Shown here: piece by piece, positions 1 through 64,000 of the stretch
Numbering within the stretch: the first letter of the stretch is position 1
Layout: the number at the start of each line of letters is the position of its first letter
From: Coleofasciculus sp. FACHB-1120
Lineage (GTDB): Bacteria; Cyanobacteriota; Cyanobacteriia; Cyanobacteriales; FACHB-T130
DNA length: 64,000 nucleotides
NCBI RefSeq assembly: GCF_014698845.1
Contig: NZ_JACJTV010000015.1
Location: forward strand, 1-64,000
Reading direction: 5' to 3'
The notes under the pieces: model-generated
Database searches by the model: none
The model's input: only the letters and a program-made list of their open reading frames with translations
Told to the model about the DNA's origin: nothing
Position numbers and translations under genes: made by a program

Positions 1-87
1 CTCGCTCACTTCACTCTTGTTGAGTCCATCTAACTCGATTGCTTGGATGACCTTCCGGCGTAAGTCATAACTGTAAGCTTTTGCCAT
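1..87 (-). CDS. IS630-family transposase, N-terminal fragment cut by window edge
   Basis: Reading leftwards from the ATG at 87, 29 codons are visible before the window ends. The peptide begins MAKAYSYDLRRKVI and continues into a helix-turn-helix-like LDGLNKSEVSE segment. This is the usual start of cyanobacterial IS630/Tc1-type transposases, whose N-terminus binds the element ends. The DDE catalytic part would lie outside the window. The terminal inverted repeat should fall somewhere in 88-180, but I cannot place it. Recognition is by remembered family similarity, so it is confident for the family and not for the specific element. Confidence 0.7.
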   Translation of the reverse strand, partial: MAKAYSYDLRRKVIQAIELDGLNKSEVSE

Positions 88-364
88 CACAGAGTTTCCA
101 GTCACTTCTATCACCACTCTACGTCCTAACTGAACTGGCGACAGCTATAAAACTACCGCAACCCTAGATGAAACTTTCTGGGTGCATATTCCATCTTTGG
201 GATTAACTGAAGTATATACAAAGAAAGATGGGCATTTTGTCAAATTATTGTTATCTTTCGTAATAACAGGGAAATGGTTAGACGGTTCACCGATGTTCAG
301 CCCTTACCCTGTGAGTGCTTCAGCGATCGATAAATATACACTTTCTCTAAAGTCGGAGCTTACC

Positions 365-559
365 ATGAACCAACCTATCGAACTGTCTCTCGAACAACAA
401 TTCAGCATCCGTTCCTTTGAAAGCCAAGTGGAGAATATGAGCCGCGAACAAGCTCAGCACTTCTTGGTCAAGCTCTATGAACAAATGGTGATGCGCGAAG
501 CTACATATAAGCATCTTCTGAAGCACCAATGGGGCTTAGAGCCAAATCCTCAGGAATAG
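365..559 (+). CDS. nblA: Phycobilisome degradation protein NblA
   Basis: A 64-aa protein starting MNQPIELS and ending KHQWGLEPNPQE. NblA is a small helical adaptor that binds phycobiliproteins and directs phycobilisomes to Clp-type proteolysis during nutrient starvation. The hallmark blocks are EQQFSIRSFE, MSREQAQ and LVKLYEQMV. The length matches the family, which is about 60 residues. The frame stays open upstream to 182, but the ATG at 365 follows a GGAG ribosome-binding site about 8 nt away and gives the family-typical N-terminus. It stands alone, with no partner gene beside it. Family assignment is secure. Confidence 0.93.
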   Translation: MNQPIELSLEQQFSIRSFESQVENMSREQAQHFLVKLYEQMVMREATYKHLLKHQWGLEPNPQE

Positions 560-1187
560 AGCATCCGTGTCGCAGTGGGCGACCTCCGTCTCTTGCTTTG
601 TTCCTCAGGGGAAAGAAGCTGGGGGTGCTGGGGCGTCAACTTCAGTTTCCAGAACATTTTCAGAACGTTGAGTTTTAGAAAATTGCTTACGGTCGGAAGC
701 GTTGTCTGTTTGAATATAAGCTGGAAAAGATAGTATCTTTTCGTCAGAAAGCGTGTTTAAGTAGATTAGCGTAGGCAAAAAATTTCTCGGCTTGCGTGTC
801 AGGGTTACTGAGTGGGTACCGATTTTTCAGAATTTTGACATGAAGTTGTACTGTTGATGCCAGGTCTGGCAGTACTGGCATAAGCAAGATTAGTTTTTTG
901 ATTTTATATTCTCTGTACTACAAAAGATTTTTGGAATACCAAAGTAATTGCGATCGCTTTATCGCTATGCAGACATCGTGTACAGGCATCGGTGGAAGCG
1001 AGTACCGCTAGCGAATAGACGGTTTGCAAGCAGCCTTTCGGGCAGACACTATCGGGCAGACACTAGGCGATCGCGCAAGCAAAGAGCTAAAGCGCAAAAT
1101 GCAAAGCGCAAACTAGAAACCATTAAGCGCGAGTCTATGGAATTCTCAACAAACTCCTGACTCTCGTTCCCTAAATCAGAAACCAGA
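560..1187. other. Intergenic region, no convincing gene
   Basis: About 630 bp between nblA and the kinase tail. It contains two back-to-back copies of a short unit, CGGGCAGACACTA, at about 1038-1065, followed by a HIP1-like GCGATCGC. A 70-codon open frame at 948-1160 has a composition resembling repeat-derived sequence and no recognisable motif. I see no RNA gene or promoter I can defend. Confidence 0.5.
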
Positions 1188-1478
1188 CTAGCCTGAGATA
1201 TCCGAAGAATAATCTCCGGTCTGAATAGATTCCAGCTTCATCAAAATCTTGGGTTTTAGCTTCTCAAACTCCTGCTTGAGCAGACTTTTACTCATTTGGG
1301 GCTGAGCCACTGAGGGTAGCGTCTGACTTGTATTTGCCCACTCTTGCAGCATTTGGCGTTGGACAGGGGCAATCGTGGAGGTCATCATATTTGCACACCG
1401 ATGCGGTTCTTCCAAAGCAAAGAACAAAATCCGGTAAATCCCGCTTTCTCCCAGATGTCGTACAATTTCTTGACCCAT
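1188..1478 (-). pseudogene. C-terminal part of the Ser/Thr kinase, separated by a frameshift
   Basis: This 96-codon frame (MGQEIVRHLGE ... QTGDYSSDISG) reads as the natural continuation of the kinase at 1487-2722. Just upstream of its ATG the same frame encodes DLKTS, which would follow the ...LVATW end of the kinase if one base, or four, were restored near 1489-1500. Cyanobacterial PknB-like kinases of this type commonly carry such a C-terminal domain, with FFALEEPHRCANMM and a helical QRQMLQEW segment. The ATG at 1478 is therefore probably internal. It could instead be an independently translated small protein, but no ribosome-binding site supports that. Confidence 0.55.
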
Positions 1479-1486
1479 AGAAGTTT

Positions 1487-2722
1487 TTAGATCCAGGTAG
1501 CAACTAAGCCAGCGCCATATTCGCGGTTATGCAGGGCGGTAATCCACAGCAGCATGGGATGGGGAGACATCAAAAACAGAAACTGATTGTAGCGGGTGCT
1601 GACCAAGCGATTCTGAATTTCCGGTTTGTGGAGCATCACCCACAAGGTAGGCAAAACTTCCCGGCTAGTGCGAAGCAGATGGGGAAATACAATCTCTGCA
1701 ATCGGTTTGTTTTTAGGCCAGGAAGTTAAGCGACAGACTTCCTCCGCTGTCGGGGCGTTTTTGGGCGTGGGGTCAGCCACGACAGGCAGTTTGGATAAAA
1801 CTTCGCCAATCCGCTGACCTAGTTGCCGACCTTGACCAAAACGTTGCTCCAATGGCTCTAATGCTTGTAGCACTTGAGCTGCATTTTGAGGGCGATCGCT
1901 AGGTACTTTTGCCAAACAGCTCATCACTAAGCTTTCTAAAGATTTCGGCAATTTTAGATCGGGGTTAACCGACTCAAAAGTTCTCGGAGGGATAAAGTGA
2001 TGAGCTTTATACCAACCCCCAAACGAGTGAGTCTCTGCCATTAAAGGCATCTCAGCCGTCAGCATCTCAAACATCATGACGCCCAGACTATAAATGTCAG
2101 AGCGTTTATCCAGTTCTCTCCCCTCCATTTGTTCTGGAGAACAATAGGCTAAAGTGCCCATAAACGAGTTAGTCTGAGCGCTGTCAGACTGGAGCAGCTT
2201 GGCGATGCCAAAATCTAGAATCTTGACTAACTCACCTAAAGTCGTATCTTGAACAACTGTAATATTACTAGGCTTAATATCCCGATGAATAATCGGGCAG
2301 ACTTCACCCTCAATGAGGATGCCCTGGTGAGCGCATTGTAGCCCTAAACAAATTTGGCGAGTGATATTCAAAAACCGAGGCAAGGAGAGGGGACGATCCT
2401 TAAGAACCTCGCTCAGGCTCTCCCCTTGGAGAAATTCCATGACGTAGAACGGGATTTCGTTCTCGTCCACGCCATAATCCCTGACTCGGACAATGTGAAT
2501 ACTGTTTTCTCCCAAAACAGCACAGATGGTCGCTTCTCGCTCAAAGCGATCGCGCATTTTTTGGTTCAGCAGTGTCTGAGAGAGGAACTTAACCGCGACG
2601 GTAACGCCTCCCAGTAACATATCCCTGGCTTGATACACTCGACCCATTGCGCCTTTGCCTACCAACTTCAAGAGTTGATAGCGATTGGCGAGTAAGCGAT
2701 CGGTGTTGGGGTCTGTAATCAT
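1487..2722 (-). CDS. PknB-type serine/threonine protein kinase, probably frameshifted at the 3' end
   Basis: A 411-aa cytoplasmic eukaryotic-type kinase. The kinase domain covers about residues 15-290: glycine loop GKGAMG (22-27), catalytic Lys in VAVK (K45), alpha-C Glu in FERE (E63), HRDIKPSN with D148, and DFG with D170. All catalytic residues are present, so the kinase core should be active. There are no PASTA or WD repeats and no transmembrane segment. The remaining 120 residues form a cyanobacterial C-terminal region that stops abruptly at ...LVATWI, where the next open frame (1188-1478) continues the homology. The full protein would be about 510 aa. The substrate is unknown. Confidence 0.85.
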   Translation of the reverse strand: MITDPNTDRLLANRYQLLKLVGKGAMGRVYQARDMLLGGVTVAVKFLSQTLLNQKMRDRFEREATICAVLGENSIHIVRVRDYGVDENEIPFYVMEFLQGESLSEVLKDRPLSLPRFLNITRQICLGLQCAHQGILIEGEVCPIIHRDIKPSNITVVQDTTLGELVKILDFGIAKLLQSDSAQTNSFMGTLAYCSPEQMEGRELDKRSDIYSLGVMMFEMLTAEMPLMAETHSFGGWYKAHHFIPPRTFESVNPDLKLPKSLESLVMSCLAKVPSDRPQNAAQVLQALEPLEQRFGQGRQLGQRIGEVLSKLPVVADPTPKNAPTAEEVCRLTSWPKNKPIAEIVFPHLLRTSREVLPTLWVMLHKPEIQNRLVSTRYNQFLFLMSPHPMLLWITALHNREYGAGLVATWI

Positions 2723-2996
2723 AATTCGGCTCCTAAAATACGGAGCATTTAGTAAAATTTACCTATAGGGAGCTATTAACTTGATCTCAAAGGATGAAGT
2801 CTGATGTCTTCAGGATGAAGTTTTAAGCCTTCGGGTGAAAACAGAGATTAAGTTCCAGGCAAGAAACCAAAAAGACGAGATACCGCCCTTTCCTACTTCC
2901 TACCTCTTACTTTATATTTCCCAAATTCGACTTCATATTTCACACTTTATACTTCTTACCGATCACCTAGAGCCTGAAGCTGAAATTCCAGAGCGA

Positions 2997-3434
2997 TCAA
3001 GAATATGATTGTGGCTGACGCTCCACGGTTGCTTCCATCGTGCTAGTCAAATAATGACCCGCCATGATGCCACTAGAAAAATAGTAGGTATTTTCATTGA
3101 GGCGGTGCAAAGTATCAAAACCAGTGCGCCGTTGGCGATCGCCCAATACCCAATAACGCTGTACGATCGAATCTGGCGTAACCCAGCCCTCGCCCTCAAC
3201 ACGACCTAAAAGATTGTGTTGTAGTACAAAGGTATATTGGCGTTCCCCAGCATCAAATCGCCCACGATATTGTAAAGAAATTTCTTCGCGGGCACTGCCG
3301 GGAAAGCTCAGCTTCGTCACCATTGTGAACCAGTTTTCTCGACCCCAGGCGACTAATGTTCTGCCACTCACGGTGATTGGCATCTCGTGACGCTCCAGCC
3401 AATTTCCTTGGAGCGTCCATCGTCCTGCCTCCAT
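2997..3434 (-). CDS. Conserved cyanobacterial hypothetical protein
   Basis: About 145 aa from the ATG at 3434 (MEAGRWTLQGNWLERHEMP). The frame extends to a TTG at 3569, but that extension crosses a perfect inverted repeat at 3483-3524 and reads like translated non-coding DNA, so I prefer the inner ATG. The protein is rich in aromatic and beta-strand-like segments (AWGRENWFTMVTKLSF, LQYRGRF, ERQYTFVLQHNLLG, STYRL-type turns), suggesting a small beta-barrel or lipocalin-like fold. There is no signal peptide or catalytic motif. I recall similar unannotated proteins in cyanobacteria but know no function. Confidence 0.6.
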   Translation of the reverse strand: MEAGRWTLQGNWLERHEMPITVSGRTLVAWGRENWFTMVTKLSFPGSAREEISLQYRGRFDAGERQYTFVLQHNLLGRVEGEGWVTPDSIVQRYWVLGDRQRRTGFDTLHRLNENTYYFSSGIMAGHYLTSTMEATVERQPQSYS

Positions 3435-3482
3435 TAAAAAAGTGTGACCCACGGTTGTCACCTTGCTGCCTGCTTGAAACGC

Positions 3483-3524
3483 CGCCTTGAATATTCTTCC
3501 CTTGTAGGATGAATATTCAAGGCG
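3483..3524. repeat. 14-bp perfect inverted repeat (hairpin) upstream of hypothetical gene
   Basis: The arm CGCCTTGAATATTC (3483-3496) is exactly complementary to GAATATTCAAGGCG (3511-3524) across a 14-nt loop. It lies just upstream of the preferred start of the minus-strand gene ending at 2997. It could be a 5'-leader hairpin, an operator-like site or a small dispersed palindrome. Confidence 0.6.
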
Positions 3525-3703
3525 ACAAGTAAGTTTAGTATAACCGGAGTCTTGGGACGTAAAGTGCAATACACTTGTGCGGCTTTATCCCAAAATCAAA
3601 CTAAGGAATCTTTTATAATTCTACTGCCTCGATCCCCAGGACAGTTTATCAATGTTATGTGTGACATCGAAGACATCGCCAAATGTTTAGAAAAAATCCG
3701 CTC

Positions 3704-4285
3704 TTACAGTCCGGCTCTTCTACTCCGAGACACCGCTGCACCTCGGTTCTTCGGCTCCGGAAGCACTGCGGGAACGAAAGATTCAGACTTTGAAGAGTCT
3801 GCAACCTTTAAAGCAGAATGAGTCCAAGCATCATTAGACACCGGCCCTTCAGACACTTTAAATTCAAATGGATGAGGGGGTTCTTGAACAAGGGACAAGG
3901 AACCTCGATCGTGCGCTTTCACTAAGCTAACAACCCAAGGTAGAAAGTCTAAGATTTCTTCAGGCAGTACGGTTAACTCGAAGTACCAACCCTGATTCAG
4001 TCCTCGACATTCTCTTCCCCATTGTGCCGTTGTAACTCTACCAGCGCTCTTATTAATCGCCACTCGCAGAAGAAACGGGCGTTGAGGGATTAACTTGTCC
4101 GGTGCAGTGTATGCGTAAATACTTATGTAGTTCACTTGGCTCCGATTGTCTATCCAAGATGCAATCGGAAAATTACTACTATAAGAACTTCCAGTAACTC
4201 TCACTGGCACATTCATAGCAGTAGCAAAGAGAGAATAAAACTCACGCCTTAGGTCAGCGATAATACGTATTGCTTCTGGGGTCAT
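3704..4285 (-). CDS. Hypothetical protein
   Basis: About 193 aa from the ATG at 4285 (MTPEAIRIIADLRREFYSLF). A TTG at 4315 would add ten residues, but nothing supports it. The N-terminal helix is followed by beta-rich text containing NYISIYAYTAPDKL and CRGLNQGWYFELTVLPEEILDFLPWVV. The C-terminal 45 residues are proline- and serine-rich and probably disordered. There is no signal peptide, membrane helix or recognisable catalytic motif. It sits on the same strand as the preceding hypothetical gene, about 270 bp away. I do not recognise the family; in bacteria of this kind it would be called a conserved hypothetical. Confidence 0.5.
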   Translation of the reverse strand: MTPEAIRIIADLRREFYSLFATAMNVPVRVTGSSYSSNFPIASWIDNRSQVNYISIYAYTAPDKLIPQRPFLLRVAINKSAGRVTTAQWGRECRGLNQGWYFELTVLPEEILDFLPWVVSLVKAHDRGSLSLVQEPPHPFEFKVSEGPVSNDAWTHSALKVADSSKSESFVPAVLPEPKNRGAAVSRSRRAGL

Positions 4286-4320
4286 GCTTGCTAAAATTTG
4301 TAGAGAAAAATACAAGAAAT

Positions 4321-4396
4321 GGCTCTATTTCAAAACTTGTGACGGTGATGCCTTCAAATTTTGCTTTAAGGCCTCACCAGCTTTTGAAATAGAGCC
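4321..4396. mobile_element. 76-bp MITE-like palindromic element
   Basis: Outer arms GGCTCTATTTCAAAA (4321-4335) and TTTTGAAATAGAGCC (4382-4396) are perfect 15-bp inverted repeats. The inside also pairs in part: GGTGA with TCACC, and GCCTT with AAGGC. A short non-coding sequence with terminal inverted repeats and a fold-back interior is typical of a miniature inverted-repeat transposable element. No target-site duplication is obvious and no parental transposase is in the window. Confidence 0.5.
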
Positions 4397-4513
4397 TAAG
4401 CAAATGATCGCTTGATAGCAAGCTGTAAAACGCTCTTGAGGCTGCGCTGTGCTGAAGAATGTTACAGATGAAGTGATTAATCTGTCTTAAACTTGATTTT
4501 CGGACAGTAATAC

Positions 4514-4696
4514 TTAGTAGCGGAAACGCTTCTTACGCCTTCTCGCGATCGCTTTGCGCTTGCGTTTTTCCAAAGGAGTCTCAAAGTGACGTTGCCGTCT
4601 TATGTCTGGAAAAATCCCTGCTTTAGAGACTTGACGCTTAAATCGGCGCAGGGCTGACTCAATGCCTTCATTTTCGCCTACAACTACTTGGGTCAT
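4514..4696 (-). CDS. rpsU: 30S ribosomal protein S21
   Basis: A 60-aa basic protein ([20 protein letters not shown] ... [13 protein letters not shown]). S21 is a small-subunit protein near the mRNA exit and anti-Shine-Dalgarno region. The family core [16 protein letters not shown] and the Arg/Lys-rich tail are clear, and length is normal. A very strong ribosome-binding site (TAGGAGGA) lies 8 nt before the ATG. It is directly downstream of an RRM protein gene (33-bp gap), the arrangement seen in several cyanobacteria, and is probably co-transcribed with it. Confidence 0.95.
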
Positions 4697-4729
4697 CCGG
4701 TGTCCTCCTAAACTAAATTAATTGCATGA

Positions 4730-5074
4730 TTAGTAGCGTCGATAACCGCCAGCACCGCCGCCAGCACCGCCGCCATCGCCTCTATTGTTACCGCCCCAGC
4801 TACCACCAGGACGACCTCCGCCTCCTCTATCCTCACGAGGCTTGGCTTTGTTCACTTTTAGCTCTCGCCCCATCCACTCAGCGCCGTTGAGAGCTTCTAT
4901 GGCAGCAGTTTCTTCCGTTTCTGTATCCATTTCCACGAAAGCAAACCCACGCATGCGACCCGTTTCGCGATCAGTTGGTAACTGAACCCGTTTAACAGTT
5001 CCATACTCAGCAAAGACACTGCTGAGATCCTCTTGCGTAACGTCGTAGGATAGGTTGCCTACATAGATTGACAT
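4730..5074 (-). CDS. rbp: RRM-domain RNA-binding protein (Rbp), glycine-rich tail
   Basis: A 114-aa protein with one RNA-recognition motif over residues 1-80: RNP2 IYVGNL at the N-terminus and RNP1 RGFAFVEM around 43-50. A glycine/arginine-rich tail ends GGYRRY. Cyanobacterial Rbp proteins bind single-stranded RNA, are often cold-induced, and some help localise photosystem mRNAs at thylakoids. GGAGA precedes the ATG at 5074. The long, AT-rich 5' region (5075-5270) before the gene would suit post-transcriptional cold control, though that is inference. rpsU follows on the same strand. Confidence 0.93.
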
Positions 5075-5270
5075 GGAATGTCTCCAGAATCAAAAAAGTG
5101 GTGTGGAGAGTTATATCCGGAGAAACGCCTGTCAGTAGAAATAACAAACACTACAGCCGAATTTAAGTCTATATTAAAGGATTTTAACATACGATTTAGT
5201 CCCTGACTCTGAAGCCGCTCGTAGAGCCATGTTGTGCTGACCATTCAAAGCTGGTCATTCAAAACAAATT

Positions 5271-6929
5271 CTATTTTGGCGGCTGTGAGACCAATAAGGG
5301 GGCGGCCTGTAGTAATGTCTGGGTATAGGGGTGCTGGGGATTGGTAAAAATCTCGTGGGTTGAGCCGAGTTCGACAATGCGACCAGCATTCATGACTGCA
5401 ATGCGATCGCATAAAAATCTCGCCACAGAGAGGTCGTGAGTAATAAACAAATACGTTAACTCGAAGTCTCGCTTTAACTCTAACATTAACTCCAGTACCT
5501 GTGTCTGGACGCTGGCATCCAGCATACTCACCGGCTCATCGCAGATGAGCAGTTTGGGGCGAGTAATCAAAGCCCGGGCGATCGCGACCCGTTGCTGCTG
5601 TCCTCCCGATAAATCTGAGGGATACCGCTCATAATACTCGGTTGTAGGCGTTAAGCCCACTCGCTCAAGCATCTGCATTACCTGCGCTTTCGCCTCATCA
5701 GCGCTAGCCAGTTTGTGAATAAACAGGGGATCGGCAATACTTTCACCCACCGTCATCAGCGGATTGAGGCAAGCATGGGGATCTTGAAACACCATTTGGA
5801 TTTGCCGCCGCGATGCTCGCACAGCTTTAGTAGACATCTGAGTTAAATCCTGTCCCAGAAACTCAACGCTTCCCTTCGTGGGACGAATTAACTGCAAGAT
5901 CGTCCGGGACAAGGTACTCTTCCCGCATCCAGATTCCCCGACTAAGCCTAAAATTTCCCCCGGATAAAGTTCCAAGTTGATATCATCTACTGCTTTAATA
6001 ACGGGGACATCTTTGGAAAAAAACTGTCCCAGGAAATTGCTCTCTAAGGTGTAGTATTGCTGCAAATTTTTGATTCGCAGTAGGGGGGTTGGTAAGGGTT
6101 CATTGCTCTGCGGCTCCTCGGCTCCGGTGTCATATCTCCGGATGTGAAAAGCCGCTTCCAGAAGCGATCGCGTATATTCGTGCTGCGGTTGCCGAAAAAT
6201 AGACTGGGGCGAACCCGTTTCTACCATTTTCCCGGCATACATCACCGCAATGCGATCGCAATACTCTCCCACCATTGCCAAATCGTGAGAAATCAGCAAC
6301 AATGCCATCTCCCGTTCCCGGCACAGTCGCGTCAATTCTTGTAAAATCTGCGCGGCTACGGTCACGTCTAAACTGGTCGTAGGCTCATCTGCCACAATTA
6401 GCTTTGGGTTGAGAAGCAAAGCCAGCGCGATCGCGACCCGTTGCCGCATCCCTCCACTAAACTCGTGAGGATACTGCGACCATCGACTTGCCGGGATCTT
6501 TACTGCATCCAGTGTTTCCAGTACCTTTTCCTTCCTCTGTTGTCGTGACAGATGAGGTTGATGACTCCCGATAGTTTCCAGACAGTGCTTTCCGATCGTC
6601 ATCAGGGGATCGAGGCGCGTCATCGGATCTTGAAACACCAGCGCCACCGCTTCCCCCCGAAACCGCCGTAACTGTGCCGGTGTCAGATCGAAAACCGACT
6701 TCCCAGCAAACGTCACCCGCCCCTCAATGCGAGACGAGGCTGGTAACAAGCGCATTGCTGCCCTTCCCAGAGTTGATTTACCGCAGCCTGATTCTCCTAC
6801 TAATCCCAGTTTCTCTCCAGGTTCTAACGTGAAAGAAACATCATCCACTGCCCAGGAAGGCATGGAAGTAGACCGACGGCTGGGATAAGCAACCCGGAGA
6901 TTTTCTACACAAAACAGGCTCTCAGTCAT
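5271..6929 (-). CDS. ABC transporter, tandem ATP-binding protein (oligopeptide/dipeptide type)
   Basis: A 552-aa protein from the ATG at 6929 (MTESLFCVENLRV); the frame extends to a TTG at 6971 without support. It has two complete nucleotide-binding domains in one chain, each with Walker A GESGCGKST. The signatures are SGGMRQRVAIA in the first half and SGGQQQRVAIA in the second, followed by Walker B-type LIVADEP and LLICDEP. Each half ends in the EYTRSLL/PYTQTLL oligopeptide-transporter tail, so this is a DppD-DppF-like fusion. Permease and binding-protein genes are not next to it; in cyanobacteria these are often scattered. It would energise import of peptides or similar solutes at the inner membrane. 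Confidence 0.88.
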   Translation of the reverse strand: MTESLFCVENLRVAYPSRRSTSMPSWAVDDVSFTLEPGEKLGLVGESGCGKSTLGRAAMRLLPASSRIEGRVTFAGKSVFDLTPAQLRRFRGEAVALVFQDPMTRLDPLMTIGKHCLETIGSHQPHLSRQQRKEKVLETLDAVKIPASRWSQYPHEFSGGMRQRVAIALALLLNPKLIVADEPTTSLDVTVAAQILQELTRLCREREMALLLISHDLAMVGEYCDRIAVMYAGKMVETGSPQSIFRQPQHEYTRSLLEAAFHIRRYDTGAEEPQSNEPLPTPLLRIKNLQQYYTLESNFLGQFFSKDVPVIKAVDDINLELYPGEILGLVGESGCGKSTLSRTILQLIRPTKGSVEFLGQDLTQMSTKAVRASRRQIQMVFQDPHACLNPLMTVGESIADPLFIHKLASADEAKAQVMQMLERVGLTPTTEYYERYPSDLSGGQQQRVAIARALITRPKLLICDEPVSMLDASVQTQVLELMLELKRDFELTYLFITHDLSVARFLCDRIAVMNAGRIVELGSTHEIFTNPQHPYTQTLLQAAPLLVSQPPK

Positions 6930-6993
6930 TCGGTAAGGGGGAATAAATAATGGATGATGAACAATTAGCAATCCAACACGATAGCAATTTCCG

Positions 6994-7584
6994 CTATTTT
7001 GTGACGCCTACTTGGCGCATCAGATAGGCGACACCAAAATCTCCATTCGGATGTTTTGCTAACTGTTCCGCCAGCTCAAACACCCGCGCTGCTAATTCGG
7101 GACCGAGTTTTTCCGTTGTGGCTTCACGTTCTTTCTCTGATTGTTGCTGTTTTTCTACCTTGATCTGCCATTCACTGGAAAACAGCTGCTCAATCGTCGT
7201 GTGCAGTCCTAATTGCGATAGCACCTCCCATTCACCGCGATCGCACCAAATCCCACTACAATTCAGGCAACGCTCTACATAAAACGGCGTTTTCAGCCTT
7301 ACCTTGGCACGAGAAAGATAACGACCGCACTCCGGACACAGCGCCGCTTTGGTATCAAAGGGAGACTGTACAAAATCTACATTCAGGATTTGAGCGATAG
7401 ATTCCGGATCTACAGGATTCAGTTCCGGTTGCTGCGCTTGCCATGCCTCATATTCCGCAGCGGGAATCCAGGTTCCCTTGCACTCGGTACAGTGCTTTAC
7501 AGCTAAATTTCCCGCTAGGGTGCCATCGAGTAGAGATACACTCTTACATTTTGGACAGTTCACCAGTTTTTCTTCCTCTCCCAT
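6994..7584 (-). CDS. TFIIB-type zinc-ribbon protein
   Basis: A 196-aa soluble protein with two zinc ribbons. The first is CPKCKS ... CTECKGTW near residues 10-40 and the second CPECGRY ... CLNCSGIWCDRGEW near residues 84-120. The GTWIPAAE and GIWCDRGEW pattern is that of the zf-TFIIB family. The C-terminal 70 residues are helical and charged. The ATG at 7584 is the only sensible start. It lies on the same strand as the ABC ATPase, 64 bp upstream of it, so the two may be co-transcribed. Molecular role unknown; zinc binding is a safe inference. Confidence 0.75.
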   Translation of the reverse strand: MGEEEKLVNCPKCKSVSLLDGTLAGNLAVKHCTECKGTWIPAAEYEAWQAQQPELNPVDPESIAQILNVDFVQSPFDTKAALCPECGRYLSRAKVRLKTPFYVERCLNCSGIWCDRGEWEVLSQLGLHTTIEQLFSSEWQIKVEKQQQSEKEREATTEKLGPELAARVFELAEQLAKHPNGDFGVAYLMRQVGVTK

Positions 7585-7741
7585 TTGAATTTTTTATTAA
7601 TTTACTCTGTTTTTTCGGACATCTTGCACTTGCACCGGACAGGGACTCTTGCGATCCCTTGCAGCCAGAGCGGGCGGGTTTATCCAGTTTCTCTGTGTGA
7701 GATGCCAGAGAGATGCTAGAGAAAACCAAGGAAAACCGCCC

Positions 7742-8131
7742 TTATATTTCTCCCGTGCTTTCCCGATCTCCGTCTGCTTGTAGGAGAGCTTGACAGTAGC
7801 TCATCAGGGTTGATAAGCGATCGCCGATCGCAGCTTGCCGGGGATTGGCGGTTGCCGAACGGCGAGATGCCTGCAAAAATGTCATATCCATCTCTAAAAG
7901 TCGCAGCGCCCGATAGATTTCCGTCTGGAAAGACCTCCACCGAGGCTCAATCTCTGGATCTAATTCATCACCCGTCAAAGTGGTAATTTGCTGTTCAAAA
8001 ACTTGTTTGACGTGTTGAAATTTTTCAGCGATCGCTTCTCGTTCTTGATGGGTGGCTGTGATTGTATGCAGCAGCTGTTCTAAGGCTGTCAGAAGTTCCT
8101 GATAACGTTGTTGGTAAGACTGTGGCAACAT
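7742..8131 (-). CDS. Small helical protein, possibly PatD family (heterocyst frequency)
   Basis: About 129 aa from the ATG at 8131 (MLPQSYQQRYQELLTALEQL). A GTG two codons upstream is possible. It is almost entirely helical: an N-terminal coiled-coil-like stretch to about residue 55, then RWRSFQTEIYRALRLLEMDMTFLQASRR and a second helix DRLSTLMSYCQALLQ. This resembles, from memory, the small cyanobacterial proteins named PatD, which tune heterocyst frequency in Anabaena. I cannot verify the match, and homologues may also occur in strains that do not make heterocysts. It has no enzymatic motif. Confidence 0.5.
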   Translation of the reverse strand: MLPQSYQQRYQELLTALEQLLHTITATHQEREAIAEKFQHVKQVFEQQITTLTGDELDPEIEPRWRSFQTEIYRALRLLEMDMTFLQASRRSATANPRQAAIGDRLSTLMSYCQALLQADGDRESTGEI

Positions 8132-8249
8132 TGGCACGTTGTTCCGCTAGAATCAATGTAAAGAATTTTGTCTATTCAACAAGGCAACTGCTAAGCACCA
8201 GCTAACTGGTGTAGGCTTGCAATCTTCAAGCAAGCTTTAGGTCAGGATA

Positions 8250-8327
8250 AGAGCGATCCGTCGCACCAGAAGCGCGACGCACAGTAAGCGTAGGCATTAG
8301 CCAAGCGGTATCTTGGTGCATCGCTCT
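8250..8327. repeat. Structured intergenic fold-back element
   Basis: AGAGCGAT (8250-8257) and GCACCA (8263-8268) pair with TGGTGC (8314-8319) and ATCGCTCT (8320-8327), giving a 14-bp stem with a 5-nt bulge. An inner GGC-ATTA-GCC hairpin sits in the loop. The interior text (GCGCGACGCACAGTAAGCGTAGGC) resembles dispersed cyanobacterial repeats. It lies between divergent genes in a 353-bp gap (8132-8484). Shorter hairpins occur nearby, for example CCTAGGG/CCCTAGG at 8387-8415, just before the Rel/SpoT gene. Confidence 0.4.
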
Positions 8328-8484
8328 ATTTCTGACAATATTCTTACCATCGACCCTTGACAATTGAAAATCCAAAATTCACGAAACCTAGGGACTCTTC
8401 AATGCAGACCCTAGGAGCTATCCCTTTAGCCTCTAGACAAAGTCATTTTCCCCGTCACACAGCTCCTCGCTATTTTTACTCTTT

Positions 8485-10815
8485 ATGATCGACCTGCTCA
8501 ACACTATGAACACACAAGCCCCAACTTCTACAATTAGTTGTGCTATTCCTGACTGGCTACAGGAATGTTTGAAGGCACGCCACGAGGACAATCAAACACC
8601 CAAACAGCCCACCCCGACCGAAGGTGCAACTGCCAAAGTTTTCCCAACCCCTGCGGAAGCTGATTTAATCGGTCGCGCCTTTGAATTTGCTTACCAGCTA
8701 CACGAAGGTCAGACTCGCAAATCAGGGGAAGCTTACATCTGTCACCCGGTCGCCGTTGCTGGTCTTTTGCGAGAGTTGGGCGGTGGTGCTGCCATGATTG
8801 CGGCTGGCTTTCTGCACGATGTGGTAGAAGATACGCCCGTCACCCTCGACGAAATCGAACAGCGCTTCGGCGCAGAAGTGCGGCTGCTAGTAGACGGCGT
8901 CACCAAACTTTCTAAATTTTCAGAAACCTTTTCCAGCAAGACCGAACGCCAAGCCGAGAACTTCCGCCGAATGTTTCTGGCAATGGCTCAAGATATCCGG
9001 GTGATTGTGGTGAAGCTAGCCGACCGGCTGCACAATATGCGAACCCTAGAACACCTGCCTGATGCAAAACGGCGGCGGATTGCCCAGGAAACGCGAGAAA
9101 TCTTCGCACCCCTGGCAAATCGACTGGGGATCGGACGATTTAAGTGGGAACTGGAAGATTTGACGTTTAAGTATCTCGAACCCGAAGCTTACCGGAAAAT
9201 ACAAGAGTTGGTGGCAGAAAAACGGGCAGACAGAGAGATTCGATTGGCAAACGTTAAAGAAATTCTCCGGCAAGGACTGACCTCATCTGGGGTTACGTGC
9301 CTTGACATCAGCGGACGTCCCAAGCATTTGTATGGGATTTACCAGAAAATGCAGCGGCAGCAGAAGGAATTTCACGAAATCTACGACTTGGCAGCGATTC
9401 GGATGATTGTCGAGACGAATGAAGAATGCTACCGCGCCTTAGCTGTCGTTCATGATGCCTTTCGACCGATCCCCGGTCGGTTTAAAGATTACATTGGTTT
9501 ACCTAAGCCTAACCGCTATCAGTCTCTGCATACGGTAGTTCTCGGAATTACGGGTCGTCCCTTAGAGGTGCAAATTCGGACTTTGGAAATGCATCACATT
9601 GCCGAGTACGGAATCGCAGCTCATTGGAAATATAAGGAAACGGGGAATTCTAGCCGTACCCAAATGACAGCAACCGATGAGAAGTTTACCTGGCTGCGGC
9701 AGCTGTTGGAATGGCAAAGCGATCTCAAGGATGCTCAGGAATACCTGGAAAACGTCAAAGACAACTTATTTGACGATGATGTTTATGTGTTTACGCCCCA
9801 AGGAGACGTGGTACCTCTGACTGGGGGTAGCACTCCTGTTGATTTCGCTTACCGGATTCATACAGAAGTGGGGAATCGCTGTGCAGGGGCGCGGGTCAAT
9901 GGTCGGATGGTGACACTGGACACGCTCCTGAGAAATGGAGACATTGTTGAGATTATCACCCAGAAAAATAGCCGTCCGAGTTTGGATTGGCTGAATTTTG
10001 TGGTGACAACCGGGGCGAAAAACCGGATTCGCCAATGGTACAAGCGATCGCACCGCGAAGAAAATATTGCTCGCGGTCGGGAACTGCTCGAAAAAGAATT
10101 GGGCAAAAGTGGCTTTGAATCGCTGCTGAAGTCAACTCCCATGCAGTCGGTCGCCGAACGATGTAATTACCACAGCGTCGATGATTTATTGGCTGCCCTT
10201 GGTTACGGGGAAGTCACTCTAAATCTGGTCGTCAATCGCATCCGAGAAGCCGTGAAAGGGACTCAAACGATTGCCGCTGCTCCCGACTCGATCAAAGATT
10301 TTGCAGCGTCTGTCGCACTCCCAACCTCGAAAAGCCCGATCCCAACTCCCAACACCAGTAAAACTCCCATCGCGGGTGTGGAAGGGTTACTGTATCATCG
10401 CGCTGGATGTTGCGGGCCGCTCCCCGGTGAAGCGATTATTGGTGTAGTGACCCGCGATCGCGGAATTTCTATTCACCGCCAAGGGTGCAATAATGTGGCG
10501 ACTGTCCCAGGCGATCGCTTAGTCCCCGTTAGCTGGAACCCCACCGACTCCAGTGGACGTCCCCAAACCTACCAAATTAGCATTCAAATTGAAGTGCTTG
10601 ACCGCGTCGGAGTCTTTAACGATATCTTGTCCCGTTTAAGCGATGACAATATCAATGTGCGGGGTGCAGGGGTGAAAACATCCGATGGGCGACCGGCAAT
10701 TATCGACCTCTGTATTGATATCCGCGATCTCCAACAACTAGAGCGTTGTTTCACCCAAATTCGCCAAATCAGTGACGTTCTCAATTTACGTCGCTTTGGT
10801 CAAGGATGTGAATAG
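8485..10815 (+). CDS. Bifunctional (p)ppGpp synthetase/hydrolase, Rel/SpoT family
   Basis: A 776-aa cytosolic stringent-response enzyme. The HD hydrolase domain has intact HDVVED (H111-D112, E115-D116, numbered from 8485). The synthetase domain carries RFKDYIGLPKPNRYQSLHT. These are followed by a TGS domain (VYVFTPQGDVVPL), a helical region, a Cys-containing RIS/zinc-type segment (HRAGCCGPLPG ... HRQGC) and a C-terminal ACT domain. Both catalytic halves look complete, so it should make and degrade ppGpp. A second ATG at 8506 (MNTQAP) is an equally good start, and neither has a clear ribosome-binding site. It is the only Rel/SpoT-type gene in the window. Confidence 0.93.
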   Translation: MIDLLNTMNTQAPTSTISCAIPDWLQECLKARHEDNQTPKQPTPTEGATAKVFPTPAEADLIGRAFEFAYQLHEGQTRKSGEAYICHPVAVAGLLRELGGGAAMIAAGFLHDVVEDTPVTLDEIEQRFGAEVRLLVDGVTKLSKFSETFSSKTERQAENFRRMFLAMAQDIRVIVVKLADRLHNMRTLEHLPDAKRRRIAQETREIFAPLANRLGIGRFKWELEDLTFKYLEPEAYRKIQELVAEKRADREIRLANVKEILRQGLTSSGVTCLDISGRPKHLYGIYQKMQRQQKEFHEIYDLAAIRMIVETNEECYRALAVVHDAFRPIPGRFKDYIGLPKPNRYQSLHTVVLGITGRPLEVQIRTLEMHHIAEYGIAAHWKYKETGNSSRTQMTATDEKFTWLRQLLEWQSDLKDAQEYLENVKDNLFDDDVYVFTPQGDVVPLTGGSTPVDFAYRIHTEVGNRCAGARVNGRMVTLDTLLRNGDIVEIITQKNSRPSLDWLNFVVTTGAKNRIRQWYKRSHREENIARGRELLEKELGKSGFESLLKSTPMQSVAERCNYHSVDDLLAALGYGEVTLNLVVNRIREAVKGTQTIAAAPDSIKDFAASVALPTSKSPIPTPNTSKTPIAGVEGLLYHRAGCCGPLPGEAIIGVVTRDRGISIHRQGCNNVATVPGDRLVPVSWNPTDSSGRPQTYQISIQIEVLDRVGVFNDILSRLSDDNINVRGAGVKTSDGRPAIIDLCIDIRDLQQLERCFTQIRQISDVLNLRRFGQGCE

Positions 10816-10915
10816 AAATCCTGCGGTCATTTGTCCTTCGCTACTGACAATATATAGACTCCTTGTCTGGACGAATGACCATAACTCACGGCTGATGACA
10901 TTGGACGAATGACTA

Positions 10916-11911
10916 ATGACTAATGACGTAAAACGCTCTGCGTGTCTCATTTTTAATCCAGTTGCCGGTCAAAGCGATGCCGATCAAGATTTGGCAAAAA
11001 TTCGGGCACTTTTAGAGCCGGAGTTTGACCTAGATATTTATCTGACGACGCCAGAAGTTGATGCCGCTCAACTGGCAAGAGAAGCAGTGGAACGCGGTGC
11101 CACTACCATCATTGCCTCTGGTGGTGACGGTACCCTCTCAGCCGCCGCCGATGCCTTGGTGGGGACGAACATTCCAATGGGCGTGATTTCAAGAGGAACC
11201 GCAAATGCCCTGGCCTCTGCTTTAGGGCTACCGGATACGATAGACGCCGCCTGCGAGACAATTTTGGGAGGTGTCACGCGGGTAGTGGATGCCGCCTACT
11301 GCAACGGCAAACCGATGATATTACTCGCGGGGATCGGTTTTGAGGCAGAAGCCGTTGAACGGGCGGACAGAGAGACGAAGAACCGCTTGGGGATGCTGGC
11401 ATACATCTTGGCAGGAATTCAACAGTTGCGGCAGTTCAACACATTCGAGGTTGAGATTGAGACGGAAGACAAAATCGTGAAACTCACCGCTGCTGCCGTA
11501 ACGATTGCCAATGCTGCACCCCCCACATCCATTTTGGCTCAAGGTCCAGCGGGTATCCTTTTTGATGATGGGTTGCTAGATTTAACCGTCGTCGCACCGA
11601 GTAACGTTGCCGGAGCGATCGCTGCCTCTTATCATTTACTTCAAACGGCGTTAAGTGGCAGTGCGGCAGAACGAGACGACATCGGCTATCTGCGAGCTAG
11701 ACGGATTCAAGTCCGAACTAATCCAGAGCAAAAAGTCGTCGTAGATGGGGAAATTATCGGCACTACTCCGATTGATGTCGAGTGCATTCCTGGCGGCTTA
11801 AGGCTTTTGGTGCCTCTGATGGAAGAATCCCTGCCGATGGAAAAACTTGAAGGTTTACCCAGTGTAATCATTGAATCCAAGGAGAATTCAATTCCGCCTG
11901 AAGAGGTTTGA
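10916..11911 (+). CDS. YegS/DAGK-type lipid kinase
   Basis: A 331-aa protein of the diacylglycerol kinase-like superfamily. The nucleotide-binding motif SGGDGTLS (GGDGT at 69-73) is followed by GVISRGTANALASALG, matching the PxGTxND-like block, and later GIGFEAEAV. These enzymes phosphorylate lipid alcohols such as diacylglycerol, or related substrates, at the membrane face using ATP. The C-terminal lobe is beta-rich and contains VVVDGEIIGTTP. The chosen ATG is the last of several in a small AATGACT direct repeat (about 10873-10927). The gap after the Rel/SpoT gene is about 100 bp. The physiological substrate cannot be told from sequence. Confidence 0.85.
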   Translation: MTNDVKRSACLIFNPVAGQSDADQDLAKIRALLEPEFDLDIYLTTPEVDAAQLAREAVERGATTIIASGGDGTLSAAADALVGTNIPMGVISRGTANALASALGLPDTIDAACETILGGVTRVVDAAYCNGKPMILLAGIGFEAEAVERADRETKNRLGMLAYILAGIQQLRQFNTFEVEIETEDKIVKLTAAAVTIANAAPPTSILAQGPAGILFDDGLLDLTVVAPSNVAGAIAASYHLLQTALSGSAAERDDIGYLRARRIQVRTNPEQKVVVDGEIIGTTPIDVECIPGGLRLLVPLMEESLPMEKLEGLPSVIIESKENSIPPEEV

Positions 11912-12154
11912 TTTGGAAGTCATTCATCATTAAGTCATCATTAAGTAGGAGAACACAATGAAACCTTGTCATCTTATCGGTTGGAGAGTTACCCCCGTGC
12001 AGATGTCTTAAAGAGCAGATGTCTTAAAAATATTGAAGGGCGAGGCTTTTGAGGGACGGAACTCATCATTGGCAAGGGTTAAAGTGGAAGTTTTCTGCCC
12101 AGAAAGTTAACCTGGTAGCCGAATAACCGATCGCAAAAGCCAGACAGATGAGTT

Positions 12155-15100
12155 ATGAAAATCCTCCGTCCTCTCCTGCGATCGCTCTCCAAATACTTTA
12201 GCCAGCCGTCTCTACGGGATTGCCTGTTTCAGCAACCTAAAAAAAGCCCAACTCTTATGGCTCAAGACGAGAACCTTGATGCTTCTTTGGAGCTGCAACA
12301 CCCCTTGTCCAAGAACAGCGAAGCAGAGAGCCTTGAGGCTGAAGCAAATCGGCTCAAGGCTCTTCATCGCTATGAAATTCTCGATACGCCTCCAGAACCA
12401 GCATTTGACGATCTGACGGCGCTGGCTTCCCATATTTGCAATACTCCGATTGCTCTCATCAGCTTCATCGATGGCAATCGGCAGTGGTTTAAGTCAAAAG
12501 TTGGTCTAGAAGTCACAGAAACACCAAAATATTTAGCGTTTTGCGCCCATACGATTTTTAAACCGGATCAGCCGTTAATTGTCCTTGATACGTTAGCAGA
12601 TGAGCGGTTTGCCAAGAATTCTTTAGTAACATCTGACCCGTATATTCGGTTTTATGCTGGAGTTCCCTTAGTAACGCCTGATGGCTTTGTTTTGGGCACC
12701 TTATGCGTGATTGACCAAATTCCCCGAAAGCTCACGAACCAGCAGATTGAAGCGCTCAAAGCATTGGGGCGGCAAGCGATCGCGCAAATGGAACTCCGAA
12801 TACATCTCCATCAATTAGAAAGCACAGTTTCTGTGCATCAACAGGTCGTGGAAGCGCTACGAGAAAGCGATAAAAGATATCGCTCTGTCGTCGATAACGT
12901 CAAAGAAGTAATTTTTCAAACAGACGTAACAGGTTCGTGGACATTTCTGAATCCGGCTTGGACAGAAATCACTAAATTCTCGATTGAGCAAAGTCTTGGC
13001 ACTCATGTTCTAAACTACATTCATCCGGAAGAGCGTCTACGCAATTTAAAACTGTTTCAAGCGCTGATTCAATGCCAAACAAAATTTTACCGGCAGGAAA
13101 TCCGCATCCTCACCGCTGATGGCAGATGTCGCTGGCTTGACGTTTATGCCAGCGCGACACTGGACGCTAGCGGTACTATCGTGGGTACTTCCGGCACCTT
13201 GAATGACATTACGGATCGCAAGCAAACTGAACAGGCACTGCAAAAGACAACCAGCTTACAGCGGGCAATTTTAGATAGCGCCAACTACACGATTGTTGCC
13301 ACCACACCAGACGGCACAATTTGCACCTTCAATGCCGCCGCCGAAAGATATTTAGGATACACTGCGGCTGAAGTCGTGGGCAAAACAACACCCCTACGAT
13401 TTCACGATTTACACGAAGTATTCCGACGTGCCCAAAAATTGTCGCAAGAGCTGGGAGTTCCCATTGAGCCAGGGTTTGAAGTTTTTGTTGCCAAGGCACG
13501 TCGTGGGGAGGTAGACGAGCGCGAATGGACTTTCATCCGCAAAGATGGTAGCCATTTTCCAGTGCTGGTGTCGGTGACAGCGTTACGGGATACTGAGGGG
13601 AACATTACCGGGTTTCTCGAAATTGGCAGCGATATTACCCAGCGCCAGCAGGCAGAACAAGAACTGCGAGAAAGCGAGGCAGGATTACGGGCGCTGTATG
13701 AAGTGACGGCGGCTCAAGGCGAACAAGGAACGCCTCTAAACTTCGATCAACGCATCCAGCGGATGCTGAAGATGGGATGCTGGCGGTTTGGCTTAGAAAT
13801 CGGAACGCTGGCGAAGATTCAGGGGGAGAAATATTACCTCATTGCTGCCCAGGTGCCCGAAAATTCACCCGTTCAACTGGTTAAAGGAAGTATTTTCGAT
13901 GTCAAACAAACTTATTGTGGGGAGGCACTGCGCTGCGACGAACCGATTTGCTTTGAGTCAGTTGAGCGATCGCAATGGTACCAGTACCCGGCGAATACTC
14001 CTTTCAAAATCGAGGCATATATTGGAACTAGGGTAGTCGCAGGCGGTATTGTTTACGGCACCCTCAGCTTCTCCAGTTTAAAAGTGCGATCGCAGCAGTT
14101 CACAGCAGTCGATAAAGAGCTAGTGAAGCTCATGGCACAGTGGGCGGGGGGTGAAATTGAGCGTGCAAAAGCCCAAGATGCCCTGCAACAGCAAGTTACC
14201 AGGGCTTTGCTGCTCAAACGGATTACCCAAGAGATTCGTGCCAAGTTAGAAACCCAAGAAATTTTTCAAACAACTTGTAATTTGTTGGGCAAAACATTCG
14301 CGGTAAATCGCTGTTTGATTTACTCATACATTGCCAACCCTAAACCCCAAATTCCCCTAGTAGCGGAGTATTTGGAGCCTGGATATGATTCGATAATGGA
14401 TATACAAATCCCGATTATTGGCAATCCCCATGCCGGACAAACAATTGCTCAAGATCGCGCGATCGCTTCCTCAAATGTCTATGCCGATCCGCTCCTAAAA
14501 GCATCTGTCTCCCTCTGTCAGCAAATTCAACTCAAATCGATGCTGGCGATTCGCACTTCCTATCAGGGAGAACCTAATGGGGTGATTGGGTTACATCAAT
14601 GCAACACCTTCCGTCAGTGGACAAAAGAGGAAATCGAGCTACTAGAAGCCGTAGCGGATCAAGTCGGTATTGCCCTGGCTCAGGCTTGCCTATTAGAACA
14701 AGAAACCCGCCAACGCGAACAATTAGCTCAGCAAAATGTTGCCTTGGAAAAAGCAAAACAAGAGGCAGAAGCAGCTAACCGTGCCAAAAGTGAATTTTTA
14801 GCAACGATGAGCCACGAAATCCGCACTCCCATGAATGCGGTAATTGGGATGACTGGGTTGCTACTAGATACCGAACTCAAGCCACAACAGCGAGACTTTG
14901 TAGAAACAATTCGCAACAGTGGCGATGGGTTACTCACGATTATTAATGACATTCTTGACTTTTCTAAAATCGAGTCTGGCAAGTTGGAACTGGAACAGCA
15001 ACCTTTCAATCTACGAGATTGTATAGAAGAATCGCTTGATTTGCTGGCTCATAAGGCGGCGGAAAAAAACTTGGAACTAGCGTATCTAATCGACCCTTTT

Positions 15101-16864
15101 GTGCCAAAGATGATTGTGGGGGATGTAACGCGGCTCCGCCAAATTTTGGTGAATCTAATTGCGAATGCAGTTAAATTTACACCCGAAGGAGAAGTTGTAA
15201 TCTCGGTAAAAGCTCGTCAATTGGGAGAACGAGGCAGAGGGGCTGGGGAGCTGGGGAGCTGGGGAGCGAATTTAAGACAGGAATCTGCTTATTTGATGGA
15301 GGGCACGAAACCAGATGAGACGAAACTAGAGGACATAAAACAATCGATTTGTATTGGAAAACCCGACGAAAAAGCGGCAATCCAACATCGAAAACCCAAA
15401 ATTAAAAATCTCAAATATGCAATTCGCTTTGCCGTTAAAGATACCGGAATTGGGATTCCTTCTGACCGTATAGACCGTCTATTTAAACCCTTCAGCCAGG
15501 TTGATTCCTCTACTACTCGCAACTATGGCGGTACGGGGTTGGGATTAGCGATTAGCCGACAATTGACAGAAATGATGGGCGGTAGAATTTGGGTGGAAAG
15601 TGAAGGGGGTCAGGGTTCCACATTTTATTTCGCCGTTGTCGCCACCTCCGTTCCCACGTCAACGTTTGCTGACAGCAGCCACTCCCAACAACGACTGGCT
15701 GGAAAACGGTTGTTGATTGTGGATGATAACGCAACCACTCGGCAAATTTTGACTTTGCAGGCGATCGCTTGGGGAATGACCTCCCGCGCCGCTACCTCTG
15801 GGGAAGAGGCTCTGAGCTGGCTGAGCAATCAAGAGACCTTTGATATTGCCATTCTGGATATGCAATTGCCCCAGATGGATGGCTTGAACTTAGCCGCAGA
15901 AATTCGCTCTCGACCCCATACTCAGACGTTGCCATTGGTGATGTTAACTTCTCTGGGCAAGCCGGAGATAGAGCTACAAGCACAGCAAACAAATTTTGCC
16001 GCCTTCCTGAATAAACCGATTAAACAATCTCAGCTCTACAATGTCTTGAGCGGTCTCCTGGGCGAACCTGCTGCGCTGCCAAGCCCACGTCCCCATCCCG
16101 AACCGATTGACCCGAATCTAGCGCAACGGCTACCGCTGCGAATTCTGTTAGCCGAAGACAATGTCGTCAACCAAAAGGTGGCGCTGCATCTATTGGGGCG
16201 TTTGGGGTATCGAGCCGATATCGCCAGCAACGGTTGGGAAGTGCTGCAAGCGCTACAACGCCAGCCCTATGATGTCGTTCTGATGGACGTGCAAATGCCA
16301 GAAATGGACGGATTGAGCGCCACGCGCCGAATCTGTGAAGAATGGCCCTACGAGCAACGTCCCTGGATTATCGCCATGACCGCGAATGCGATGCAGAGCG
16401 ATCGCGAGGAGTGTTTGAGCGCGGGCATGGATAATTACGTCAGTAAACCGATCCAGATGGAGGCGCTGCTGAAGGCGTTAGCGACTTTGCAGCCGCTTCC
16501 CCGTCTCCCCATCTCCACCGCGGCTGTCGATCCCCAGGCAATCCAAGCACTTTGCGAGATGTTTGGGGAGAATGCTGCATCCGTTCTGGTGGAAGTCATT
16601 GATAGCTTCTTGGAAGATACACCCCACATCTTGCAAGTCATCCGGAATTCAGTGGATGCTGGAGATGCAGTGGCGCTGCGACAAGCGACTCACACGCTCA
16701 AGTCAACCAGTGCAACGCTGGGTGCCATGACACTCTCCAATTTGTGTAAGCAACTCGAAGCGATCGCGAAAGACGATACTCTAGCAGGGGCACCGGAAAT
16801 CGCATCGCAGCTGGAGGCGGAGTATGAGCGCGTGCGCTGTGCGTTGCAAGAGTTCCCTCTTTGA
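12155..16864 (+). CDS. Hybrid histidine kinase: GAF-PAS-PAS-GAF-GAF-HisKA-HATPase-REC-REC-HPt
   Basis: A 1569-aa soluble multi-step phosphorelay kinase. Order: GAF (about 65-225), PAS (about 240-355), PAS (about 370-500), GAF (about 515-670), GAF (about 690-850), HisKA with SHEIRTP (H887), HATPase with N-box NLIANAVKF and G-boxes DTGIGIP and [11 protein letters not shown]1 (D1235), REC2 (D1378) and HPt with THTLKSTSA (H1513). Every phospho-acceptor is present. A roughly 60-residue insertion with an 8-bp DNA repeat splits the HATPase domain between N-box and G1. No transmembrane segment is seen, so signals are probably cytosolic (light, redox or ligands bound by GAF/PAS). A REC-GGDEF gene follows 64 bp downstream and is a plausible partner. 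Confidence 0.92.
15243..15266 (+). repeat. Three tandem copies of CTGGGGAG inside the kinase ATPase domain
   Basis: The 8-bp unit is repeated exactly at 15243-15250, 15251-15258 and 15259-15266. It encodes part of a Gly/Glu-rich insertion ([10 protein letters not shown]) between conserved ATPase motifs. An 8-bp unit changes the reading frame when copy number changes by one, so the tract could switch the kinase off by slippage. Confidence 0.75.
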
Positions 16865-16928
16865 TCGAGATTGAAACCTCCGCGCAGGGTACATCCTATA
16901 CCAATTTACGGAATAGGTCTAATTAAAA

Positions 16929-17861
16929 ATGCTTTCCCTTCCCCAAGAACCCTCTATCGTCCTCGTGGTAGACGACGACAAAATCATGCGTCAGCTACTG
17001 CGTCAAGCAATGCAACAGGAAGGATACCAGGTTGTTGAAGCAAGCAATGGAGAGGAATGCTTGAGTGCTTACATTCGCTTTCAGCCGCATATTGTCTTGC
17101 TCGATGCCATGATGCCGATAATGGATGGCTTCACTTGCTGCTCCAGGCTGCAAGAAATTGCTTCATGCGATCGCACTCCCGTATTGATGATTACAGGTCT
17201 TGACGACAAAGAATCCGTTGACCGAGCTTTTGAGGTCGGAGCCATTGATTTCGTTACCAAACCCATTCACTGGCCCGTACTGCGTCAGCGGGTGCGGCGT
17301 ATAATCCAACAATTTCAACTTTATCAACAACTGGAGGTAGCAAACCGAGACTTGCAGCGACTGGCGACCTTCGACAGCCTGACGGGACTGGCAAACCGTC
17401 GTCGATTTGATGAGTATCTTGCTCAAGAGTGGCGGCGAATGTTACGCGAACAACTGCCCCTGTCTCTCATCTTCTGCGATATCGATTTTTTCAAAACCTA
17501 CAACGATACTTACGGGCACCAAGCTGGAGATATTTGTTTACAAACTGTCGCGGGTGCCCTGTATCGGGTTGTCAAGCGCTCGACAGATTTAGTCGCTCGC
17601 TATGGTGGCGAAGAGTTTGCTGTGATTTTACCCAATACCTTTGCGGCGGGTGGGTTGCAAGTAGCAACGGAAATTCGACGGGCTGTTAAATCTTTAGAAA
17701 TTGTTCATGCCAAGTCTGCGGTTAGCCAGTTTGTGACGCTGAGTTTGGGTGTTGCTGGCGTAATTCCTTTGCATGACACCTCACCAGAAGCATTACTTAA
17801 GGAAGCGGATGAGGCGCTGTATCGGGCAAAAGCAGGAGGACGCGATCGCGTATGCTCCTAG
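16929..17861 (+). CDS. Response regulator diguanylate cyclase (REC-GGDEF)
   Basis: A 310-aa protein. The receiver domain (1-125) has the acidic cluster VVDDD, phospho-acceptor D59 in LLDAMMP and the VTKP lysine. The GGDEF domain (about 145-310) has substrate motif FDSLTGLANRRRFDEY and active site YGGEEF (G226-F230). RSTD five residues before the active site is a typical inhibitory I-site. It should make c-di-GMP when phosphorylated. The gene starts 64 bp after the HPt-containing hybrid kinase, which is an obvious candidate phosphate donor. The GGDEF half closely resembles that of the protein encoded at 19466-21304. Confidence 0.92.
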   Translation: MLSLPQEPSIVLVVDDDKIMRQLLRQAMQQEGYQVVEASNGEECLSAYIRFQPHIVLLDAMMPIMDGFTCCSRLQEIASCDRTPVLMITGLDDKESVDRAFEVGAIDFVTKPIHWPVLRQRVRRIIQQFQLYQQLEVANRDLQRLATFDSLTGLANRRRFDEYLAQEWRRMLREQLPLSLIFCDIDFFKTYNDTYGHQAGDICLQTVAGALYRVVKRSTDLVARYGGEEFAVILPNTFAAGGLQVATEIRRAVKSLEIVHAKSAVSQFVTLSLGVAGVIPLHDTSPEALLKEADEALYRAKAGGRDRVCS

Positions 17862-18033
17862 ACGCAGCTTCTGGCGACGATGCATCTGTGAATACAATCA
17901 GCCACGCAGATATAAAGCGCGACATAAAAGGCGATCGCTCAATCAAGTTAATATGCACAAATCAGCAAAAAAAATTAAAACTACAAAATCAAATTAGTAA
18001 TTTTTAATTTTTAATTTCCCTAAGAGGTGAGCA

Positions 18034-18867
18034 GTGAAAAGTCGTAGAGCATTCGTGTCTCTCCTGGTATTGGTAGCTCTCTTGAGCATCGGTACAGACT
18101 CAGTGGCAAAACCTTTGCAGGTTCGACTCAACAGACGGTTGGAAGTCGTGTCTTATGTAGGGAAAGTCACCTATAAACGTAGAGAAGCCGCCGGGTCGGT
18201 TAGGGTCGGCTTACGCCTTGAGGACGTGGGCGATACTATCAGAACAGGCGATCAGTCTAATGCCGTCCTAGCGGTCGATACCGGCATTGGCTTCGTGAAT
18301 GTCTCAGAAAATACCACTCTGCAAATACAACAATTGCAGACAACGCCTGACGGCGGACGAATTACGCGGCTTCAAGTGACGGGGGGACAAGCTCGCCTGG
18401 AAGTGCGACCGTTTACGAATCCTGATTCGCGCTTTGAAATTGAAACACCTGCCGGTTTGAGTGGCGTTCGCGGGACGCAATTTGGTGTGAGCGTCAAACC
18501 CAATGGTAAGACGAGCGTTGCCACCCTGGAAGGGAGCGTGGTCGAGGAAGCGCAGGGGCAATCGGTAGAAGTCAATGCTGGGTTTCGGACTTTAGTGATT
18601 CCTGGTGAACCCCCTTCACAGCCAATTCCTTTAAAAGAAGAGGCTGAATTAGAGATTCGCGTCCTTGCGGCGATGGAGGGCGATCGCGCACGCATTCGCG
18701 GGCTAATCGATCCGTTCAATCTGTTGATCGTGGCGTCTGCTTTACAGAATGTGGAGCGCACGGGTGAATTTGATATTACTGTACCGCTGTCTAAGGAACG
18801 GAAAATTCAAGCAGTTGTGGTAACTCCTTTGGGAAGGCGACAGGCATATGAACTGCTGGTTCCATGA
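18034..18867 (+). CDS. Exported FecR-domain protein
   Basis: A 277-aa protein from a GTG start preceded by AGAGGTGA. Residues 1-25 form a signal peptide (basic start, hydrophobic LLVLVALLSIGT, cleavage near SVAKP). The FecR core includes VGDTIRTGDQSNAVLA, ENTTLQIQQLQ and the hallmark GVRGTQFGVSV ... TSVATLEGSVV. FecR-like domains sense or scaffold at the cell envelope; in cyanobacteria many occur without a FecI sigma factor. The C-terminal 90 residues hold no further known domain. It is flanked by two diguanylate cyclase genes on the same strand, which hints at an envelope input to that signalling block. Confidence 0.8.
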   Translation: MKSRRAFVSLLVLVALLSIGTDSVAKPLQVRLNRRLEVVSYVGKVTYKRREAAGSVRVGLRLEDVGDTIRTGDQSNAVLAVDTGIGFVNVSENTTLQIQQLQTTPDGGRITRLQVTGGQARLEVRPFTNPDSRFEIETPAGLSGVRGTQFGVSVKPNGKTSVATLEGSVVEEAQGQSVEVNAGFRTLVIPGEPPSQPIPLKEEAELEIRVLAAMEGDRARIRGLIDPFNLLIVASALQNVERTGEFDITVPLSKERKIQAVVVTPLGRRQAYELLVP

Positions 18868-19465
18868 GGTGGCTTGTCAGGCTCGGTGAGTGAATTTTAT
18901 CGGCAACCCGCTCTCCCTAAAATCGCCTCGCTTTTGTCTTTGCATTTTATGTTCGCAAAAGCGAACTACGCGATCGCTCAAATCTTTCGACAATAATAGA
19001 ATTTAGAACATCGGGGCATCTCTACTTAACTTTCTTGTGTGACCGTGGAGTGTCGTTTTGATTTCAACCCTTGAAGATTGACACTCTTTCAAACACCCCC
19101 CTTAAAAAACAAACTCAAATGCGCTTTGATTGTCCAGCTTGCTGGCATGATTTTCAAAATGAAGCCTCCGTGCTTGCGATCCAGCAACCCTACTCCCATC
19201 TAGAACGTCCCCAACTAGAGGAAGCGCTGCGTCAAGAGGTCGGGAAATTGAAGCGATGTTATAGCACCCTCTCCAAAAAGCCTGCCTCGATCTCCTTCAT
19301 CCGAATCCCGGTAGGTACACAACCGCGAGTTGGGAATACAGGTGTACTCGCCGCCGGAGACCAGCAAAATCAAGCATTCCTCACTGATACCAACAAAGCG
19401 TGCGGGCTGCATTGGGACAAGTTTTTAAAAGTTTTTGCCTCTCCATCTACAGGCATGGTTACTTT
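18868..19465. other. Intergenic region with weak coding potential
   Basis: About 600 bp between the FecR gene and the next GGDEF gene. An open frame at 19071-19469 (TTG start, internal ATG at 19119, MRFDCPACWHDF) has two cysteines but no family resemblance and runs into the next gene in another frame. A small hairpin GTTCGC-AAAA-GCGAAC lies at 18951-18966. I leave the region unannotated as coding. Confidence 0.4.
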
Positions 19466-21304
19466 ATGAAGGACATGATTCCTATCCACCAAGCAGAGGA
19501 ACGCTATGTCCTAGCCGTTAATGCCGGTCAGGTAGGACTCTGGGACTGGGATCTCCAAACAGGTGAAATGTATCTCACCGCAAGCTGGAAAGCGATGCTG
19601 GGTTATCGCGAAGACGAAATTGACAACCGCATAGAGGCTTGGCTCCATCTGGTACATCCGGAGCAGCGGGAATGGGTGATGACGGCTGCAAGTATTTATC
19701 TCGAAGGGTTGACGCCTCAGTATGAAATCGAACATCGGATGATCCACAAAAATGGCAATATCCGGTGGTTTCTCTGTCGGGGGATTGCATTTCGAGATGA
19801 GCAAGGCAAACCTTATCGCATGGCAGGGTCAATTACTGATATTACCGAGCGCAAGCGAACCGAGGAAGCCCTTCAGGAAAGCGAGTATCGGTATTACACC
19901 TTAGCTAAAATGTCGCCGGTAGGGATTTTCCACACAGATGTAGAAGGGAACTGTTTGTATGTCAACGAGCGCTGGCGCGAACTGGCAGGATTGACCCTGG
20001 CGGAAGCACTCGGAGAAGGTTGGACGAAAGCGCTGCATCCCGACGATCGCGATCGCGTTATCAGCGAATGGAAGCAGGGAATCCTAGAAAACCGGCGATT
20101 TGCGTCGGAGTATCGGTTTGGGCGTGCGGATGGAGTCGTCACCTGGGTGTTTGGTCAGGCGGTGGCGGAACAAGGAGTAGGCGGTGGGACTGTTGGCTTT
20201 ATTGGCACGCTCACCGATATTACTGAACGCAAACAGGCGGAAGAGGCACTGCGACTGCAAGTTCTCAGGGAGCGTCTGATGGGGGCGATGCTAGAGCGCA
20301 TCCGTCAGTCTCTCAATCTCAGTGAGATTCTCAACACAACGGTGGCAGAAGTGCGGCAATTTCTTGCCTGCGACCGGGTGATTATTTACCGTTTCGAGGC
20401 TGGTTGGCGCGGGGTTGTGGCGGTGGAGTCTGTAGAACCCCATTGGATTTCAATGCTGGGAACTCCCGTCTACGATCCCTGTTTTAAGGAAAAGTACGCC
20501 CAACTGTATCAGCAGGGTCGGGTTCAAGCAGTCGCCGATATTTACAACTCAGGACTGGGTCAGTGCCACATCGGTTTGCTAGAGCGGTTTCAGGTGAAAG
20601 CGAATTTAGTCGTTCCGATTCTGCAAGGACAACAGTTGTGGGGGTTGCTGATTGCTCATCATTGTTCGCAACCCCGACACTGGCAACCGTGGGAAATCGA
20701 TCTGCTCTCTTCTTTGGCGATGCAGGTGGGAATTGCGATTCAACAAGGACAACTCTATGAACAATTGGAGGCAGCTAACCAAAAGTTGCAGCGCCTTGCG
20801 ACTTTGGATGGTTTAACAGGCCTGCCGAACCGACGCCGGTTTGACGAATACCTGGATCAGGAGTGGCGGCGTCTCAGACGAGAAAAAGTCCCCCTGTCTC
20901 TGATCTTGTGCGATATTGACTTTTTCAAACTCTACAATGACACCTATGGTCATCAAGCCGGGGATACTTGTTTAATTACCGTCGCTAATGCGATCGCTCA
21001 AGCTGTCAAGCGACCGGCGGATTTAGTCGCTCGATACGGGGGCGAAGAATTTGCCGTAATTTTGCCCAATACTGCCCAAACCGGCGCATTGCAAGTAGCA
21101 GAAGCAATTCGAGTGGCAGTGCAAGACTTAAAAATTGTCCATAGCCATTCTTTAGTTAGTCAGTATGTAACGCTGAGTTTGGGCGTTGCGACTACGGTTC
21201 CCCACAGCGATACTTCACCGGAAATATTGTTAAAGGCAACGGATGAGGCGCTTTATCAGGCAAAAGCTCTGGGACGCGATCGCGTTAGCCGATGCTGCTC
21301 TTAG
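19466..21304 (+). CDS. Diguanylate cyclase with PAS-PAS-GAF sensory domains
   Basis: About 612 aa from the ATG at 19466 (MKDMIPIHQAEERY); the frame extends upstream to a GTG at 19400. Two PAS/PAC units occupy about residues 10-265, each ending in an ITDITERK-type PAC. A GAF domain (about 280-435) contains the motif CDRVIIYRF, and a C-terminal GGDEF domain has YGGEEF. RPAD is the inhibitory site just before it. The GAF text (DPCFKEKYAQLY, GQCHIGLLERFQVKANLVVPI) resembles cyanobacterial phytochrome/CBCR-like GAFs. Such domains bind a bilin only if a Cys is suitably placed, and QCHIG contains one, so light sensing is possible but unproven. Confidence 0.88.
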   Translation: MKDMIPIHQAEERYVLAVNAGQVGLWDWDLQTGEMYLTASWKAMLGYREDEIDNRIEAWLHLVHPEQREWVMTAASIYLEGLTPQYEIEHRMIHKNGNIRWFLCRGIAFRDEQGKPYRMAGSITDITERKRTEEALQESEYRYYTLAKMSPVGIFHTDVEGNCLYVNERWRELAGLTLAEALGEGWTKALHPDDRDRVISEWKQGILENRRFASEYRFGRADGVVTWVFGQAVAEQGVGGGTVGFIGTLTDITERKQAEEALRLQVLRERLMGAMLERIRQSLNLSEILNTTVAEVRQFLACDRVIIYRFEAGWRGVVAVESVEPHWISMLGTPVYDPCFKEKYAQLYQQGRVQAVADIYNSGLGQCHIGLLERFQVKANLVVPILQGQQLWGLLIAHHCSQPRHWQPWEIDLLSSLAMQVGIAIQQGQLYEQLEAANQKLQRLATLDGLTGLPNRRRFDEYLDQEWRRLRREKVPLSLILCDIDFFKLYNDTYGHQAGDTCLITVANAIAQAVKRPADLVARYGGEEFAVILPNTAQTGALQVAEAIRVAVQDLKIVHSHSLVSQYVTLSLGVATTVPHSDTSPEILLKATDEALYQAKALGRDRVSRCCS

Positions 21305-21878
21305 CCACTCTTCGGGTGAGTGTCTGCGCCTCTTAGCGGCTATAACCATCCTGCACTTTTCCGATTACCTGTGATGAGTGAAGTTTAGTCTATTTTTGAA
21401 AATATCGTTACAATTTTAACTTTTTAAAGCTGTTTCCTTAATTCAGTCAGCTTCCAATTCCTCAGCTTTCTAAAGGAATTTTATCAAGCCATAAAACTTT
21501 GTAATTAGTCTTTTAGATACAAATTTTCCTTGAAGTTTAGACTGCCGAGACAACAAAAAGGTTCCTAAAATCCTTCATAAATTTGTGCCACTTCCCAAAC
21601 AGTCCACTGCCAGGAAGCCTCTATTTGCGAAAATGCTAATTCAACCCATCGTCAGAGGTAGAAACATTATTCAGGGACTAAAATATTTACTGGTATTTTG
21701 AAATTTAAAGAGCTTAAAGCTATTACCTGTAGGAGAATACTGAGACTTAAAAGCTTTAGCAATCCTTGGTTTGAGCGGACGAGAAATTTTTTTAGAGATT
21801 TTCTGGAACCTTTTGCTTTGGCTAACGACTTTGAATGTAACAAAGCAACTGAAAACCAGAGAATTGAAGGAATCAATT
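21305..21878. other. AT-rich intergenic region before the barrel-protein gene
   Basis: About 570 bp with no credible gene. Short open frames on both strands near 21667-21907 are composed of low-complexity AT-rich text. It is presumably the promoter and long 5' leader of the outer-membrane protein gene at 21879, but I see no certain promoter or operator. Confidence 0.5.
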
Positions 21879-22409
21879 ATGAATCGCGCTCTCAAATCCG
21901 TAGCTAAGATTTCCGTACTATCTGCACTAGCGATCGCTCCTGTTTTAATGTCTAGTTTGGACGCTTCTGCAAAACCCCTAGGAACACGAGCAAATTATGT
22001 CGGGGTTGGTGGTTCTGCTAGCGTTACAAATGGTGGACAAGATGGCGATGCTGCCGCAGTCGGCGGTGTGATTCAAGGCCGCTATGCGGTTCCCAAGACG
22101 CCAGTTTCTATTAGAGGTTCCGTACAGTTCACCAACGAAACCAGCACTATCATTCCGATGGTTACTTATGATGTGCCTGTTACCAATAAAGCCAACTTCT
22201 ACGTTGGTGGTGGCTACGGTTTGCATGAAACCGAAGGTAAACCATCTACCTTCGGCAACCGCAATGCGCCTGTAGTGACGGCTGGCGTTGAAGCAGAAGT
22301 TGCTAAGAACGTTGTAGTCTTCAGCGATGCCAAACTAGGAATCAAGCCTTACGAAAACAGCCCCGCTTCCTCTGTTAGCGTCAATCTGGGAATCGGCTAC
22401 GGCTTCTAG
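21879..22409 (+). CDS. Small exported outer-membrane beta-barrel protein
   Basis: A 176-aa protein from the ATG at 21879, preceded by AAGGA 9 nt away. The frame opens further upstream to 21771 but lacks support. The signal peptide is MNRALKSVAKISVLSALAIAPVLMSSLDASA. The mature part alternates beta strands and Gly/Asn turns: GTRANYVGVGGSASV, GRYAVPKTPVSIRGSVQF, ANFYVGGGYGLH. It ends VSVNLGIGYGF, a terminal Phe typical of barrels inserted by BAM. An OmpA-like or porin-like 8-strand barrel is likely. A strong terminator follows at once. Confidence 0.78.
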   Translation: MNRALKSVAKISVLSALAIAPVLMSSLDASAKPLGTRANYVGVGGSASVTNGGQDGDAAAVGGVIQGRYAVPKTPVSIRGSVQFTNETSTIIPMVTYDVPVTNKANFYVGGGYGLHETEGKPSTFGNRNAPVVTAGVEAEVAKNVVVFSDAKLGIKPYENSPASSVSVNLGIGYGF

Positions 22410-22478
22410 GATTAACGCTCTCTCTAGCGTTCTTGGCGGTGTTTGGTTTGAGATATTTTGACTTAACTGACTTCTAAC

Positions 22479-22513
22479 AAAGTGGGACAGGTTGATAAAG
22501 CCTGTCCCACTTT
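22479..22513 (+). terminator. Rho-independent terminator after the barrel gene
   Basis: AAAGTGGGACAGG (22479-22491) pairs perfectly with CCTGTCCCACTTT (22501-22513) across a 9-nt loop, followed by TGTTTTT. It is 70 bp downstream of the stop codon. Confidence 0.9.
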
Positions 22514-22663
22514 TGTTTTTATAGCGGTTCTCACTTAGGTTTAATCCACTGCACAGTAGGGTAGCTATGCTAATCTACCGATGGATCTGATTTAATTGAG
22601 AGCGGCTTAAGATTGCGAGGCTCAAAAATCGGGTTAGGGACGAAAGACTTTACACGCTTACTT

Positions 22664-22695
22664 GCATCACTGCATCACTGCATCACTGCATCACT
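22664..22695. repeat. Four tandem GCATCACT octamers
   Basis: Four exact copies of the 8-bp unit GCATCACT in the gap between the terminator and the sulfite reductase gene. This part of the 467-bp gap (22410-22876) shows no gene. The tract lies about 180 bp before the start codon, so it could affect promoter spacing if copy number varies. Confidence 0.8.
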
Positions 22696-22876
22696 GGTGT
22701 GGCGAACCGAAGGGCGTCCTCTGGGGATATCCCTTTCTGCAAGAATTGTTAAAATCTAGGGATTTTCTCACCTATCGCTAAAGATTAAGAATGGTGATAG
22801 TACCATGAATGTATACGCCGTAATCCCGATAGATTTTCCGGTGATCCAGTTCAACCGTTCAGCCCCTTAGTTTCCG

Positions 22877-24859
22877 ATGGTTAAATCTCCGATTTCCCCA
22901 GTCCAAAAGCTTTCTAAAGTAGAAGGACTCAAAGAACGCAGCAACTTTTTACGCGAACCTGTGGCAACTGAGCTACTGGAAGACACCAACAGCTTCACAG
23001 AAGATGCCACCCAGATTCTCAAGTTTCACGGATCGTACCAGCAGGATAACCGGGACAACCGGGTGAAGGGTCAGGAAAAAGATTACCAGTTCATGCTGCG
23101 TACCCGTAATCCGGGGGGCTTCATTCCACCGCAACTGTATCTGACCTTAGACCGACTGGCTGAGGAATATGGCAATGGAACGCTACGCGCTACGACCCGC
23201 CAGGGTTTTCAGCTGCATGGAATTTTAAAGAAAAATCTCAAAGCATCCATCGCTGCCATCATTAAAAACATGGGGTCAACGCTGGGAGCCTGCGGCGACC
23301 TCAACCGCAATGTGATGACGCCCCCAGCGCCTTACAAAAATCGCCGGGACTACGAATATACCTGGGAGTATGCCAACAATATTGCTGACCTGCTGGCACC
23401 GCAAACAGGCGCATATTATGAAATTTGGCTGGATGGCGAAAAGTCCATTAGCGGGGAAGAAAACCCAGAGGTAAAGGCGGCGCGGCAACGCAACGGTAAC
23501 GGCACCGTCGTCCACGGGAAAGAAGAACCGCTCTATGGCGATCGCTATATGCCCCGGAAATTCAAGTGTGCCGTAACGGTACCAGGGGATAATTCGGTTG
23601 ACCTCTATTCCCAAGATGTCAGCTTGGTGGTGATGACCAACGCCGAGGGAGAACTAGAGGGATTTAATGTCTTTGCGGGTGGTGGTTTGGGACGCACCCA
23701 CAACAAAGAAGAGACATTTCCCCGGATGGCAGATCCCATCGGGTATGTAGACAAACAAGATATCTACGATCTCATCAAAGCGATTGTCTCCACTCAAAGA
23801 GATTATGGCGATCGCACTAACCGCCGTCATGCGCGGATGAAATACCTAATCGAAGATTGGGGCGTCGAGAAGTTCCGCGCCAAAGTCGAAGAATATTTTG
23901 GCAAACCGCTGGCCGCTTTTAAAGAGTTACCGCCGTTTAAATACAAAGATTTCTTGGGTTGGAACGAACAAGGCGATGGCAAGCTGTTTCTAGGGATTCC
24001 GATTGAAAATGGTCGGGTGAAGGACGAAGGGAACTTTAAGCTCAGAACTGCACTGCGGGAAATCGTGCAGAAGTTCTCGCTACCGATTCGCCTGACACCC
24101 AACCAAAACTTGCTGTTTTACGAAATTGACCCAGCGCAAAAAACCGAAATTCAGCAGATTCTGGACCGCTGTGGCGTTCAGGCAGACCCCAATCAACTTG
24201 ACCCGTTGGTGCGTTATTCGATGGCTTGCCCTGCAATGCCGACTTGCGGCTTGGCAATCACCGAATCGGAACGGATCATGCCGGATCTCCTGAATCGGGT
24301 TCGGGCGCTGCTGAAAAAAGTAGGATTGGAAAACGAACACTTTATCGTGCGGATGACGGGTTGCCCGAATGGTTGCGCTCGTCCCTATCTGGCAGAATTA
24401 GGATTTGTCGGGAGTGCGGTTGAATCTTATCAGATTTGGCTGGGGGCTTCACGCGACCAAACGCGACTCTCTAGAGCTTATATGGATCGGCTGCACATCA
24501 ACGAGCTAGAAGCTGAATTAGAGCCGATTTTCGTTTACTTTAAGCAGTCGCGGCAACCCCAAGAAGATTTTGGGGATTTCTGCGATCGCGTCGGTTTTGA
24601 TGCGATTCGTCAATTTACAGTTGACTATGAGTCGGAAGCCGTATCTCCTCAGTCAGACACCGGGTTGATTAATGAGGTGGTGCTGCCAGAAGAATCAGAA
24701 ATAGAGGTTGCGGCTAAAATACGCCGTCGGATCAATGTCCGGGATGATGTTTACAGCCGCTTGAAAGCAGAAGCAACCCGACAGGGTAAGCCCATGACTC
24801 AATTGGCAACTGAGGCAATCGAAGCTTTCTTGCAGGCGAATCAAAAGCCTAACGAGTAA
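22877..24859 (+). CDS. sir: Ferredoxin-sulfite reductase
   Basis: A 660-aa enzyme that reduces sulfite to sulfide with six electrons from ferredoxin, for cysteine synthesis. The two NiR/SiR half-domains are recognisable: [25 protein letters not shown] and [13 protein letters not shown] in the first; [13 protein letters not shown] in the second. The [4Fe-4S]/siroheme cysteines are in CPAMPTC and TGCPNGC. The last 45 residues, after an acidic linker, look like a ribbon-helix-helix domain ([18 protein letters not shown] ... [13 protein letters not shown]), which is not needed for catalysis. No other cysteine-pathway gene is adjacent. Confidence 0.93.
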
Positions 24860-24919
24860 TGCGACTGGCTACCCAGTAATTTCAAGTCTGGTTGATTCCC
24901 CCTAGTTGCCCAGAATCCC

Positions 24920-24947
24920 AACCCTTTCCCGCTTGCGGGGAGGGGTT
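24920..24947 (+). terminator. Probable terminator after sulfite reductase, dispersed-repeat type
   Basis: AACCCTTTCCCGC (24920-24932) pairs with GCGGGGAGGGGTT (24935-24947) with one G-U pair, followed by CTTTATA. The CCC/GGGGAGGGG text belongs to the same style of dispersed GC-rich palindrome that is inserted in the ChlH-like gene near 41364. Confidence 0.65.
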
Positions 24948-25158
24948 CTTTATACTATGGGCAAGTAGACGGATTTGAGATGAGTCTTCAATGATTCACT
25001 CAGCCGTAACAAAACCCCCGGAGATACTCGCCCTCCGAGTTACATCTAGGGATTGATGGATCTAGTAGTGTAAAGTACCAAAATTTCAACATCAAGGATT
25101 AAAAAATCAATTCTGCATTTGTGTATTCGCGATGCAGATATGGCAATCGGAGGGAAAA

Positions 25159-25728
25159 ATGACTGTAGCTGAAAATAAGCGTGCTGTGGGGGTATTTTCT
25201 AATCGTCAAGATGCAGAAACTGCACTCGATGAAGTTAACAAAACTGGCTTCCCGATGGATAGAGTTTCGGTAATTACCACACAGGCAAAGCAGGACGATC
25301 AACTTGCCGGTGCGAATATGAGCGATCGCATTGGTGATGAAGCTAGCGTCACTGCTGCCACAAAAGCAAACGCAAATACGAACGTCGGGCTGTTTGGCGG
25401 CATATTCACGGGTCTTAGCACTTTAGCAGTTCCTGGCGTGGGGGCTGTAATGGCAGCGGGTACTCTTGGCTTGACTCTAGCTGGTACGATTGCGGGTGTT
25501 GGGATCGGAACAGCGGCAACGAATCGTTTGATTGAGGCATTAACCGATCTCGGCATTCACAAAGATGACGCTAAAGTTTATAGCGATCGCTTGTTTTACA
25601 ATTACTATTTGGTAATTGTGGATGGTACAGACGAGGAAATCGCCAAAGTTGAAGGAGTTTTTCGCAATCAGGGAATTCAGGATTGGGCTGTTTATAACCG
25701 ACCAAACGATTCACCTGTCTTGTCCTAA
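25159..25728 (+). CDS. General-stress-type protein with glycine-rich hydrophobic centre
   Basis: A 189-aa protein from the ATG at 25159, with GGAGG 8 nt upstream (the frame opens at 25132). The N-terminal 60 residues (AVGVFSNRQDAETALDEVNKTGFPMDRVSVI) match the YflT/17M-type fold found in general stress proteins. A glycine/alanine-rich hydrophobic centre (VGLFGGIFTGLSTLAVPGVGAV and GTIAGVGIG) suggests membrane association or a glycine zipper. The C-terminal domain (YSDRLFYNYYLVIVDGTDEE) again has a ferredoxin-like pattern. The gene is single, with a convergent kinase gene sharing its terminator. Exact function unknown. Confidence 0.7.
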   Translation: MTVAENKRAVGVFSNRQDAETALDEVNKTGFPMDRVSVITTQAKQDDQLAGANMSDRIGDEASVTAATKANANTNVGLFGGIFTGLSTLAVPGVGAVMAAGTLGLTLAGTIAGVGIGTAATNRLIEALTDLGIHKDDAKVYSDRLFYNYYLVIVDGTDEEIAKVEGVFRNQGIQDWAVYNRPNDSPVLS

Positions 25729-25771
25729 ATTTCCTAGAATACTAAACTCCCAATTCTCACCAAGCTAGCTG

Positions 25772-25818
25772 AAAATAGATTTGAGAAAGTTTTAGTGCAA
25801 CTTTCTCAAATCTATTTT
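25772..25818. terminator. Bidirectional terminator between convergent genes
   Basis: AAAATAGATTTGAGAAAGTT (25772-25791) is perfectly complementary to the 20 bases at 25799-25818 across a 7-nt loop. The A-rich start and T-rich end let it work on both strands, serving the stress protein gene and the convergent kinase gene. Confidence 0.9.
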
Positions 25819-25871
25819 GTCCTTACTTTTTTTGTTCATCAGTAGTGGGAATTTGTGCCCTAAATTGCCCC

Positions 25872-28349
25872 CTAAACTGATTGCTTAAGCAATTCCGACG
25901 ATGGTTGCTGTGATTGCTGGATCGGAATCTCAATCGCAAATTCTGCTCCTTGTCCGGGTGACGAAATGCATCGTAGCTGTCCCCGATGTGTCTCTGTCAC
26001 TATCTGATAGCTAATCGCTAATCCCATTCCGGTTCCCTTACCAACCGGCTTGGTAGTGAAAAACGGGTCAAATAATCGTTGTTGAATCTCTTCAGCAATA
26101 CCTGCGCCATTATCTGCAATCCGAATCGCAATTTGTTTTGATGCCAAAACTTGCGTGCGAATTGTAATTCGGCTGGGCGAAGCTTGCCTATCTTGATAGC
26201 TACGCTTGGCGTTGAACTCCTCTATGGCATCAATCGCATTGCTGAGGAGGTTCATAAATACTTGGTTAAGTTGTCCAGCATGGCACTCAATGTTGGGTAA
26301 TTGACCATACTCTTTGACAACTTCAATGCCGGGATGCTCTGGCTTCGCCTTGAGACGGTTTTGCAAGAGCATCAGCGTGCTATCAATGCCTTGGTGAATA
26401 TCCACATCCTTAACTTCTGATTCATCAAGACGGGAAAACACGCGCAGCGACTGAACAATATCACGAATGCGCTGAGCGCCAACTTGCATTGAGACAAGGA
26501 GTTTGGATAAATCTTCTTTAAGAAATTCCACCTCCATCTCCTCCGCTTTGTCTTGAATCTGGGGCGTGGGCTGAGGATACTGCTCTTGGTACAGCTGAAT
26601 CAACTCCAGTAAATCTTGGATGTAAGAGCTGGCATGAGTAAGATTGCCGTAGATGAAGTTGACTGGATTATTGATTTCGTGGGCAATGCCTGCCACCATC
26701 TGACCCAAACTAGACATTTTCTCACTCTGTACTAGCTGGAGTTGGGTGTGGTTAAGTTTGGTCAGCGTTTGGTTGAGCAGTGTAATCTGTTGTTGCGTTT
26801 GGTTATACAGTTGAGCCTGAGTAATGGCAACTGCTAGCTGATCTACCACCGCTTTGAGTAATTCTCGATCTAGTTGACTCAGATAATGAGCGTGCAAACC
26901 AATAAGATAGCCGCAGCAGCCATCTAGAAGCGGGATAGGGAGTGCAAGGTAGGCGTGAGCTTTCAACTCTAGAGGTGTTTGCTCTAACTCAGCATCAACA
27001 AACAACAGCTGAAGTGCCTCTGTCTGCTGTAGACAAGCTGCTATGTCTGTACACGAATTGGACTGAAACTTTCTTGGCTGAATCGTCAATGTTTGGGCGT
27101 GAGAGTCACCAACCAGCTCAAGAGTTTGGGATTTGGGATCGTACCAGCCAAACAGTACTCTATCAAGCTGTGTTAAGGTTGCCAGTTCTGTTACCGTCGT
27201 CTGAACAATGGTTTGTAGCTCTAAAGATTCTCGGATACGACACACCAAACGATTCAGTAGAGCTTCCTGCTCGGCACGAGTGCGGGTTTGCTCAAACAGC
27301 TGCACCTGTCGCCATGCACCAATCAGGGCAATCAGCAACAATCCGCCTAAAACGGTCGCCAAGAGGTTGAGTGCGCCTAAGTGAGATTCAATGTTCTGGC
27401 GAGGAATAACCAGCGCAATTGACCAATCCGCTTCCTTTAAGGGCACGTAGGCAACGTAGTTCCATCTGTCATTGACTCGTAATAGTTCAATCCCTGCTTG
27501 TTTGGCAACCATGTGCTGGGCGATCGCTGCCAGATTCGGATTGGAAGATTGTAAAAAGCTGGGTGCCTGACGCTCTGCGGAGCCAATCATCTTGGAGTCA
27601 GGATGGGCGATCGCTACCCCTTGTGAGTTGAGTGCAAACGCATAGCTGCCAACTCCCTGCTGGAGACTGCTCACTACCTGAATCACTCGGTCAACTTCGA
27701 TCGCTCCAGCCATTACTCCCAGCACTTTAGTACCTGGAAGCCCCTTAATGGGAGCGCTGATATTAATTTGTAAGAGTCCTGTGGTGCGGCTGACTACAGG
27801 ATTTGCTGCACTAACTTGCCCTGCCATTGCCTTGATAAACCATTCACGGTCTTTCATATTGTTGCGATGAGGACCGACGCTGGTATTCGCACCCCTGCCT
27901 TGAGAGTTGACAATTGACAGCTGGTGAATTTCTTTAAACCGTTGCGATTCGGACTTTAGATAAGGCTGGGCGACTGACCAATCCATCGAGCGCACGATGG
28001 GGCTGTTAGCCAGCATCTCTACTTCAGTCTTCCGATTAGATAGCCACTGGTCAATCTCATCCCGCCCCTGTTGGACTTTTAGTAAGGCTTGTTGTTGGAG
28101 GTTCGCAAGAATCAGTCCCCGCACAACCTGATAGCTAACTACAGCGATCGCACTCACTCCCAACGTTGACCCTGCTAGTATCGACAGAACAATCAGGTTA
28201 CGAGGTTGCCATCTTTGCTTGTAGCGATGCTGCTTTCTTGGCATCCTTAGCCAGAACGCTTTAGAAAAATTGAATTTTTCCAATCTGGAAAATGCTTCCT
28301 GGCTACTTTTTTGCCTAACTGAGTCAGCCTTATTATTTAGGGACGACAT
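25872..28349 (-). CDS. Membrane sensor histidine kinase (Cache-GAF-HisKA-HATPase)
   Basis: An 825-aa inner-membrane kinase. A transmembrane helix lies near 50-75 (LIVLSILAGSTLGVSAIAVVSY). A periplasmic Cache-type domain follows (about 80-325, with SPIVRSMDW, DREWFIKAMAGQ and ISAPIKG), then a second helix near 330-350. The cytosolic part has a GAF domain (about 375-520), a coiled coil, HisKA with AHEINNPVNF and HATPase with NLLSNAIDAI and GTGMGLAIS. The kinase belongs to the class with a long HisKA hairpin (IQLYQEQYP). It has no receiver, and no response regulator gene is adjacent. Cache domains usually sense small extracellular metabolites; the ligand is unknown. Confidence 0.9.
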   Translation of the reverse strand: MSSLNNKADSVRQKSSQEAFSRLEKFNFSKAFWLRMPRKQHRYKQRWQPRNLIVLSILAGSTLGVSAIAVVSYQVVRGLILANLQQQALLKVQQGRDEIDQWLSNRKTEVEMLANSPIVRSMDWSVAQPYLKSESQRFKEIHQLSIVNSQGRGANTSVGPHRNNMKDREWFIKAMAGQVSAANPVVSRTTGLLQINISAPIKGLPGTKVLGVMAGAIEVDRVIQVVSSLQQGVGSYAFALNSQGVAIAHPDSKMIGSAERQAPSFLQSSNPNLAAIAQHMVAKQAGIELLRVNDRWNYVAYVPLKEADWSIALVIPRQNIESHLGALNLLATVLGGLLLIALIGAWRQVQLFEQTRTRAEQEALLNRLVCRIRESLELQTIVQTTVTELATLTQLDRVLFGWYDPKSQTLELVGDSHAQTLTIQPRKFQSNSCTDIAACLQQTEALQLLFVDAELEQTPLELKAHAYLALPIPLLDGCCGYLIGLHAHYLSQLDRELLKAVVDQLAVAITQAQLYNQTQQQITLLNQTLTKLNHTQLQLVQSEKMSSLGQMVAGIAHEINNPVNFIYGNLTHASSYIQDLLELIQLYQEQYPQPTPQIQDKAEEMEVEFLKEDLSKLLVSMQVGAQRIRDIVQSLRVFSRLDESEVKDVDIHQGIDSTLMLLQNRLKAKPEHPGIEVVKEYGQLPNIECHAGQLNQVFMNLLSNAIDAIEEFNAKRSYQDRQASPSRITIRTQVLASKQIAIRIADNGAGIAEEIQQRLFDPFFTTKPVGKGTGMGLAISYQIVTETHRGQLRCISSPGQGAEFAIEIPIQQSQQPSSELLKQSV

Positions 28350-28854
28350 TCTTAGTGCTACTTGTTATCGACTTGAGAAATAGGAGATTTCCAAGGAACT
28401 TAATATTGCGAAAGTTGAAAGTGTTCTATTTTACTCTCGGTTATTAGGTCGTTCCCTCTAAGAATAATTTTGAGATTTTCTATTCTTCCAACTTTTTTAC
28501 TTACAAATTTAGATATTATCACCTGCTGATTGAACCAGCATTGGGATAACTACGGAATTTTCATCCTGTCAAAATCCAGAGTTGAGAGGTCAATGAAAGC
28601 ACCTCGATTACTTCCTTAAGTAGCGACCAATGAGCGTATAGAGGTGACTTTAGCTCAGTACGGCTTAGTGCTAACAATGGATTCCCTGATTAAGGTCATA
28701 TTTTTTACCTTTCCAGGCAGGGCATCGGGAAAAGATTTCTATATCCAGCTTTACGGATATACTTCCTATTCTGCACACCCTACTATCACAATCGGTTATT
28801 TTGGTTTTTTTCCAAAAAAAGTAGTTTGTTATACAAATCAGTAAACCTGATTTG
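28350..28854. other. Intergenic, no gene recognised
   Basis: AT-rich DNA upstream of the divergent kinase gene. A 66-codon frame at 28644-28844 and its antisense twin show no motif. It is continuous with the gene remnants described next. Confidence 0.5.
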
Positions 28855-29061
28855 CTATTGCCAGTCCAAATTTTCAAATAGCGAAAATACGGAATGTGCT
28901 ACTTTAGGGTGCGAAATTGGGGTGAAATCGGCGTGCAAATAGCGGCTGGTTGTGTCAACGCTCTCATGCCCTAAGGTCGCTTGCACTAGATAGGACTGGA
29001 AGCGATGCCGATGAAAATTGACCTGTTCAAAGACAGCTACGTAGTGATGATAACGCTTTCT
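28855..29061 (-). pseudogene. Tyrosine recombinase (phage-integrase family) C-terminal remnant
   Basis: On the minus strand a 69-codon stretch closed by stops at both ends lacks any start codon. It encodes FHRHRFQSYLVQATLGHESVD followed by TTSRYLHAD. HRHRF resembles the box-II H-x-x-R, LGHESVDTTSRYLH matches the conserved GH and the catalytic Tyr region. The roughly ten residues normally between HxxR and LVQ are missing. This is a decayed fragment of an XerC/D-like or phage integrase; the N-terminal and core-binding parts are absent. No att site could be located. The tail after YLHA (DFTPISHPKVAHS) is unrelated text up to the stop. Confidence 0.7.
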
Positions 29062-29196
29062 CTAAATTAGTAAGAGCGGAAGATAATGAAGAAAAAATAA
29101 CCCCATTTTTGTTACTGGATAGAGAGATATCACACTTGCTATCGTTCAATTTTTCGCATTAAGTTCGCATTAAAATAAAGGGATTTGTATCCAATC

Positions 29197-29443
29197 ACGA
29201 CAATTCAAGAGGTAAAGGTAGCAGTGTTAGTCTGTGAGACTCGCTAGCAACTTGAACTTTCACAGAAAAAATTCGCAACGCTACTTAGGGTATCGTTACC
29301 ACAGGGTAAATCGATGGGGCAACAAACCAAGGTACCTCTTACCACTTGCTTTGAAGCAGATGGAAACACTGCTGCATAAAATGGGGGAATAGGGCAAAGA
29401 CCTACTAGCCTGGTATTTCAAGAAGCGGGAGTTGCGGCAGTGA
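29197..29443 (+). pseudogene. Decayed XRE-type HTH regulator
   Basis: Read with one +1 shift near 29305, the translation gives TTIQEVKVAVLVCETR, a stop, QLELSQKKFATLLRVSLP, then VNRWGNK ... LALKQMETLLHKMGE, a stop and GKDLLAWYF. This follows the common cyanobacterial HTH pattern (LGLSQEKFA ... NRWENG ... LALKQIE). The start ATG is mutated to ACG at 29197, in-frame TAG codons lie at 29245 and 29390, and there is one frameshift, so it is dead as a gene. Its stop TGA (29441) overlaps the GTG start of the downstream kinase as GTGA, a translational-coupling arrangement left from an operon. Confidence 0.7.
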
Positions 29444-32400
29444 CATTTGTAGACAAAGGAAGGGCTGCCGACAACATTTTTGTTGCAGGTGGCGAAATGG
29501 GGAATCTGATGCGATCGCTCGATTGGTCGCAGACTCCCTTAGGAGACGTGACCCACTGGCCCCAAAGTTTGCGAAGCGCTGTCAGCATTTTGCTGCCTTC
29601 AAAAGCTCAAATTTGCCTGTTCTGGGGGCCTGAATTAATCGCGCTCTACAACGATGCCTATCGCCCTGCTATAGTATCGAAGCATCCTTGGGCACTGGGT
29701 CGCCCCGCCCATGAGGTGTGCAGCGAAGTTTGGGACGCGCTCAAACCCTTGCTAGAGGGAGTTGTCACCACTGGAGAAGCCTTCTGGGCGCGAGATTATT
29801 TGTTCTTTCTCAATCGCTACGGGTACAGCGAGGAAACTTACTTTGATGTCTCGTATGACCCCGTGCGGGATGAGAGCGGGGAAGTCGGCGGCATTTTTTG
29901 CATCGTCAGCGAGACAACTGGGCGAGTTCTGGGCGATCGCCGCTTACAAACTTTGGGACGGCTGGCGAACGAAACGGCTCAAGCCAAGACGGTTGAAGCT
30001 GCCTGTCGAACTGCAATTCAGGCTTTAGCCACCAATAAGTACGATATTCCGTTTGCCCTGCTCTATCGAGTGGAAGTAGATGGCAAGCAAGCTACTCTAG
30101 TTGAAACGGCTGGATTCGAGGCGAAAACCTCAGCAACGCCCACGAGCGTAGACCTGACTCAAGCCAATGACAACTGGGGATTGGGACAGATTTATCAAAC
30201 TGGGCAAGCAGTCATTGTTGATGTAGCAACTCGATTCGGGGCGTTACCAAAGGGAGCCTGGGAAAAGTCGCCTATTGCTGCCTGGGTTGTGCCGCTGACC
30301 CAATCGGGACAACCTCAGATTGCTGGGTTTTTAGTGTTGGGAATCAATCCCCATCGAGCCTTTGAGAATGAGTATCGAGAATTTTTTGATTTGGTGGCAG
30401 GCAATGTTGCGACAGCGATCGCAAATGCCCGTGCGTTTGAAGGAGAACGCCAGCGAGTAGAAGCACTGGCAGAACTGGATCGCGCTAAAACGTCCTTCTT
30501 CAGCAACATCAGCCACGAATTCCGCACTCCCCTAACGTTGATGCTGTCCCCGTTAGAGCAGACGCTAGCCGAATTTAATGAAAGCATTCCGACCAAAGCG
30601 CGATCGCAACTCGAACTGGTGCAGCGCAATGGGAAGCGCCTGCTGAAGCTCGTCAATACGCTGCTCGATTTCTCGCGCATTGAAGCCGGACGCACTCAGG
30701 CAAACTACGAGCCAACCGATTTAGCAACCTATACGGCTGAATTAGCCAGTCTATTTCGTTCTACCGTTGAGCAAGCGGGACTGCAACTCACGGTTGATTG
30801 TCCTCCCTTGTCAGAACCGATTTACATAGATCGGGATATGTGGGAGAAGATTGTGTTGAATCTGCTCTCGAATGCCTTTAAGTTCACGTTTGAAGGAGAA
30901 ATTGCGGTTGTTCTGCGTCCGGTCGGAGACCATGTTGAACTGATGGTGCGCGACACAGGTACAGGTATCCCAGCCGCCGAGCTTCCCAAACTGTTTGAGC
31001 GGTTTCATCGCGTTGAGGGCGCACGGGGACGCACCTTTGAGGGTACAGGAATCGGGCTATCGCTGGTGCAGGAACTCGTACATTTGCAGGGTGGGGCGAT
31101 CGCCGTTGACAGTACGCTGGGTCAGGGCAGTACCTTCACTGTTCGATTGCCAATGGGAACGGCTCATTTAGCGAGCCATGACATTCACGCCAGCCACGCC
31201 CAAGCCTCCACCGCCTCCGGTGCAACTTCTTATGTTAAGGAAGCATTAGGTTGGCTGCCCGAAGAACATACAGCGCTGAGAATACAGACGGAAGAAAACG
31301 CTCAACGCTCAACCTCCAAGGCTCCCCCGGCGGCTGCCCGCATTCTGTTGGTCGATGATAACGCCGATATGCGCGACTATCTGTACCGTCTCCTTAGCCA
31401 GTTTTATCAGGTGGAAATGGCGAAAGATGGCGAAACCGCTCTAGCTTCCATATACAACCATGCGCCTGACCTGATACTCAGCGATGTGATGATGCCAGGA
31501 ATGGATGGGTTTGAGTTGCTCAGGCAGTTGCGAGCTGATTCTAAAACTCGCGAACTTCCATTTTTGCTGCTTTCTGCTCGCGCCGGAGAAGCATCAGCAA
31601 TCGAAGGATTGGAAGCTGGAGCCGATGATTATCTGGTGAAACCCTTTAGCTCCGGCGAATTACTTGCCCGCGTTGCTGCCAATTTAGAACTGGGGCGATC
31701 GCGCCAAGCGGCTGCGCGTCGTCGCATTGATGCGGTTGTGTCTTCTGTACCCGATTTTATTTACACCTTCGATTTGGCAGGACGATTCACTTACATCAAC
31801 AAACCGCTGCTCGACCTTTTGCAGAAAACGTTTGCTGAAGCAATGGGCAAAAACTTTTTTGAATTGGATTACCCCCCAGAGTTAGCCGCCCGACTTCAGC
31901 AACAGATTCAACAAGTGATCGCCACGCGCCAACCGCTCAAAGATGAAACGCCCTACACCAGTGCCTTTGGGACAAGAGCTTACGAGTACATTTTCGTGCC
32001 GCTCTTCGATGCAGATGGTGCAGTAGAAGCGGTAGCAGGAACCAGCCGTGACATTACCGAACACAAACAAATAGAAGTGGCTTTGCGCGCCTCAGAGGAA
32101 CGCTATCGAATGCTGTTTGAGTCCATTGACGAAGGCTTTTGCGTCATCGAAATGCTGTTTGATGAAAATGGCACGCCGATCGATTACCGTTTTTTGGAAA
32201 CCAATCCAGTGTTCGAGGAACAAACGGGACTCGAACAAGCGAGCGGCAAAACAGCGCTTCAACTCGCACCGACGCTTGAAAAGCATTGGTTTGAAATTTA
32301 CGGCAAAATCGCCATTACGGGCGAACCGCTTCGCTTCGAGAATCACTCCGAAGCACTGAACCGTTGGTTCGATGTTTATGCGTTCCGCATTGGGCAGCCG

Positions 32401-33636
32401 GAGAGCCACAAAGTTGCTATCCTGTTCAAGGACATTAGCGATCGCAAGCGCAGTGAAGCCGAACGAGAACAAATTCTGCAACGAGAACAAGCCGCACGGG
32501 AAACCGCCGAACGGGCAAATCGTATTAAAGATGAGTTTCTCGCAGTACTGTCTCACGAGTTGAGATCGCCTCTCAACCCGATCTTGGGCTGGTCTCAGCT
32601 ACTTCAAAGCCGCAAGATGGATCAAGTGCGAACGACTTATGCCCTACAGATAATCGAACGCAATGCAAAACTGCAAGTGCAGCTCATTGATGATTTGCTC
32701 GATGTTTCTCGAATTCTCCAAGGCAAACTCAGTCTCAATGTCGATCCAGTCAATCTTGTAACCACCATCACTGCTGCACTAGAAACAGTGCAGTTAGCCG
32801 CCGCCGCCAAATCGATTCAAGTTCAGACAATCCTGGAACCAGAGGTTGGGCAAGTTTTAGGTGATTCAGGTCGGTTGCAGCAAGTCATCTGGAACTTGTT
32901 ATCCAACGCCGTCAAGTTTACCCCGCCACAAGGACGAGTTGAAATTCGCTTACAGCAGATTGGGGCTGAAGCTCAAATTACGGTCAGCGATACAGGTAAA
33001 GGGATTCTCCCCCAATTTCTGCCTTATGTCTTTGAATACTTTCGACAAGCGGATAGCGCCACGACTCGACAATTTGGTGGATTAGGATTGGGCTTAGCGA
33101 TCGTCCGTCAAATCGTTGAATTACATGGTGGCACTGTTTGTGTAGATAGCTCTGGTGAAGGGCAGGGAGCCACCTTTACGGTGAAATTCCCGTTGATGTC
33201 ACAGCACTCAGCCCTTCCTCAAGCGGTTGGCGAGTCAAAATCTCTCTCCAGCTTGCAAGGCATCAAAGTGTTAGTAGTAGATGACACGACGGATATGCGA
33301 GAGTATGTCACCTTTGTCCTAGAACAGGAAGGGGCAGAGGTGGTGGCTGTCGCTTCAGCAGCGGAAGCTCTTGCCACGTTAGCTCAGTTTCAGCCAACGG
33401 TTCTGGTGAGTGACATTGGGATGCCCGATATAGATGGCTATATGTTAATGCGGCAAGTGAGAGCTTTGCCGTCAGCGCTAGGCGGGCAGATTCCAGCGAT
33501 CGCGCTTACGGCGTATGTGGGGGAACTGAATCAACAACAAGCGATCGCTGCCGGATTTCAACGGCACCTTTCCAAACCGATCGAGCCAACCACGTTAATT
33601 GCAGCGATCGTCGATCTGATCCAAAAGGCAAATTAA
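29440..33636 (+). CDS. Double hybrid histidine kinase: PAS-GAF-HK-REC-PAS-PAS-HK-REC
   Basis: A 1398-aa soluble kinase from a GTG at 29440 that overlaps the HTH remnant's stop. Order: a PAS-like domain with ICLFWGPELIALYNDAY (about 30-165), GAF (about 180-335), HisKA with SHEFRTP (H359), HATPase (NLLSNAFKF, GTGIGLSL), REC (D682, SDVMMPGMDG), PAS, PAS (about 765-1010), HisKA with SHELRSP (H1039), HATPase (NLLSNAVKF, GLGLGLAI) and REC (D1325, SDIGMPDIDG). Both kinase modules keep all catalytic residues, so one chain contains two full phosphorelay units. Stand-alone output partners are not adjacent. Full translation may have depended on coupling to the now broken HTH gene. Confidence 0.9.
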   Translation: MTFVDKGRAADNIFVAGGEMGNLMRSLDWSQTPLGDVTHWPQSLRSAVSILLPSKAQICLFWGPELIALYNDAYRPAIVSKHPWALGRPAHEVCSEVWDALKPLLEGVVTTGEAFWARDYLFFLNRYGYSEETYFDVSYDPVRDESGEVGGIFCIVSETTGRVLGDRRLQTLGRLANETAQAKTVEAACRTAIQALATNKYDIPFALLYRVEVDGKQATLVETAGFEAKTSATPTSVDLTQANDNWGLGQIYQTGQAVIVDVATRFGALPKGAWEKSPIAAWVVPLTQSGQPQIAGFLVLGINPHRAFENEYREFFDLVAGNVATAIANARAFEGERQRVEALAELDRAKTSFFSNISHEFRTPLTLMLSPLEQTLAEFNESIPTKARSQLELVQRNGKRLLKLVNTLLDFSRIEAGRTQANYEPTDLATYTAELASLFRSTVEQAGLQLTVDCPPLSEPIYIDRDMWEKIVLNLLSNAFKFTFEGEIAVVLRPVGDHVELMVRDTGTGIPAAELPKLFERFHRVEGARGRTFEGTGIGLSLVQELVHLQGGAIAVDSTLGQGSTFTVRLPMGTAHLASHDIHASHAQASTASGATSYVKEALGWLPEEHTALRIQTEENAQRSTSKAPPAAARILLVDDNADMRDYLYRLLSQFYQVEMAKDGETALASIYNHAPDLILSDVMMPGMDGFELLRQLRADSKTRELPFLLLSARAGEASAIEGLEAGADDYLVKPFSSGELLARVAANLELGRSRQAAARRRIDAVVSSVPDFIYTFDLAGRFTYINKPLLDLLQKTFAEAMGKNFFELDYPPELAARLQQQIQQVIATRQPLKDETPYTSAFGTRAYEYIFVPLFDADGAVEAVAGTSRDITEHKQIEVALRASEERYRMLFESIDEGFCVIEMLFDENGTPIDYRFLETNPVFEEQTGLEQASGKTALQLAPTLEKHWFEIYGKIAITGEPLRFENHSEALNRWFDVYAFRIGQPESHKVAILFKDISDRKRSEAEREQILQREQAARETAERANRIKDEFLAVLSHELRSPLNPILGWSQLLQSRKMDQVRTTYALQIIERNAKLQVQLIDDLLDVSRILQGKLSLNVDPVNLVTTITAALETVQLAAAAKSIQVQTILEPEVGQVLGDSGRLQQVIWNLLSNAVKFTPPQGRVEIRLQQIGAEAQITVSDTGKGILPQFLPYVFEYFRQADSATTRQFGGLGLGLAIVRQIVELHGGTVCVDSSGEGQGATFTVKFPLMSQHSALPQAVGESKSLSSLQGIKVLVVDDTTDMREYVTFVLEQEGAEVVAVASAAEALATLAQFQPTVLVSDIGMPDIDGYMLMRQVRALPSALGGQIPAIALTAYVGELNQQQAIAAGFQRHLSKPIEPTTLIAAIVDLIQKAN

Positions 33637-34445
33637 TACTGCTTACTGGTTCGATACTGCCCCTGCTGCGCTTTTCGGTGAACTACCCTTAGCACGGAAA
33701 CTTAACTGTCATCTCTAGGTCTAAAAGTTCTATCAATCGCCGCAATACTCTGTCATTGCTCCCGATGATATGAGCAATAACACCAACCATCATTCATCTC
33801 AATAGCCCCGAATGTAACGGTAGTCTGAAATTAGCTGCAATTGAACGATGACAATTCGTACTTTTTAACCTCTAGCAAGAACCGCTATAGATTTTCTTTT
33901 CTCTGGAAAGGGCTAGCAACGGATTGTGGATATTATATGCCAGTAAAGTTGGTTGCTAGAGTTTTTCTAAGAACGCTGGTGTATTGAATGCCGATTCAAC
34001 GCAGGGGGAGAAAGCTAAAAGTTTTTCTATTTTTATTTTGATATAGTTGCTAGTTCGCACTCTTTGAATTTTCCTTTTCCGTGTGGCGATCGCAAGTGTC
34101 TTAGGAACCTCTTGCCACGAGCTTAATCTAGTTTATCCAGGTCGAACCCCTGCTGAAATGCTGTGATCCCTGAAGCCCGGATACCCCGCCAGGAGATGAT
34201 CCCCAGGATAGATGAACAAAACCTATGTTCAGTTCTATCTTTATTTATCAGAGCGGTCAACACGCTTAATATTCGGTCTTAGGGCATTAGCATCTCGCAA
34301 CCAAAAAGTTTCATTAACCACATCTTTTTTTAAGGTTCGGGAAGCTCAAAGTTAATTTATTTTTTCAGATTGTGTCCGCCTATACATTCGCTTGAGTGAC
34401 CAAGGCTTCAGGGGTGTACTTTTTGTGAATAAGGAGTTTAATAAA
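33637..34445. other. Intergenic region, about 800 bp, no gene recognised
   Basis: AT-rich with T-runs. A 35-codon minus-strand frame in about 33698-33800 (MMVGVIAHIIGSNDRVLRRLIELLDLE) reads rather like protein but is too short to assign. No RNA fold or promoter stands out. Confidence 0.4.
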
Positions 34446-34625
34446 ATGCGAATGAATACTTGTCATTGTTGCGGCAGTCCTCTTCTGCGTCATGCGCGCC
34501 AGAATGGGGTTTATTGGTTTTGTACTTCATGCCGACAAGAGATGCTGCCTGTAGCCTTGGATCAAAAACTTCATCAAGCGGTTTTGGGCGAGCGATCGCT
34601 TTCTCTGAAACTGGTGAAACCATAA
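34446..34625 (+). CDS. Small zinc-ribbon protein
   Basis: A 59-aa protein (MRMNTCHCCGSPLLRHARQN) from the ATG at 34446. AAGGAG lies 10 nt upstream, which decides the start; the frame itself opens at 34392. Two CxxC pairs, CHCC near residues 6-9 and CTSC near 26-29, form a compact zinc ribbon around YWFCTSCRQEMLP. Similar tiny proteins are common in filamentous cyanobacteria, often several per genome. No function is known to me; zinc binding is inferred from cysteine spacing. Confidence 0.65.
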   Translation: MRMNTCHCCGSPLLRHARQNGVYWFCTSCRQEMLPVALDQKLHQAVLGERSLSLKLVKP

Positions 34626-34815
34626 AAAGGTTCCCAGTGCTTTTTTGGGCACGAAAAATTACCAAATTTCAGCTAAAGAAAAACTGAAAAGTCTATTGTT
34701 TGCCTGGTGCTACTGTTCCCAGCCTGAACCTGGAAACCTATTCACCCTTAGGTCAGGCGTTAGAATTCATCTGCCCTGATAAAATCAGCTTGGACACGGT
34801 TAGGGGCAGTGGATC

Positions 34816-35853
34816 ATGCTGGCAGCGGTACTTTACGGACAAACGGATCTACGCCTGGAACAGGTTGCTGACCCTACTCCCTCGGCTGGTGAGGTAGTAA
34901 TTCAAGTGGCAGCGGCAACGACTTGTGGCACCGACCTAAAGGTTTGGCGGCGCGGCGGTCATGCAAAGATGCTGAAGCCTCCTACTTTGTTTGGTCATGA
35001 GGCAGCGGGGCGGATAGTGGCGGTGGGAAGCGGAGTCCAAGGTTGGCAAGAAGGAGTTCGCGTCGTTGCAAATAATTCTGCTCCTTGCATGAATTGCTTT
35101 TTTTGTCAACGTCAAGAATATTCTCTTTGCCCTAACTTGACGTGGAATAACGGCACCTTCGCAGAGTATCTGAAAATTCCCGCCCCGATTGTGCAACATA
35201 ACCTGTTGCCCATCCCAGATGACTTGCCCGATGCCTTGGCGTCGATGACTGAACCGTTAGCCTGCGTGCTGCATGGGGTAGCACGTTCTAATGTGAAGTC
35301 GGGCGATCGCGTTGTGGTGCTGGGAGATGGGGCAATTGGGTTGATGTTTGTGGCGGTACTGGCGCATCAATCAGCGTCGGTGTTGCTATTTGGGGGAAAT
35401 GACCAACGGCTGGAAATTGGGAAAAAGCTAGGCGCGGTGGAAACGTTTAATTATCATCATCTGACAGATATACCGAGTGCGGTGAAAGAGCGAACCGATG
35501 GCTGGGGTGCAGATGTGGTGATAGAAGCGACGGGTGTACCCGCAGTTTGGGAGAGTGCGATCGCGTGTGCCCGTCCGGGTGCTACCGTCAACTTATTCGG
35601 GGGATGTCCGCGCGACACCACTATTACCGTCAATACCGAACAACTCCACTACAGCGAACTCACTCTAAAAGGCGTTTTTCACAACACCCCAAAATATGTA
35701 CGAGATGCCTTATCTCTGTTGGCGAGTCGCGCCATCCCCTTAGAATTGCTTATCAGCGAACATCAGCCTTTAAAGCATTTAGAGCAAGTGTTCCAAGATA
35801 TGAAGAATCGTAAGGTGATAAAGGTTGCTATCGACCCTAGCATGGCATCTTAA
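34816..35853 (+). CDS. Zinc-dependent medium-chain alcohol/polyol dehydrogenase
   Basis: A 345-aa MDR-superfamily enzyme. Catalytic zinc ligands: C37 (TTCGTD) and the GHE motif (H61-E62). Structural zinc lobe: C91, C94, C97 and C105 (APCMNCFFCQRQEYSLC). The NAD(P)-binding Rossmann motif is VVVLGDGAIGLM. The pattern fits sorbitol/threonine-dehydrogenase-like members that oxidise secondary alcohols. The substrate cannot be told; it has no pathway neighbours. The ATG at 34816 starts exactly at the family's N-terminus (MLAAVLYG), with no strong ribosome-binding site. Confidence 0.85.
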   Translation: MLAAVLYGQTDLRLEQVADPTPSAGEVVIQVAAATTCGTDLKVWRRGGHAKMLKPPTLFGHEAAGRIVAVGSGVQGWQEGVRVVANNSAPCMNCFFCQRQEYSLCPNLTWNNGTFAEYLKIPAPIVQHNLLPIPDDLPDALASMTEPLACVLHGVARSNVKSGDRVVVLGDGAIGLMFVAVLAHQSASVLLFGGNDQRLEIGKKLGAVETFNYHHLTDIPSAVKERTDGWGADVVIEATGVPAVWESAIACARPGATVNLFGGCPRDTTITVNTEQLHYSELTLKGVFHNTPKYVRDALSLLASRAIPLELLISEHQPLKHLEQVFQDMKNRKVIKVAIDPSMAS

Positions 35854-35916
35854 GAATAGGGATAGCTAAGAACAGGGTGCTGATTAGTGAAGTTTGTTTG
35901 CAGGTTTAAGGTCTAA

Positions 35917-36510
35917 ATGAAAAGCGTTAAATTTTGGTCAATTCTGTCACTGGGAATTTTACTAGCACTCTCGACCACTAAAAGTGCCGACGCCCTACCC
36001 GGACAGAAAACAGAAGAAGTGATTGCCTGGATTAATTCTAATCCTACCCTTCGACCTTCTACAGGCGATGGGCTATTAGTGCAAAAGACCAATACAGCCG
36101 CCCAGCGATTTACTTTTCTCGCAACTGTCCTTCCTCCCGGCAGAGTCACTTTTCTTAAAGATCGGGGCACGATTCGCAGCGAACGCTTTTCTTTTTTTGA
36201 CATGATTAATGGCGTTACTCCACAACGTCTAAAAGAATCGCTGCGGGTAATTTATGGGCCAGATGTCTATCAAGACTACGACCGCTCCCGAATCGTCTAC
36301 GAATATCCCACACCACAAACTGTAGACTTAGCTCGTCGGCAGCGGCTTCCACTTTTAGCAGCACAGCAGGGTGAACTGCGTTTAGGAGAGCGATTTGGCT
36401 ACTGGATGGAAATTGCCCAAACCAAGGAAGGGAAGGCCTATAACGGTCAAATGGTCATTTTTTTGAGAGAAGATTTAGACAAGTTGGAGACGGAACTGCG
36501 CGATCGCTAA
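35917..36510 (+). CDS. Exported conserved hypothetical protein
   Basis: A 197-aa protein with a clear signal peptide: MKSVKFWSILSLGILLALSTTKSADA, cleaved near ADA-LPG. The mature part is mixed alpha/beta: TEEVIAWINSNPTLRP, FTFLATVLPPGRVTF, FGYWMEIAQTKEGKAYNGQMVIF. No cysteine, lipobox or catalytic motif. It sits 63 bp behind the dehydrogenase gene and ends in its own terminator. It is probably periplasmic or cell-wall located. Family not recognised beyond being cyanobacterial in style. Confidence 0.6.
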   Translation: MKSVKFWSILSLGILLALSTTKSADALPGQKTEEVIAWINSNPTLRPSTGDGLLVQKTNTAAQRFTFLATVLPPGRVTFLKDRGTIRSERFSFFDMINGVTPQRLKESLRVIYGPDVYQDYDRSRIVYEYPTPQTVDLARRQRLPLLAAQQGELRLGERFGYWMEIAQTKEGKAYNGQMVIFLREDLDKLETELRDR

Positions 36511-36517
36511 ATTACAG

Positions 36518-36570
36518 AAATGGCAAATTGCTAATTATTAACTAGATTCAAAAATTAGAATTTGCCATTT
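36518..36570 (+). terminator. Hairpin terminator after the exported protein gene
   Basis: AAATGGCAAATT (36518-36529) and CTAAT (36531-36535) pair with ATTAG (36554-36558) and AATTTGCCATTT (36559-36570), followed by TAATTT. One base is bulged. Confidence 0.75.
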
Positions 36571-36598
36571 TAATTTAGTTGCACCGGACTTTAAAAAA

Positions 36599-36622
36599 AG
36601 AGACGCGATTAATCGTGTCTCT
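36599..36622. repeat. Dispersed 24-bp palindrome, copy 1
   Basis: AGAGACGCGATT joined to AATCGTGTCTCT, an almost perfect loop-less palindrome with one mismatch. A second, perfect variant lies at 46260-46283. The GAGACGC...GCGTCTC type is a small palindrome I associate with many cyanobacterial genomes. Confidence 0.7.
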
Positions 36623-36669
36623 CCTACGTAATGAGTGCAATCCGTAGCGATATTGGTCGCTTACACGGA

Positions 36670-36930
36670 CTACTTATTTTTATCCTTATCTTTGCTCTTT
36701 CCTTTTCCTCTGCCATCAAATTGTGTATTGCCAGTGTTTTCAGGAGTTGATACCTGTTGGCTTGGTGCCTCTATCGATGGCGCAGTGGATGCGGCTGGTG
36801 ATGGCTTTGGAACTTCTGCTGGCTTTAGCGCTATAACCAAGCCGGTTACAGCGGTGAGAATGGCAGCAGTTGCGGTCATAATGCCCGGAACGGTATGAAA
36901 CCATCCCTGTGATTTTGGTTCTTCAGACAT
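36670..36930 (-). CDS. Small single-pass membrane protein
   Basis: An 86-aa protein (MSEEPKSQGWFHTVPGIMTATAAILTAVTG). One transmembrane helix lies at about residues 14-36 (VPGIMTATAAILTAVTGLVIAL). A Pro/Ala/Ser-rich, probably periplasmic stretch follows, ending in a strongly charged GKGKSKDKDKNK tail. No known domain. It is convergent with the exported protein gene across the terminator and palindrome. Coding potential is supported by the hydrophobic helix and composition, not by a recognised family. Confidence 0.55.
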   Translation of the reverse strand: MSEEPKSQGWFHTVPGIMTATAAILTAVTGLVIALKPAEVPKPSPAASTAPSIEAPSQQVSTPENTGNTQFDGRGKGKSKDKDKNK

Positions 36931-37283
36931 CGGTGAATTTCTAGAATTTCCTGTTAATTTAATACGGCTAATTACTCGAATTTCCGAATAAACGATGCGA
37001 GTATAACAAATGCGATCGCGTCCGGCAAACGGGAAATATACCAGATTCAGTGCTATCTATCGTTTTCCTACCCCACCTTCAAATTAGGGAAAGACACGCC
37101 AAAACTTGATTTTGTTTTCTGGTTCTTCGCGGCTAGTGGCAACAGTGGGGGTGAAACTCTCTCTGAGGGTCGCTAGAGTAGATGGTATCCCAACACAGCT
37201 AAATCAGGATAAAGCGACAAGACTAGGAATCGCTAACCAACGAGAAGACCTGATATTTTTGGGTTCTGATAGAAGGTGTATTC
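36931..37283. other. Intergenic region between divergent genes
   Basis: About 350 bp with no gene, tRNA or repeat I can identify. It presumably holds the promoters of the two flanking divergent genes. Confidence 0.4.
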
Positions 37284-37772
37284 ATGATCAGCAAACAAGA
37301 CTACACTGCACAAATACTTGACGGATGGATTTACCAAATCGTACCAGGGCATTATGGGCATCGTCTGGAGATTTGGAACCCCCAAGGCAACCCATATCGC
37401 AGCTTAAAAGCTTTTGGGCAATACGAAGACGCTGTAGCATTTGCTGAATCCTTAATTGCCTTGAGTAATAACGAAAGCAATTGGGTTCCTAACAGCGAGG
37501 ACAGTCTTACCTTTGACCGAATGATGCAACAGCTAGTTTGCGTCGAATGCGACGACTTCATTTATAAAGAGTGGCACGTTAAATCTTACGAAGACTGTGA
37601 TAATAACTGGAATCTTTATGCCCTTAATCCAGTCATCGGGAAAACTGAAGTTTCACTGAAGCGACAAGCAGATTTACAGGAAGCGATCGCGCAAGTCAAG
37701 GCTCAGATAGATGGGATTGAAGTGGTTAGCGTAGCAGCAAGAGATCGCGCACCCCGTTGTGAGCAAACTTAG
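37284..37772 (+). CDS. Conserved hypothetical protein
   Basis: A 162-aa soluble protein from the ATG at 37284, preceded by AGAAGG. It is rich in aromatic residues and acidic turns: YTAQILDGWIYQIVPGHYGHRLEIWNPQGNPY, VECDDFIYKEWHVKSYEDCDNNWNLYALNP. The pattern suggests two short repeats of a small alpha/beta unit, each ending in a helix (EDAVAFAESLIAL and DLQEAIAQVKAQI). No catalytic motif or export signal. Family not recognised. Confidence 0.6.
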   Translation: MISKQDYTAQILDGWIYQIVPGHYGHRLEIWNPQGNPYRSLKAFGQYEDAVAFAESLIALSNNESNWVPNSEDSLTFDRMMQQLVCVECDDFIYKEWHVKSYEDCDNNWNLYALNPVIGKTEVSLKRQADLQEAIAQVKAQIDGIEVVSVAARDRAPRCEQT

Positions 37773-37963
37773 CTTTATTTTAGTTGCATATTTTCTAAAT
37801 TTTTACTGCCGTTTTTACAAATATATTTAATAAGTGTCAAGTCTCATCTGCATTTCCTATACACTCTTCACAGTAATGTCTTTTAGTTACACTGTGCAAG
37901 CAGCGTTTAGATTTATGCAACCGATTTCACCTCTCATCAAGTAACCTAATAGAGGATATTCAT

Positions 37964-38836
37964 TTACTTAAGTTTACTTTTGATTTCAGAAAGAGCCTTT
38001 TCAGTTTCTTTTACTTTTGCTTCTTTTTTAACTTTTTCTAATTTCTCATCCAGAATAATTTCTATCCCCTTCTTTAGACTATTAAAATGATTCAAGCAAT
38101 CTTCTTCACTTAATTCATGAATTCCTTTGCTTAAAATTGAATAAATGATTGTATTTTTAACTAATGATTCAGGCAAAATATCTTTCAACAAACCTATTTT
38201 TTCATTAACTCGACTACTATTGTAAATTTCTTCGTCCCATGCATCTGTCTTTTTAGCTTCTTGATGAGCTTCTTCAACTAAGTTTTCAAATATTCTTCTT
38301 AAATAAACAAAAGACCCAATACCGATTTTATGACTAACAAGGCCAATAGCCCTACTAAATTCTTTATAATTCTTTTCACCTAATACTTTTCTATATTTTC
38401 CTATCTCGGTCATGTTCAAATCTGCGATTGAAGGATACTGACCAATTTTTTGAATTGTACCGTTATCTATTTTAAAACAAAAGTGCATTTTGTGGCTACC
38501 ATTTCTAGCACAACAAAAATTTAAATTAAATATTCTATTATTCATTTTCAATTCTTGTAAAGGGTTTAATTTAGAATTTTGGGATTTATTAATAGCAGGA
38601 TTTGTTTTATCTTTAATCGCTTTTTGTAAATACCCTAATACAGGCTCCTTAATGCCAAGCAACTTTTTGAAAGTGCTGTGTTTTTCACACTTTGGGCAGA
38701 ATGCATCAATTGAATCTTTAAAACTTTCAATTTCCTTAATTAGTTCCGAATTAGAATCAGCTTCAAAAGAAGCATAAAGTGGAATTTCTAAAAAAAACTC
38801 TATGGGAGAAGGAAATTTATTGTTTAAAATTGCCAC
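37964..38836 (-). CDS. AT-rich orphan protein with zinc-ribbon-like cysteines, unknown function
   Basis: A 290-aa protein from a GTG at 38836 with a strong AGGAG 9 nt upstream. A CPKC pair near residue 43 (FCPKCEKHSTF) and a CC pair at FCCARNGSHKMHFCF suggest metal binding. The C-terminal half is helical (SFVYLRRIFENLVEEAHQEA; IYSILSKGIHELSEEDCLNHF) and ends in a Lys/Glu-rich coiled coil. The helices recall HEPN/DUF4145-like accessory proteins, but I cannot assign it. Base composition is clearly more AT-rich than its neighbours and it has no HIP1 octamer, suggesting transfer. It stands alone. Confidence 0.65.
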   Translation of the reverse strand: MAILNNKFPSPIEFFLEIPLYASFEADSNSELIKEIESFKDSIDAFCPKCEKHSTFKKLLGIKEPVLGYLQKAIKDKTNPAINKSQNSKLNPLQELKMNNRIFNLNFCCARNGSHKMHFCFKIDNGTIQKIGQYPSIADLNMTEIGKYRKVLGEKNYKEFSRAIGLVSHKIGIGSFVYLRRIFENLVEEAHQEAKKTDAWDEEIYNSSRVNEKIGLLKDILPESLVKNTIIYSILSKGIHELSEEDCLNHFNSLKKGIEIILDEKLEKVKKEAKVKETEKALSEIKSKLK

Positions 38837-39043
38837 CTTCGATATCTCCTTAGTAATAAAACTTAAAGAAAAACAGTAGGCTCCTAAGCTATAGCAATCC
38901 TATTTGAGTTTTGAATGGATAGCCGTTTATATACCCAACTTTTTGGAGAAGTCAGGTATCTCGCTTTCATGAATCATTTAGGACTGCTCTAGTATGGTTA
39001 GGTGAAAGCTTATGTGTTACATAATAACTACCATATCACCTGA

Positions 39044-42000
39044 TTAGCCTACAGTCACACCTTCAATTTTTGCATCTGATTCCTCATAGAGCATCCGTAG
39101 TTTTTCTAATTTCTCCTCATCTGGTTGCCAAAAACCGCGACCATTTGCTTCTATCATTCTGGCGACAATATTGCGGAAAGCTTCGGGATTTGCCTCTCGC
39201 AATTTTTTTGCCATTTCTGCATCTAAAGCATAGGTATCTGCTGCTTGGTCGTAAACCCAATCATCGGTGAAATCAACTGTACCGCCCCAACCAATTAACG
39301 CTGTCATGCGTTGGGAGATTTCATAAGCACCACCGGAACCTTGATTCGCCATTGCCTCTGCCCATTTGGGGTTTAGCAATTTAGTCCGATACTCAATACG
39401 AAGTAAATCATCTAAGTTGCGGGGAGTGGTGTCTTTGGAGAAACTTTCGACAAAGCTGGCGCTAACTTTTTTGCCACGTTGTTTTTCCGCTGCCTTTTTC
39501 AAGCCACCCGTGTTAGCGTAATATTCTTGAATATCGGTGAGACCGTATTCAACCGAGTCGATTTCTTGGACAATGCGATCGCTTGTTTGCAACAACTGCG
39601 TCAGCACTTCCGGTCTAGCTTGTCCTTTGTCTTGTCTACCGTAGCTGAAGACATTGCGATCGCGCCAAGTATCGCCCAATTCATCGCCAGATTCCCAGTT
39701 ACCATCAGTGACGCGATCGTTCACTAGAGAACCAAAATCACCAGCAGGATTAGAAAATAATCGCGCTGAAGCATTGTCTACACCTTGAGATTTCAAAGCT
39801 AAGGTGTGTTTGCGGATAAAGTTTTGGTCTTCCGGTTCCTCAGCATTTGCGGCGCGTTGAAACAAATCATCCAACAATTCAATAATGTTGATAAAGGTAT
39901 CGCGGAAAATTCCCGAAAGATTCCCCAACACATCAATACGCGGATGACCAACTTCTGCTAAAGGTTTCAATTCATAACGGACAATTCTTCCCGTACCTTC
40001 CTTAACAGGTTCAGCACCCACTAATTCCAGCAAAATTCCCAAAGATTCGCCCTTCGTTTTAATCGCATCCAATCCCCATAACATCACCGCCACAGTTTCC
40101 GGATAAGAACCCTGTTCCTTAAGATGTTGGGCGATAATCTTTCTAGCAACTTCTCGACCCCTTTCATAAGCTGCTGGTGAAGGCATTCGATAAGGATCTA
40201 AAGCATGAATATTGCGACCAGTCGGCAATACACCAGCACCATCTCGTAACAAATCACCACCCGGTGCAGGCAGAATATATTCGCCATTCAGTCCTCGCAA
40301 CAAATTAGTGAGTTCGTCACTATTTTGTTGTAACAAATCCCGAATTTTTATCGCTTCATCTAACTCTGGAAGATTAGAATTAATGCGGAATTTAACGTTC
40401 GGATCGCTTTTGGTTAGGGAGTCCCAGTGCGCTGACAATGCTGCCTGTTTGTCTCCACCTTTAGCAACTGCCTCAATAATGTCTTTTGGTAATTCAAAGT
40501 AAGCATCTAAATAGCTAATTAGTCCTTCTGGAGTTGGAGGTTCTCCCAGCGTATGCAAGCCAGAGGAGAAAAGACGATTTTCTAGAACTTGCAGATATTC
40601 GTACAACTTTACTAAGTAAGAATTAAAAATATCTGCACTAAACATTCGGGCATTCTCAGGAGTGAAGAAAATTCCTAACCGTTTGGCATCCTCAAAGGGA
40701 CAATCTGCATCGACTCCAGTATCGACAATCTTTTTGCAAATTGCTTCCTTAAGGGCATAATTCTTCTCTGGATCTTCCCGATACTCCGAGATTAAATCGC
40801 GCAGCGACACCAATTCTTTGTACAATCCAGCACGACCATAAGGCGGCACATTATGGGAAATCAACACTCCGTAGCCGCGACGCTTTGCCAACATTGATTC
40901 AGAAGGGTTGTTTGCCGCATAGATATATAAATTGGGTATATTTCCTAGCAGAATATCTGACCAAGAATAGCCCGTATTACCGAGCGGAGATCCAGGCAAC
41001 CATTCAACTGTTCCGTGCATTCCGAAGTGAACCACTGCATCAGATTGAAAGTCATTTTGCAACCACTTATAGAAGGCAGCATACTGAGGATGAGGTGTCA
41101 AATCGCGCTCAAACATTAGCCGCATCGGGTCGCCGGAAATGCCCAATGGTGGCTGTACGCCTATCCAAATATTTCCTAGTTGTATCCCACCAATTTGAAA
41201 TTCATCTCCATAAGTTTTAATGCCAGTTCCAGTAAGGGATTTCCACTGTTTTTCGATGCGAGTCGTTAGCAAATATCCCAGCCATTTTTCTAAAGTTCGG
41301 GCGTTGACGGTATTTACTCCCCCAAACCCCTCTGCCAACTGGGAGTGGGAGGCTTCTCTTGCCCCCTCCCCGTGAACGGGGAGGGTTGGGGTGGGGTTCT
41401 CATCCGCCTCTTTCACTATGCGAATTAATTCTTCCCCATCTTCTGGTAATTCGCCTACGTTGTAGCCTTGGTCTTTGAGACCTTGGAGAAATTTAATTAG
41501 ACTTCGCGGTACATTCAATAAAGCCGCTGTACCCGTCGCACCATATCCAGGCGGAAAACCATATAAAATTACGGCAATTTTACGTTCATCTGTTGGCTTT
41601 TGCCGCAGGGAAATCCATTTTTTCAACCTTCCTGTTAAACGCTGAACTCGTTCTGGAATTAAGTAAATATCTTCTCCGACCAACCCACCGAGAGGAACTG
41701 GATCGATTGCCCCATCCAGTTCTGGCAAAGCATATAAAACGACACTTTGCAATCCGCCAACACCCTGCCGCGTCCAAGAATGAATATCTTGAATTAGTAG
41801 CGGTGCAGCGACGATATAGGGTACATTCTTGGCGGTGAGAATGCGCTTGGCTACTTCTACTTGTCGTCCTGCCTCCATCGACCCCGCAGGGCCACCGACG
41901 AGGGGAAAGCCAATCGTAGAGACAATTGCATCTACTGGAATCGCATCTTCAGACAGGGATGGAGTCTCAAGATGACCGAGTTGTCGCTGTTGCATTTCGT

Positions 42001-42862
42001 AGTCTGTGGTCATCCAATCCCGCACCGCCACATGACCTTCAACGCCGTTGATAAAAATTGGCAAGGGTATTAACCCAGCTTTCTCAAAGTGGCGAATGAG
42101 TTGGGGAATGTAAGGCTGTTTGGTGATAACGTGCTTGCGATAAAGCAGAATTCCAACAGTTGAGTGGGGACACGGTACTGCCGTATCCCTACTTTGATAC
42201 CATTCCAAATATGCCTTTGGTGATTCAAAAAAGCCTTGATAATCGGGATGCAGTAATCCCATATTTGGAGTTTCAACGGGCGGCGGAATTTCTCCCGCCT
42301 TCAACTGCAAATATTTTTCTGCCAGCGTCCAGAACATGGACGCGACATTTTCGGTTCCACCAGCGTTCCAATAACCGTAAATAATCAGCCAGTTGCGTAA
42401 GTCTTGCACTTTCTGCACTGGCACAAATTTTAATAACTTTGGCCCAACTTTTAAAAAGCTAATATAACCCGCAAGTTTGTCTTCTTCTCGCCCGTTGCTG
42501 AATTTGTCGAGGATGAATTTAACAGGTTTGGGCATTCCCTTGGGTTTGTCGCCAATTTTGAACGCGCCTATCTGAGTGAGGCTCATCAATTCCAAGGCTG
42601 ACTCGAAGACGAGGCGAATGGGGATATTTTGCACCCTTTGGCGCAACCACATCACTTGGTCGTAATCAAATAGCAGACTACCGAAAAAGACATCTGCCCC
42701 TTGGAGTGCGGCTTCTACGGCGTCTGGTTCCGTTGTGAGGGCGCGATCGCTAAACACCCGAATATCCAACTCCGGACAGCTAGCCTGAGCCAAATGAGCT
42801 GCCTTCCGGTACAAGTCAGCGTTGAATGATTCAAACCCAGCAATTAGAACAATGCGTTTCAT
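39044..42862 (-). CDS. Magnesium chelatase subunit H-like protein (ChlH/BchH paralogue)
   Basis: A 1272-aa CobN/ChlH-superfamily protein, the large porphyrin-binding subunit that, with ChlI and ChlD, inserts Mg into protoporphyrin IX. It begins MKRIVLIAGFESFNADLYRKAA, the form of the second, BchH-like copy found in cyanobacteria beside the canonical longer ChlH. Typical blocks: PNMGLLHPDYQGFF, GNIWIGVQPPLGISGDPMRL, VHFGMHGTVEWLPG, YIYAANNPSESMLAKRRGYG, and the C-terminal NQGSGGAYEISQRMTALIGWGG. Near residue 500 a roughly 27-residue insertion (NPTPTLPVHGEG ...) derives from a dispersed DNA palindrome. AGGA lies upstream of the ATG at 42862. Confidence 0.88.
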   Translation of the reverse strand: MKRIVLIAGFESFNADLYRKAAHLAQASCPELDIRVFSDRALTTEPDAVEAALQGADVFFGSLLFDYDQVMWLRQRVQNIPIRLVFESALELMSLTQIGAFKIGDKPKGMPKPVKFILDKFSNGREEDKLAGYISFLKVGPKLLKFVPVQKVQDLRNWLIIYGYWNAGGTENVASMFWTLAEKYLQLKAGEIPPPVETPNMGLLHPDYQGFFESPKAYLEWYQSRDTAVPCPHSTVGILLYRKHVITKQPYIPQLIRHFEKAGLIPLPIFINGVEGHVAVRDWMTTDYEMQQRQLGHLETPSLSEDAIPVDAIVSTIGFPLVGGPAGSMEAGRQVEVAKRILTAKNVPYIVAAPLLIQDIHSWTRQGVGGLQSVVLYALPELDGAIDPVPLGGLVGEDIYLIPERVQRLTGRLKKWISLRQKPTDERKIAVILYGFPPGYGATGTAALLNVPRSLIKFLQGLKDQGYNVGELPEDGEELIRIVKEADENPTPTLPVHGEGAREASHSQLAEGFGGVNTVNARTLEKWLGYLLTTRIEKQWKSLTGTGIKTYGDEFQIGGIQLGNIWIGVQPPLGISGDPMRLMFERDLTPHPQYAAFYKWLQNDFQSDAVVHFGMHGTVEWLPGSPLGNTGYSWSDILLGNIPNLYIYAANNPSESMLAKRRGYGVLISHNVPPYGRAGLYKELVSLRDLISEYREDPEKNYALKEAICKKIVDTGVDADCPFEDAKRLGIFFTPENARMFSADIFNSYLVKLYEYLQVLENRLFSSGLHTLGEPPTPEGLISYLDAYFELPKDIIEAVAKGGDKQAALSAHWDSLTKSDPNVKFRINSNLPELDEAIKIRDLLQQNSDELTNLLRGLNGEYILPAPGGDLLRDGAGVLPTGRNIHALDPYRMPSPAAYERGREVARKIIAQHLKEQGSYPETVAVMLWGLDAIKTKGESLGILLELVGAEPVKEGTGRIVRYELKPLAEVGHPRIDVLGNLSGIFRDTFINIIELLDDLFQRAANAEEPEDQNFIRKHTLALKSQGVDNASARLFSNPAGDFGSLVNDRVTDGNWESGDELGDTWRDRNVFSYGRQDKGQARPEVLTQLLQTSDRIVQEIDSVEYGLTDIQEYYANTGGLKKAAEKQRGKKVSASFVESFSKDTTPRNLDDLLRIEYRTKLLNPKWAEAMANQGSGGAYEISQRMTALIGWGGTVDFTDDWVYDQAADTYALDAEMAKKLREANPEAFRNIVARMIEANGRGFWQPDEEKLEKLRMLYEESDAKIEGVTVG
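41318..41398 (-). repeat. Dispersed GC-rich palindromic repeat inserted in frame in the ChlH-like gene
   Basis: The + strand holds CCCTCCCCG (41364-41372) paired with CGGGGAGGG (41377-41385), followed by TTGGGGTGGGG. On the coding strand it reads NPTPTLPVHGEGARE and then a Gln/Gly-rich stretch before the normal NTVNARTLEKWLGYL continues. This text occurs widely between genes in filamentous cyanobacteria; the copy at 24920-24947 is a degenerate relative. Boundaries are approximate. Confidence 0.7.
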
Positions 42863-42870
42863 GCCCAGAG

Positions 42871-42915
42871 ATCCTAAAGGTTCCTACTTTCGATCTTAAG
42901 CAGGAACCTTAGGAT
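42871..42915 (-). terminator. Hairpin between the SGNH gene and the ChlH-like gene
   Basis: ATCCT and AAGGTTCCT (42871-42885) pair with AGGAACCTT and AGGAT (42902-42915) with one bulged base. It lies just after the SGNH hydrolase stop on the minus strand and could terminate that transcript or fold in the leader of the downstream gene. No long T-run follows, so its strength is uncertain. Confidence 0.5.
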
Positions 42916-42951
42916 GGGACGCCGAAGCCCACCCCGACCCTCAGATTGCTT

Positions 42952-44586
42952 TTAGTAACTCGCCCTGAGCATCCCGCTGAAGATATTAAAGTTCTTATCA
43001 ATCAAACCGATTAAACTCTGAGCATTAGAGAGCGATCGCGGTGGGTTAGAAACCAGCGTATCTAAGGCAATCAAGCGATTAAAATCAATTTTGATGTCAC
43101 CAGTCCGCTCGGTTTTCCCGTCGCTTTCATAAAACTTGACCCCCACCTTCTTTTGCATAATCTCGATCAACTCCTGCGCCATGATGCCATAGCCAATCGT
43201 TGTGGGATGAATGCCATCGAGAGAGAATAAGCCGCCTTGGGTGCGACCCGTTGCATCAGATTTAAAAAAGCGGGAGTCCGGTACGGGTGAAAGTGCCTGA
43301 AGCTCAGGCGGCAACTCGTACTGACCACCCACTTCATCCCACCAACTCGGTCTGGCTTCCGGGTCTTGAATATAGCGCCTGGATGCCAAACGATCCAACA
43401 AGCCAGCCATTTCAAACAGATACCAATCTCTGCCTTCTTGTCGAGCCTGACGCACCGCCTCGGTTATAAAGTCGTTGTACTGGTCAATGGCACTATCGAT
43501 TGCTCGTGCCTCTTCCTCTAGCAAGTAGGGGTGCTTATCGGGATCGAAGTCTTCTTCGGTAAGCCAAGGCAAGGAGTAGTAAGGGAAGTATCGAGATCCC
43601 GGCTCAGCTTTATTTCCCTGCTCATTTTTATTGATACCACGGGCAAAAGGAACGATCGTGACGTGAGGAACCGTTGCCAAGATTACATGGCGAGCGCGGA
43701 TTTGCTTCACTTCCTTAACTAGCTTGTCCAGTTCCGCCTTAAAGTGAATCGGACGCCAGACGGTATAGCGATCGTTGACCGCCATATCGTCATAGCCATC
43801 AGCGCTCCAAGCCGCCTTGAATGTCAGAATACTACCCAGCGCATTATTGCCACCGATAACCACAATCAGCGTTTCAATGCCGTCTCCATCGCCAGTTTCT
43901 TGCATCCCCTCAGCACCTAGTGCTGCTGCCGCTTGTAGTGGTGTCAGCGCGTTGCCTCGTGCATCTCGTGCCGAATTCAAAACTCGGATAGCAGCGCGTT
44001 CGTTATGGTACTCGACAACCTGCCGGAGATAATCGTCTTTAGGCGGATTTTTCCGAATGATGTCTAGGCAAATGTCCGCAGTGCGCGACAGGGTATTCCG
44101 CAAATCCCACCCATAGACTGCCAGGTTGTGATTAATCCCTCGTTGAATTGGGAAGCGGGAACCTGCGTCACGTTCCCAATAATCCTCTATATCGTCCATG
44201 TAGCGGCGTATAAACAACAGCGCTGGGGCGAAATCCAACCAGTTGATGTCACCAAACTCCCGATCGAGTTGTCGAGCCAGATGTTCTAGGTTGATCGGAA
44301 ACCCATCTCCTGGCCCCTCATAGGTGGGATAACGCATCTGGTTAGACCAGCCCATTTCCTTGGCAATCATCATCGGATAGGAGAGGCTAGTATTAAAAAT
44401 TGCCCCACTTTGAAAGCCGTGAGAGAGAGAGTCCCCAATCGTGACCAGCCGATGCTGGGGAGTGCCTTGTCTATTCACTTCAACGGAAATGCCCAAGCTG
44501 GGATCTGTAATGGGTTTCCGCGCCTGTGCCTGAATAATTACATCGTCTGGCGTGCGATCGCGCATTCGATTTCCAGAGTTGGTCAT
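42952..44586 (-). CDS. SGNH/GDSL-family hydrolase
   Basis: A 544-aa protein. Block I GDSL-type nucleophile: VTIGDSLSHGFQSG near residues 48-60. Block III-like VIGGNNALG lies mid-protein (GGNN providing the oxyanion Asn), and Block V DGIHPTTIG is near the C-terminus with the catalytic Asp and His. These are esterase/lipase/acyl-hydrolase enzymes. No signal peptide, so it is probably cytosolic or exported by a non-classical route. AGGAGA precedes the ATG at 44586. Acyl substrate unknown. It is upstream of the ChlH-like gene on the same strand, with a hairpin between them, so a functional link is unlikely. Confidence 0.82.
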   Translation of the reverse strand: MTNSGNRMRDRTPDDVIIQAQARKPITDPSLGISVEVNRQGTPQHRLVTIGDSLSHGFQSGAIFNTSLSYPMMIAKEMGWSNQMRYPTYEGPGDGFPINLEHLARQLDREFGDINWLDFAPALLFIRRYMDDIEDYWERDAGSRFPIQRGINHNLAVYGWDLRNTLSRTADICLDIIRKNPPKDDYLRQVVEYHNERAAIRVLNSARDARGNALTPLQAAAALGAEGMQETGDGDGIETLIVVIGGNNALGSILTFKAAWSADGYDDMAVNDRYTVWRPIHFKAELDKLVKEVKQIRARHVILATVPHVTIVPFARGINKNEQGNKAEPGSRYFPYYSLPWLTEEDFDPDKHPYLLEEEARAIDSAIDQYNDFITEAVRQARQEGRDWYLFEMAGLLDRLASRRYIQDPEARPSWWDEVGGQYELPPELQALSPVPDSRFFKSDATGRTQGGLFSLDGIHPTTIGYGIMAQELIEIMQKKVGVKFYESDGKTERTGDIKIDFNRLIALDTLVSNPPRSLSNAQSLIGLIDKNFNIFSGMLRASY

Positions 44587-45155
44587 AAAGTCTCCTGATT
44601 AAAAAAAGCGAACATTAGTTACCAGATGCTCCACAACCGATGAGATCAAATCCGGAATTTATGTTAAATCAGCAGCGGTTTCAAATTAGCCGGTAGAATC
44701 TTATAAAAAATAAGATTTAATTAAATATTGTAGCAATCTGTAATAACATTTAAAATTTTTATCTGAAAACTGGGCAGGAGATTATATAGAGGTTTTACTA
44801 GGAAAGTTACCTCGAATTTCAAAAATTTTAGTTTAATTAAAAGCCAGATACTTAATTCACCATTAATTATCATAAGCCAGAGAATTGATATTAGATAGAA
44901 TGTATTCCCCAATACTGGAATCGACGGAGATAAAATAGGAAAATCTACAGAGGAGGGAAGTTATAACTGAAGTTATACTATCGAAATTTATTAAGCATTC
45001 AGTTATAAAATGCAAGCGTATCGCGCAAGCAGTGTAACTCTCAGTTGCTGCGGTTTTGGGTAGTGGTAAAATAACACAAAAGCTAGACTTGACCAATGGC
45101 TTTTTCTTGGCTAACTTACGAAAAAAGTTAGCAATATTCAATTCAGGTGAAATCT
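44587..45155. other. AT-rich intergenic region between divergent genes
   Basis: About 570 bp with no supported gene. Open frames at 44721-44912 and 44863-45141 on the minus strand are low-complexity AT text. It probably carries promoters for both flanking genes. Confidence 0.5.
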
Positions 45156-46229
45156 ATGGCTTTTAATATTAGTGCGCTGAAATTACCCACACTCAAAATC
45201 GGCTCTGATGGAGCAGCAGTCAGCGCTTGGCAAAGCTTTTTAAAAGAAGCTGGTTATCCGATAGGAACCGTTGATGGAGACTTTGGCAAGATTAGCGATA
45301 CAGCTACCCGCAGTTATCAGCAAAGAAATAACTTGCCCGTCAATGGAGTGGTGGATAATACCACCTACACCAAAGCTTTAAGTGACGGTTTTATTTATAA
45401 AGTTCCGAATCTTACGGCGGCAATGTTGCTTGCTTATCTGCGCTTTGGTGAGGCAGAGGCTAAAGATTTACAAAAGTCTTTGAATACAATATTGGTTCCG
45501 GATTTGGTAGTAGATGGAGACTTTGGAGCGAGAAGTAGCCAAGGGTTAGCCCAAGCTTATCTGCAAAGAGATGTACGCTTGCGTAGTGAATTAGAGGATT
45601 TACTTTCTGCAACGACTAAGCAGAAATTAGGCGCAGATTTTATTCCTGCAATGGATATCCTCAACGCCTATGCCAAAAGAATTAGATTTCGCCTGAGTGG
45701 CCCGCATTGGTATGACAACTTTCCGACTAGCCGCTCGATTTCTGATTTAGCTTCACCTTTTCGAGAAAAAGTAACAGCTTTTCAAAAAGCTTTAATTGAT
45801 GCGGGTGCCCAAACTATTATTGCTGCTACCTATCGACCTCCGCAACGAGCCTACATGATGCACTATTCGGCTAGAATTAGCCGAGGAGAAATTAGAGCAG
45901 AAAATGTGCCAAGGATGGCGGGAGTTGACATTCAATGGGTACATTATACGAACGCTGTATCCGTGCAAGCCGCACAACGGATGGTGAATGAATTCGGGAT
46001 TGGTGGGAATCCGGTTGCTCTCAAATCTCGACATACTGAAAGGCTAGCCATCGATTGGAACATTACCTGGGCAGGAGTTCTGAAAATTAAAAAGAGGGAT
46101 GGCACGCTGGTTAATATTGGCGCTCCCACGAATGGTGCCAATAATACGGTTCTCTATAGTGTGGGTGCATCTTATGGTGTCTTTAAGCTAGCAAATGACC
46201 CGCCCCACTGGTCAGTTGATGGTCGCTAA
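45156..46229 (+). CDS. Peptidoglycan-binding D-Ala-D-Ala peptidase-like protein (M15-type)
   Basis: A 357-aa protein from the ATG at 45156, preceded by AGGTGA. The N-terminus has a PG_binding_1 domain (IGSDGAAVSAWQSFLKEAG ... VDGDFGKISDTATRSYQQ) and a second degenerate copy (VDGDFGARSSQGLAQAY). The C-terminal 190 residues resemble M15 carboxypeptidases/endolysins: AATYRPPQRAY, then the zinc motif SRHTERLAIDW (SxHxxxxAxD) and the terminal PPHWS His. It would cut cell-wall stem peptides. No signal peptide is visible, which suits a phage-like endolysin or non-classical export. Fairly confident in the domains, less in the role. Confidence 0.75.
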   Translation: MAFNISALKLPTLKIGSDGAAVSAWQSFLKEAGYPIGTVDGDFGKISDTATRSYQQRNNLPVNGVVDNTTYTKALSDGFIYKVPNLTAAMLLAYLRFGEAEAKDLQKSLNTILVPDLVVDGDFGARSSQGLAQAYLQRDVRLRSELEDLLSATTKQKLGADFIPAMDILNAYAKRIRFRLSGPHWYDNFPTSRSISDLASPFREKVTAFQKALIDAGAQTIIAATYRPPQRAYMMHYSARISRGEIRAENVPRMAGVDIQWVHYTNAVSVQAAQRMVNEFGIGGNPVALKSRHTERLAIDWNITWAGVLKIKKRDGTLVNIGAPTNGANNTVLYSVGASYGVFKLANDPPHWSVDGR

Positions 46230-46259
46230 GGCTTGCACTCATTTTTGAGTTTAGATTGT

Positions 46260-46283
46260 AGAGACGCAATTAATTGCGTCTCT
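46260..46283. repeat. Dispersed 24-bp palindrome, copy 2
   Basis: AGAGACGCAATT followed directly by AATTGCGTCTCT, a perfect loop-less palindrome about 30 bp after the peptidase stop. The same family as 36599-36622. Its position after a gene would also allow it to act as a transcription terminator. Confidence 0.75.
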
Positions 46284-46402
46284 CTTCATCGGTAGTTACA
46301 GAAATTGAAATCGGGCAATTAAATCGGGCAATGGTAAAGCAAAATAGTATGAAAACAAAAGGTAAACTTTGCTGATTGCCGAACCTCTACCAACTGACAC
46401 CG

Positions 46403-46852
46403 ATGCAACTTCAAAGATTTGACCTCAGCGCGGTCATCATCCGCACAACCGCGATCGCTTTGTTGGCATTAATCGCTGGCTGTTCATCCGATCCCTATGC
46501 AGAATCAGCACTTGAGCCAAATATATCCTCGAATCGCACCGCAACTACAGCAGAAGTGGGTTTAGCACGTCACTTGAAACGCATCAAAGCCAAATTTTAC
46601 GGTGCATATTGGTGCCCTTTCTGCACAAAACAGAAAGAACTGTTTCCAAAAGAGGCACTTGGCTATATCAACTACATTGAGTGCGATGCTGGCGGTCAAA
46701 ATCCCCGTCCAGACCTTTGCACGAAGGCAAAAATCAAAAGCTTTCCCACCTGGGAGATTCAGGGGCGGCGTTACTCAGGTCTGCTTTCTTTAGAAGAACT
46801 CGCCGAGTTATCCGGGTATAAAGGCGATCGCAACTTTCAAAACCGAATTTGA
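46403..46852 (+). CDS. Thioredoxin-like lipoprotein of the VKOR-partner type
   Basis: A 149-aa protein from the ATG at 46403 (MQLQRFDLSAV). The N-terminal hydrophobic helix ends in a lipobox LIAGC (C27), so it is probably a lipoprotein anchored at a membrane and facing the periplasm or lumen. The C-terminal domain has active-site YWCPFC (C71, C74), EALGYINYIECDAGG, and KSFPTWEIQGRRYSGLLSLEELAELSGY. This matches the thioredoxin domain fused to VKOR in cyanobacterial disulfide-forming enzymes, here as a stand-alone protein. It would pass disulfides to, or receive them from, a VKOR-type partner. No VKOR gene is adjacent. Confidence 0.82.
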   Translation: MQLQRFDLSAVIIRTTAIALLALIAGCSSDPYAESALEPNISSNRTATTAEVGLARHLKRIKAKFYGAYWCPFCTKQKELFPKEALGYINYIECDAGGQNPRPDLCTKAKIKSFPTWEIQGRRYSGLLSLEELAELSGYKGDRNFQNRI

Positions 46853-46910
46853 TAAGGCTTACCCAACGCTGCGCTCAAATGAACCATGCCATGCCCCTAC
46901 GAGGGTTCTC

Positions 46911-47957
46911 TCATTGTTGCGGCACAACGGTAGGAGAGGGAATTGGTTCTGCTTGTCCGGCTTGTACTAGAGCTTGATAAATGGCAGCAGCCACCTCAGC
47001 GCGAGTCGCAGCCTGATTCGGTTTGAGCAAGTTTGGATACGGGTAGTTGATTACAAGACCGGCGGCTGTAGACGCTGCTACACCTTGTATTGCGTACTTA
47101 GGAATCTCACTGGCGTCTTGATAAGTCTGTAAAGCTTGAGCCGGATTGGACGGCGGTTTAAGCCCTAAGCCGCTGGCAAGCGCAACCAAAACTTGCGCTC
47201 TCGGAATCTCTTGGTTGGGTAGAAACCGATTTCTCGGATATCCTTTTAAAAAACCCGTTGCCACAGCTTGCTTGATCCCTGCTTCAGCCCAGTACCCAGC
47301 GGGAACATCTTGAAAATTCACAGCATTCTGAGCGGGTTTTTGACCAAAAGCTTTCCGCAACGGAGCCGTAAATTCTGCTCTCGTGATCGGTTGATCGGGG
47401 CGAAAAGTCCCATCGGTGAAACCCGCAAGGATGTTGCGCTCAACCAGCGCTTGAATGTAAGGACGCGCCCAGTAATTATCGGGAATATCGGAAAAGTTGA
47501 TCGGTTTAGCTGGGGCAGAAGCCGTGGGGGCTGGTACGGGAACAACCGCCACTGGGGCGGAAGGTGCAGGCGCGGGTACTGTAGCGGGGGCGGCTGACGG
47601 CGCTGGGGAAGGTGCGGGTACGACGGGTACGGGAATAATCGGGATGCTTCTCGATACTGTGTCTGGATCGTTCGGGATGACTAGCGTTCGGTTTGGGTCG
47701 TTCGGTGAAGCAGAAGGTGTCGGAAGCGTTTGCTGGGGGCGCGATTCTCCGGGTATCACTGCTGGTAGCGGCGCTGCTGGCGTTGGACTTGCCGTGGCGT
47801 CAGGAGTCGGCAATCCGCCCAAATTCACTCCTGGCTCCCTTCTACCTATCGACCAGAAGAAAATCGTGCCAATCACGCTGAAGGCAACAACAATGCCAAT
47901 CAACTCATCAAAGCCAAGCCGAGAGGAACGTGGATCGGGCGGAGGTGAATTTGTCAT
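46911..47957 (-). CDS. SLH-domain protein with membrane anchor
   Basis: A 348-aa protein. A transmembrane helix lies near residues 19-39 (ELIGIVVAFSVIGTIFFWSIG), followed by a roughly 110-residue Pro/Ala/Ser-rich linker. Three S-layer-homology repeats then occupy about 155-335: FSDIPDNYWARPYIQALVE ... ITRAEFTAPL, FQDVPAGYWAEAGIKQAV ... IPRAQVLVAL, and YQDASEIPKYAIQG ... ATRAEVAAAIYQAL. SLH repeats bind cell-wall polysaccharide, so this protein probably tethers the inner membrane to the wall. It is divergent from the topoisomerase gene. Confidence 0.87.
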   Translation of the reverse strand: MTNSPPPDPRSSRLGFDELIGIVVAFSVIGTIFFWSIGRREPGVNLGGLPTPDATASPTPAAPLPAVIPGESRPQQTLPTPSASPNDPNRTLVIPNDPDTVSRSIPIIPVPVVPAPSPAPSAAPATVPAPAPSAPVAVVPVPAPTASAPAKPINFSDIPDNYWARPYIQALVERNILAGFTDGTFRPDQPITRAEFTAPLRKAFGQKPAQNAVNFQDVPAGYWAEAGIKQAVATGFLKGYPRNRFLPNQEIPRAQVLVALASGLGLKPPSNPAQALQTYQDASEIPKYAIQGVAASTAAGLVINYPYPNLLKPNQAATRAEVAAAIYQALVQAGQAEPIPSPTVVPQQ

Positions 47958-48053
47958 TTACCTGAGTTCATGCAGCAAGTAGCTTATACCCTAAAATGCC
48001 AAGCTAAGTCATCCTTCTTAAAGCAAGAATTAAAAATTTTTGGAGGACAGAAC

Positions 48054-50264
48054 ATGAAACTTGTTTTGATAGAAAGTCCTGGGAAACGGCAGAAATGGCA
48101 GAAAAGCCTTGGTTCTGGCTATCGCGTGATGGCAAGCATGGGTCATGTCGTTGAATTGGCTAAAGATGGGGAAGATGCACTGGGATTTGACCTATCAGGC
48201 GATCGCGTTACTTGTCGGTTTGTCCCCCGTGGCGACCGAGGCAAAAAGGTTCTCACCGAACTGAAACAAGCTGTCAAATCAGCAACCGAAGTCATATTTG
48301 CAACTGACCCAGACCGGGAAGGTGAGGTGATTTCTTGGCATCTCGCACGAGAACTCAAGGTGAAAAATCCCCGGCGAGTAGTGACGAGCGAGATTACAGA
48401 AACTGCGATTAAAAAAGCAGTGAGCAAACCCCGTCCCCTCGACCAGAATCTCGTAGATGCAGCGCTTTTGAGGACGTGTCTCGACAAGCTGGTTGGTTTC
48501 AGAGGCTCCCCTCTCGTTTGGTCGCTCAAAAACGGAGCCAAGTCAGTCGGTCGGGTTCAAAGCGCGACCTTGCACCTATTATGCGATCGCGAGAGAGCGA
48601 TTACAGCCTTTGTCCCTGAAGATTACTGGTCTGTTTACGTTGACTACGCCGAGGGTTTTCGAGCCTTTTATGCAGGACAAGTGAATCGTTCCGAGGAGTC
48701 TGAAGTAGAGGAAACCGATGATTCTGAGTCTCCTGATAGCAAAAAAGCTGCTGAAGGAACCAGAGTGACAACACAAACTCAGGCGGATCAACTGGTGGCG
48801 ACGGCAAAGAGTCATCCTCATCAGGTAGTCAGCACCCAAGGTAAAGTGAGTTTTAAAAAACCACCCGCCGCATTTACCACCAGTTCCCTTCAGCAGGCAG
48901 CAGGAGCGCGTTTAAAGCTGAATCCAGAGAAAACGATGCAAGTGGCGCAGAAGCTGTACGAGCAAGGATACATCACTTATATGCGTACAGATAGCCCAAC
49001 TTTATCTGAGGAGTTTTGTGCTTCGGTGCGGAAGTATCTGGAGCAAAATGACCCAGAGAATGTCCCTGAAAAGGCGGCTGTTCGGAAAAGTGCAGCACTT
49101 TCCCAAGAAGCGCATGAGGCAATTCGACCAACAGAGATTACCCGGCTACCATCCGTCATTAAAGCAGAGTTAACACCCGAAGAAGCTGGATTGTATGACT
49201 TGATATGGCGACGCGCGATCGCTTCTCTCTGTCAATCAGCGCGACTCTTGAAGACGAGAATTATCACGAAATCTGGTAGCGTAACTTGGCAAGCTTTGGG
49301 TCAGGTGCTACAGTTTGAGGGCTATCTGCGCTACTGGCGAGATATTGGTTCAGACCAAGTGTTGCCGACGCTGAAAGAGGGGCAATCGCTTACCTGTACC
49401 CATGCGGGTGCCGATAAGAAGCAGACAATGCCACCTCCCCGTTATTCTGAGTCTAAGTTGATTCAGGTGATGGAGAAACAGGGGATTGGGCGTCCTAGCA
49501 CCTATGCTCCGACTGTAAAGACTTTGAAAGAGCGGGAATATGTGGTTCTGAAGAAGGCGCTGCTTGTTCCGACCCAGCTGGGGATGGAAGTTGATGAGTT
49601 TTTGGGTCGAGTGTTACCTGAGCTAATTCGTGCAGATTTTACGGCAAAGATGGAGCGGGAATTGGATGCGATCGCTCACGGTAAGCTGGACTGGCAAAAG
49701 TATTTGACTAGCTGGAACCGCGATTATTTTGCCCCAGCGCTCAAGAAGGCCGGGGCAAGAATTCCCGCTTCTATGCCGACTGCAACGAACCCAAGCCGCG
49801 TTAAGGTCACTCAATCTGTTCATGAACCCCCGGATGCTCACACCGATACTCGCACTGAGAGTCGGTCTGAACTTACTAATATTCGGTGTCCGAAATGCAA
49901 ACATCCGATGACGAGGGTTTACTCCAAGTCTAAAAAACTTCAAACAGACCATTTTTTGAGCTGTGATGAGCGCAATAATGGCTGCGGTGCTGTGATGTTT
50001 TTTAACGTGTCTACCCTAGAGTATGAATTGCCTGACGCTAAACGGAAAAATCCACCGCGTTCTGACACGCCTTCTCAGCATTCTTGTCCGATTTGTGGCT
50101 CGCCCTTAGAGCGTTACAAATACACCAAAAATGGTCAAAATAAGGTAATGTTGCGCTGCTCCAACTCTAAAACTAAACAAAATAAATGTAAAGAGGTCGC
50201 ATTTTTTGAGAGTAAAAAAGGTAACTGGTGGTCGCCGAAATTTGGCGAGATTGGAGCCGGGTAA
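48054..50264 (+). CDS. Type IA DNA topoisomerase
   Basis: A 736-aa enzyme from the ATG at 48054, with GGAGG 7 nt upstream; the frame opens at 47970. The TOPRIM domain has MKLVLIESPG and ATDPDREGEV. The active-site tyrosine is Y309 in YITYMRTDS. The C-terminus ends in two zinc ribbons: CPKCKHPM ... CDERNNGC and CPICGSPL ... CSNSKTKQNKC. It relaxes negative supercoils by single-strand passage. Cyanobacteria usually also carry a longer canonical TopA, so this may be a paralogue, as the KRQKWQKSLG N-terminus differs from that form. An in-frame acidic insertion (SEESEVEETDDSESPDSKKA) sits in the arch domain. Confidence 0.88.
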   Translation: MKLVLIESPGKRQKWQKSLGSGYRVMASMGHVVELAKDGEDALGFDLSGDRVTCRFVPRGDRGKKVLTELKQAVKSATEVIFATDPDREGEVISWHLARELKVKNPRRVVTSEITETAIKKAVSKPRPLDQNLVDAALLRTCLDKLVGFRGSPLVWSLKNGAKSVGRVQSATLHLLCDRERAITAFVPEDYWSVYVDYAEGFRAFYAGQVNRSEESEVEETDDSESPDSKKAAEGTRVTTQTQADQLVATAKSHPHQVVSTQGKVSFKKPPAAFTTSSLQQAAGARLKLNPEKTMQVAQKLYEQGYITYMRTDSPTLSEEFCASVRKYLEQNDPENVPEKAAVRKSAALSQEAHEAIRPTEITRLPSVIKAELTPEEAGLYDLIWRRAIASLCQSARLLKTRIITKSGSVTWQALGQVLQFEGYLRYWRDIGSDQVLPTLKEGQSLTCTHAGADKKQTMPPPRYSESKLIQVMEKQGIGRPSTYAPTVKTLKEREYVVLKKALLVPTQLGMEVDEFLGRVLPELIRADFTAKMERELDAIAHGKLDWQKYLTSWNRDYFAPALKKAGARIPASMPTATNPSRVKVTQSVHEPPDAHTDTRTESRSELTNIRCPKCKHPMTRVYSKSKKLQTDHFLSCDERNNGCGAVMFFNVSTLEYELPDAKRKNPPRSDTPSQHSCPICGSPLERYKYTKNGQNKVMLRCSNSKTKQNKCKEVAFFESKKGNWWSPKFGEIGAG

Positions 50265-51266
50265 TCCAGCCATGATTCTTCGGCATAACTGTGGTTTGAT
50301 TGATTACTTTACAGACTGCATTGATTTAAAAAATTATCTGCTGATGGTTTAAGAGTCTGGATTGTAAGCAATCAGTAAACTCAAGCTTGCACTAGAAAAA
50401 ACGCCAATTTAGTCCCTCAATTCCTTTAATTAAATCACATTTTTTGAAGAGATATTCTAAGCTAAAGCACAATTTTTTTATGGGGATGGGGGCATTTTAA
50501 CACTTTTTAATTGCCCTTACACATAGCTGGAGATGAAATAGCAATGTGTAAGCACGCTTTATTTGGCGTAGCAGGTATGAAACTACAGGTTTCCCCAATT
50601 ATTCCCTCTTGCATGGTCATCAATGCAGCTAAATCCAAAAGGATAACCAACCTTTTTTGCCGTAATGCTTACTCAATAAAAAAGGTAATTTTCTGTTTTT
50701 TACCGTTTATTTATAGAAAGGAAAATCCAAGCGAAATATTCCTGTTTTTTATAAATTTTACAATCAAAACCCATAAAAAATACATTTTTTTACGTTTTCA
50801 AATTTAAATTTTAAAAAAATGCAACCTATAGCTCTAGCCTACTTGCGATTCTAAATCAGCAACTTTAAATACTCTAACTTTTGCTGTGTCTGGGTTTTGA
50901 CCCCTAAAAAATTTTTTAAACTCGATCCCGTGGCTTTACACCCTGTAAGCAAGACTTAGTAAAGAATTTTTAAAAAAGTGCCTATTGTACCATAAAAATG
51001 CAGTTATAACAGAATTTGTTAAAATAATTAACTTGCTTCAAGGGGCTGAAATTGCTATTATTTAAATTCCTGTTTTGCCTATCTCTGTGCAGGTTACAAA
51101 GCTTTCACCCATGCTGAGAATATTGAGCTGGGTGTACCCACCCGTGTGAAAATAAACAACAAACTTCCACCGGGTTAATTTGAGTGAATATACAACTACA
51201 CTAAAGCGGAATAACTTGGTATCATAACCCTTTGAACCAGGAACGTCACTAGCGTCAGGTTGAGGA
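50265..51266. other. AT-rich upstream region of the lipid-synthase locus
   Basis: About 1 kb with long A/T runs (around 50640-51060). The open frame 50511-50807 has a TTG start and low-complexity text; the minus-strand frame 51062-51352 overlaps the synthase gene. Neither is credible. It is the presumed promoter/regulatory region of the 51267 operon, but no operator is identifiable by eye. Confidence 0.5.
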
Positions 51267-54200
51267 ATGAAGTCTGATAAATCATTGATAAACAACAAAA
51301 TTAAGCGGCAACTGCAACAAACACCTGTGGCGATTATCGGAATGGGTTGCATTTTTCCGCAAGCCAGGACTCTAGAAGAGTATTGGGAAAATATCGTTAC
51401 AAAAACCGATTGTATCTCTGATGTTCCTCCCTCACGCTGGCGGATTGAGGACTACTACGATCCAGATCCCAAGGCACCAGATAAGACCTATTGCAAACGC
51501 GGTGGATTCATCCCGGATATTGATTTTGATCCGATGGAATTTGGGTTGCCTCCCAATATTCTAGAGGTGACAGATGTCGCCCAAATGCTCTCGTTGGTAG
51601 TTGCCAAACAGGCAATGGAAGACGCTGGTTACGGTGAATCCAGAGATTTTAATCGAAAAGGCACAGGCGTCATTCTGGGCGTCGGGGGCGGGCAGAAACT
51701 AATTACGCCGCTAACTACCCGTTTGCAATATCCCGTTTGGGAGAAGGTTCTCAAAAACAGTGGTGTATCTGACGAAGATACCCAAAAGATTATTGAGAAG
51801 ATAAAACTTGCCTATATCGGCTGGGAAGAAAATTCTTTTCCGGGCATGCTGGGGAACGTGATTGCCGGACGAATTGCCAACCGCCTAGATTTAGGGGGAA
51901 TTAACTGTGTTGTGGATGCAGCCTGTGCCGGGTCATTAAGCGCCCTGCGTATGGCTTTGAGTGAATTGACCGAGTATCGTAGCGACATGATGATCGCGGG
52001 CGGTGTGGATGCCGACAATTCGATCTTCATGTATATGTGCTTTAGTAAAACGCCTGCCTTTTCTAAAGAAGGGAATTCTCGTCCCTTCGATATAAATTCC
52101 GACGGGATGCTGTTGGGTGAAGGCATGGGGATGATGGTACTCAAGCGTCTTGAAGATGCCGAACGAGATGGCGATCGCATTTATGCCGTCATCAAGGGAA
52201 TGGGCACCTCCAGCGATGGCAAATCTAAGAGCATTTATGCCCCTCGTTCGGAAGGGCAAGCCGTAGCGTTGCGTCGAGCTTATGAAGATGCTGGATTTTC
52301 ACCCTCAACCGTCGGTCTGATTGAAGCTCATGGTACAGGAACCGTCGCTGGCGATCCGACAGAGTTTGCAGGCTTAAATGAAGTTTTTAGCCAAAACAAC
52401 CCCCAAAAACAACATATTGCTTTGGGGAGTGTTAAGTCTCAGATTGGACATACAAAAGCAACAGCAGGTGCAGCCAGCCTGATCAAAACGGCTTTGGCTT
52501 TGCACCACAAGATATTACCCCCCACGATTAATATCACCCAACCCAACCCTAGACTTAAAATTGAAGAATCACCCTTCTATTTGAATACCGAAACCCGACC
52601 CTGGATTGGCATTGATGCTGAAACGCCAAGAAGAGCAGGGGTCAGTGCGTTTGGCTTTGGAGGCACAAATTATCATGTCGTCCTCGAAGAATATCAAAGG
52701 GAACATCAGCAGGCTTATCGTTTACACAGTACGCCAGCGACCATTCTGCTGGACGCTCCAACAGTAGGAGAATTATTAGCGAAGTGTGAAACCCTAGAGT
52801 CGCAATTAGCAAGCGATCGCGGTACACAACATTACACAGAACTTGTCACCGCTGCGAGTTTGAAAATTCCCGTTGCCTCAGCCAGAGTGGGATTTGTCGC
52901 CACCTCTGCCGCAGAAGCGCGTGAATTATTGCAGATTACGATTGACTTACTGAAAAACAAGGCAACAGCCCAATCGTGGGAGCATCCCAAAGGAATCTAT
53001 TACCGCAAAACTAGCCTGAACCCCCAAGGGAAAGTAGTAGCGCTGTTTTCGGGGCAAGGTTCGCAGTATTTGGAGATGGGTAAGGAACTTGTCCTTAACT
53101 TCCCTCAGCTTCGCCAAGCTTACAGCGATATGGACAAATACCTGGGTAAAAATGGGTTGCCACCCATTTCCCAAGTCGTTTTCCCGTGTCCTGTTTTTGA
53201 CAACGCCCAAAAGGATGCCCAAATTGCGGCATTGCAACAAACCGAAAATGCCCAACCCGCAATTGGTGCCTTGAGTTTTGGTCTCTACAAAATTCTAGAA
53301 GAGGCAGGGTTCAAGCCTGATTTTGTGGCAGGGCACAGCTTTGGGGAACTGACGGCACTATGGGCGGCGGGCGTTCTGAATGACGAAGATTACTTTTTCC
53401 TCGTCAAAGCCAGAGGTCAAGCAATGGCATCTCCCGACGATCCAAAAGTCGATACCGGCATGATGCTGGCGGTGAAAGGGGATATTTATAAAGTCAAAGA
53501 AGTTGTCGAGAATTTCCCCAAAATCACCATTGCCAACTGGAACTCTAACAATCAGGTGGTATTAGCGGGAGCGAAGGGAGAAATCGCCAAAGTCCAGCAG
53601 AAATTGGAGCAGCTTGGGTATTCGGTTGTTTTACTACCCGTTTCCGCAGCTTTCCATTCACCGTTTGTCGCTCACGCTCAAAAACGGTTTGCGGAGGTGC
53701 TGGATCGAGTTACTTTCAATCAGCCGAAGATCCCGGTATACTCCAATACAACCGGAAATCTTTATCCAGACAATTCCCATACCATCGGACAAACCTTAGC
53801 TGCACATATTGTCAATCCTGTGCATTTTAAGCAGGAAGTTGAAAATATTTACGCAGCCGGGGGATATTTCTTTGTCGAATTTGGCCCTAGGAATATCCTG
53901 ACCAATCTGGTGAAGAATATCCTCGAAAATCGACCCCATTTGGCGATCGCTTTGAATGCTAGTAGCAAAGGGGATAGCCAGCGCCAGTTGTGCGAAGCCT
54001 TTGTTCAGTTGCGCGTGGCTGGCTTGTCTTTACAAAACCTCGATCCTTACCTAGTTAAACCAAAAGCATCCAATTCTCAGCAAAAGAAGAGATTGAATGT
54101 GCCTTTAAACGGCGCTAACTATGTTAGTGAAAAAACCAAAGCTGCTTTTGAACAAGCTTTGCAAAACGGACACCAAGTTAAGGGAAATCCAGAAAGGGAA

Positions 54201-55484
54201 AACCGGAATGGGAAATCGACACAGGAGCCGAAGAAATCTTTAGCCCCGAAACCAACACCACAAATCGCCCCAATCCCTAGTCCTCAACCCGTAATTCCCG
54301 TAGCCGCAATTCCCGTAGTCAAAATGCCAGAGCCGATACCAGTTCCACCCGCAACCAAATCAGAGGCGCAACCAATGCCACAATCTTCTGGAAATAATCA
54401 GGGTCTTCTAGAAAGTTTAGAGCGCAACATGATGCGCTTTCACGAGCATCAAGCTGCCAGCCAGCAAGTTCACGAACAATACCTGAAAAATCAGTTGGAA
54501 TATTCCCAAAGATTTTTCCAGCTCATGCAGCAACATTATTCCCTTTTGGGTGCTGGTAATGGTGCCAATGGGTCAGTTGTGAATGGTCAGGTGTCAATCG
54601 CGCCCGTTCGGAGCTTGGAACAAGGGCAAAACGGACAAGCGACATCTGAAAAACCACAGTATTCGGTTGTTGCCCCCACTACCCCGGCTGTTGCGCCGAC
54701 GCCTGTGCCAGATGCCGTCTTTGCCTCGGTGCCAGTGTCCCAACCCGTTTCCAGCAATGGTTCGCAGCCAGCTCAGGCTCGCCAAGTAGAGACAAGCCTG
54801 CAAAATCAAATTGCTCAAGCAGAGCAGGTAGAAGTTGCGCCATCAATCATTGAAACAACCTCTAGTCCGTCCGTAAGTCCGTCTGTAACAGCGCCAGCGG
54901 TGGATTTGACCCCCCTGATCGAATCCCTGTTAGAAGTAGTCAGTGAGAAGACGGGCTACCCCACGGAAATGCTAGAGCTTTCGATGGATATGGAAGCGGA
55001 TTTGGGGATTGACTCGATCAAGCGGGTGGAAATCTTAGGAGCAATGCAGGAGCTTTTCCCTGATTTGCCGCCGGTGAATCCAGAACAGTTAGCCGAACTC
55101 CGCACCCTCGCTCAAATTGTTGAATATATGGGCAACAAAGCTCCATCAACAGAGGTCGAGGTTTCCTCTCCAATGGCAGCAGTTTCAGCGAAGGCAGAAA
55201 ACGGATTTGCCTCCCAGGAGAAGGCAACTGCTCTGATTCAATCCTTGTTAGAAGTGGTCAGTGAGAAGACGGGCTACCCCACGGAAATGCTAGAGCTTTC
55301 GATGGACATGGAAGCGGATTTGGGGATTGACTCGATCAAGCGGGTGGAAATCTTGGGAGCAATGCAGGAGTTATTCCCTGATTTGCCGCCGGTGAATCCA
55401 GAACAGTTAGCCGAACTCCGCACCCTTGCTCAAATTGTTGAATATATGAGCCAGGAGTCGCGGGTGGCTGAAAAAAAAACTTAA
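51267..55484 (+). CDS. Secondary-lipid synthase (PfaA/HglE-like), KS-AT-ACP-ACP part
   Basis: A 1405-aa type I synthase. KS (about 18-475): Cys in DAACAGS (C220), HGTGT (H355) and SQIGH (H395), a complete triad. AT (about 595-900): FSGQGSQYLEMG and GHSFGE (S691). A Pro/Gln-rich linker runs to about 1210. Two ACPs lie at 1217-1288 and 1323-1394, each with the phosphopantetheine serine in LGIDSIKR. The chain stops at VAEKKT after a nine-A run; one frame over, the reading continues into KR-DH (55478-57991), restoring the PfaA-type order KS-AT-ACPn-KR-DH. Homology style is that of heterocyst-glycolipid and PUFA synthases. Confidence 0.9.
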   Translation: MKSDKSLINNKIKRQLQQTPVAIIGMGCIFPQARTLEEYWENIVTKTDCISDVPPSRWRIEDYYDPDPKAPDKTYCKRGGFIPDIDFDPMEFGLPPNILEVTDVAQMLSLVVAKQAMEDAGYGESRDFNRKGTGVILGVGGGQKLITPLTTRLQYPVWEKVLKNSGVSDEDTQKIIEKIKLAYIGWEENSFPGMLGNVIAGRIANRLDLGGINCVVDAACAGSLSALRMALSELTEYRSDMMIAGGVDADNSIFMYMCFSKTPAFSKEGNSRPFDINSDGMLLGEGMGMMVLKRLEDAERDGDRIYAVIKGMGTSSDGKSKSIYAPRSEGQAVALRRAYEDAGFSPSTVGLIEAHGTGTVAGDPTEFAGLNEVFSQNNPQKQHIALGSVKSQIGHTKATAGAASLIKTALALHHKILPPTINITQPNPRLKIEESPFYLNTETRPWIGIDAETPRRAGVSAFGFGGTNYHVVLEEYQREHQQAYRLHSTPATILLDAPTVGELLAKCETLESQLASDRGTQHYTELVTAASLKIPVASARVGFVATSAAEARELLQITIDLLKNKATAQSWEHPKGIYYRKTSLNPQGKVVALFSGQGSQYLEMGKELVLNFPQLRQAYSDMDKYLGKNGLPPISQVVFPCPVFDNAQKDAQIAALQQTENAQPAIGALSFGLYKILEEAGFKPDFVAGHSFGELTALWAAGVLNDEDYFFLVKARGQAMASPDDPKVDTGMMLAVKGDIYKVKEVVENFPKITIANWNSNNQVVLAGAKGEIAKVQQKLEQLGYSVVLLPVSAAFHSPFVAHAQKRFAEVLDRVTFNQPKIPVYSNTTGNLYPDNSHTIGQTLAAHIVNPVHFKQEVENIYAAGGYFFVEFGPRNILTNLVKNILENRPHLAIALNASSKGDSQRQLCEAFVQLRVAGLSLQNLDPYLVKPKASNSQQKKRLNVPLNGANYVSEKTKAAFEQALQNGHQVKGNPERENRNGKSTQEPKKSLAPKPTPQIAPIPSPQPVIPVAAIPVVKMPEPIPVPPATKSEAQPMPQSSGNNQGLLESLERNMMRFHEHQAASQQVHEQYLKNQLEYSQRFFQLMQQHYSLLGAGNGANGSVVNGQVSIAPVRSLEQGQNGQATSEKPQYSVVAPTTPAVAPTPVPDAVFASVPVSQPVSSNGSQPAQARQVETSLQNQIAQAEQVEVAPSIIETTSSPSVSPSVTAPAVDLTPLIESLLEVVSEKTGYPTEMLELSMDMEADLGIDSIKRVEILGAMQELFPDLPPVNPEQLAELRTLAQIVEYMGNKAPSTEVEVSSPMAAVSAKAENGFASQEKATALIQSLLEVVSEKTGYPTEMLELSMDMEADLGIDSIKRVEILGAMQELFPDLPPVNPEQLAELRTLAQIVEYMSQESRVAEKKT
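54915..55448 (+). repeat. Near-identical direct duplication encoding the tandem ACPs
   Basis: The 216-bp unit at 54915-55130 recurs at 55233-55448, an offset of 318 bp that keeps the frame (106 codons). By eye there are about nine base differences, so the copies are about 96% identical, with most changes silent. This implies recent duplication or ongoing gene conversion. Confidence 0.9.
55471..55479 (+). other. Nine-A slippery run at the synthase frame junction
   Basis: GAA AAA AAA ACT TAA in the upstream frame. A one-base backward slip on the A-run (or one extra A in the mRNA) reads AAA AAC TTA ACC and continues without a stop through the linker (P-E-S-Q-Q-A-E-A-E) into the KR domain. The window A AAA AAA fits the X XXY YYZ shape for -1 frameshifting, and A9 is long enough for polymerase slippage. 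A GCTGAA hexamer tract follows at about 55503-55524. Confidence 0.75.
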
Positions 55485-55579
55485 CCCCAGAATCGCAGCA
55501 AGCTGAAGCTGAAGCTGAAGCTGAACACAAGATTAAACGCGGTCGGGCGAGGCTCCAACCTCTGAGTGAGGCAGATTAT

Positions 55580-57991
55580 TTGGATTTCACCTTGCCCGAC
55601 CATCACATTTGTTTGCTGACCGATGACGGTAGCCCTGCCAGTATCAGATTGGTCAAGTCTCTTTCAGACCGAGGGTGGAAAGTGGTTGTATTAAGTTTCC
55701 CCGAATCTGTTATTGCCCAACGGCTACCGTTACCGGAAGGAATTAGCCGTGTGGTGCTGGCAGATTTGAGCGAGGAGCATTTGAAACAACAGCTAATGGC
55801 GATCGCGCAAAACTACGGCTCGATTGGCGCGTTCGTTCATCTGCATCCCTCAATTCAAGAAAGTCTTGGGCAGGAATCGGAGAAAGCTATCCTCAAGCAT
55901 ATCTTTCTGATTGCTAAGCACCTCAAAAAATCCCTGAATGAAGCAGCACGTCAAGGACGCAGTTGTTTCCTCACCGTGAGCCGCCTGGATGGGCAATTCG
56001 GTTTAAGTCGCAAAACAGAGTTTAGCGCCATCGGTGGGGGGCTGTTCGGCTTGACAAAAACCCTCAACCTGGAATGGGAACGGGTATTTTGTCGCGCTAT
56101 CGATTTGAGTCCCGCTTTCGATGCAGAATTTGTCGCCCAATCGATTGTCGCGGAAATTCATGACCCCAATCGGTTGATTACCGAAGTCGGGTACAGTTCC
56201 CAGGGTAGAACCACCCTGGTTTGCGAGCTGTGTAGGGTTACGAAGAATGTTCGCGGCACAAAAAATCAAATTACTCCATCCTCGGTGTTTCTCGTCAGCG
56301 GCGGTGGACGCGGGATTACTTCCCAGTGCGTCATTAAGTTAGCGCAACGCTACCGATGCAAATTTATCCTCCTCGGTCGCTCAGCCATCAATCCCGAACC
56401 AGCATGGGCAAAAGGCTGTGTTGATGAATTTAATTTTAAAAAGCGGATTATGGCAGATATTACTGCACGAGGAGAGAAACCTACCCCAGTCAAAGTCCAA
56501 AAGACACTGAAGGCGATTTTAGCCCAACGAGAAATCGCCCAAACGCTGGAAGCCATTGAGCAAGCGGGTGGGAAAGCAGAATATCTCAGCGCAGACATTA
56601 CCGATGCGATCGCTTTAAAGGAAAAACTAGCAGATGCGGTTCGGCGTTTCGGAGCGATCTCAGGAATTCTTCATGGCGCTGGCAATTTAGCAGATAAATT
56701 GATTGAGAATAAATCCGAACAAGATTTTGAAGCCGTTTATACTGCCAAAGTCAAAGGGTTGGAAAATCTGCTGAGTTGTGTCAACGCGAATCAAATCAAG
56801 CATTTGGTGTTGTTCGCTTCAGCCGCTGGGTTTTACGGGAATATTGGTCAATCGGATTATGCGATCGCTAATGAGATTCTCAATAAATTTGCCCATCACT
56901 TCAAGCGCCTCCATTCCGAATGTCATGTAGCTTCCTTCAATTGGGGACCGTGGGATGGCGGGATGGTTACGCCTGAGTTGAAACAGATTTTTGCCGAACG
57001 CAACGTTGAGGTGATTCCCGTTGAAGTGGGAACTCAGATGCTAGTTGACGAACTGGATTTTGGCGAACGGGAAACGGTACAAGTCTTAGTGGGTAGCCCC
57101 CTGGTAGTCGTGTCTGGAGAGTTGGATTCAGAACTGCGTACTTACCAAATTCATCGAAAATTAAACCTGAAAGCGAATTCCTTTTTGCAAGATCATGCAA
57201 TCGGTGGTCAAGCGGTATTACCAACCGTTTGTGGTTCGGTATGGCTTGCTAATGTTAGCGAACAGCTATATCCTGGCTACAAGTTTTTTAGCTGTGAAAA
57301 CTTCAAAGTCTTAAAAGGCATTGTTTTCGATGAAACATTGGCAAGCGGATACATCTTGGAAGTGAAGGAAGTCAATAAATCCCAGAACGAGCAACTCGAA
57401 CTCGCAGCGACGATATGGAGTGAAGCGGAACCCGGAAAACGCCGCTATCATTACAACGGTCAGGTCAAACTCCTGAAGAAAATTCCGGAAGCTCCTACTT
57501 ATGAATTCGACAGAACCCAAAATCAAGAGTTTGCGTCTCTGTCACCTTATCAGGATGGCACCTTGTTTCATGGCCCTAGTTTTAAAGGGGTCAAACAAGT
57601 TTTAAATATCACGCCAGAAACCCTGACGATGGAATGTGTTTTACCCCAGCTCAATGAAGAACAGCGGGGACAGTTTCCGGCACAAGCATTCGATTTTGTC
57701 GCCAAAGATGTGCAATTTCAGTGCATGTTGATTTGGGTAAGGCATTTTTATCAGGCGGCTAGTCTACCATTACGCTGCCAGAAAGGAGAGCATTTCCAAT
57801 CGATTCCCTTGGGTAAACCATTTTACGTGTCGATGGAAGTGATATCCAGCAATGAGAATAAGTTGGTGGCAAACATCACTTCCCATGATATTCAAGGAAA
57901 AGTTTACTCACGGGTATTTGGGGCAGAAGTGACGATTAGCAAACAACTGAATCGTCTATTCTTTAACTCAGAAAAAGCAGGAGTTAAGTAA
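55580..57991 (+). CDS. Secondary-lipid synthase, KR-DH part (continuation of the 51267 gene in the -1 frame)
   Basis: About 803 aa from a TTG, but the same frame is open from 55478 with no start codon or ribosome-binding site, so it is best read as the C-terminal part of the upstream synthase. An inactive Rossmann-like half (about 5-215) precedes a ketoreductase with NADPH motif SGGGRGIT (about 238-246) and the catalytic region FASAAGFYGNIGQSDYAIANE. From about 540 a PS-DH hotdog dehydratase begins: FLQDHAIGGQAVLPT (catalytic His), with a second hotdog unit near 640-780. The product would reduce and dehydrate beta-ketoacyl-ACP. Confidence 0.8.
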   Translation: MDFTLPDHHICLLTDDGSPASIRLVKSLSDRGWKVVVLSFPESVIAQRLPLPEGISRVVLADLSEEHLKQQLMAIAQNYGSIGAFVHLHPSIQESLGQESEKAILKHIFLIAKHLKKSLNEAARQGRSCFLTVSRLDGQFGLSRKTEFSAIGGGLFGLTKTLNLEWERVFCRAIDLSPAFDAEFVAQSIVAEIHDPNRLITEVGYSSQGRTTLVCELCRVTKNVRGTKNQITPSSVFLVSGGGRGITSQCVIKLAQRYRCKFILLGRSAINPEPAWAKGCVDEFNFKKRIMADITARGEKPTPVKVQKTLKAILAQREIAQTLEAIEQAGGKAEYLSADITDAIALKEKLADAVRRFGAISGILHGAGNLADKLIENKSEQDFEAVYTAKVKGLENLLSCVNANQIKHLVLFASAAGFYGNIGQSDYAIANEILNKFAHHFKRLHSECHVASFNWGPWDGGMVTPELKQIFAERNVEVIPVEVGTQMLVDELDFGERETVQVLVGSPLVVVSGELDSELRTYQIHRKLNLKANSFLQDHAIGGQAVLPTVCGSVWLANVSEQLYPGYKFFSCENFKVLKGIVFDETLASGYILEVKEVNKSQNEQLELAATIWSEAEPGKRRYHYNGQVKLLKKIPEAPTYEFDRTQNQEFASLSPYQDGTLFHGPSFKGVKQVLNITPETLTMECVLPQLNEEQRGQFPAQAFDFVAKDVQFQCMLIWVRHFYQAASLPLRCQKGEHFQSIPLGKPFYVSMEVISSNENKLVANITSHDIQGKVYSRVFGAEVTISKQLNRLFFNSEKAGVK

Positions 57992-58014
57992 TGTCGAGTT
58001 AAAAAACCATTCAG

Positions 58015-58046
58015 CGTGCTGTAGTAGCGATCGCTGCTACAGCACG
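58015..58046. repeat. 32-bp near-perfect palindrome centred on a HIP1-like GCGATCGC
   Basis: CGTGCTGTAGTAGCGA (58015-58030) pairs with TCGCTGCTACAGCACG (58031-58046) with a single G-U pair. It lies between the KR-DH frame and the next synthase gene and could attenuate or terminate transcription between them. Confidence 0.7.
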
Positions 58047-58104
58047 ATGGTTAGAGCCTATTTAAAATAAAGTAGTTTTTGATTAAATTTTTTAGGAATA
58101 TTGA

Positions 58105-61100
58105 ATGGAAAAAATTGCAATCATTGGTTTATCTAGCTTGTTTCCAGGCGCAGAAAGTCCTGAGCAATACTGGCAGAATTTAATTGCTAAAAAAGATTTT
58201 AAAAGCTTGGCAACAGCCGAACAAATGGGAGTAGATCCCCAAAAATTTTATTCTACAGAAAAAGGGAAGCTGGATAAATACTATTGTTTGAAAGGAGGCT
58301 ATATTCGAGATTTTCAGTTAGATACCAGCGAGTATCAGATGGCTCCGGAGTTACTGAAAAACTTAGATGAAATTTATCAATGGTCTTTATACGTCTCAAA
58401 ACAAGCTTTAAAAGATAGCGGTTATTTAGGCAATCAATCAGTTCTGGAAAAATGCGGCGTGATCCTGGGAAATCTTTCTTTTCCTACCCGCTTTTCCCAT
58501 CGCTTTTTTGCACCAATCTATCAAAAATTTCTCGATTCAGCCCTTCAGCAACTTTTAAAAGAAGAATCTTTCCAACTAAAAAAACCATCTTCTGATGTCT
58601 CTCTTTTAAATGGAATGTTATCCGGGTATCCGGCAGCAGTTATTGCTCAAGCGCTGTCTTTATCCGGTATCAATTTATCTCTGGATGCAGCCTGTGCAAC
58701 ATCGCTGTATGCAGTTAAATTAGCTTGTCACTATCTGTTATCCGGCAAAGCTGACCTGATGTTAGCGGGTGCGGTGAGTTGCGCCGATCCGTTCTTCATC
58801 AATATGGGATTTTCTATTTTCCACGCTTATCCAGAAGATGGGATATCGCGTCCTTTTGATAAGTCATCCGGAGGACTCGTGGCTGGGGAAGGAGCCGGAA
58901 TGGTTGTCCTGAAACGATATAGCGATGCGCTGCGAGATGGCGATCGCATCTACGCCACAATCTGCGGTGTTGGCTTATCGAATGACGGGAAAGGGAAATT
59001 CGTCCTCAGTCCTAATCCCAAAGGGCAAATCTTAGCCTTTGAACGGGCATATATCGAAGCCGGAATACATCCCAACAGTATCGATTACATCGAGTGTCAT
59101 GCCACGGGTACTCCGGTCGGAGATATCACCGAACTCAACTCGATGGAAACCTTCTTCGGTCAGCATCAAACGGTACCTCTGATTGGTTCTGTCAAATCCA
59201 ATTTTGGTCACTTGTTGACGGCTGCGGGGATCGCGGGTCTCATCAAAGTGATTTTGAGCATGAGCGAAGAGGTCATCCCGGCGACAATCGACGTAATTGA
59301 CCCCCTCAGTTCGGAAAAAGGCGCGATCGCTGCTGAGCAGATGGTCACTTCCCCGACACCTTGGCCTCAAAAATTACCTACCAAACGTGCCGCTATCAAT
59401 GCTTTTGGTTTTGGTGGCACCAATGCTCATTTGATTTTGGAGTCATCAGAAGACATCGGAAGTGGGAAAGAAAGGGCAAAGGCAGCGACAAATACCTCGA
59501 TCCAAAATCCAAAATCTCAAACCCAAAATCGACTCGCGATCGTCGGCATGGATGCCTTTTTTGGCTCCTGTAAAAGTTTAGATGCCTTCGAGCGCACAAT
59601 TTATGAAGGAACGCAGCATTTTATCCCCCTTCCGCCTCAGCGTTGGCAAGGTATCGAAGAGCAACCCCAATTACTCAAAGAATATGGCTTGGCGACTGGC
59701 GAAGCGCCTCTAGGAGCCTACATCCAAGATTTTGAACTCGATTTCTTAAATTTCAAAATCCCGCCCCGCGATGAAGATCAACTCATTCCTCAACAGCTAT
59801 TAATGCTAAAGGTGGCGGACAACGCCATCAAAGATGCAAAACTCGCTCAAGGGGGAAATGTCGCCGTGATTGTGGCGATGGGGACAGAACTCTCCCTACA
59901 CCAGTATCGGGGTCGATGCGATTTATCTTGGCAAATCAAAGAAAGCTTGGAACAAGCGAATATTTCTTTGTCTCCCGAAAAACTTGCCGAACTGGAAGCC
60001 ATTACCAAAGATAGCTTGCATCCTCCGGCGCAAGTCAACCGATACACCAGCTTCATCGGTAATGTGATGGCTAGTCGCATTTCCGCCCAATGGGATTTCA
60101 CGGGTCCCTCTTTCACCATTTCTGCCGAAGAAAATTCGGTTTTTAAAGCTTTAGAAGTCGCTCAATTACTTCTGTCTAATGGAGAAATCGATGCTGTTGT
60201 CGTCGGTGCGGTCGATCTCTCTGGGGGATTGGAAAATGTATTATTCCGCCAGCAGTTAGCACCGATTAATCAAGGGATTCCTACCTTAAGCTTTGATGAA
60301 AATGCGAATGGCTGGATGGTCGGTGAAGGCTCAGGTGCCGTAGTTTTAAAGCGACACGAAGCAGCCAAACAAGAGCAAGACCGAATTTATGCTGTTATTG
60401 ATGCCATCAGCTTAATTCAGGATAATGCTAATCATCAATCGACGAGCGATCGCACCCTCACACAAGCTTGTCAGCAGGCGTTCGATTTAGCAGGTGTTCA
60501 ACCTACAGACATTGGGTATCTGGAAGTTTTTGGCAGTGGCGTTGCACCAGAAGATGAAGCCGAAATCAAAGGTTTACTCTCTGCCTATCAGACGTCCCAA
60601 GCAAGCTTGAGTTGTTGCCTGGGCAGTGTCAAAGCCAACATTGGTCATACCTATGCTGCTTCCGGGATGGCAAGTTTAATCAAAACTGTCCTCTGCTTAT
60701 ATCATCGGTACATTCCTGCGACTCCCCAGTGGTCTAGGCCGAAAATGCCTCAGCTTTGGCAAGGCAGTCCCTTCTACGTCGCCACCGAATCGAGAACTTG
60801 GTTTTTAGAACCCGAAGCATCTAAGAGAGTCGCTGCCATCAACGGTTTAGGAATAGATGGCACTTATTCTCACATCATCCTCTCGGAAGAATTGAGTCAA
60901 AAAGAGCGTCCCAGCAAGTATCTCGAACAAACACCGTTCTATCTATTTCCCCTCACCGCTAATCATCAATCTGCTTTGCTCGAACGGCTGAATTCGCTCC
61001 AGAATCTGATTGAAACCGCTGACGATTTATCAGTTGCAGCGACACAGACCTTTACTGCTTTTGGGCAATCCCCCCAGGCAACTTATACCCTAGCGATTGT

Positions 61101-64000
61101 CGGTTCTAATAAACAGGAAATACTGCGGGAAATCCGCTTAGCGATCGCAGGGATTAAAAAAAGCTTTGAAACTGGCGGAGAATGGAAAACACCGCTTGGC
61201 AGTTATTTCACACCGAAACCTTTAGGAAAAGAGGGTAAAGTTGCCTTCGTTTACCCAGGTATGGCTAGTTCTGCTCTCGGACTAGGACGGGACATTTTCC
61301 AGCTATTTCCTAAGGTTTACGATAGCTTCTCAACTCTGACTCACTCTCCAGGTCAGGTCATGCACGAGAAACTTCATTATCCCAGAAGTTTAGAAAAACT
61401 TTCCAGTCAAGCACAAGCAGAGAAACAGGCAGAATTTCTGGGTGACGGAGTAGTAATGTGCCAAACCGGAATCAGTTTGGCAGTGCTATATAGTCTCATT
61501 CTCAGACAGTATTTCCATGTCCAACCCCAAGTTGCATTTGGGTATAGCTTGGGTGCAGCTATCACTATGCTGTTTGCACTTGACATTTGGCGCGATGATG
61601 GGAAAATAAACGATGCTTTAGTCGCATCTCCTCTATTTAAAACTGATTTATGCGGTCCCTGTTTAGCGGGACGTAGGTTTTGGGATTTGCCGGAAAGCGA
61701 TCGCTCGGAAAAATTCTGGATTTCCTATGTTCTCAAAGCACCAGTATCGGCAGTTAAGGAAGTCCTGAAGCATGAAAAACGTGTTTATCTGTCATTCATC
61801 AATACTCCCGATGAAGTAGTCATTGGTGGCGAGCCGCAAGCTTGCTTAAGAGTTATTGAAACTCTCCAATGCAAATATTTTCCCATGAATTTTGACAGTG
61901 TATTGCACTGCGAACCAACAAATACTGAATATGACGGATTGGTTGAACTATTAACAATTCCTATTCAGAATGTACCCGATATTCAATTTTATTCTGGAGT
62001 AGATTACGCTCCGATTAAGCTAGACACGAATTCTCTGGCTCATAATGCCGCCAAAATCTGCTGTACAACAGTTGATTTTCCTAGAATTATTCATCGTGTC
62101 TACGAAGATGGTGCCAGAATCTTCATTGAGCTAGGCGCAGGAAACAACTGTTCCCGATGTATTAGCGAAACGCTTAAGCAACAAGAGTATGTTGCCATGT
62201 CCATCAATACAAAAGGCGTTGATGACCATACTGGGGTGGTCAGGGTTTTAGCAAAACTCGTGAGTCACGGTGTCTCCGTGGACTTGTCACCGCTTTATAG
62301 TCAACCACCAGAAAAATCCATCCAACGTCAATCAATTGTCAAAAAAGTTACTTTGGGTGGAAGCCGAATTTATTCTAAAATATTGACCGCTGAAAATTGT
62401 GAAACTTTCCAAAAAGAGATAGCAAACACGGGGAACAAATCAAAAATCATGACAATAGCCAAAGATCCACAACAGACAACTAACCATCAAGAGCAAATGA
62501 TGAAGATATTTCAGCTACAAATCGCTGTAGCCGAACAATTATTGAATCAAAATATATCCGTTAAAGACAAGGGTCAGATAGCCCCTGCAACTTCAGATTC
62601 GCAGCGAAATAGTTACACAAAGCCTTCTAATATTGTTTGGGATGAAGCAGATTTACTGGAATTTGCTGAAGGGAAAATATCCCGTGTCTTCGGTCAAGAC
62701 TATGACATTATCGATTCTTATTCCCGGCGAGTGCGGCTGCCAGTTCCTCCCTATCTCTTGGTGAGCAGAGTTACTAAACTCGATGGTGAAATAAATAGCT
62801 TTAAACCCTCTTCAATCACAACCGAATACGATATTCCCCAGAATGCCTGGTACGCTGTTGATGGTCAAGCGCCTTGGGCAATCAGCGTAGAATCAGGTCA
62901 ATGCGATTTATTATTAATCAGCTACCTAGGAATCGATTTTGAAAATAAAGGCGAACTGGTTTATCGCTTGCTTGATTGCACCCTGACGTTTCTAGATGAT
63001 TTACCCAAAGAAGGACAAACCCTACGTTATGACATTAGCATAAATTCTTTTGTGCGAAGCGGAGATAACCTACTATTTTTCTTTAGCTACGAGTGCTTTG
63101 TTGGGGATAAAATGATCCTCAAAATGGACGGAGGATGTGCTGGATTCTTCTCCGATGAACAACTCGAAAATGGAAAGGGAATTATTGTTTCCGATAAAGA
63201 GCTTGAAGAGCGAAGTAAGATTCCAAAGCAAAAGTTTGAGCCTCTGCTAATCTGCCAGAAAACAAGCCTTGATGAGTCAGATATGTTACGCCTTACCGAG
63301 GGTAATATTGCTGCCTGTTTAGGAGACCATTATTGGCAAGACGGCTTAAATCCCTCCTTGCGCTTGCCCCCGAAGGCAATGCTCATGATCGATCGGGTTA
63401 CATCAGTAGAACCCACTGGAGGGGCTTGGGGTCTAGGTCTAATTATCGGCGAAAAATTTCTCGACCCAGATCATTGGTATTTCCCCTGCCACTTCAAAGA
63501 CGATCAGGTGATGGCTGGTTCCTTGATGGCAGAAGGCTGTGGTCAACTCTTGCAATTCTATCTCCTCTATTTAGGATTGCAAACCTACACAACCGATGCT
63601 CGATTTCAACCAATTCCAGGTTTGCCACAGGTAGTCCGTTGCCGAGGACAGGTGACTCCCATTTCTGGCAAACTAATCTATCGGATGGAAATTACTGAAA
63701 TCGGCATTACACCAAAACCTTATGCAAAATGTAATGTTGAAGTCATCCTGAACGGCAAAATCGTTGTTCACTTCAAAGATTTGGGCTTGCAGTTATCTGA
63801 AAAGAACCCTAATCATTCAATTTCTGCTGAACAAGCGATAAACAACTCTCAACAAAAGGCAGGATTACCCCGGAAACCAGCCTTATTAAATGAAGATCAA
63901 GTCAACGAATTTTGTCTGGGTTCGGTTGCTAAGTGTTTTGGGCCAGAATTCGCAATTTATGACAACGGTAGCGTCAAAGCTTCGCGGATGCCCAATACTC
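58105..64000 (+). CDS. Secondary-lipid synthase (PfaC/HglC-like) KS-CLF-AT-DH-DH, cut by window end
   Basis: The frame stays open from the ATG at 58105 (AGGA 7 nt upstream) to the window end, about 1965 codons. KS (about 1-455): DAACATS (C197), HATGTP (H332), FGH (H369), complete triad. A second KS-like domain (about 470-930) has SAEENS where the Cys belongs (E676) and no HGTGT, so it is a chain-length factor. An AT-like domain follows (about 1040-1400) with GYSLG (S1148). A PfaC-type DH1 (SYSRRVRLPVPPYLLVSRV ... WYAVDGQAPWA) and a FabA-like DH2 with CHFKDDQVMAGSLMAEG (H1796) come next. Including an AT between CLF and DH resembles a fusion of separate PfaB/PfaC or HglC/HglD activities. Confidence 0.88.
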   Translation, partial: MEKIAIIGLSSLFPGAESPEQYWQNLIAKKDFKSLATAEQMGVDPQKFYSTEKGKLDKYYCLKGGYIRDFQLDTSEYQMAPELLKNLDEIYQWSLYVSKQALKDSGYLGNQSVLEKCGVILGNLSFPTRFSHRFFAPIYQKFLDSALQQLLKEESFQLKKPSSDVSLLNGMLSGYPAAVIAQALSLSGINLSLDAACATSLYAVKLACHYLLSGKADLMLAGAVSCADPFFINMGFSIFHAYPEDGISRPFDKSSGGLVAGEGAGMVVLKRYSDALRDGDRIYATICGVGLSNDGKGKFVLSPNPKGQILAFERAYIEAGIHPNSIDYIECHATGTPVGDITELNSMETFFGQHQTVPLIGSVKSNFGHLLTAAGIAGLIKVILSMSEEVIPATIDVIDPLSSEKGAIAAEQMVTSPTPWPQKLPTKRAAINAFGFGGTNAHLILESSEDIGSGKERAKAATNTSIQNPKSQTQNRLAIVGMDAFFGSCKSLDAFERTIYEGTQHFIPLPPQRWQGIEEQPQLLKEYGLATGEAPLGAYIQDFELDFLNFKIPPRDEDQLIPQQLLMLKVADNAIKDAKLAQGGNVAVIVAMGTELSLHQYRGRCDLSWQIKESLEQANISLSPEKLAELEAITKDSLHPPAQVNRYTSFIGNVMASRISAQWDFTGPSFTISAEENSVFKALEVAQLLLSNGEIDAVVVGAVDLSGGLENVLFRQQLAPINQGIPTLSFDENANGWMVGEGSGAVVLKRHEAAKQEQDRIYAVIDAISLIQDNANHQSTSDRTLTQACQQAFDLAGVQPTDIGYLEVFGSGVAPEDEAEIKGLLSAYQTSQASLSCCLGSVKANIGHTYAASGMASLIKTVLCLYHRYIPATPQWSRPKMPQLWQGSPFYVATESRTWFLEPEASKRVAAINGLGIDGTYSHIILSEELSQKERPSKYLEQTPFYLFPLTANHQSALLERLNSLQNLIETADDLSVAATQTFTAFGQSPQATYTLAIVGSNKQEILREIRLAIAGIKKSFETGGEWKTPLGSYFTPKPLGKEGKVAFVYPGMASSALGLGRDIFQLFPKVYDSFSTLTHSPGQVMHEKLHYPRSLEKLSSQAQAEKQAEFLGDGVVMCQTGISLAVLYSLILRQYFHVQPQVAFGYSLGAAITMLFALDIWRDDGKINDALVASPLFKTDLCGPCLAGRRFWDLPESDRSEKFWISYVLKAPVSAVKEVLKHEKRVYLSFINTPDEVVIGGEPQACLRVIETLQCKYFPMNFDSVLHCEPTNTEYDGLVELLTIPIQNVPDIQFYSGVDYAPIKLDTNSLAHNAAKICCTTVDFPRIIHRVYEDGARIFIELGAGNNCSRCISETLKQQEYVAMSINTKGVDDHTGVVRVLAKLVSHGVSVDLSPLYSQPPEKSIQRQSIVKKVTLGGSRIYSKILTAENCETFQKEIANTGNKSKIMTIAKDPQQTTNHQEQMMKIFQLQIAVAEQLLNQNISVKDKGQIAPATSDSQRNSYTKPSNIVWDEADLLEFAEGKISRVFGQDYDIIDSYSRRVRLPVPPYLLVSRVTKLDGEINSFKPSSITTEYDIPQNAWYAVDGQAPWAISVESGQCDLLLISYLGIDFENKGELVYRLLDCTLTFLDDLPKEGQTLRYDISINSFVRSGDNLLFFFSYECFVGDKMILKMDGGCAGFFSDEQLENGKGIIVSDKELEERSKIPKQKFEPLLICQKTSLDESDMLRLTEGNIAACLGDHYWQDGLNPSLRLPPKAMLMIDRVTSVEPTGGAWGLGLIIGEKFLDPDHWYFPCHFKDDQVMAGSLMAEGCGQLLQFYLLYLGLQTYTTDARFQPIPGLPQVVRCRGQVTPISGKLIYRMEITEIGITPKPYAKCNVEVILNGKIVVHFKDLGLQLSEKNPNHSISAEQAINNSQQKAGLPRKPALLNEDQVNEFCLGSVAKCFGPEFAIYDNGSVKASRMPNT

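Follow-up and report, generated by a model that had tools for sequence, protein, structure and literature searches.

The DNA analysed here, referred to as the window, is a 64,000 nt stretch of the Coleofasciculus sp. FACHB-1120 genome (positions 1 to 64,000 of contig NZ_JACJTV010000015.1). It carries a gene for a PfaA/HglE-type lipid synthase that is divided between two reading frames at a run of nine adenines. The features are as follows.

51267 to 55484, + strand: zero-frame ORF of 1405 aa, KS-AT-ACP-ACP, stop TAA at 55482-55484 (ORF, Pfam and TIGR02813).
55242 to 55445, + strand: second ACP, the final domain before the run (Pfam, residues 1326-1393).
55469 to 55471, + strand: TGA closing the −1 frame upstream; its final A is the first A of the run (sequence).
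55471 to 55479, + strand: A9 run, the proposed slippage site (sequence; the same in the congener).
55472 to 55478, + strand: A AAA AAA heptamer in the zero-frame register (sequence).
55482 to 55484, + strand: TAA terminating the predicted short product, VAEKKT-stop (ORF; the same in the congener).
55472 to 57991, + strand: −1 frame with the linker, a putative structural part, KR and a C-terminal PfaA-like region (ORF, Pfam KR and PfaA profile positions 1757-2581).
56285 to 56956, + strand: KR domain in the −1 frame (Pfam, residues 270-493 of the −1 product, P0001).
55568 to 55582, + strand: start candidate with GAGG at 55568-55571 and TTG at 55580-55582, replaced by GTG in the congener (considered less probable than slippage).
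58105 to 64000, continuing to contig position 65031, + strand: PfaC/HglC-like gene with two KS, a PfaB-like AT region and a FabA-like domain (ORF and domain content).

The A9 run is the sole homopolymer of at least 9 nt in the window. Around it the zero frame reads GCT GAA AAA AAA ACT TAA, with the TAA two bases past the A9. The −1 frame is uninterrupted from 55472 to 57991. The two frames share a 10 nt overlap that is essentially the A9 run itself. Hence, any shift that joins them must occur in or at the A-run. An earlier note, made from the sequence of the window, had described the A9 junction, the KS-AT-ACP-ACP frame ending VAEKKT-stop and the open −1 continuation; sequence, ORFs and Pfam matches confirmed all three.

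The 1405-aa zero-frame protein has Pfam matches for KS, AT and two phosphopantetheine sites. The two halves were scanned separately against the PfaA profile, TIGR02813. The N-terminal half scored 1720 bits, where the cut-off is 1010. P0001, the −1 product read from 55478, has a Pfam KR and aligns with positions 1757-2581 of the 2582 in the profile. The KR-DH label given to this frame in the earlier note thus holds for KR by Pfam; no Pfam model matched a DH domain in the C-terminal half at E ≤ 1e-5, and the DH part of the label rests on the PfaA-profile alignment. With KS, AT, ACP repeats and KR in order, and the PfaA profile matching both halves, the gene is of the PfaA/HglE type. Genes similar to PfaC and PfaD come after it, the first assigned by domain content and the second, at contig positions 65199-66854 beyond the window, matched by TIGR02814. 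Homologues with fused frames of about 2300-2400 aa are present among relatives. These, and the profile that spans both halves, bear out the proposal that the −1 frame continues the linker and restores the PfaA/HglE-type order.

We compared the junction with that of one further genome of the genus (G001, the congener). The A9, the TAA and the −1 frame are identical there, with differences around them, and a 12-nt length difference near the junction keeps the frame. For this single genome pair the Nei-Gojobori dN/dS was 0.138 for the N-terminal half (1401 codons) and 0.112 for the C-terminal half read at −1 (837 codons). By these sequence ratios, both halves are under purifying selection. The first 45 codons past the shift hold 1 synonymous and 4 nonsynonymous changes, too few, in one close pair, to judge. 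A sequencing or assembly indel in the window was the plain alternative named in the earlier note, and homopolymers are error-prone. Because the congener has the identical A9, stop and −1 frame, such an error is very unlikely; the −1 relation also recurs at the run in 39 further junctions, and we give this alternative almost no weight.

Junctions between ACP and KR were gathered from overlapping groups of genomes: 100 relatives, 388 genomes of the order and 386 of the phylum. Two more groups were searched, the order to which a gammaproteobacterial genome belongs (42 genomes) and the class that includes a SAR324 genome (52 genomes), and a single scan of genome contigs was added. The matches fetched, which are part of those listed, gave 152 hits and, after repeats of the same stretch were dropped, 123 distinct junctions; one locus (L097) had no ACP in range. 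No two of the 123 are more than 99.5% identical over the compared stretch. Many are mutually related, so the counts given here are not independent events. The run scored was the longest A-run between the ACP and KR matches.

A run of A8-A12 lies in the linker at 86 of the 123 junctions; 41 of these have the KR half at −1, 43 are in frame and 2 are at +1 (L113 with A10 and L120 with A9). Every one of the 41 −1 junctions in the set carries A8-A11 (A8 in 1, A9 in 24, A10 in 11 and A11 in 5). By origin, 15 are cyanobacterial and 4 gammaproteobacterial, and the remaining 22 belong to the SAR324 class. The in-frame junctions number 80, comprising 36 without a run of at least 7 A, 1 with A7 and 43 with A8-A12, of which 35 are A10. 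Examples of −1 junctions are listed below.

Calothrix sp. PCC 7103 (L040): A10, −1.
Xenococcus MAG (L039): A9, −1.
Trichodesmium MAG (L043): A9, −1.
Gammaproteobacterial MAG (L045): A11, −1.
SAR324 MAG (L041): A10, −1.

Ranked by identity, the five relatives that follow the congener comprise four at −1 (L045, L055, L056 and L040) and one, L044, in frame with A11. A continuous A10 frame in all relatives, which the earlier note had named as speaking against its proposal, is therefore not what the relatives have.

Some genes outside the 123 are also of interest. Two genomes (G771 with L220, and G767 with L222) hold a further paralogue with A9, a zero-frame stop at most 5 nt past the run and the KR half at −1. 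In a plasmid gene of Persicobacter psychrovividus (L287, near position 5960), the ACP|KR border carries a −1 break with no A-run; the sister strain (L288) has a fused frame and likewise no run. These plasmid genes are from Bacteroidota and about 40% identical. The Persicobacter break argues against a general rule that no break occurs without a run.

Long A-runs are rare elsewhere in the same genes. Outside the junction, runs of at least 8 A number 22 in 357 kb of coding DNA (about 0.06 per kb), and 20 of them are A8, 1 is A9 and 1 is A10. Lysine is encoded by AAA in 78% of cases in these genes outside the junction, and GAA AAA AAA is used at 12 of the 69 other Glu-Lys-Lys sites. By the latter comparison, we judge it unlikely that the run is a mere by-product of a lysine-rich protein.

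Among the 61 other runs of at least 9 A in the source genome, 2 connect a pair of frames with 100 codons or more apiece, 3 fall within an open frame and, by these thresholds, 56 do neither. Of the 2 that join frames, one is kept as A9 in the congener and the other has no run there. The first (L264; contig C15, 76357-76365, minus strand, outside the window) is an A9 junction with a −1 continuation. Its frames encode an acidic protein ending SNPEKKTP-stop and then, by eye, the Hsp70-like motif GIDFGTTG; the parts scanned gave no Pfam match. The A9 is identical in the congener, inside DNA that is about 85% identical. At the second (L228; contig C1, 390204-390212, minus strand), A9 joins two frames with the look, by eye, of an acyl-AMP ligase. 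By alignment the congener frame looks continuous here, and the break is apparently a recent change or an error. Since the congener is continuous at this site, a chance break at a run looks unlike the synthase junction.

We consider that the A9 is probably a conserved, programmed −1 slippage site from which one lipid synthase gene would yield a short and a long product. Without a slip, translation would end one codon past the last full AAA codon and release a short KS-AT-ACP-ACP protein. If the ribosome slipped back by one base, or if RNA polymerase added one A, decoding would pass into the −1 frame and produce the full KS-AT-ACP-ACP-KR synthase. In relatives with an in-frame run, mostly A10 and HglE-like, the polarity would be reversed and slippage would give the short form. 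The evidence that points to slippage is the presence of A8-A11 at all 41 −1 junctions, the rarity of such runs elsewhere, selection on both halves and the fused homologues. From the run, the frames, their conservation, the selection on them and the nearby stops described next, we infer the occurrence of slippage, its efficiency and the use of two products. Of the claims in the earlier note, two products from one gene by slippage is the best-supported explanation, with the run and the −1 relation recurring in several phyla and the products themselves predicted.

Stop codons lie close behind the run in both classes of gene. Among −1 genes, the distance from the run to the zero-frame stop has a median of 6 nt, a figure for which there is no control, and a maximum of 36 nt. 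Where an in-frame gene carries a run, its hidden −1 frame closes at a median distance of 12 nt, against 39 nt at control positions within these genes. No such shortening is seen for the hidden +1 frame (30 versus 21 nt). The 43 genes concerned are mostly related, so this comparison is not independent. Stops near the run in both classes indicate that, whichever form the DNA encodes directly, the other would arise by a net −1 event at the run. As 37 of the 123 junctions lack a run of at least 8 A and are in frame, the short form is not needed everywhere.

An alternative is that the KR half starts by reinitiation after the stop of the short protein, and that the two polypeptides work together. 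The earlier note held that the −1 frame has neither a start nor a ribosome-binding site. This was too strong: a GAGG lies 8 nt ahead of the TTG at 55580-55582, and the congener keeps this GAGG in front of a GTG at the corresponding place. Similarly, L069 has a TTG with GGAG. These sequences make the TTG or GTG a weak candidate for an internal start. Starts were searched for up to a conserved TDDG-like motif, leaving uncounted the 4 of the 41 −1 genes that lack it. Some ATG, GTG or TTG, mostly TTG, was found in 26 of the remaining 37 genes; the other 11 have no start codon in this interval, and a start combined with an SD-like motif occurs in 3 of the 37, the window gene and the congener among them. 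With a nearer cut-off, which misses the congener GTG, 22 of 41 −1 genes had no start and 2 of 41 had a start with an SD-like motif. Moreover, the TTG is residue 35 of P0001, and matches to fused homologues begin at residues 2-19. Hence, a start at the TTG would drop linker that aligns with them. In favour of separate polypeptides, some HglE-like loci encode a portion of the KR half in a distinct ORF that has its own ATG, for example of 574 aa in Calothrix PCC 7103; this split falls about 250 residues beyond the ACP|KR junction. Reinitiation leaves both the conserved A-run and its occurrence in frame unexplained, and we regard it as decidedly unlikely. As a separate observation, the synthase of the HglE-like locus L212 (8502-9115) has another split, about 250 residues into the KR half, which appears to be a real gene border with its own ATG.

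The history of the run was followed on a maximum-likelihood tree of the N-terminal part of KR, with 123 rows. Its bootstrap had not converged, and it has several long branches. A-runs occur in its SAR324, gammaproteobacterial and cyanobacterial groups. Most run-less rows (33 of 37) sit in one group of 39 rows that also holds 6 rows with runs; the remaining ones are L016, L017, L158 and L025. The frame classes require at least 15 changes on this tree. Some sister genes are one A apart: L061 (A9, in frame) and L069 (A8, −1), L014 (A9, in frame) and L113 (A10, +1), and L044 (A11, in frame) and L115 (A10, −1). Judging from such pairs, the DNA frame can flip with the run retained. Within genera, the run was A9 in both genomes of the source genus and, for one HglE-like gene, A10 in frame in 13 of 13 genomes of another. 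A further paralogue in that other genus varies: two genomes have an in-frame A9 and a third has A10 at +1.

These data bear on two further alternatives. In the first, which is the most serious rival, run length drifts and slippage is simply tolerated: it would rescue enough full-length protein, and the short product would have no role. Changes of frame by single A's between sister genes are in keeping with this, as is the A9 −1 junction that another gene of the source genome has and the congener lacks. Against it, selection would be needed to keep 8-12 A's across phyla in a linker that is variable by eye; A10 is held in all 13 genomes of one genus for one gene group; and in-frame genes, though mostly related ones, have early stops in their alternative −1 frame. 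We consider this explanation unlikely. The second is phase variation, in which changes in the length of the DNA run would switch the long synthase on or off between cells. The earlier note had proposed such a switch. The differences between sister genes and the paralogue that varies between three genomes are what it would predict, but it is weakened by the constancy of A9 in the source genus and of A10 in the HglE-like gene, and we see only a slight chance that it is correct.

If slippage at the run does occur, either the ribosome or RNA polymerase could be responsible. For the window, no RNA structure was found behind the run (z about −0.1); across the −1 class the mean z was −0.65, with 7 of 41 genes below −2. 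In the in-frame class, stable folds (z below −2) follow the run in 17 of 43 genes. In the window AGGAG lies 13 nt before the run, and in the congener AGGA lies 14 nt before it; an SD-like motif within 24 nt before the run is present in 10 of 41 −1 genes. Neither an SD sequence nor RNA structure was therefore accepted as a stimulator in the window, and a stimulator is not required for poly-A slippage. The in-frame genes have features of their own. A strong SD-like sequence, GGAGGTG, directly adjoins the run in 21 of 43 genes, for example at the A10 loci L119, L139, L141 and L149. The sequence GAA AAA AAA AAG, present in 30 of 43, contains the E. coli dnaX heptamer A AAA AAG. Ribosomal slippage fits the A AAA AAA register and, in the in-frame class, A AAA AAG, the abutting GGAGGTG and the folds behind the run. 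RNA polymerase slippage fits the length of the runs, which are at least 8 A throughout where 7 would serve a ribosome, as well as the +1 shift at two junctions and the rarity of stimulators among −1 genes. The direction of the shift does not decide between them: at dnaX of Thermus, slippage inserts one A or more (PMC5009743, available portion), and one added A is a net −1. On balance, slippage by RNA polymerase is slightly favoured over ribosomal −1 shifting.

Similar sites have been described in other genes; the comparisons that follow draw on the available portions of the papers cited. The dnaX gene (tau and gamma subunits of DNA polymerase III) uses A AAA AAG and the ribosome in E. coli, and A9 and RNA polymerase in Thermus; its long form is in frame, and reversed, two-ORF −1 forms are known too (PMC3711429, PMC5009743). 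The synthase resembles dnaX in having a poly-A site in both polarities; in dnaX the short and long products end at one point. It differs in belonging to another gene family, in being known here from sequence, and in lacking a stimulator in the window. Mg-chelatase genes have a −1 shift at A7-A11 and fused homologues elsewhere, and their frameshifting was measured in E. coli at 10, 40 and 63% for 7, 9 and 11 A's, respectively (PMC3711429). The synthase shares the −1 shift at poly-A and the fused homologues; it is a different enzyme, with Mg-chelatase measured and the synthase read from DNA alone. For IS transposase genes with A8-A10 in Nostoc PCC 7120 and Deinococcus, poly-A slippage was proposed to join frames (PMC1088944). 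There too, two frames meet at poly-A, and in a cyanobacterium; unlike the transposases, the synthase is encoded by a chromosomal biosynthetic gene and not a mobile element.

The closest relationship is to the PfaA/HglE-type synthases of hgl and hgl-like islands, with which the locus shares TIGR02813 matches in both halves and PfaC- and PfaD-like genes that follow. A study of hgl islands describes small islands of seven genes, including hglE, F and G, in five ORFs, and reports gene fusions and fissions (PMC11804610); the word 'frameshift' was not found in the available portion of its text. There, hglEA of Anabaena PCC 7120 is given as 4626 bp (PMC11804610). In genome G320 the A-run is located 1545 codons after an ATG. 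By this published length and the G320 position alone, the annotation of hglEA in PCC 7120 may stop at the run. In Calothrix PCC 7103 there is a second synthase copy, with A10 in frame; to judge by eye, the genes that come next in its cluster resemble those for a KR-DH protein, PfaC, PfaD and an ACP-thioester reductase. From gene order alone we take this second locus to be the heterocyst glycolipid island of the strain.

Among the matches listed by our literature search, which covered open-access papers without their supplements, none described recoding in a polyketide or fatty-acid synthase. As far as that search reaches, poly-A slippage would be new for the PfaA/HglE-type family, although the family could be among the 134 predicted frameshift clusters of PMC3711429, of which a portion was available. 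If the reading is correct, slippage lets a family of lipid megasynthases, among them HglE-like genes, produce two enzymes from a single gene. This could explain differing ORF borders between annotations and seemingly broken genes, and would help in studying how the reduction pattern of a product is set by an iterative synthase. The slippage claim is testable in culturable cyanobacteria. A broader and quite unlikely proposal is that slippage at ACP|KR is an old device of the PfaA/HglE family, extending from SAR324 to heterocyst glycolipid genes, which would fix the ratio of enzyme with and without the reducing half and thus the balance of keto and hydroxy groups in a long-chain lipid.

Finally, the two ACP stretches of the window gene (54915-55133 and 55233-55451) are 95% identical in DNA. 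Such near-identity suggests a recent duplication or gene conversion.
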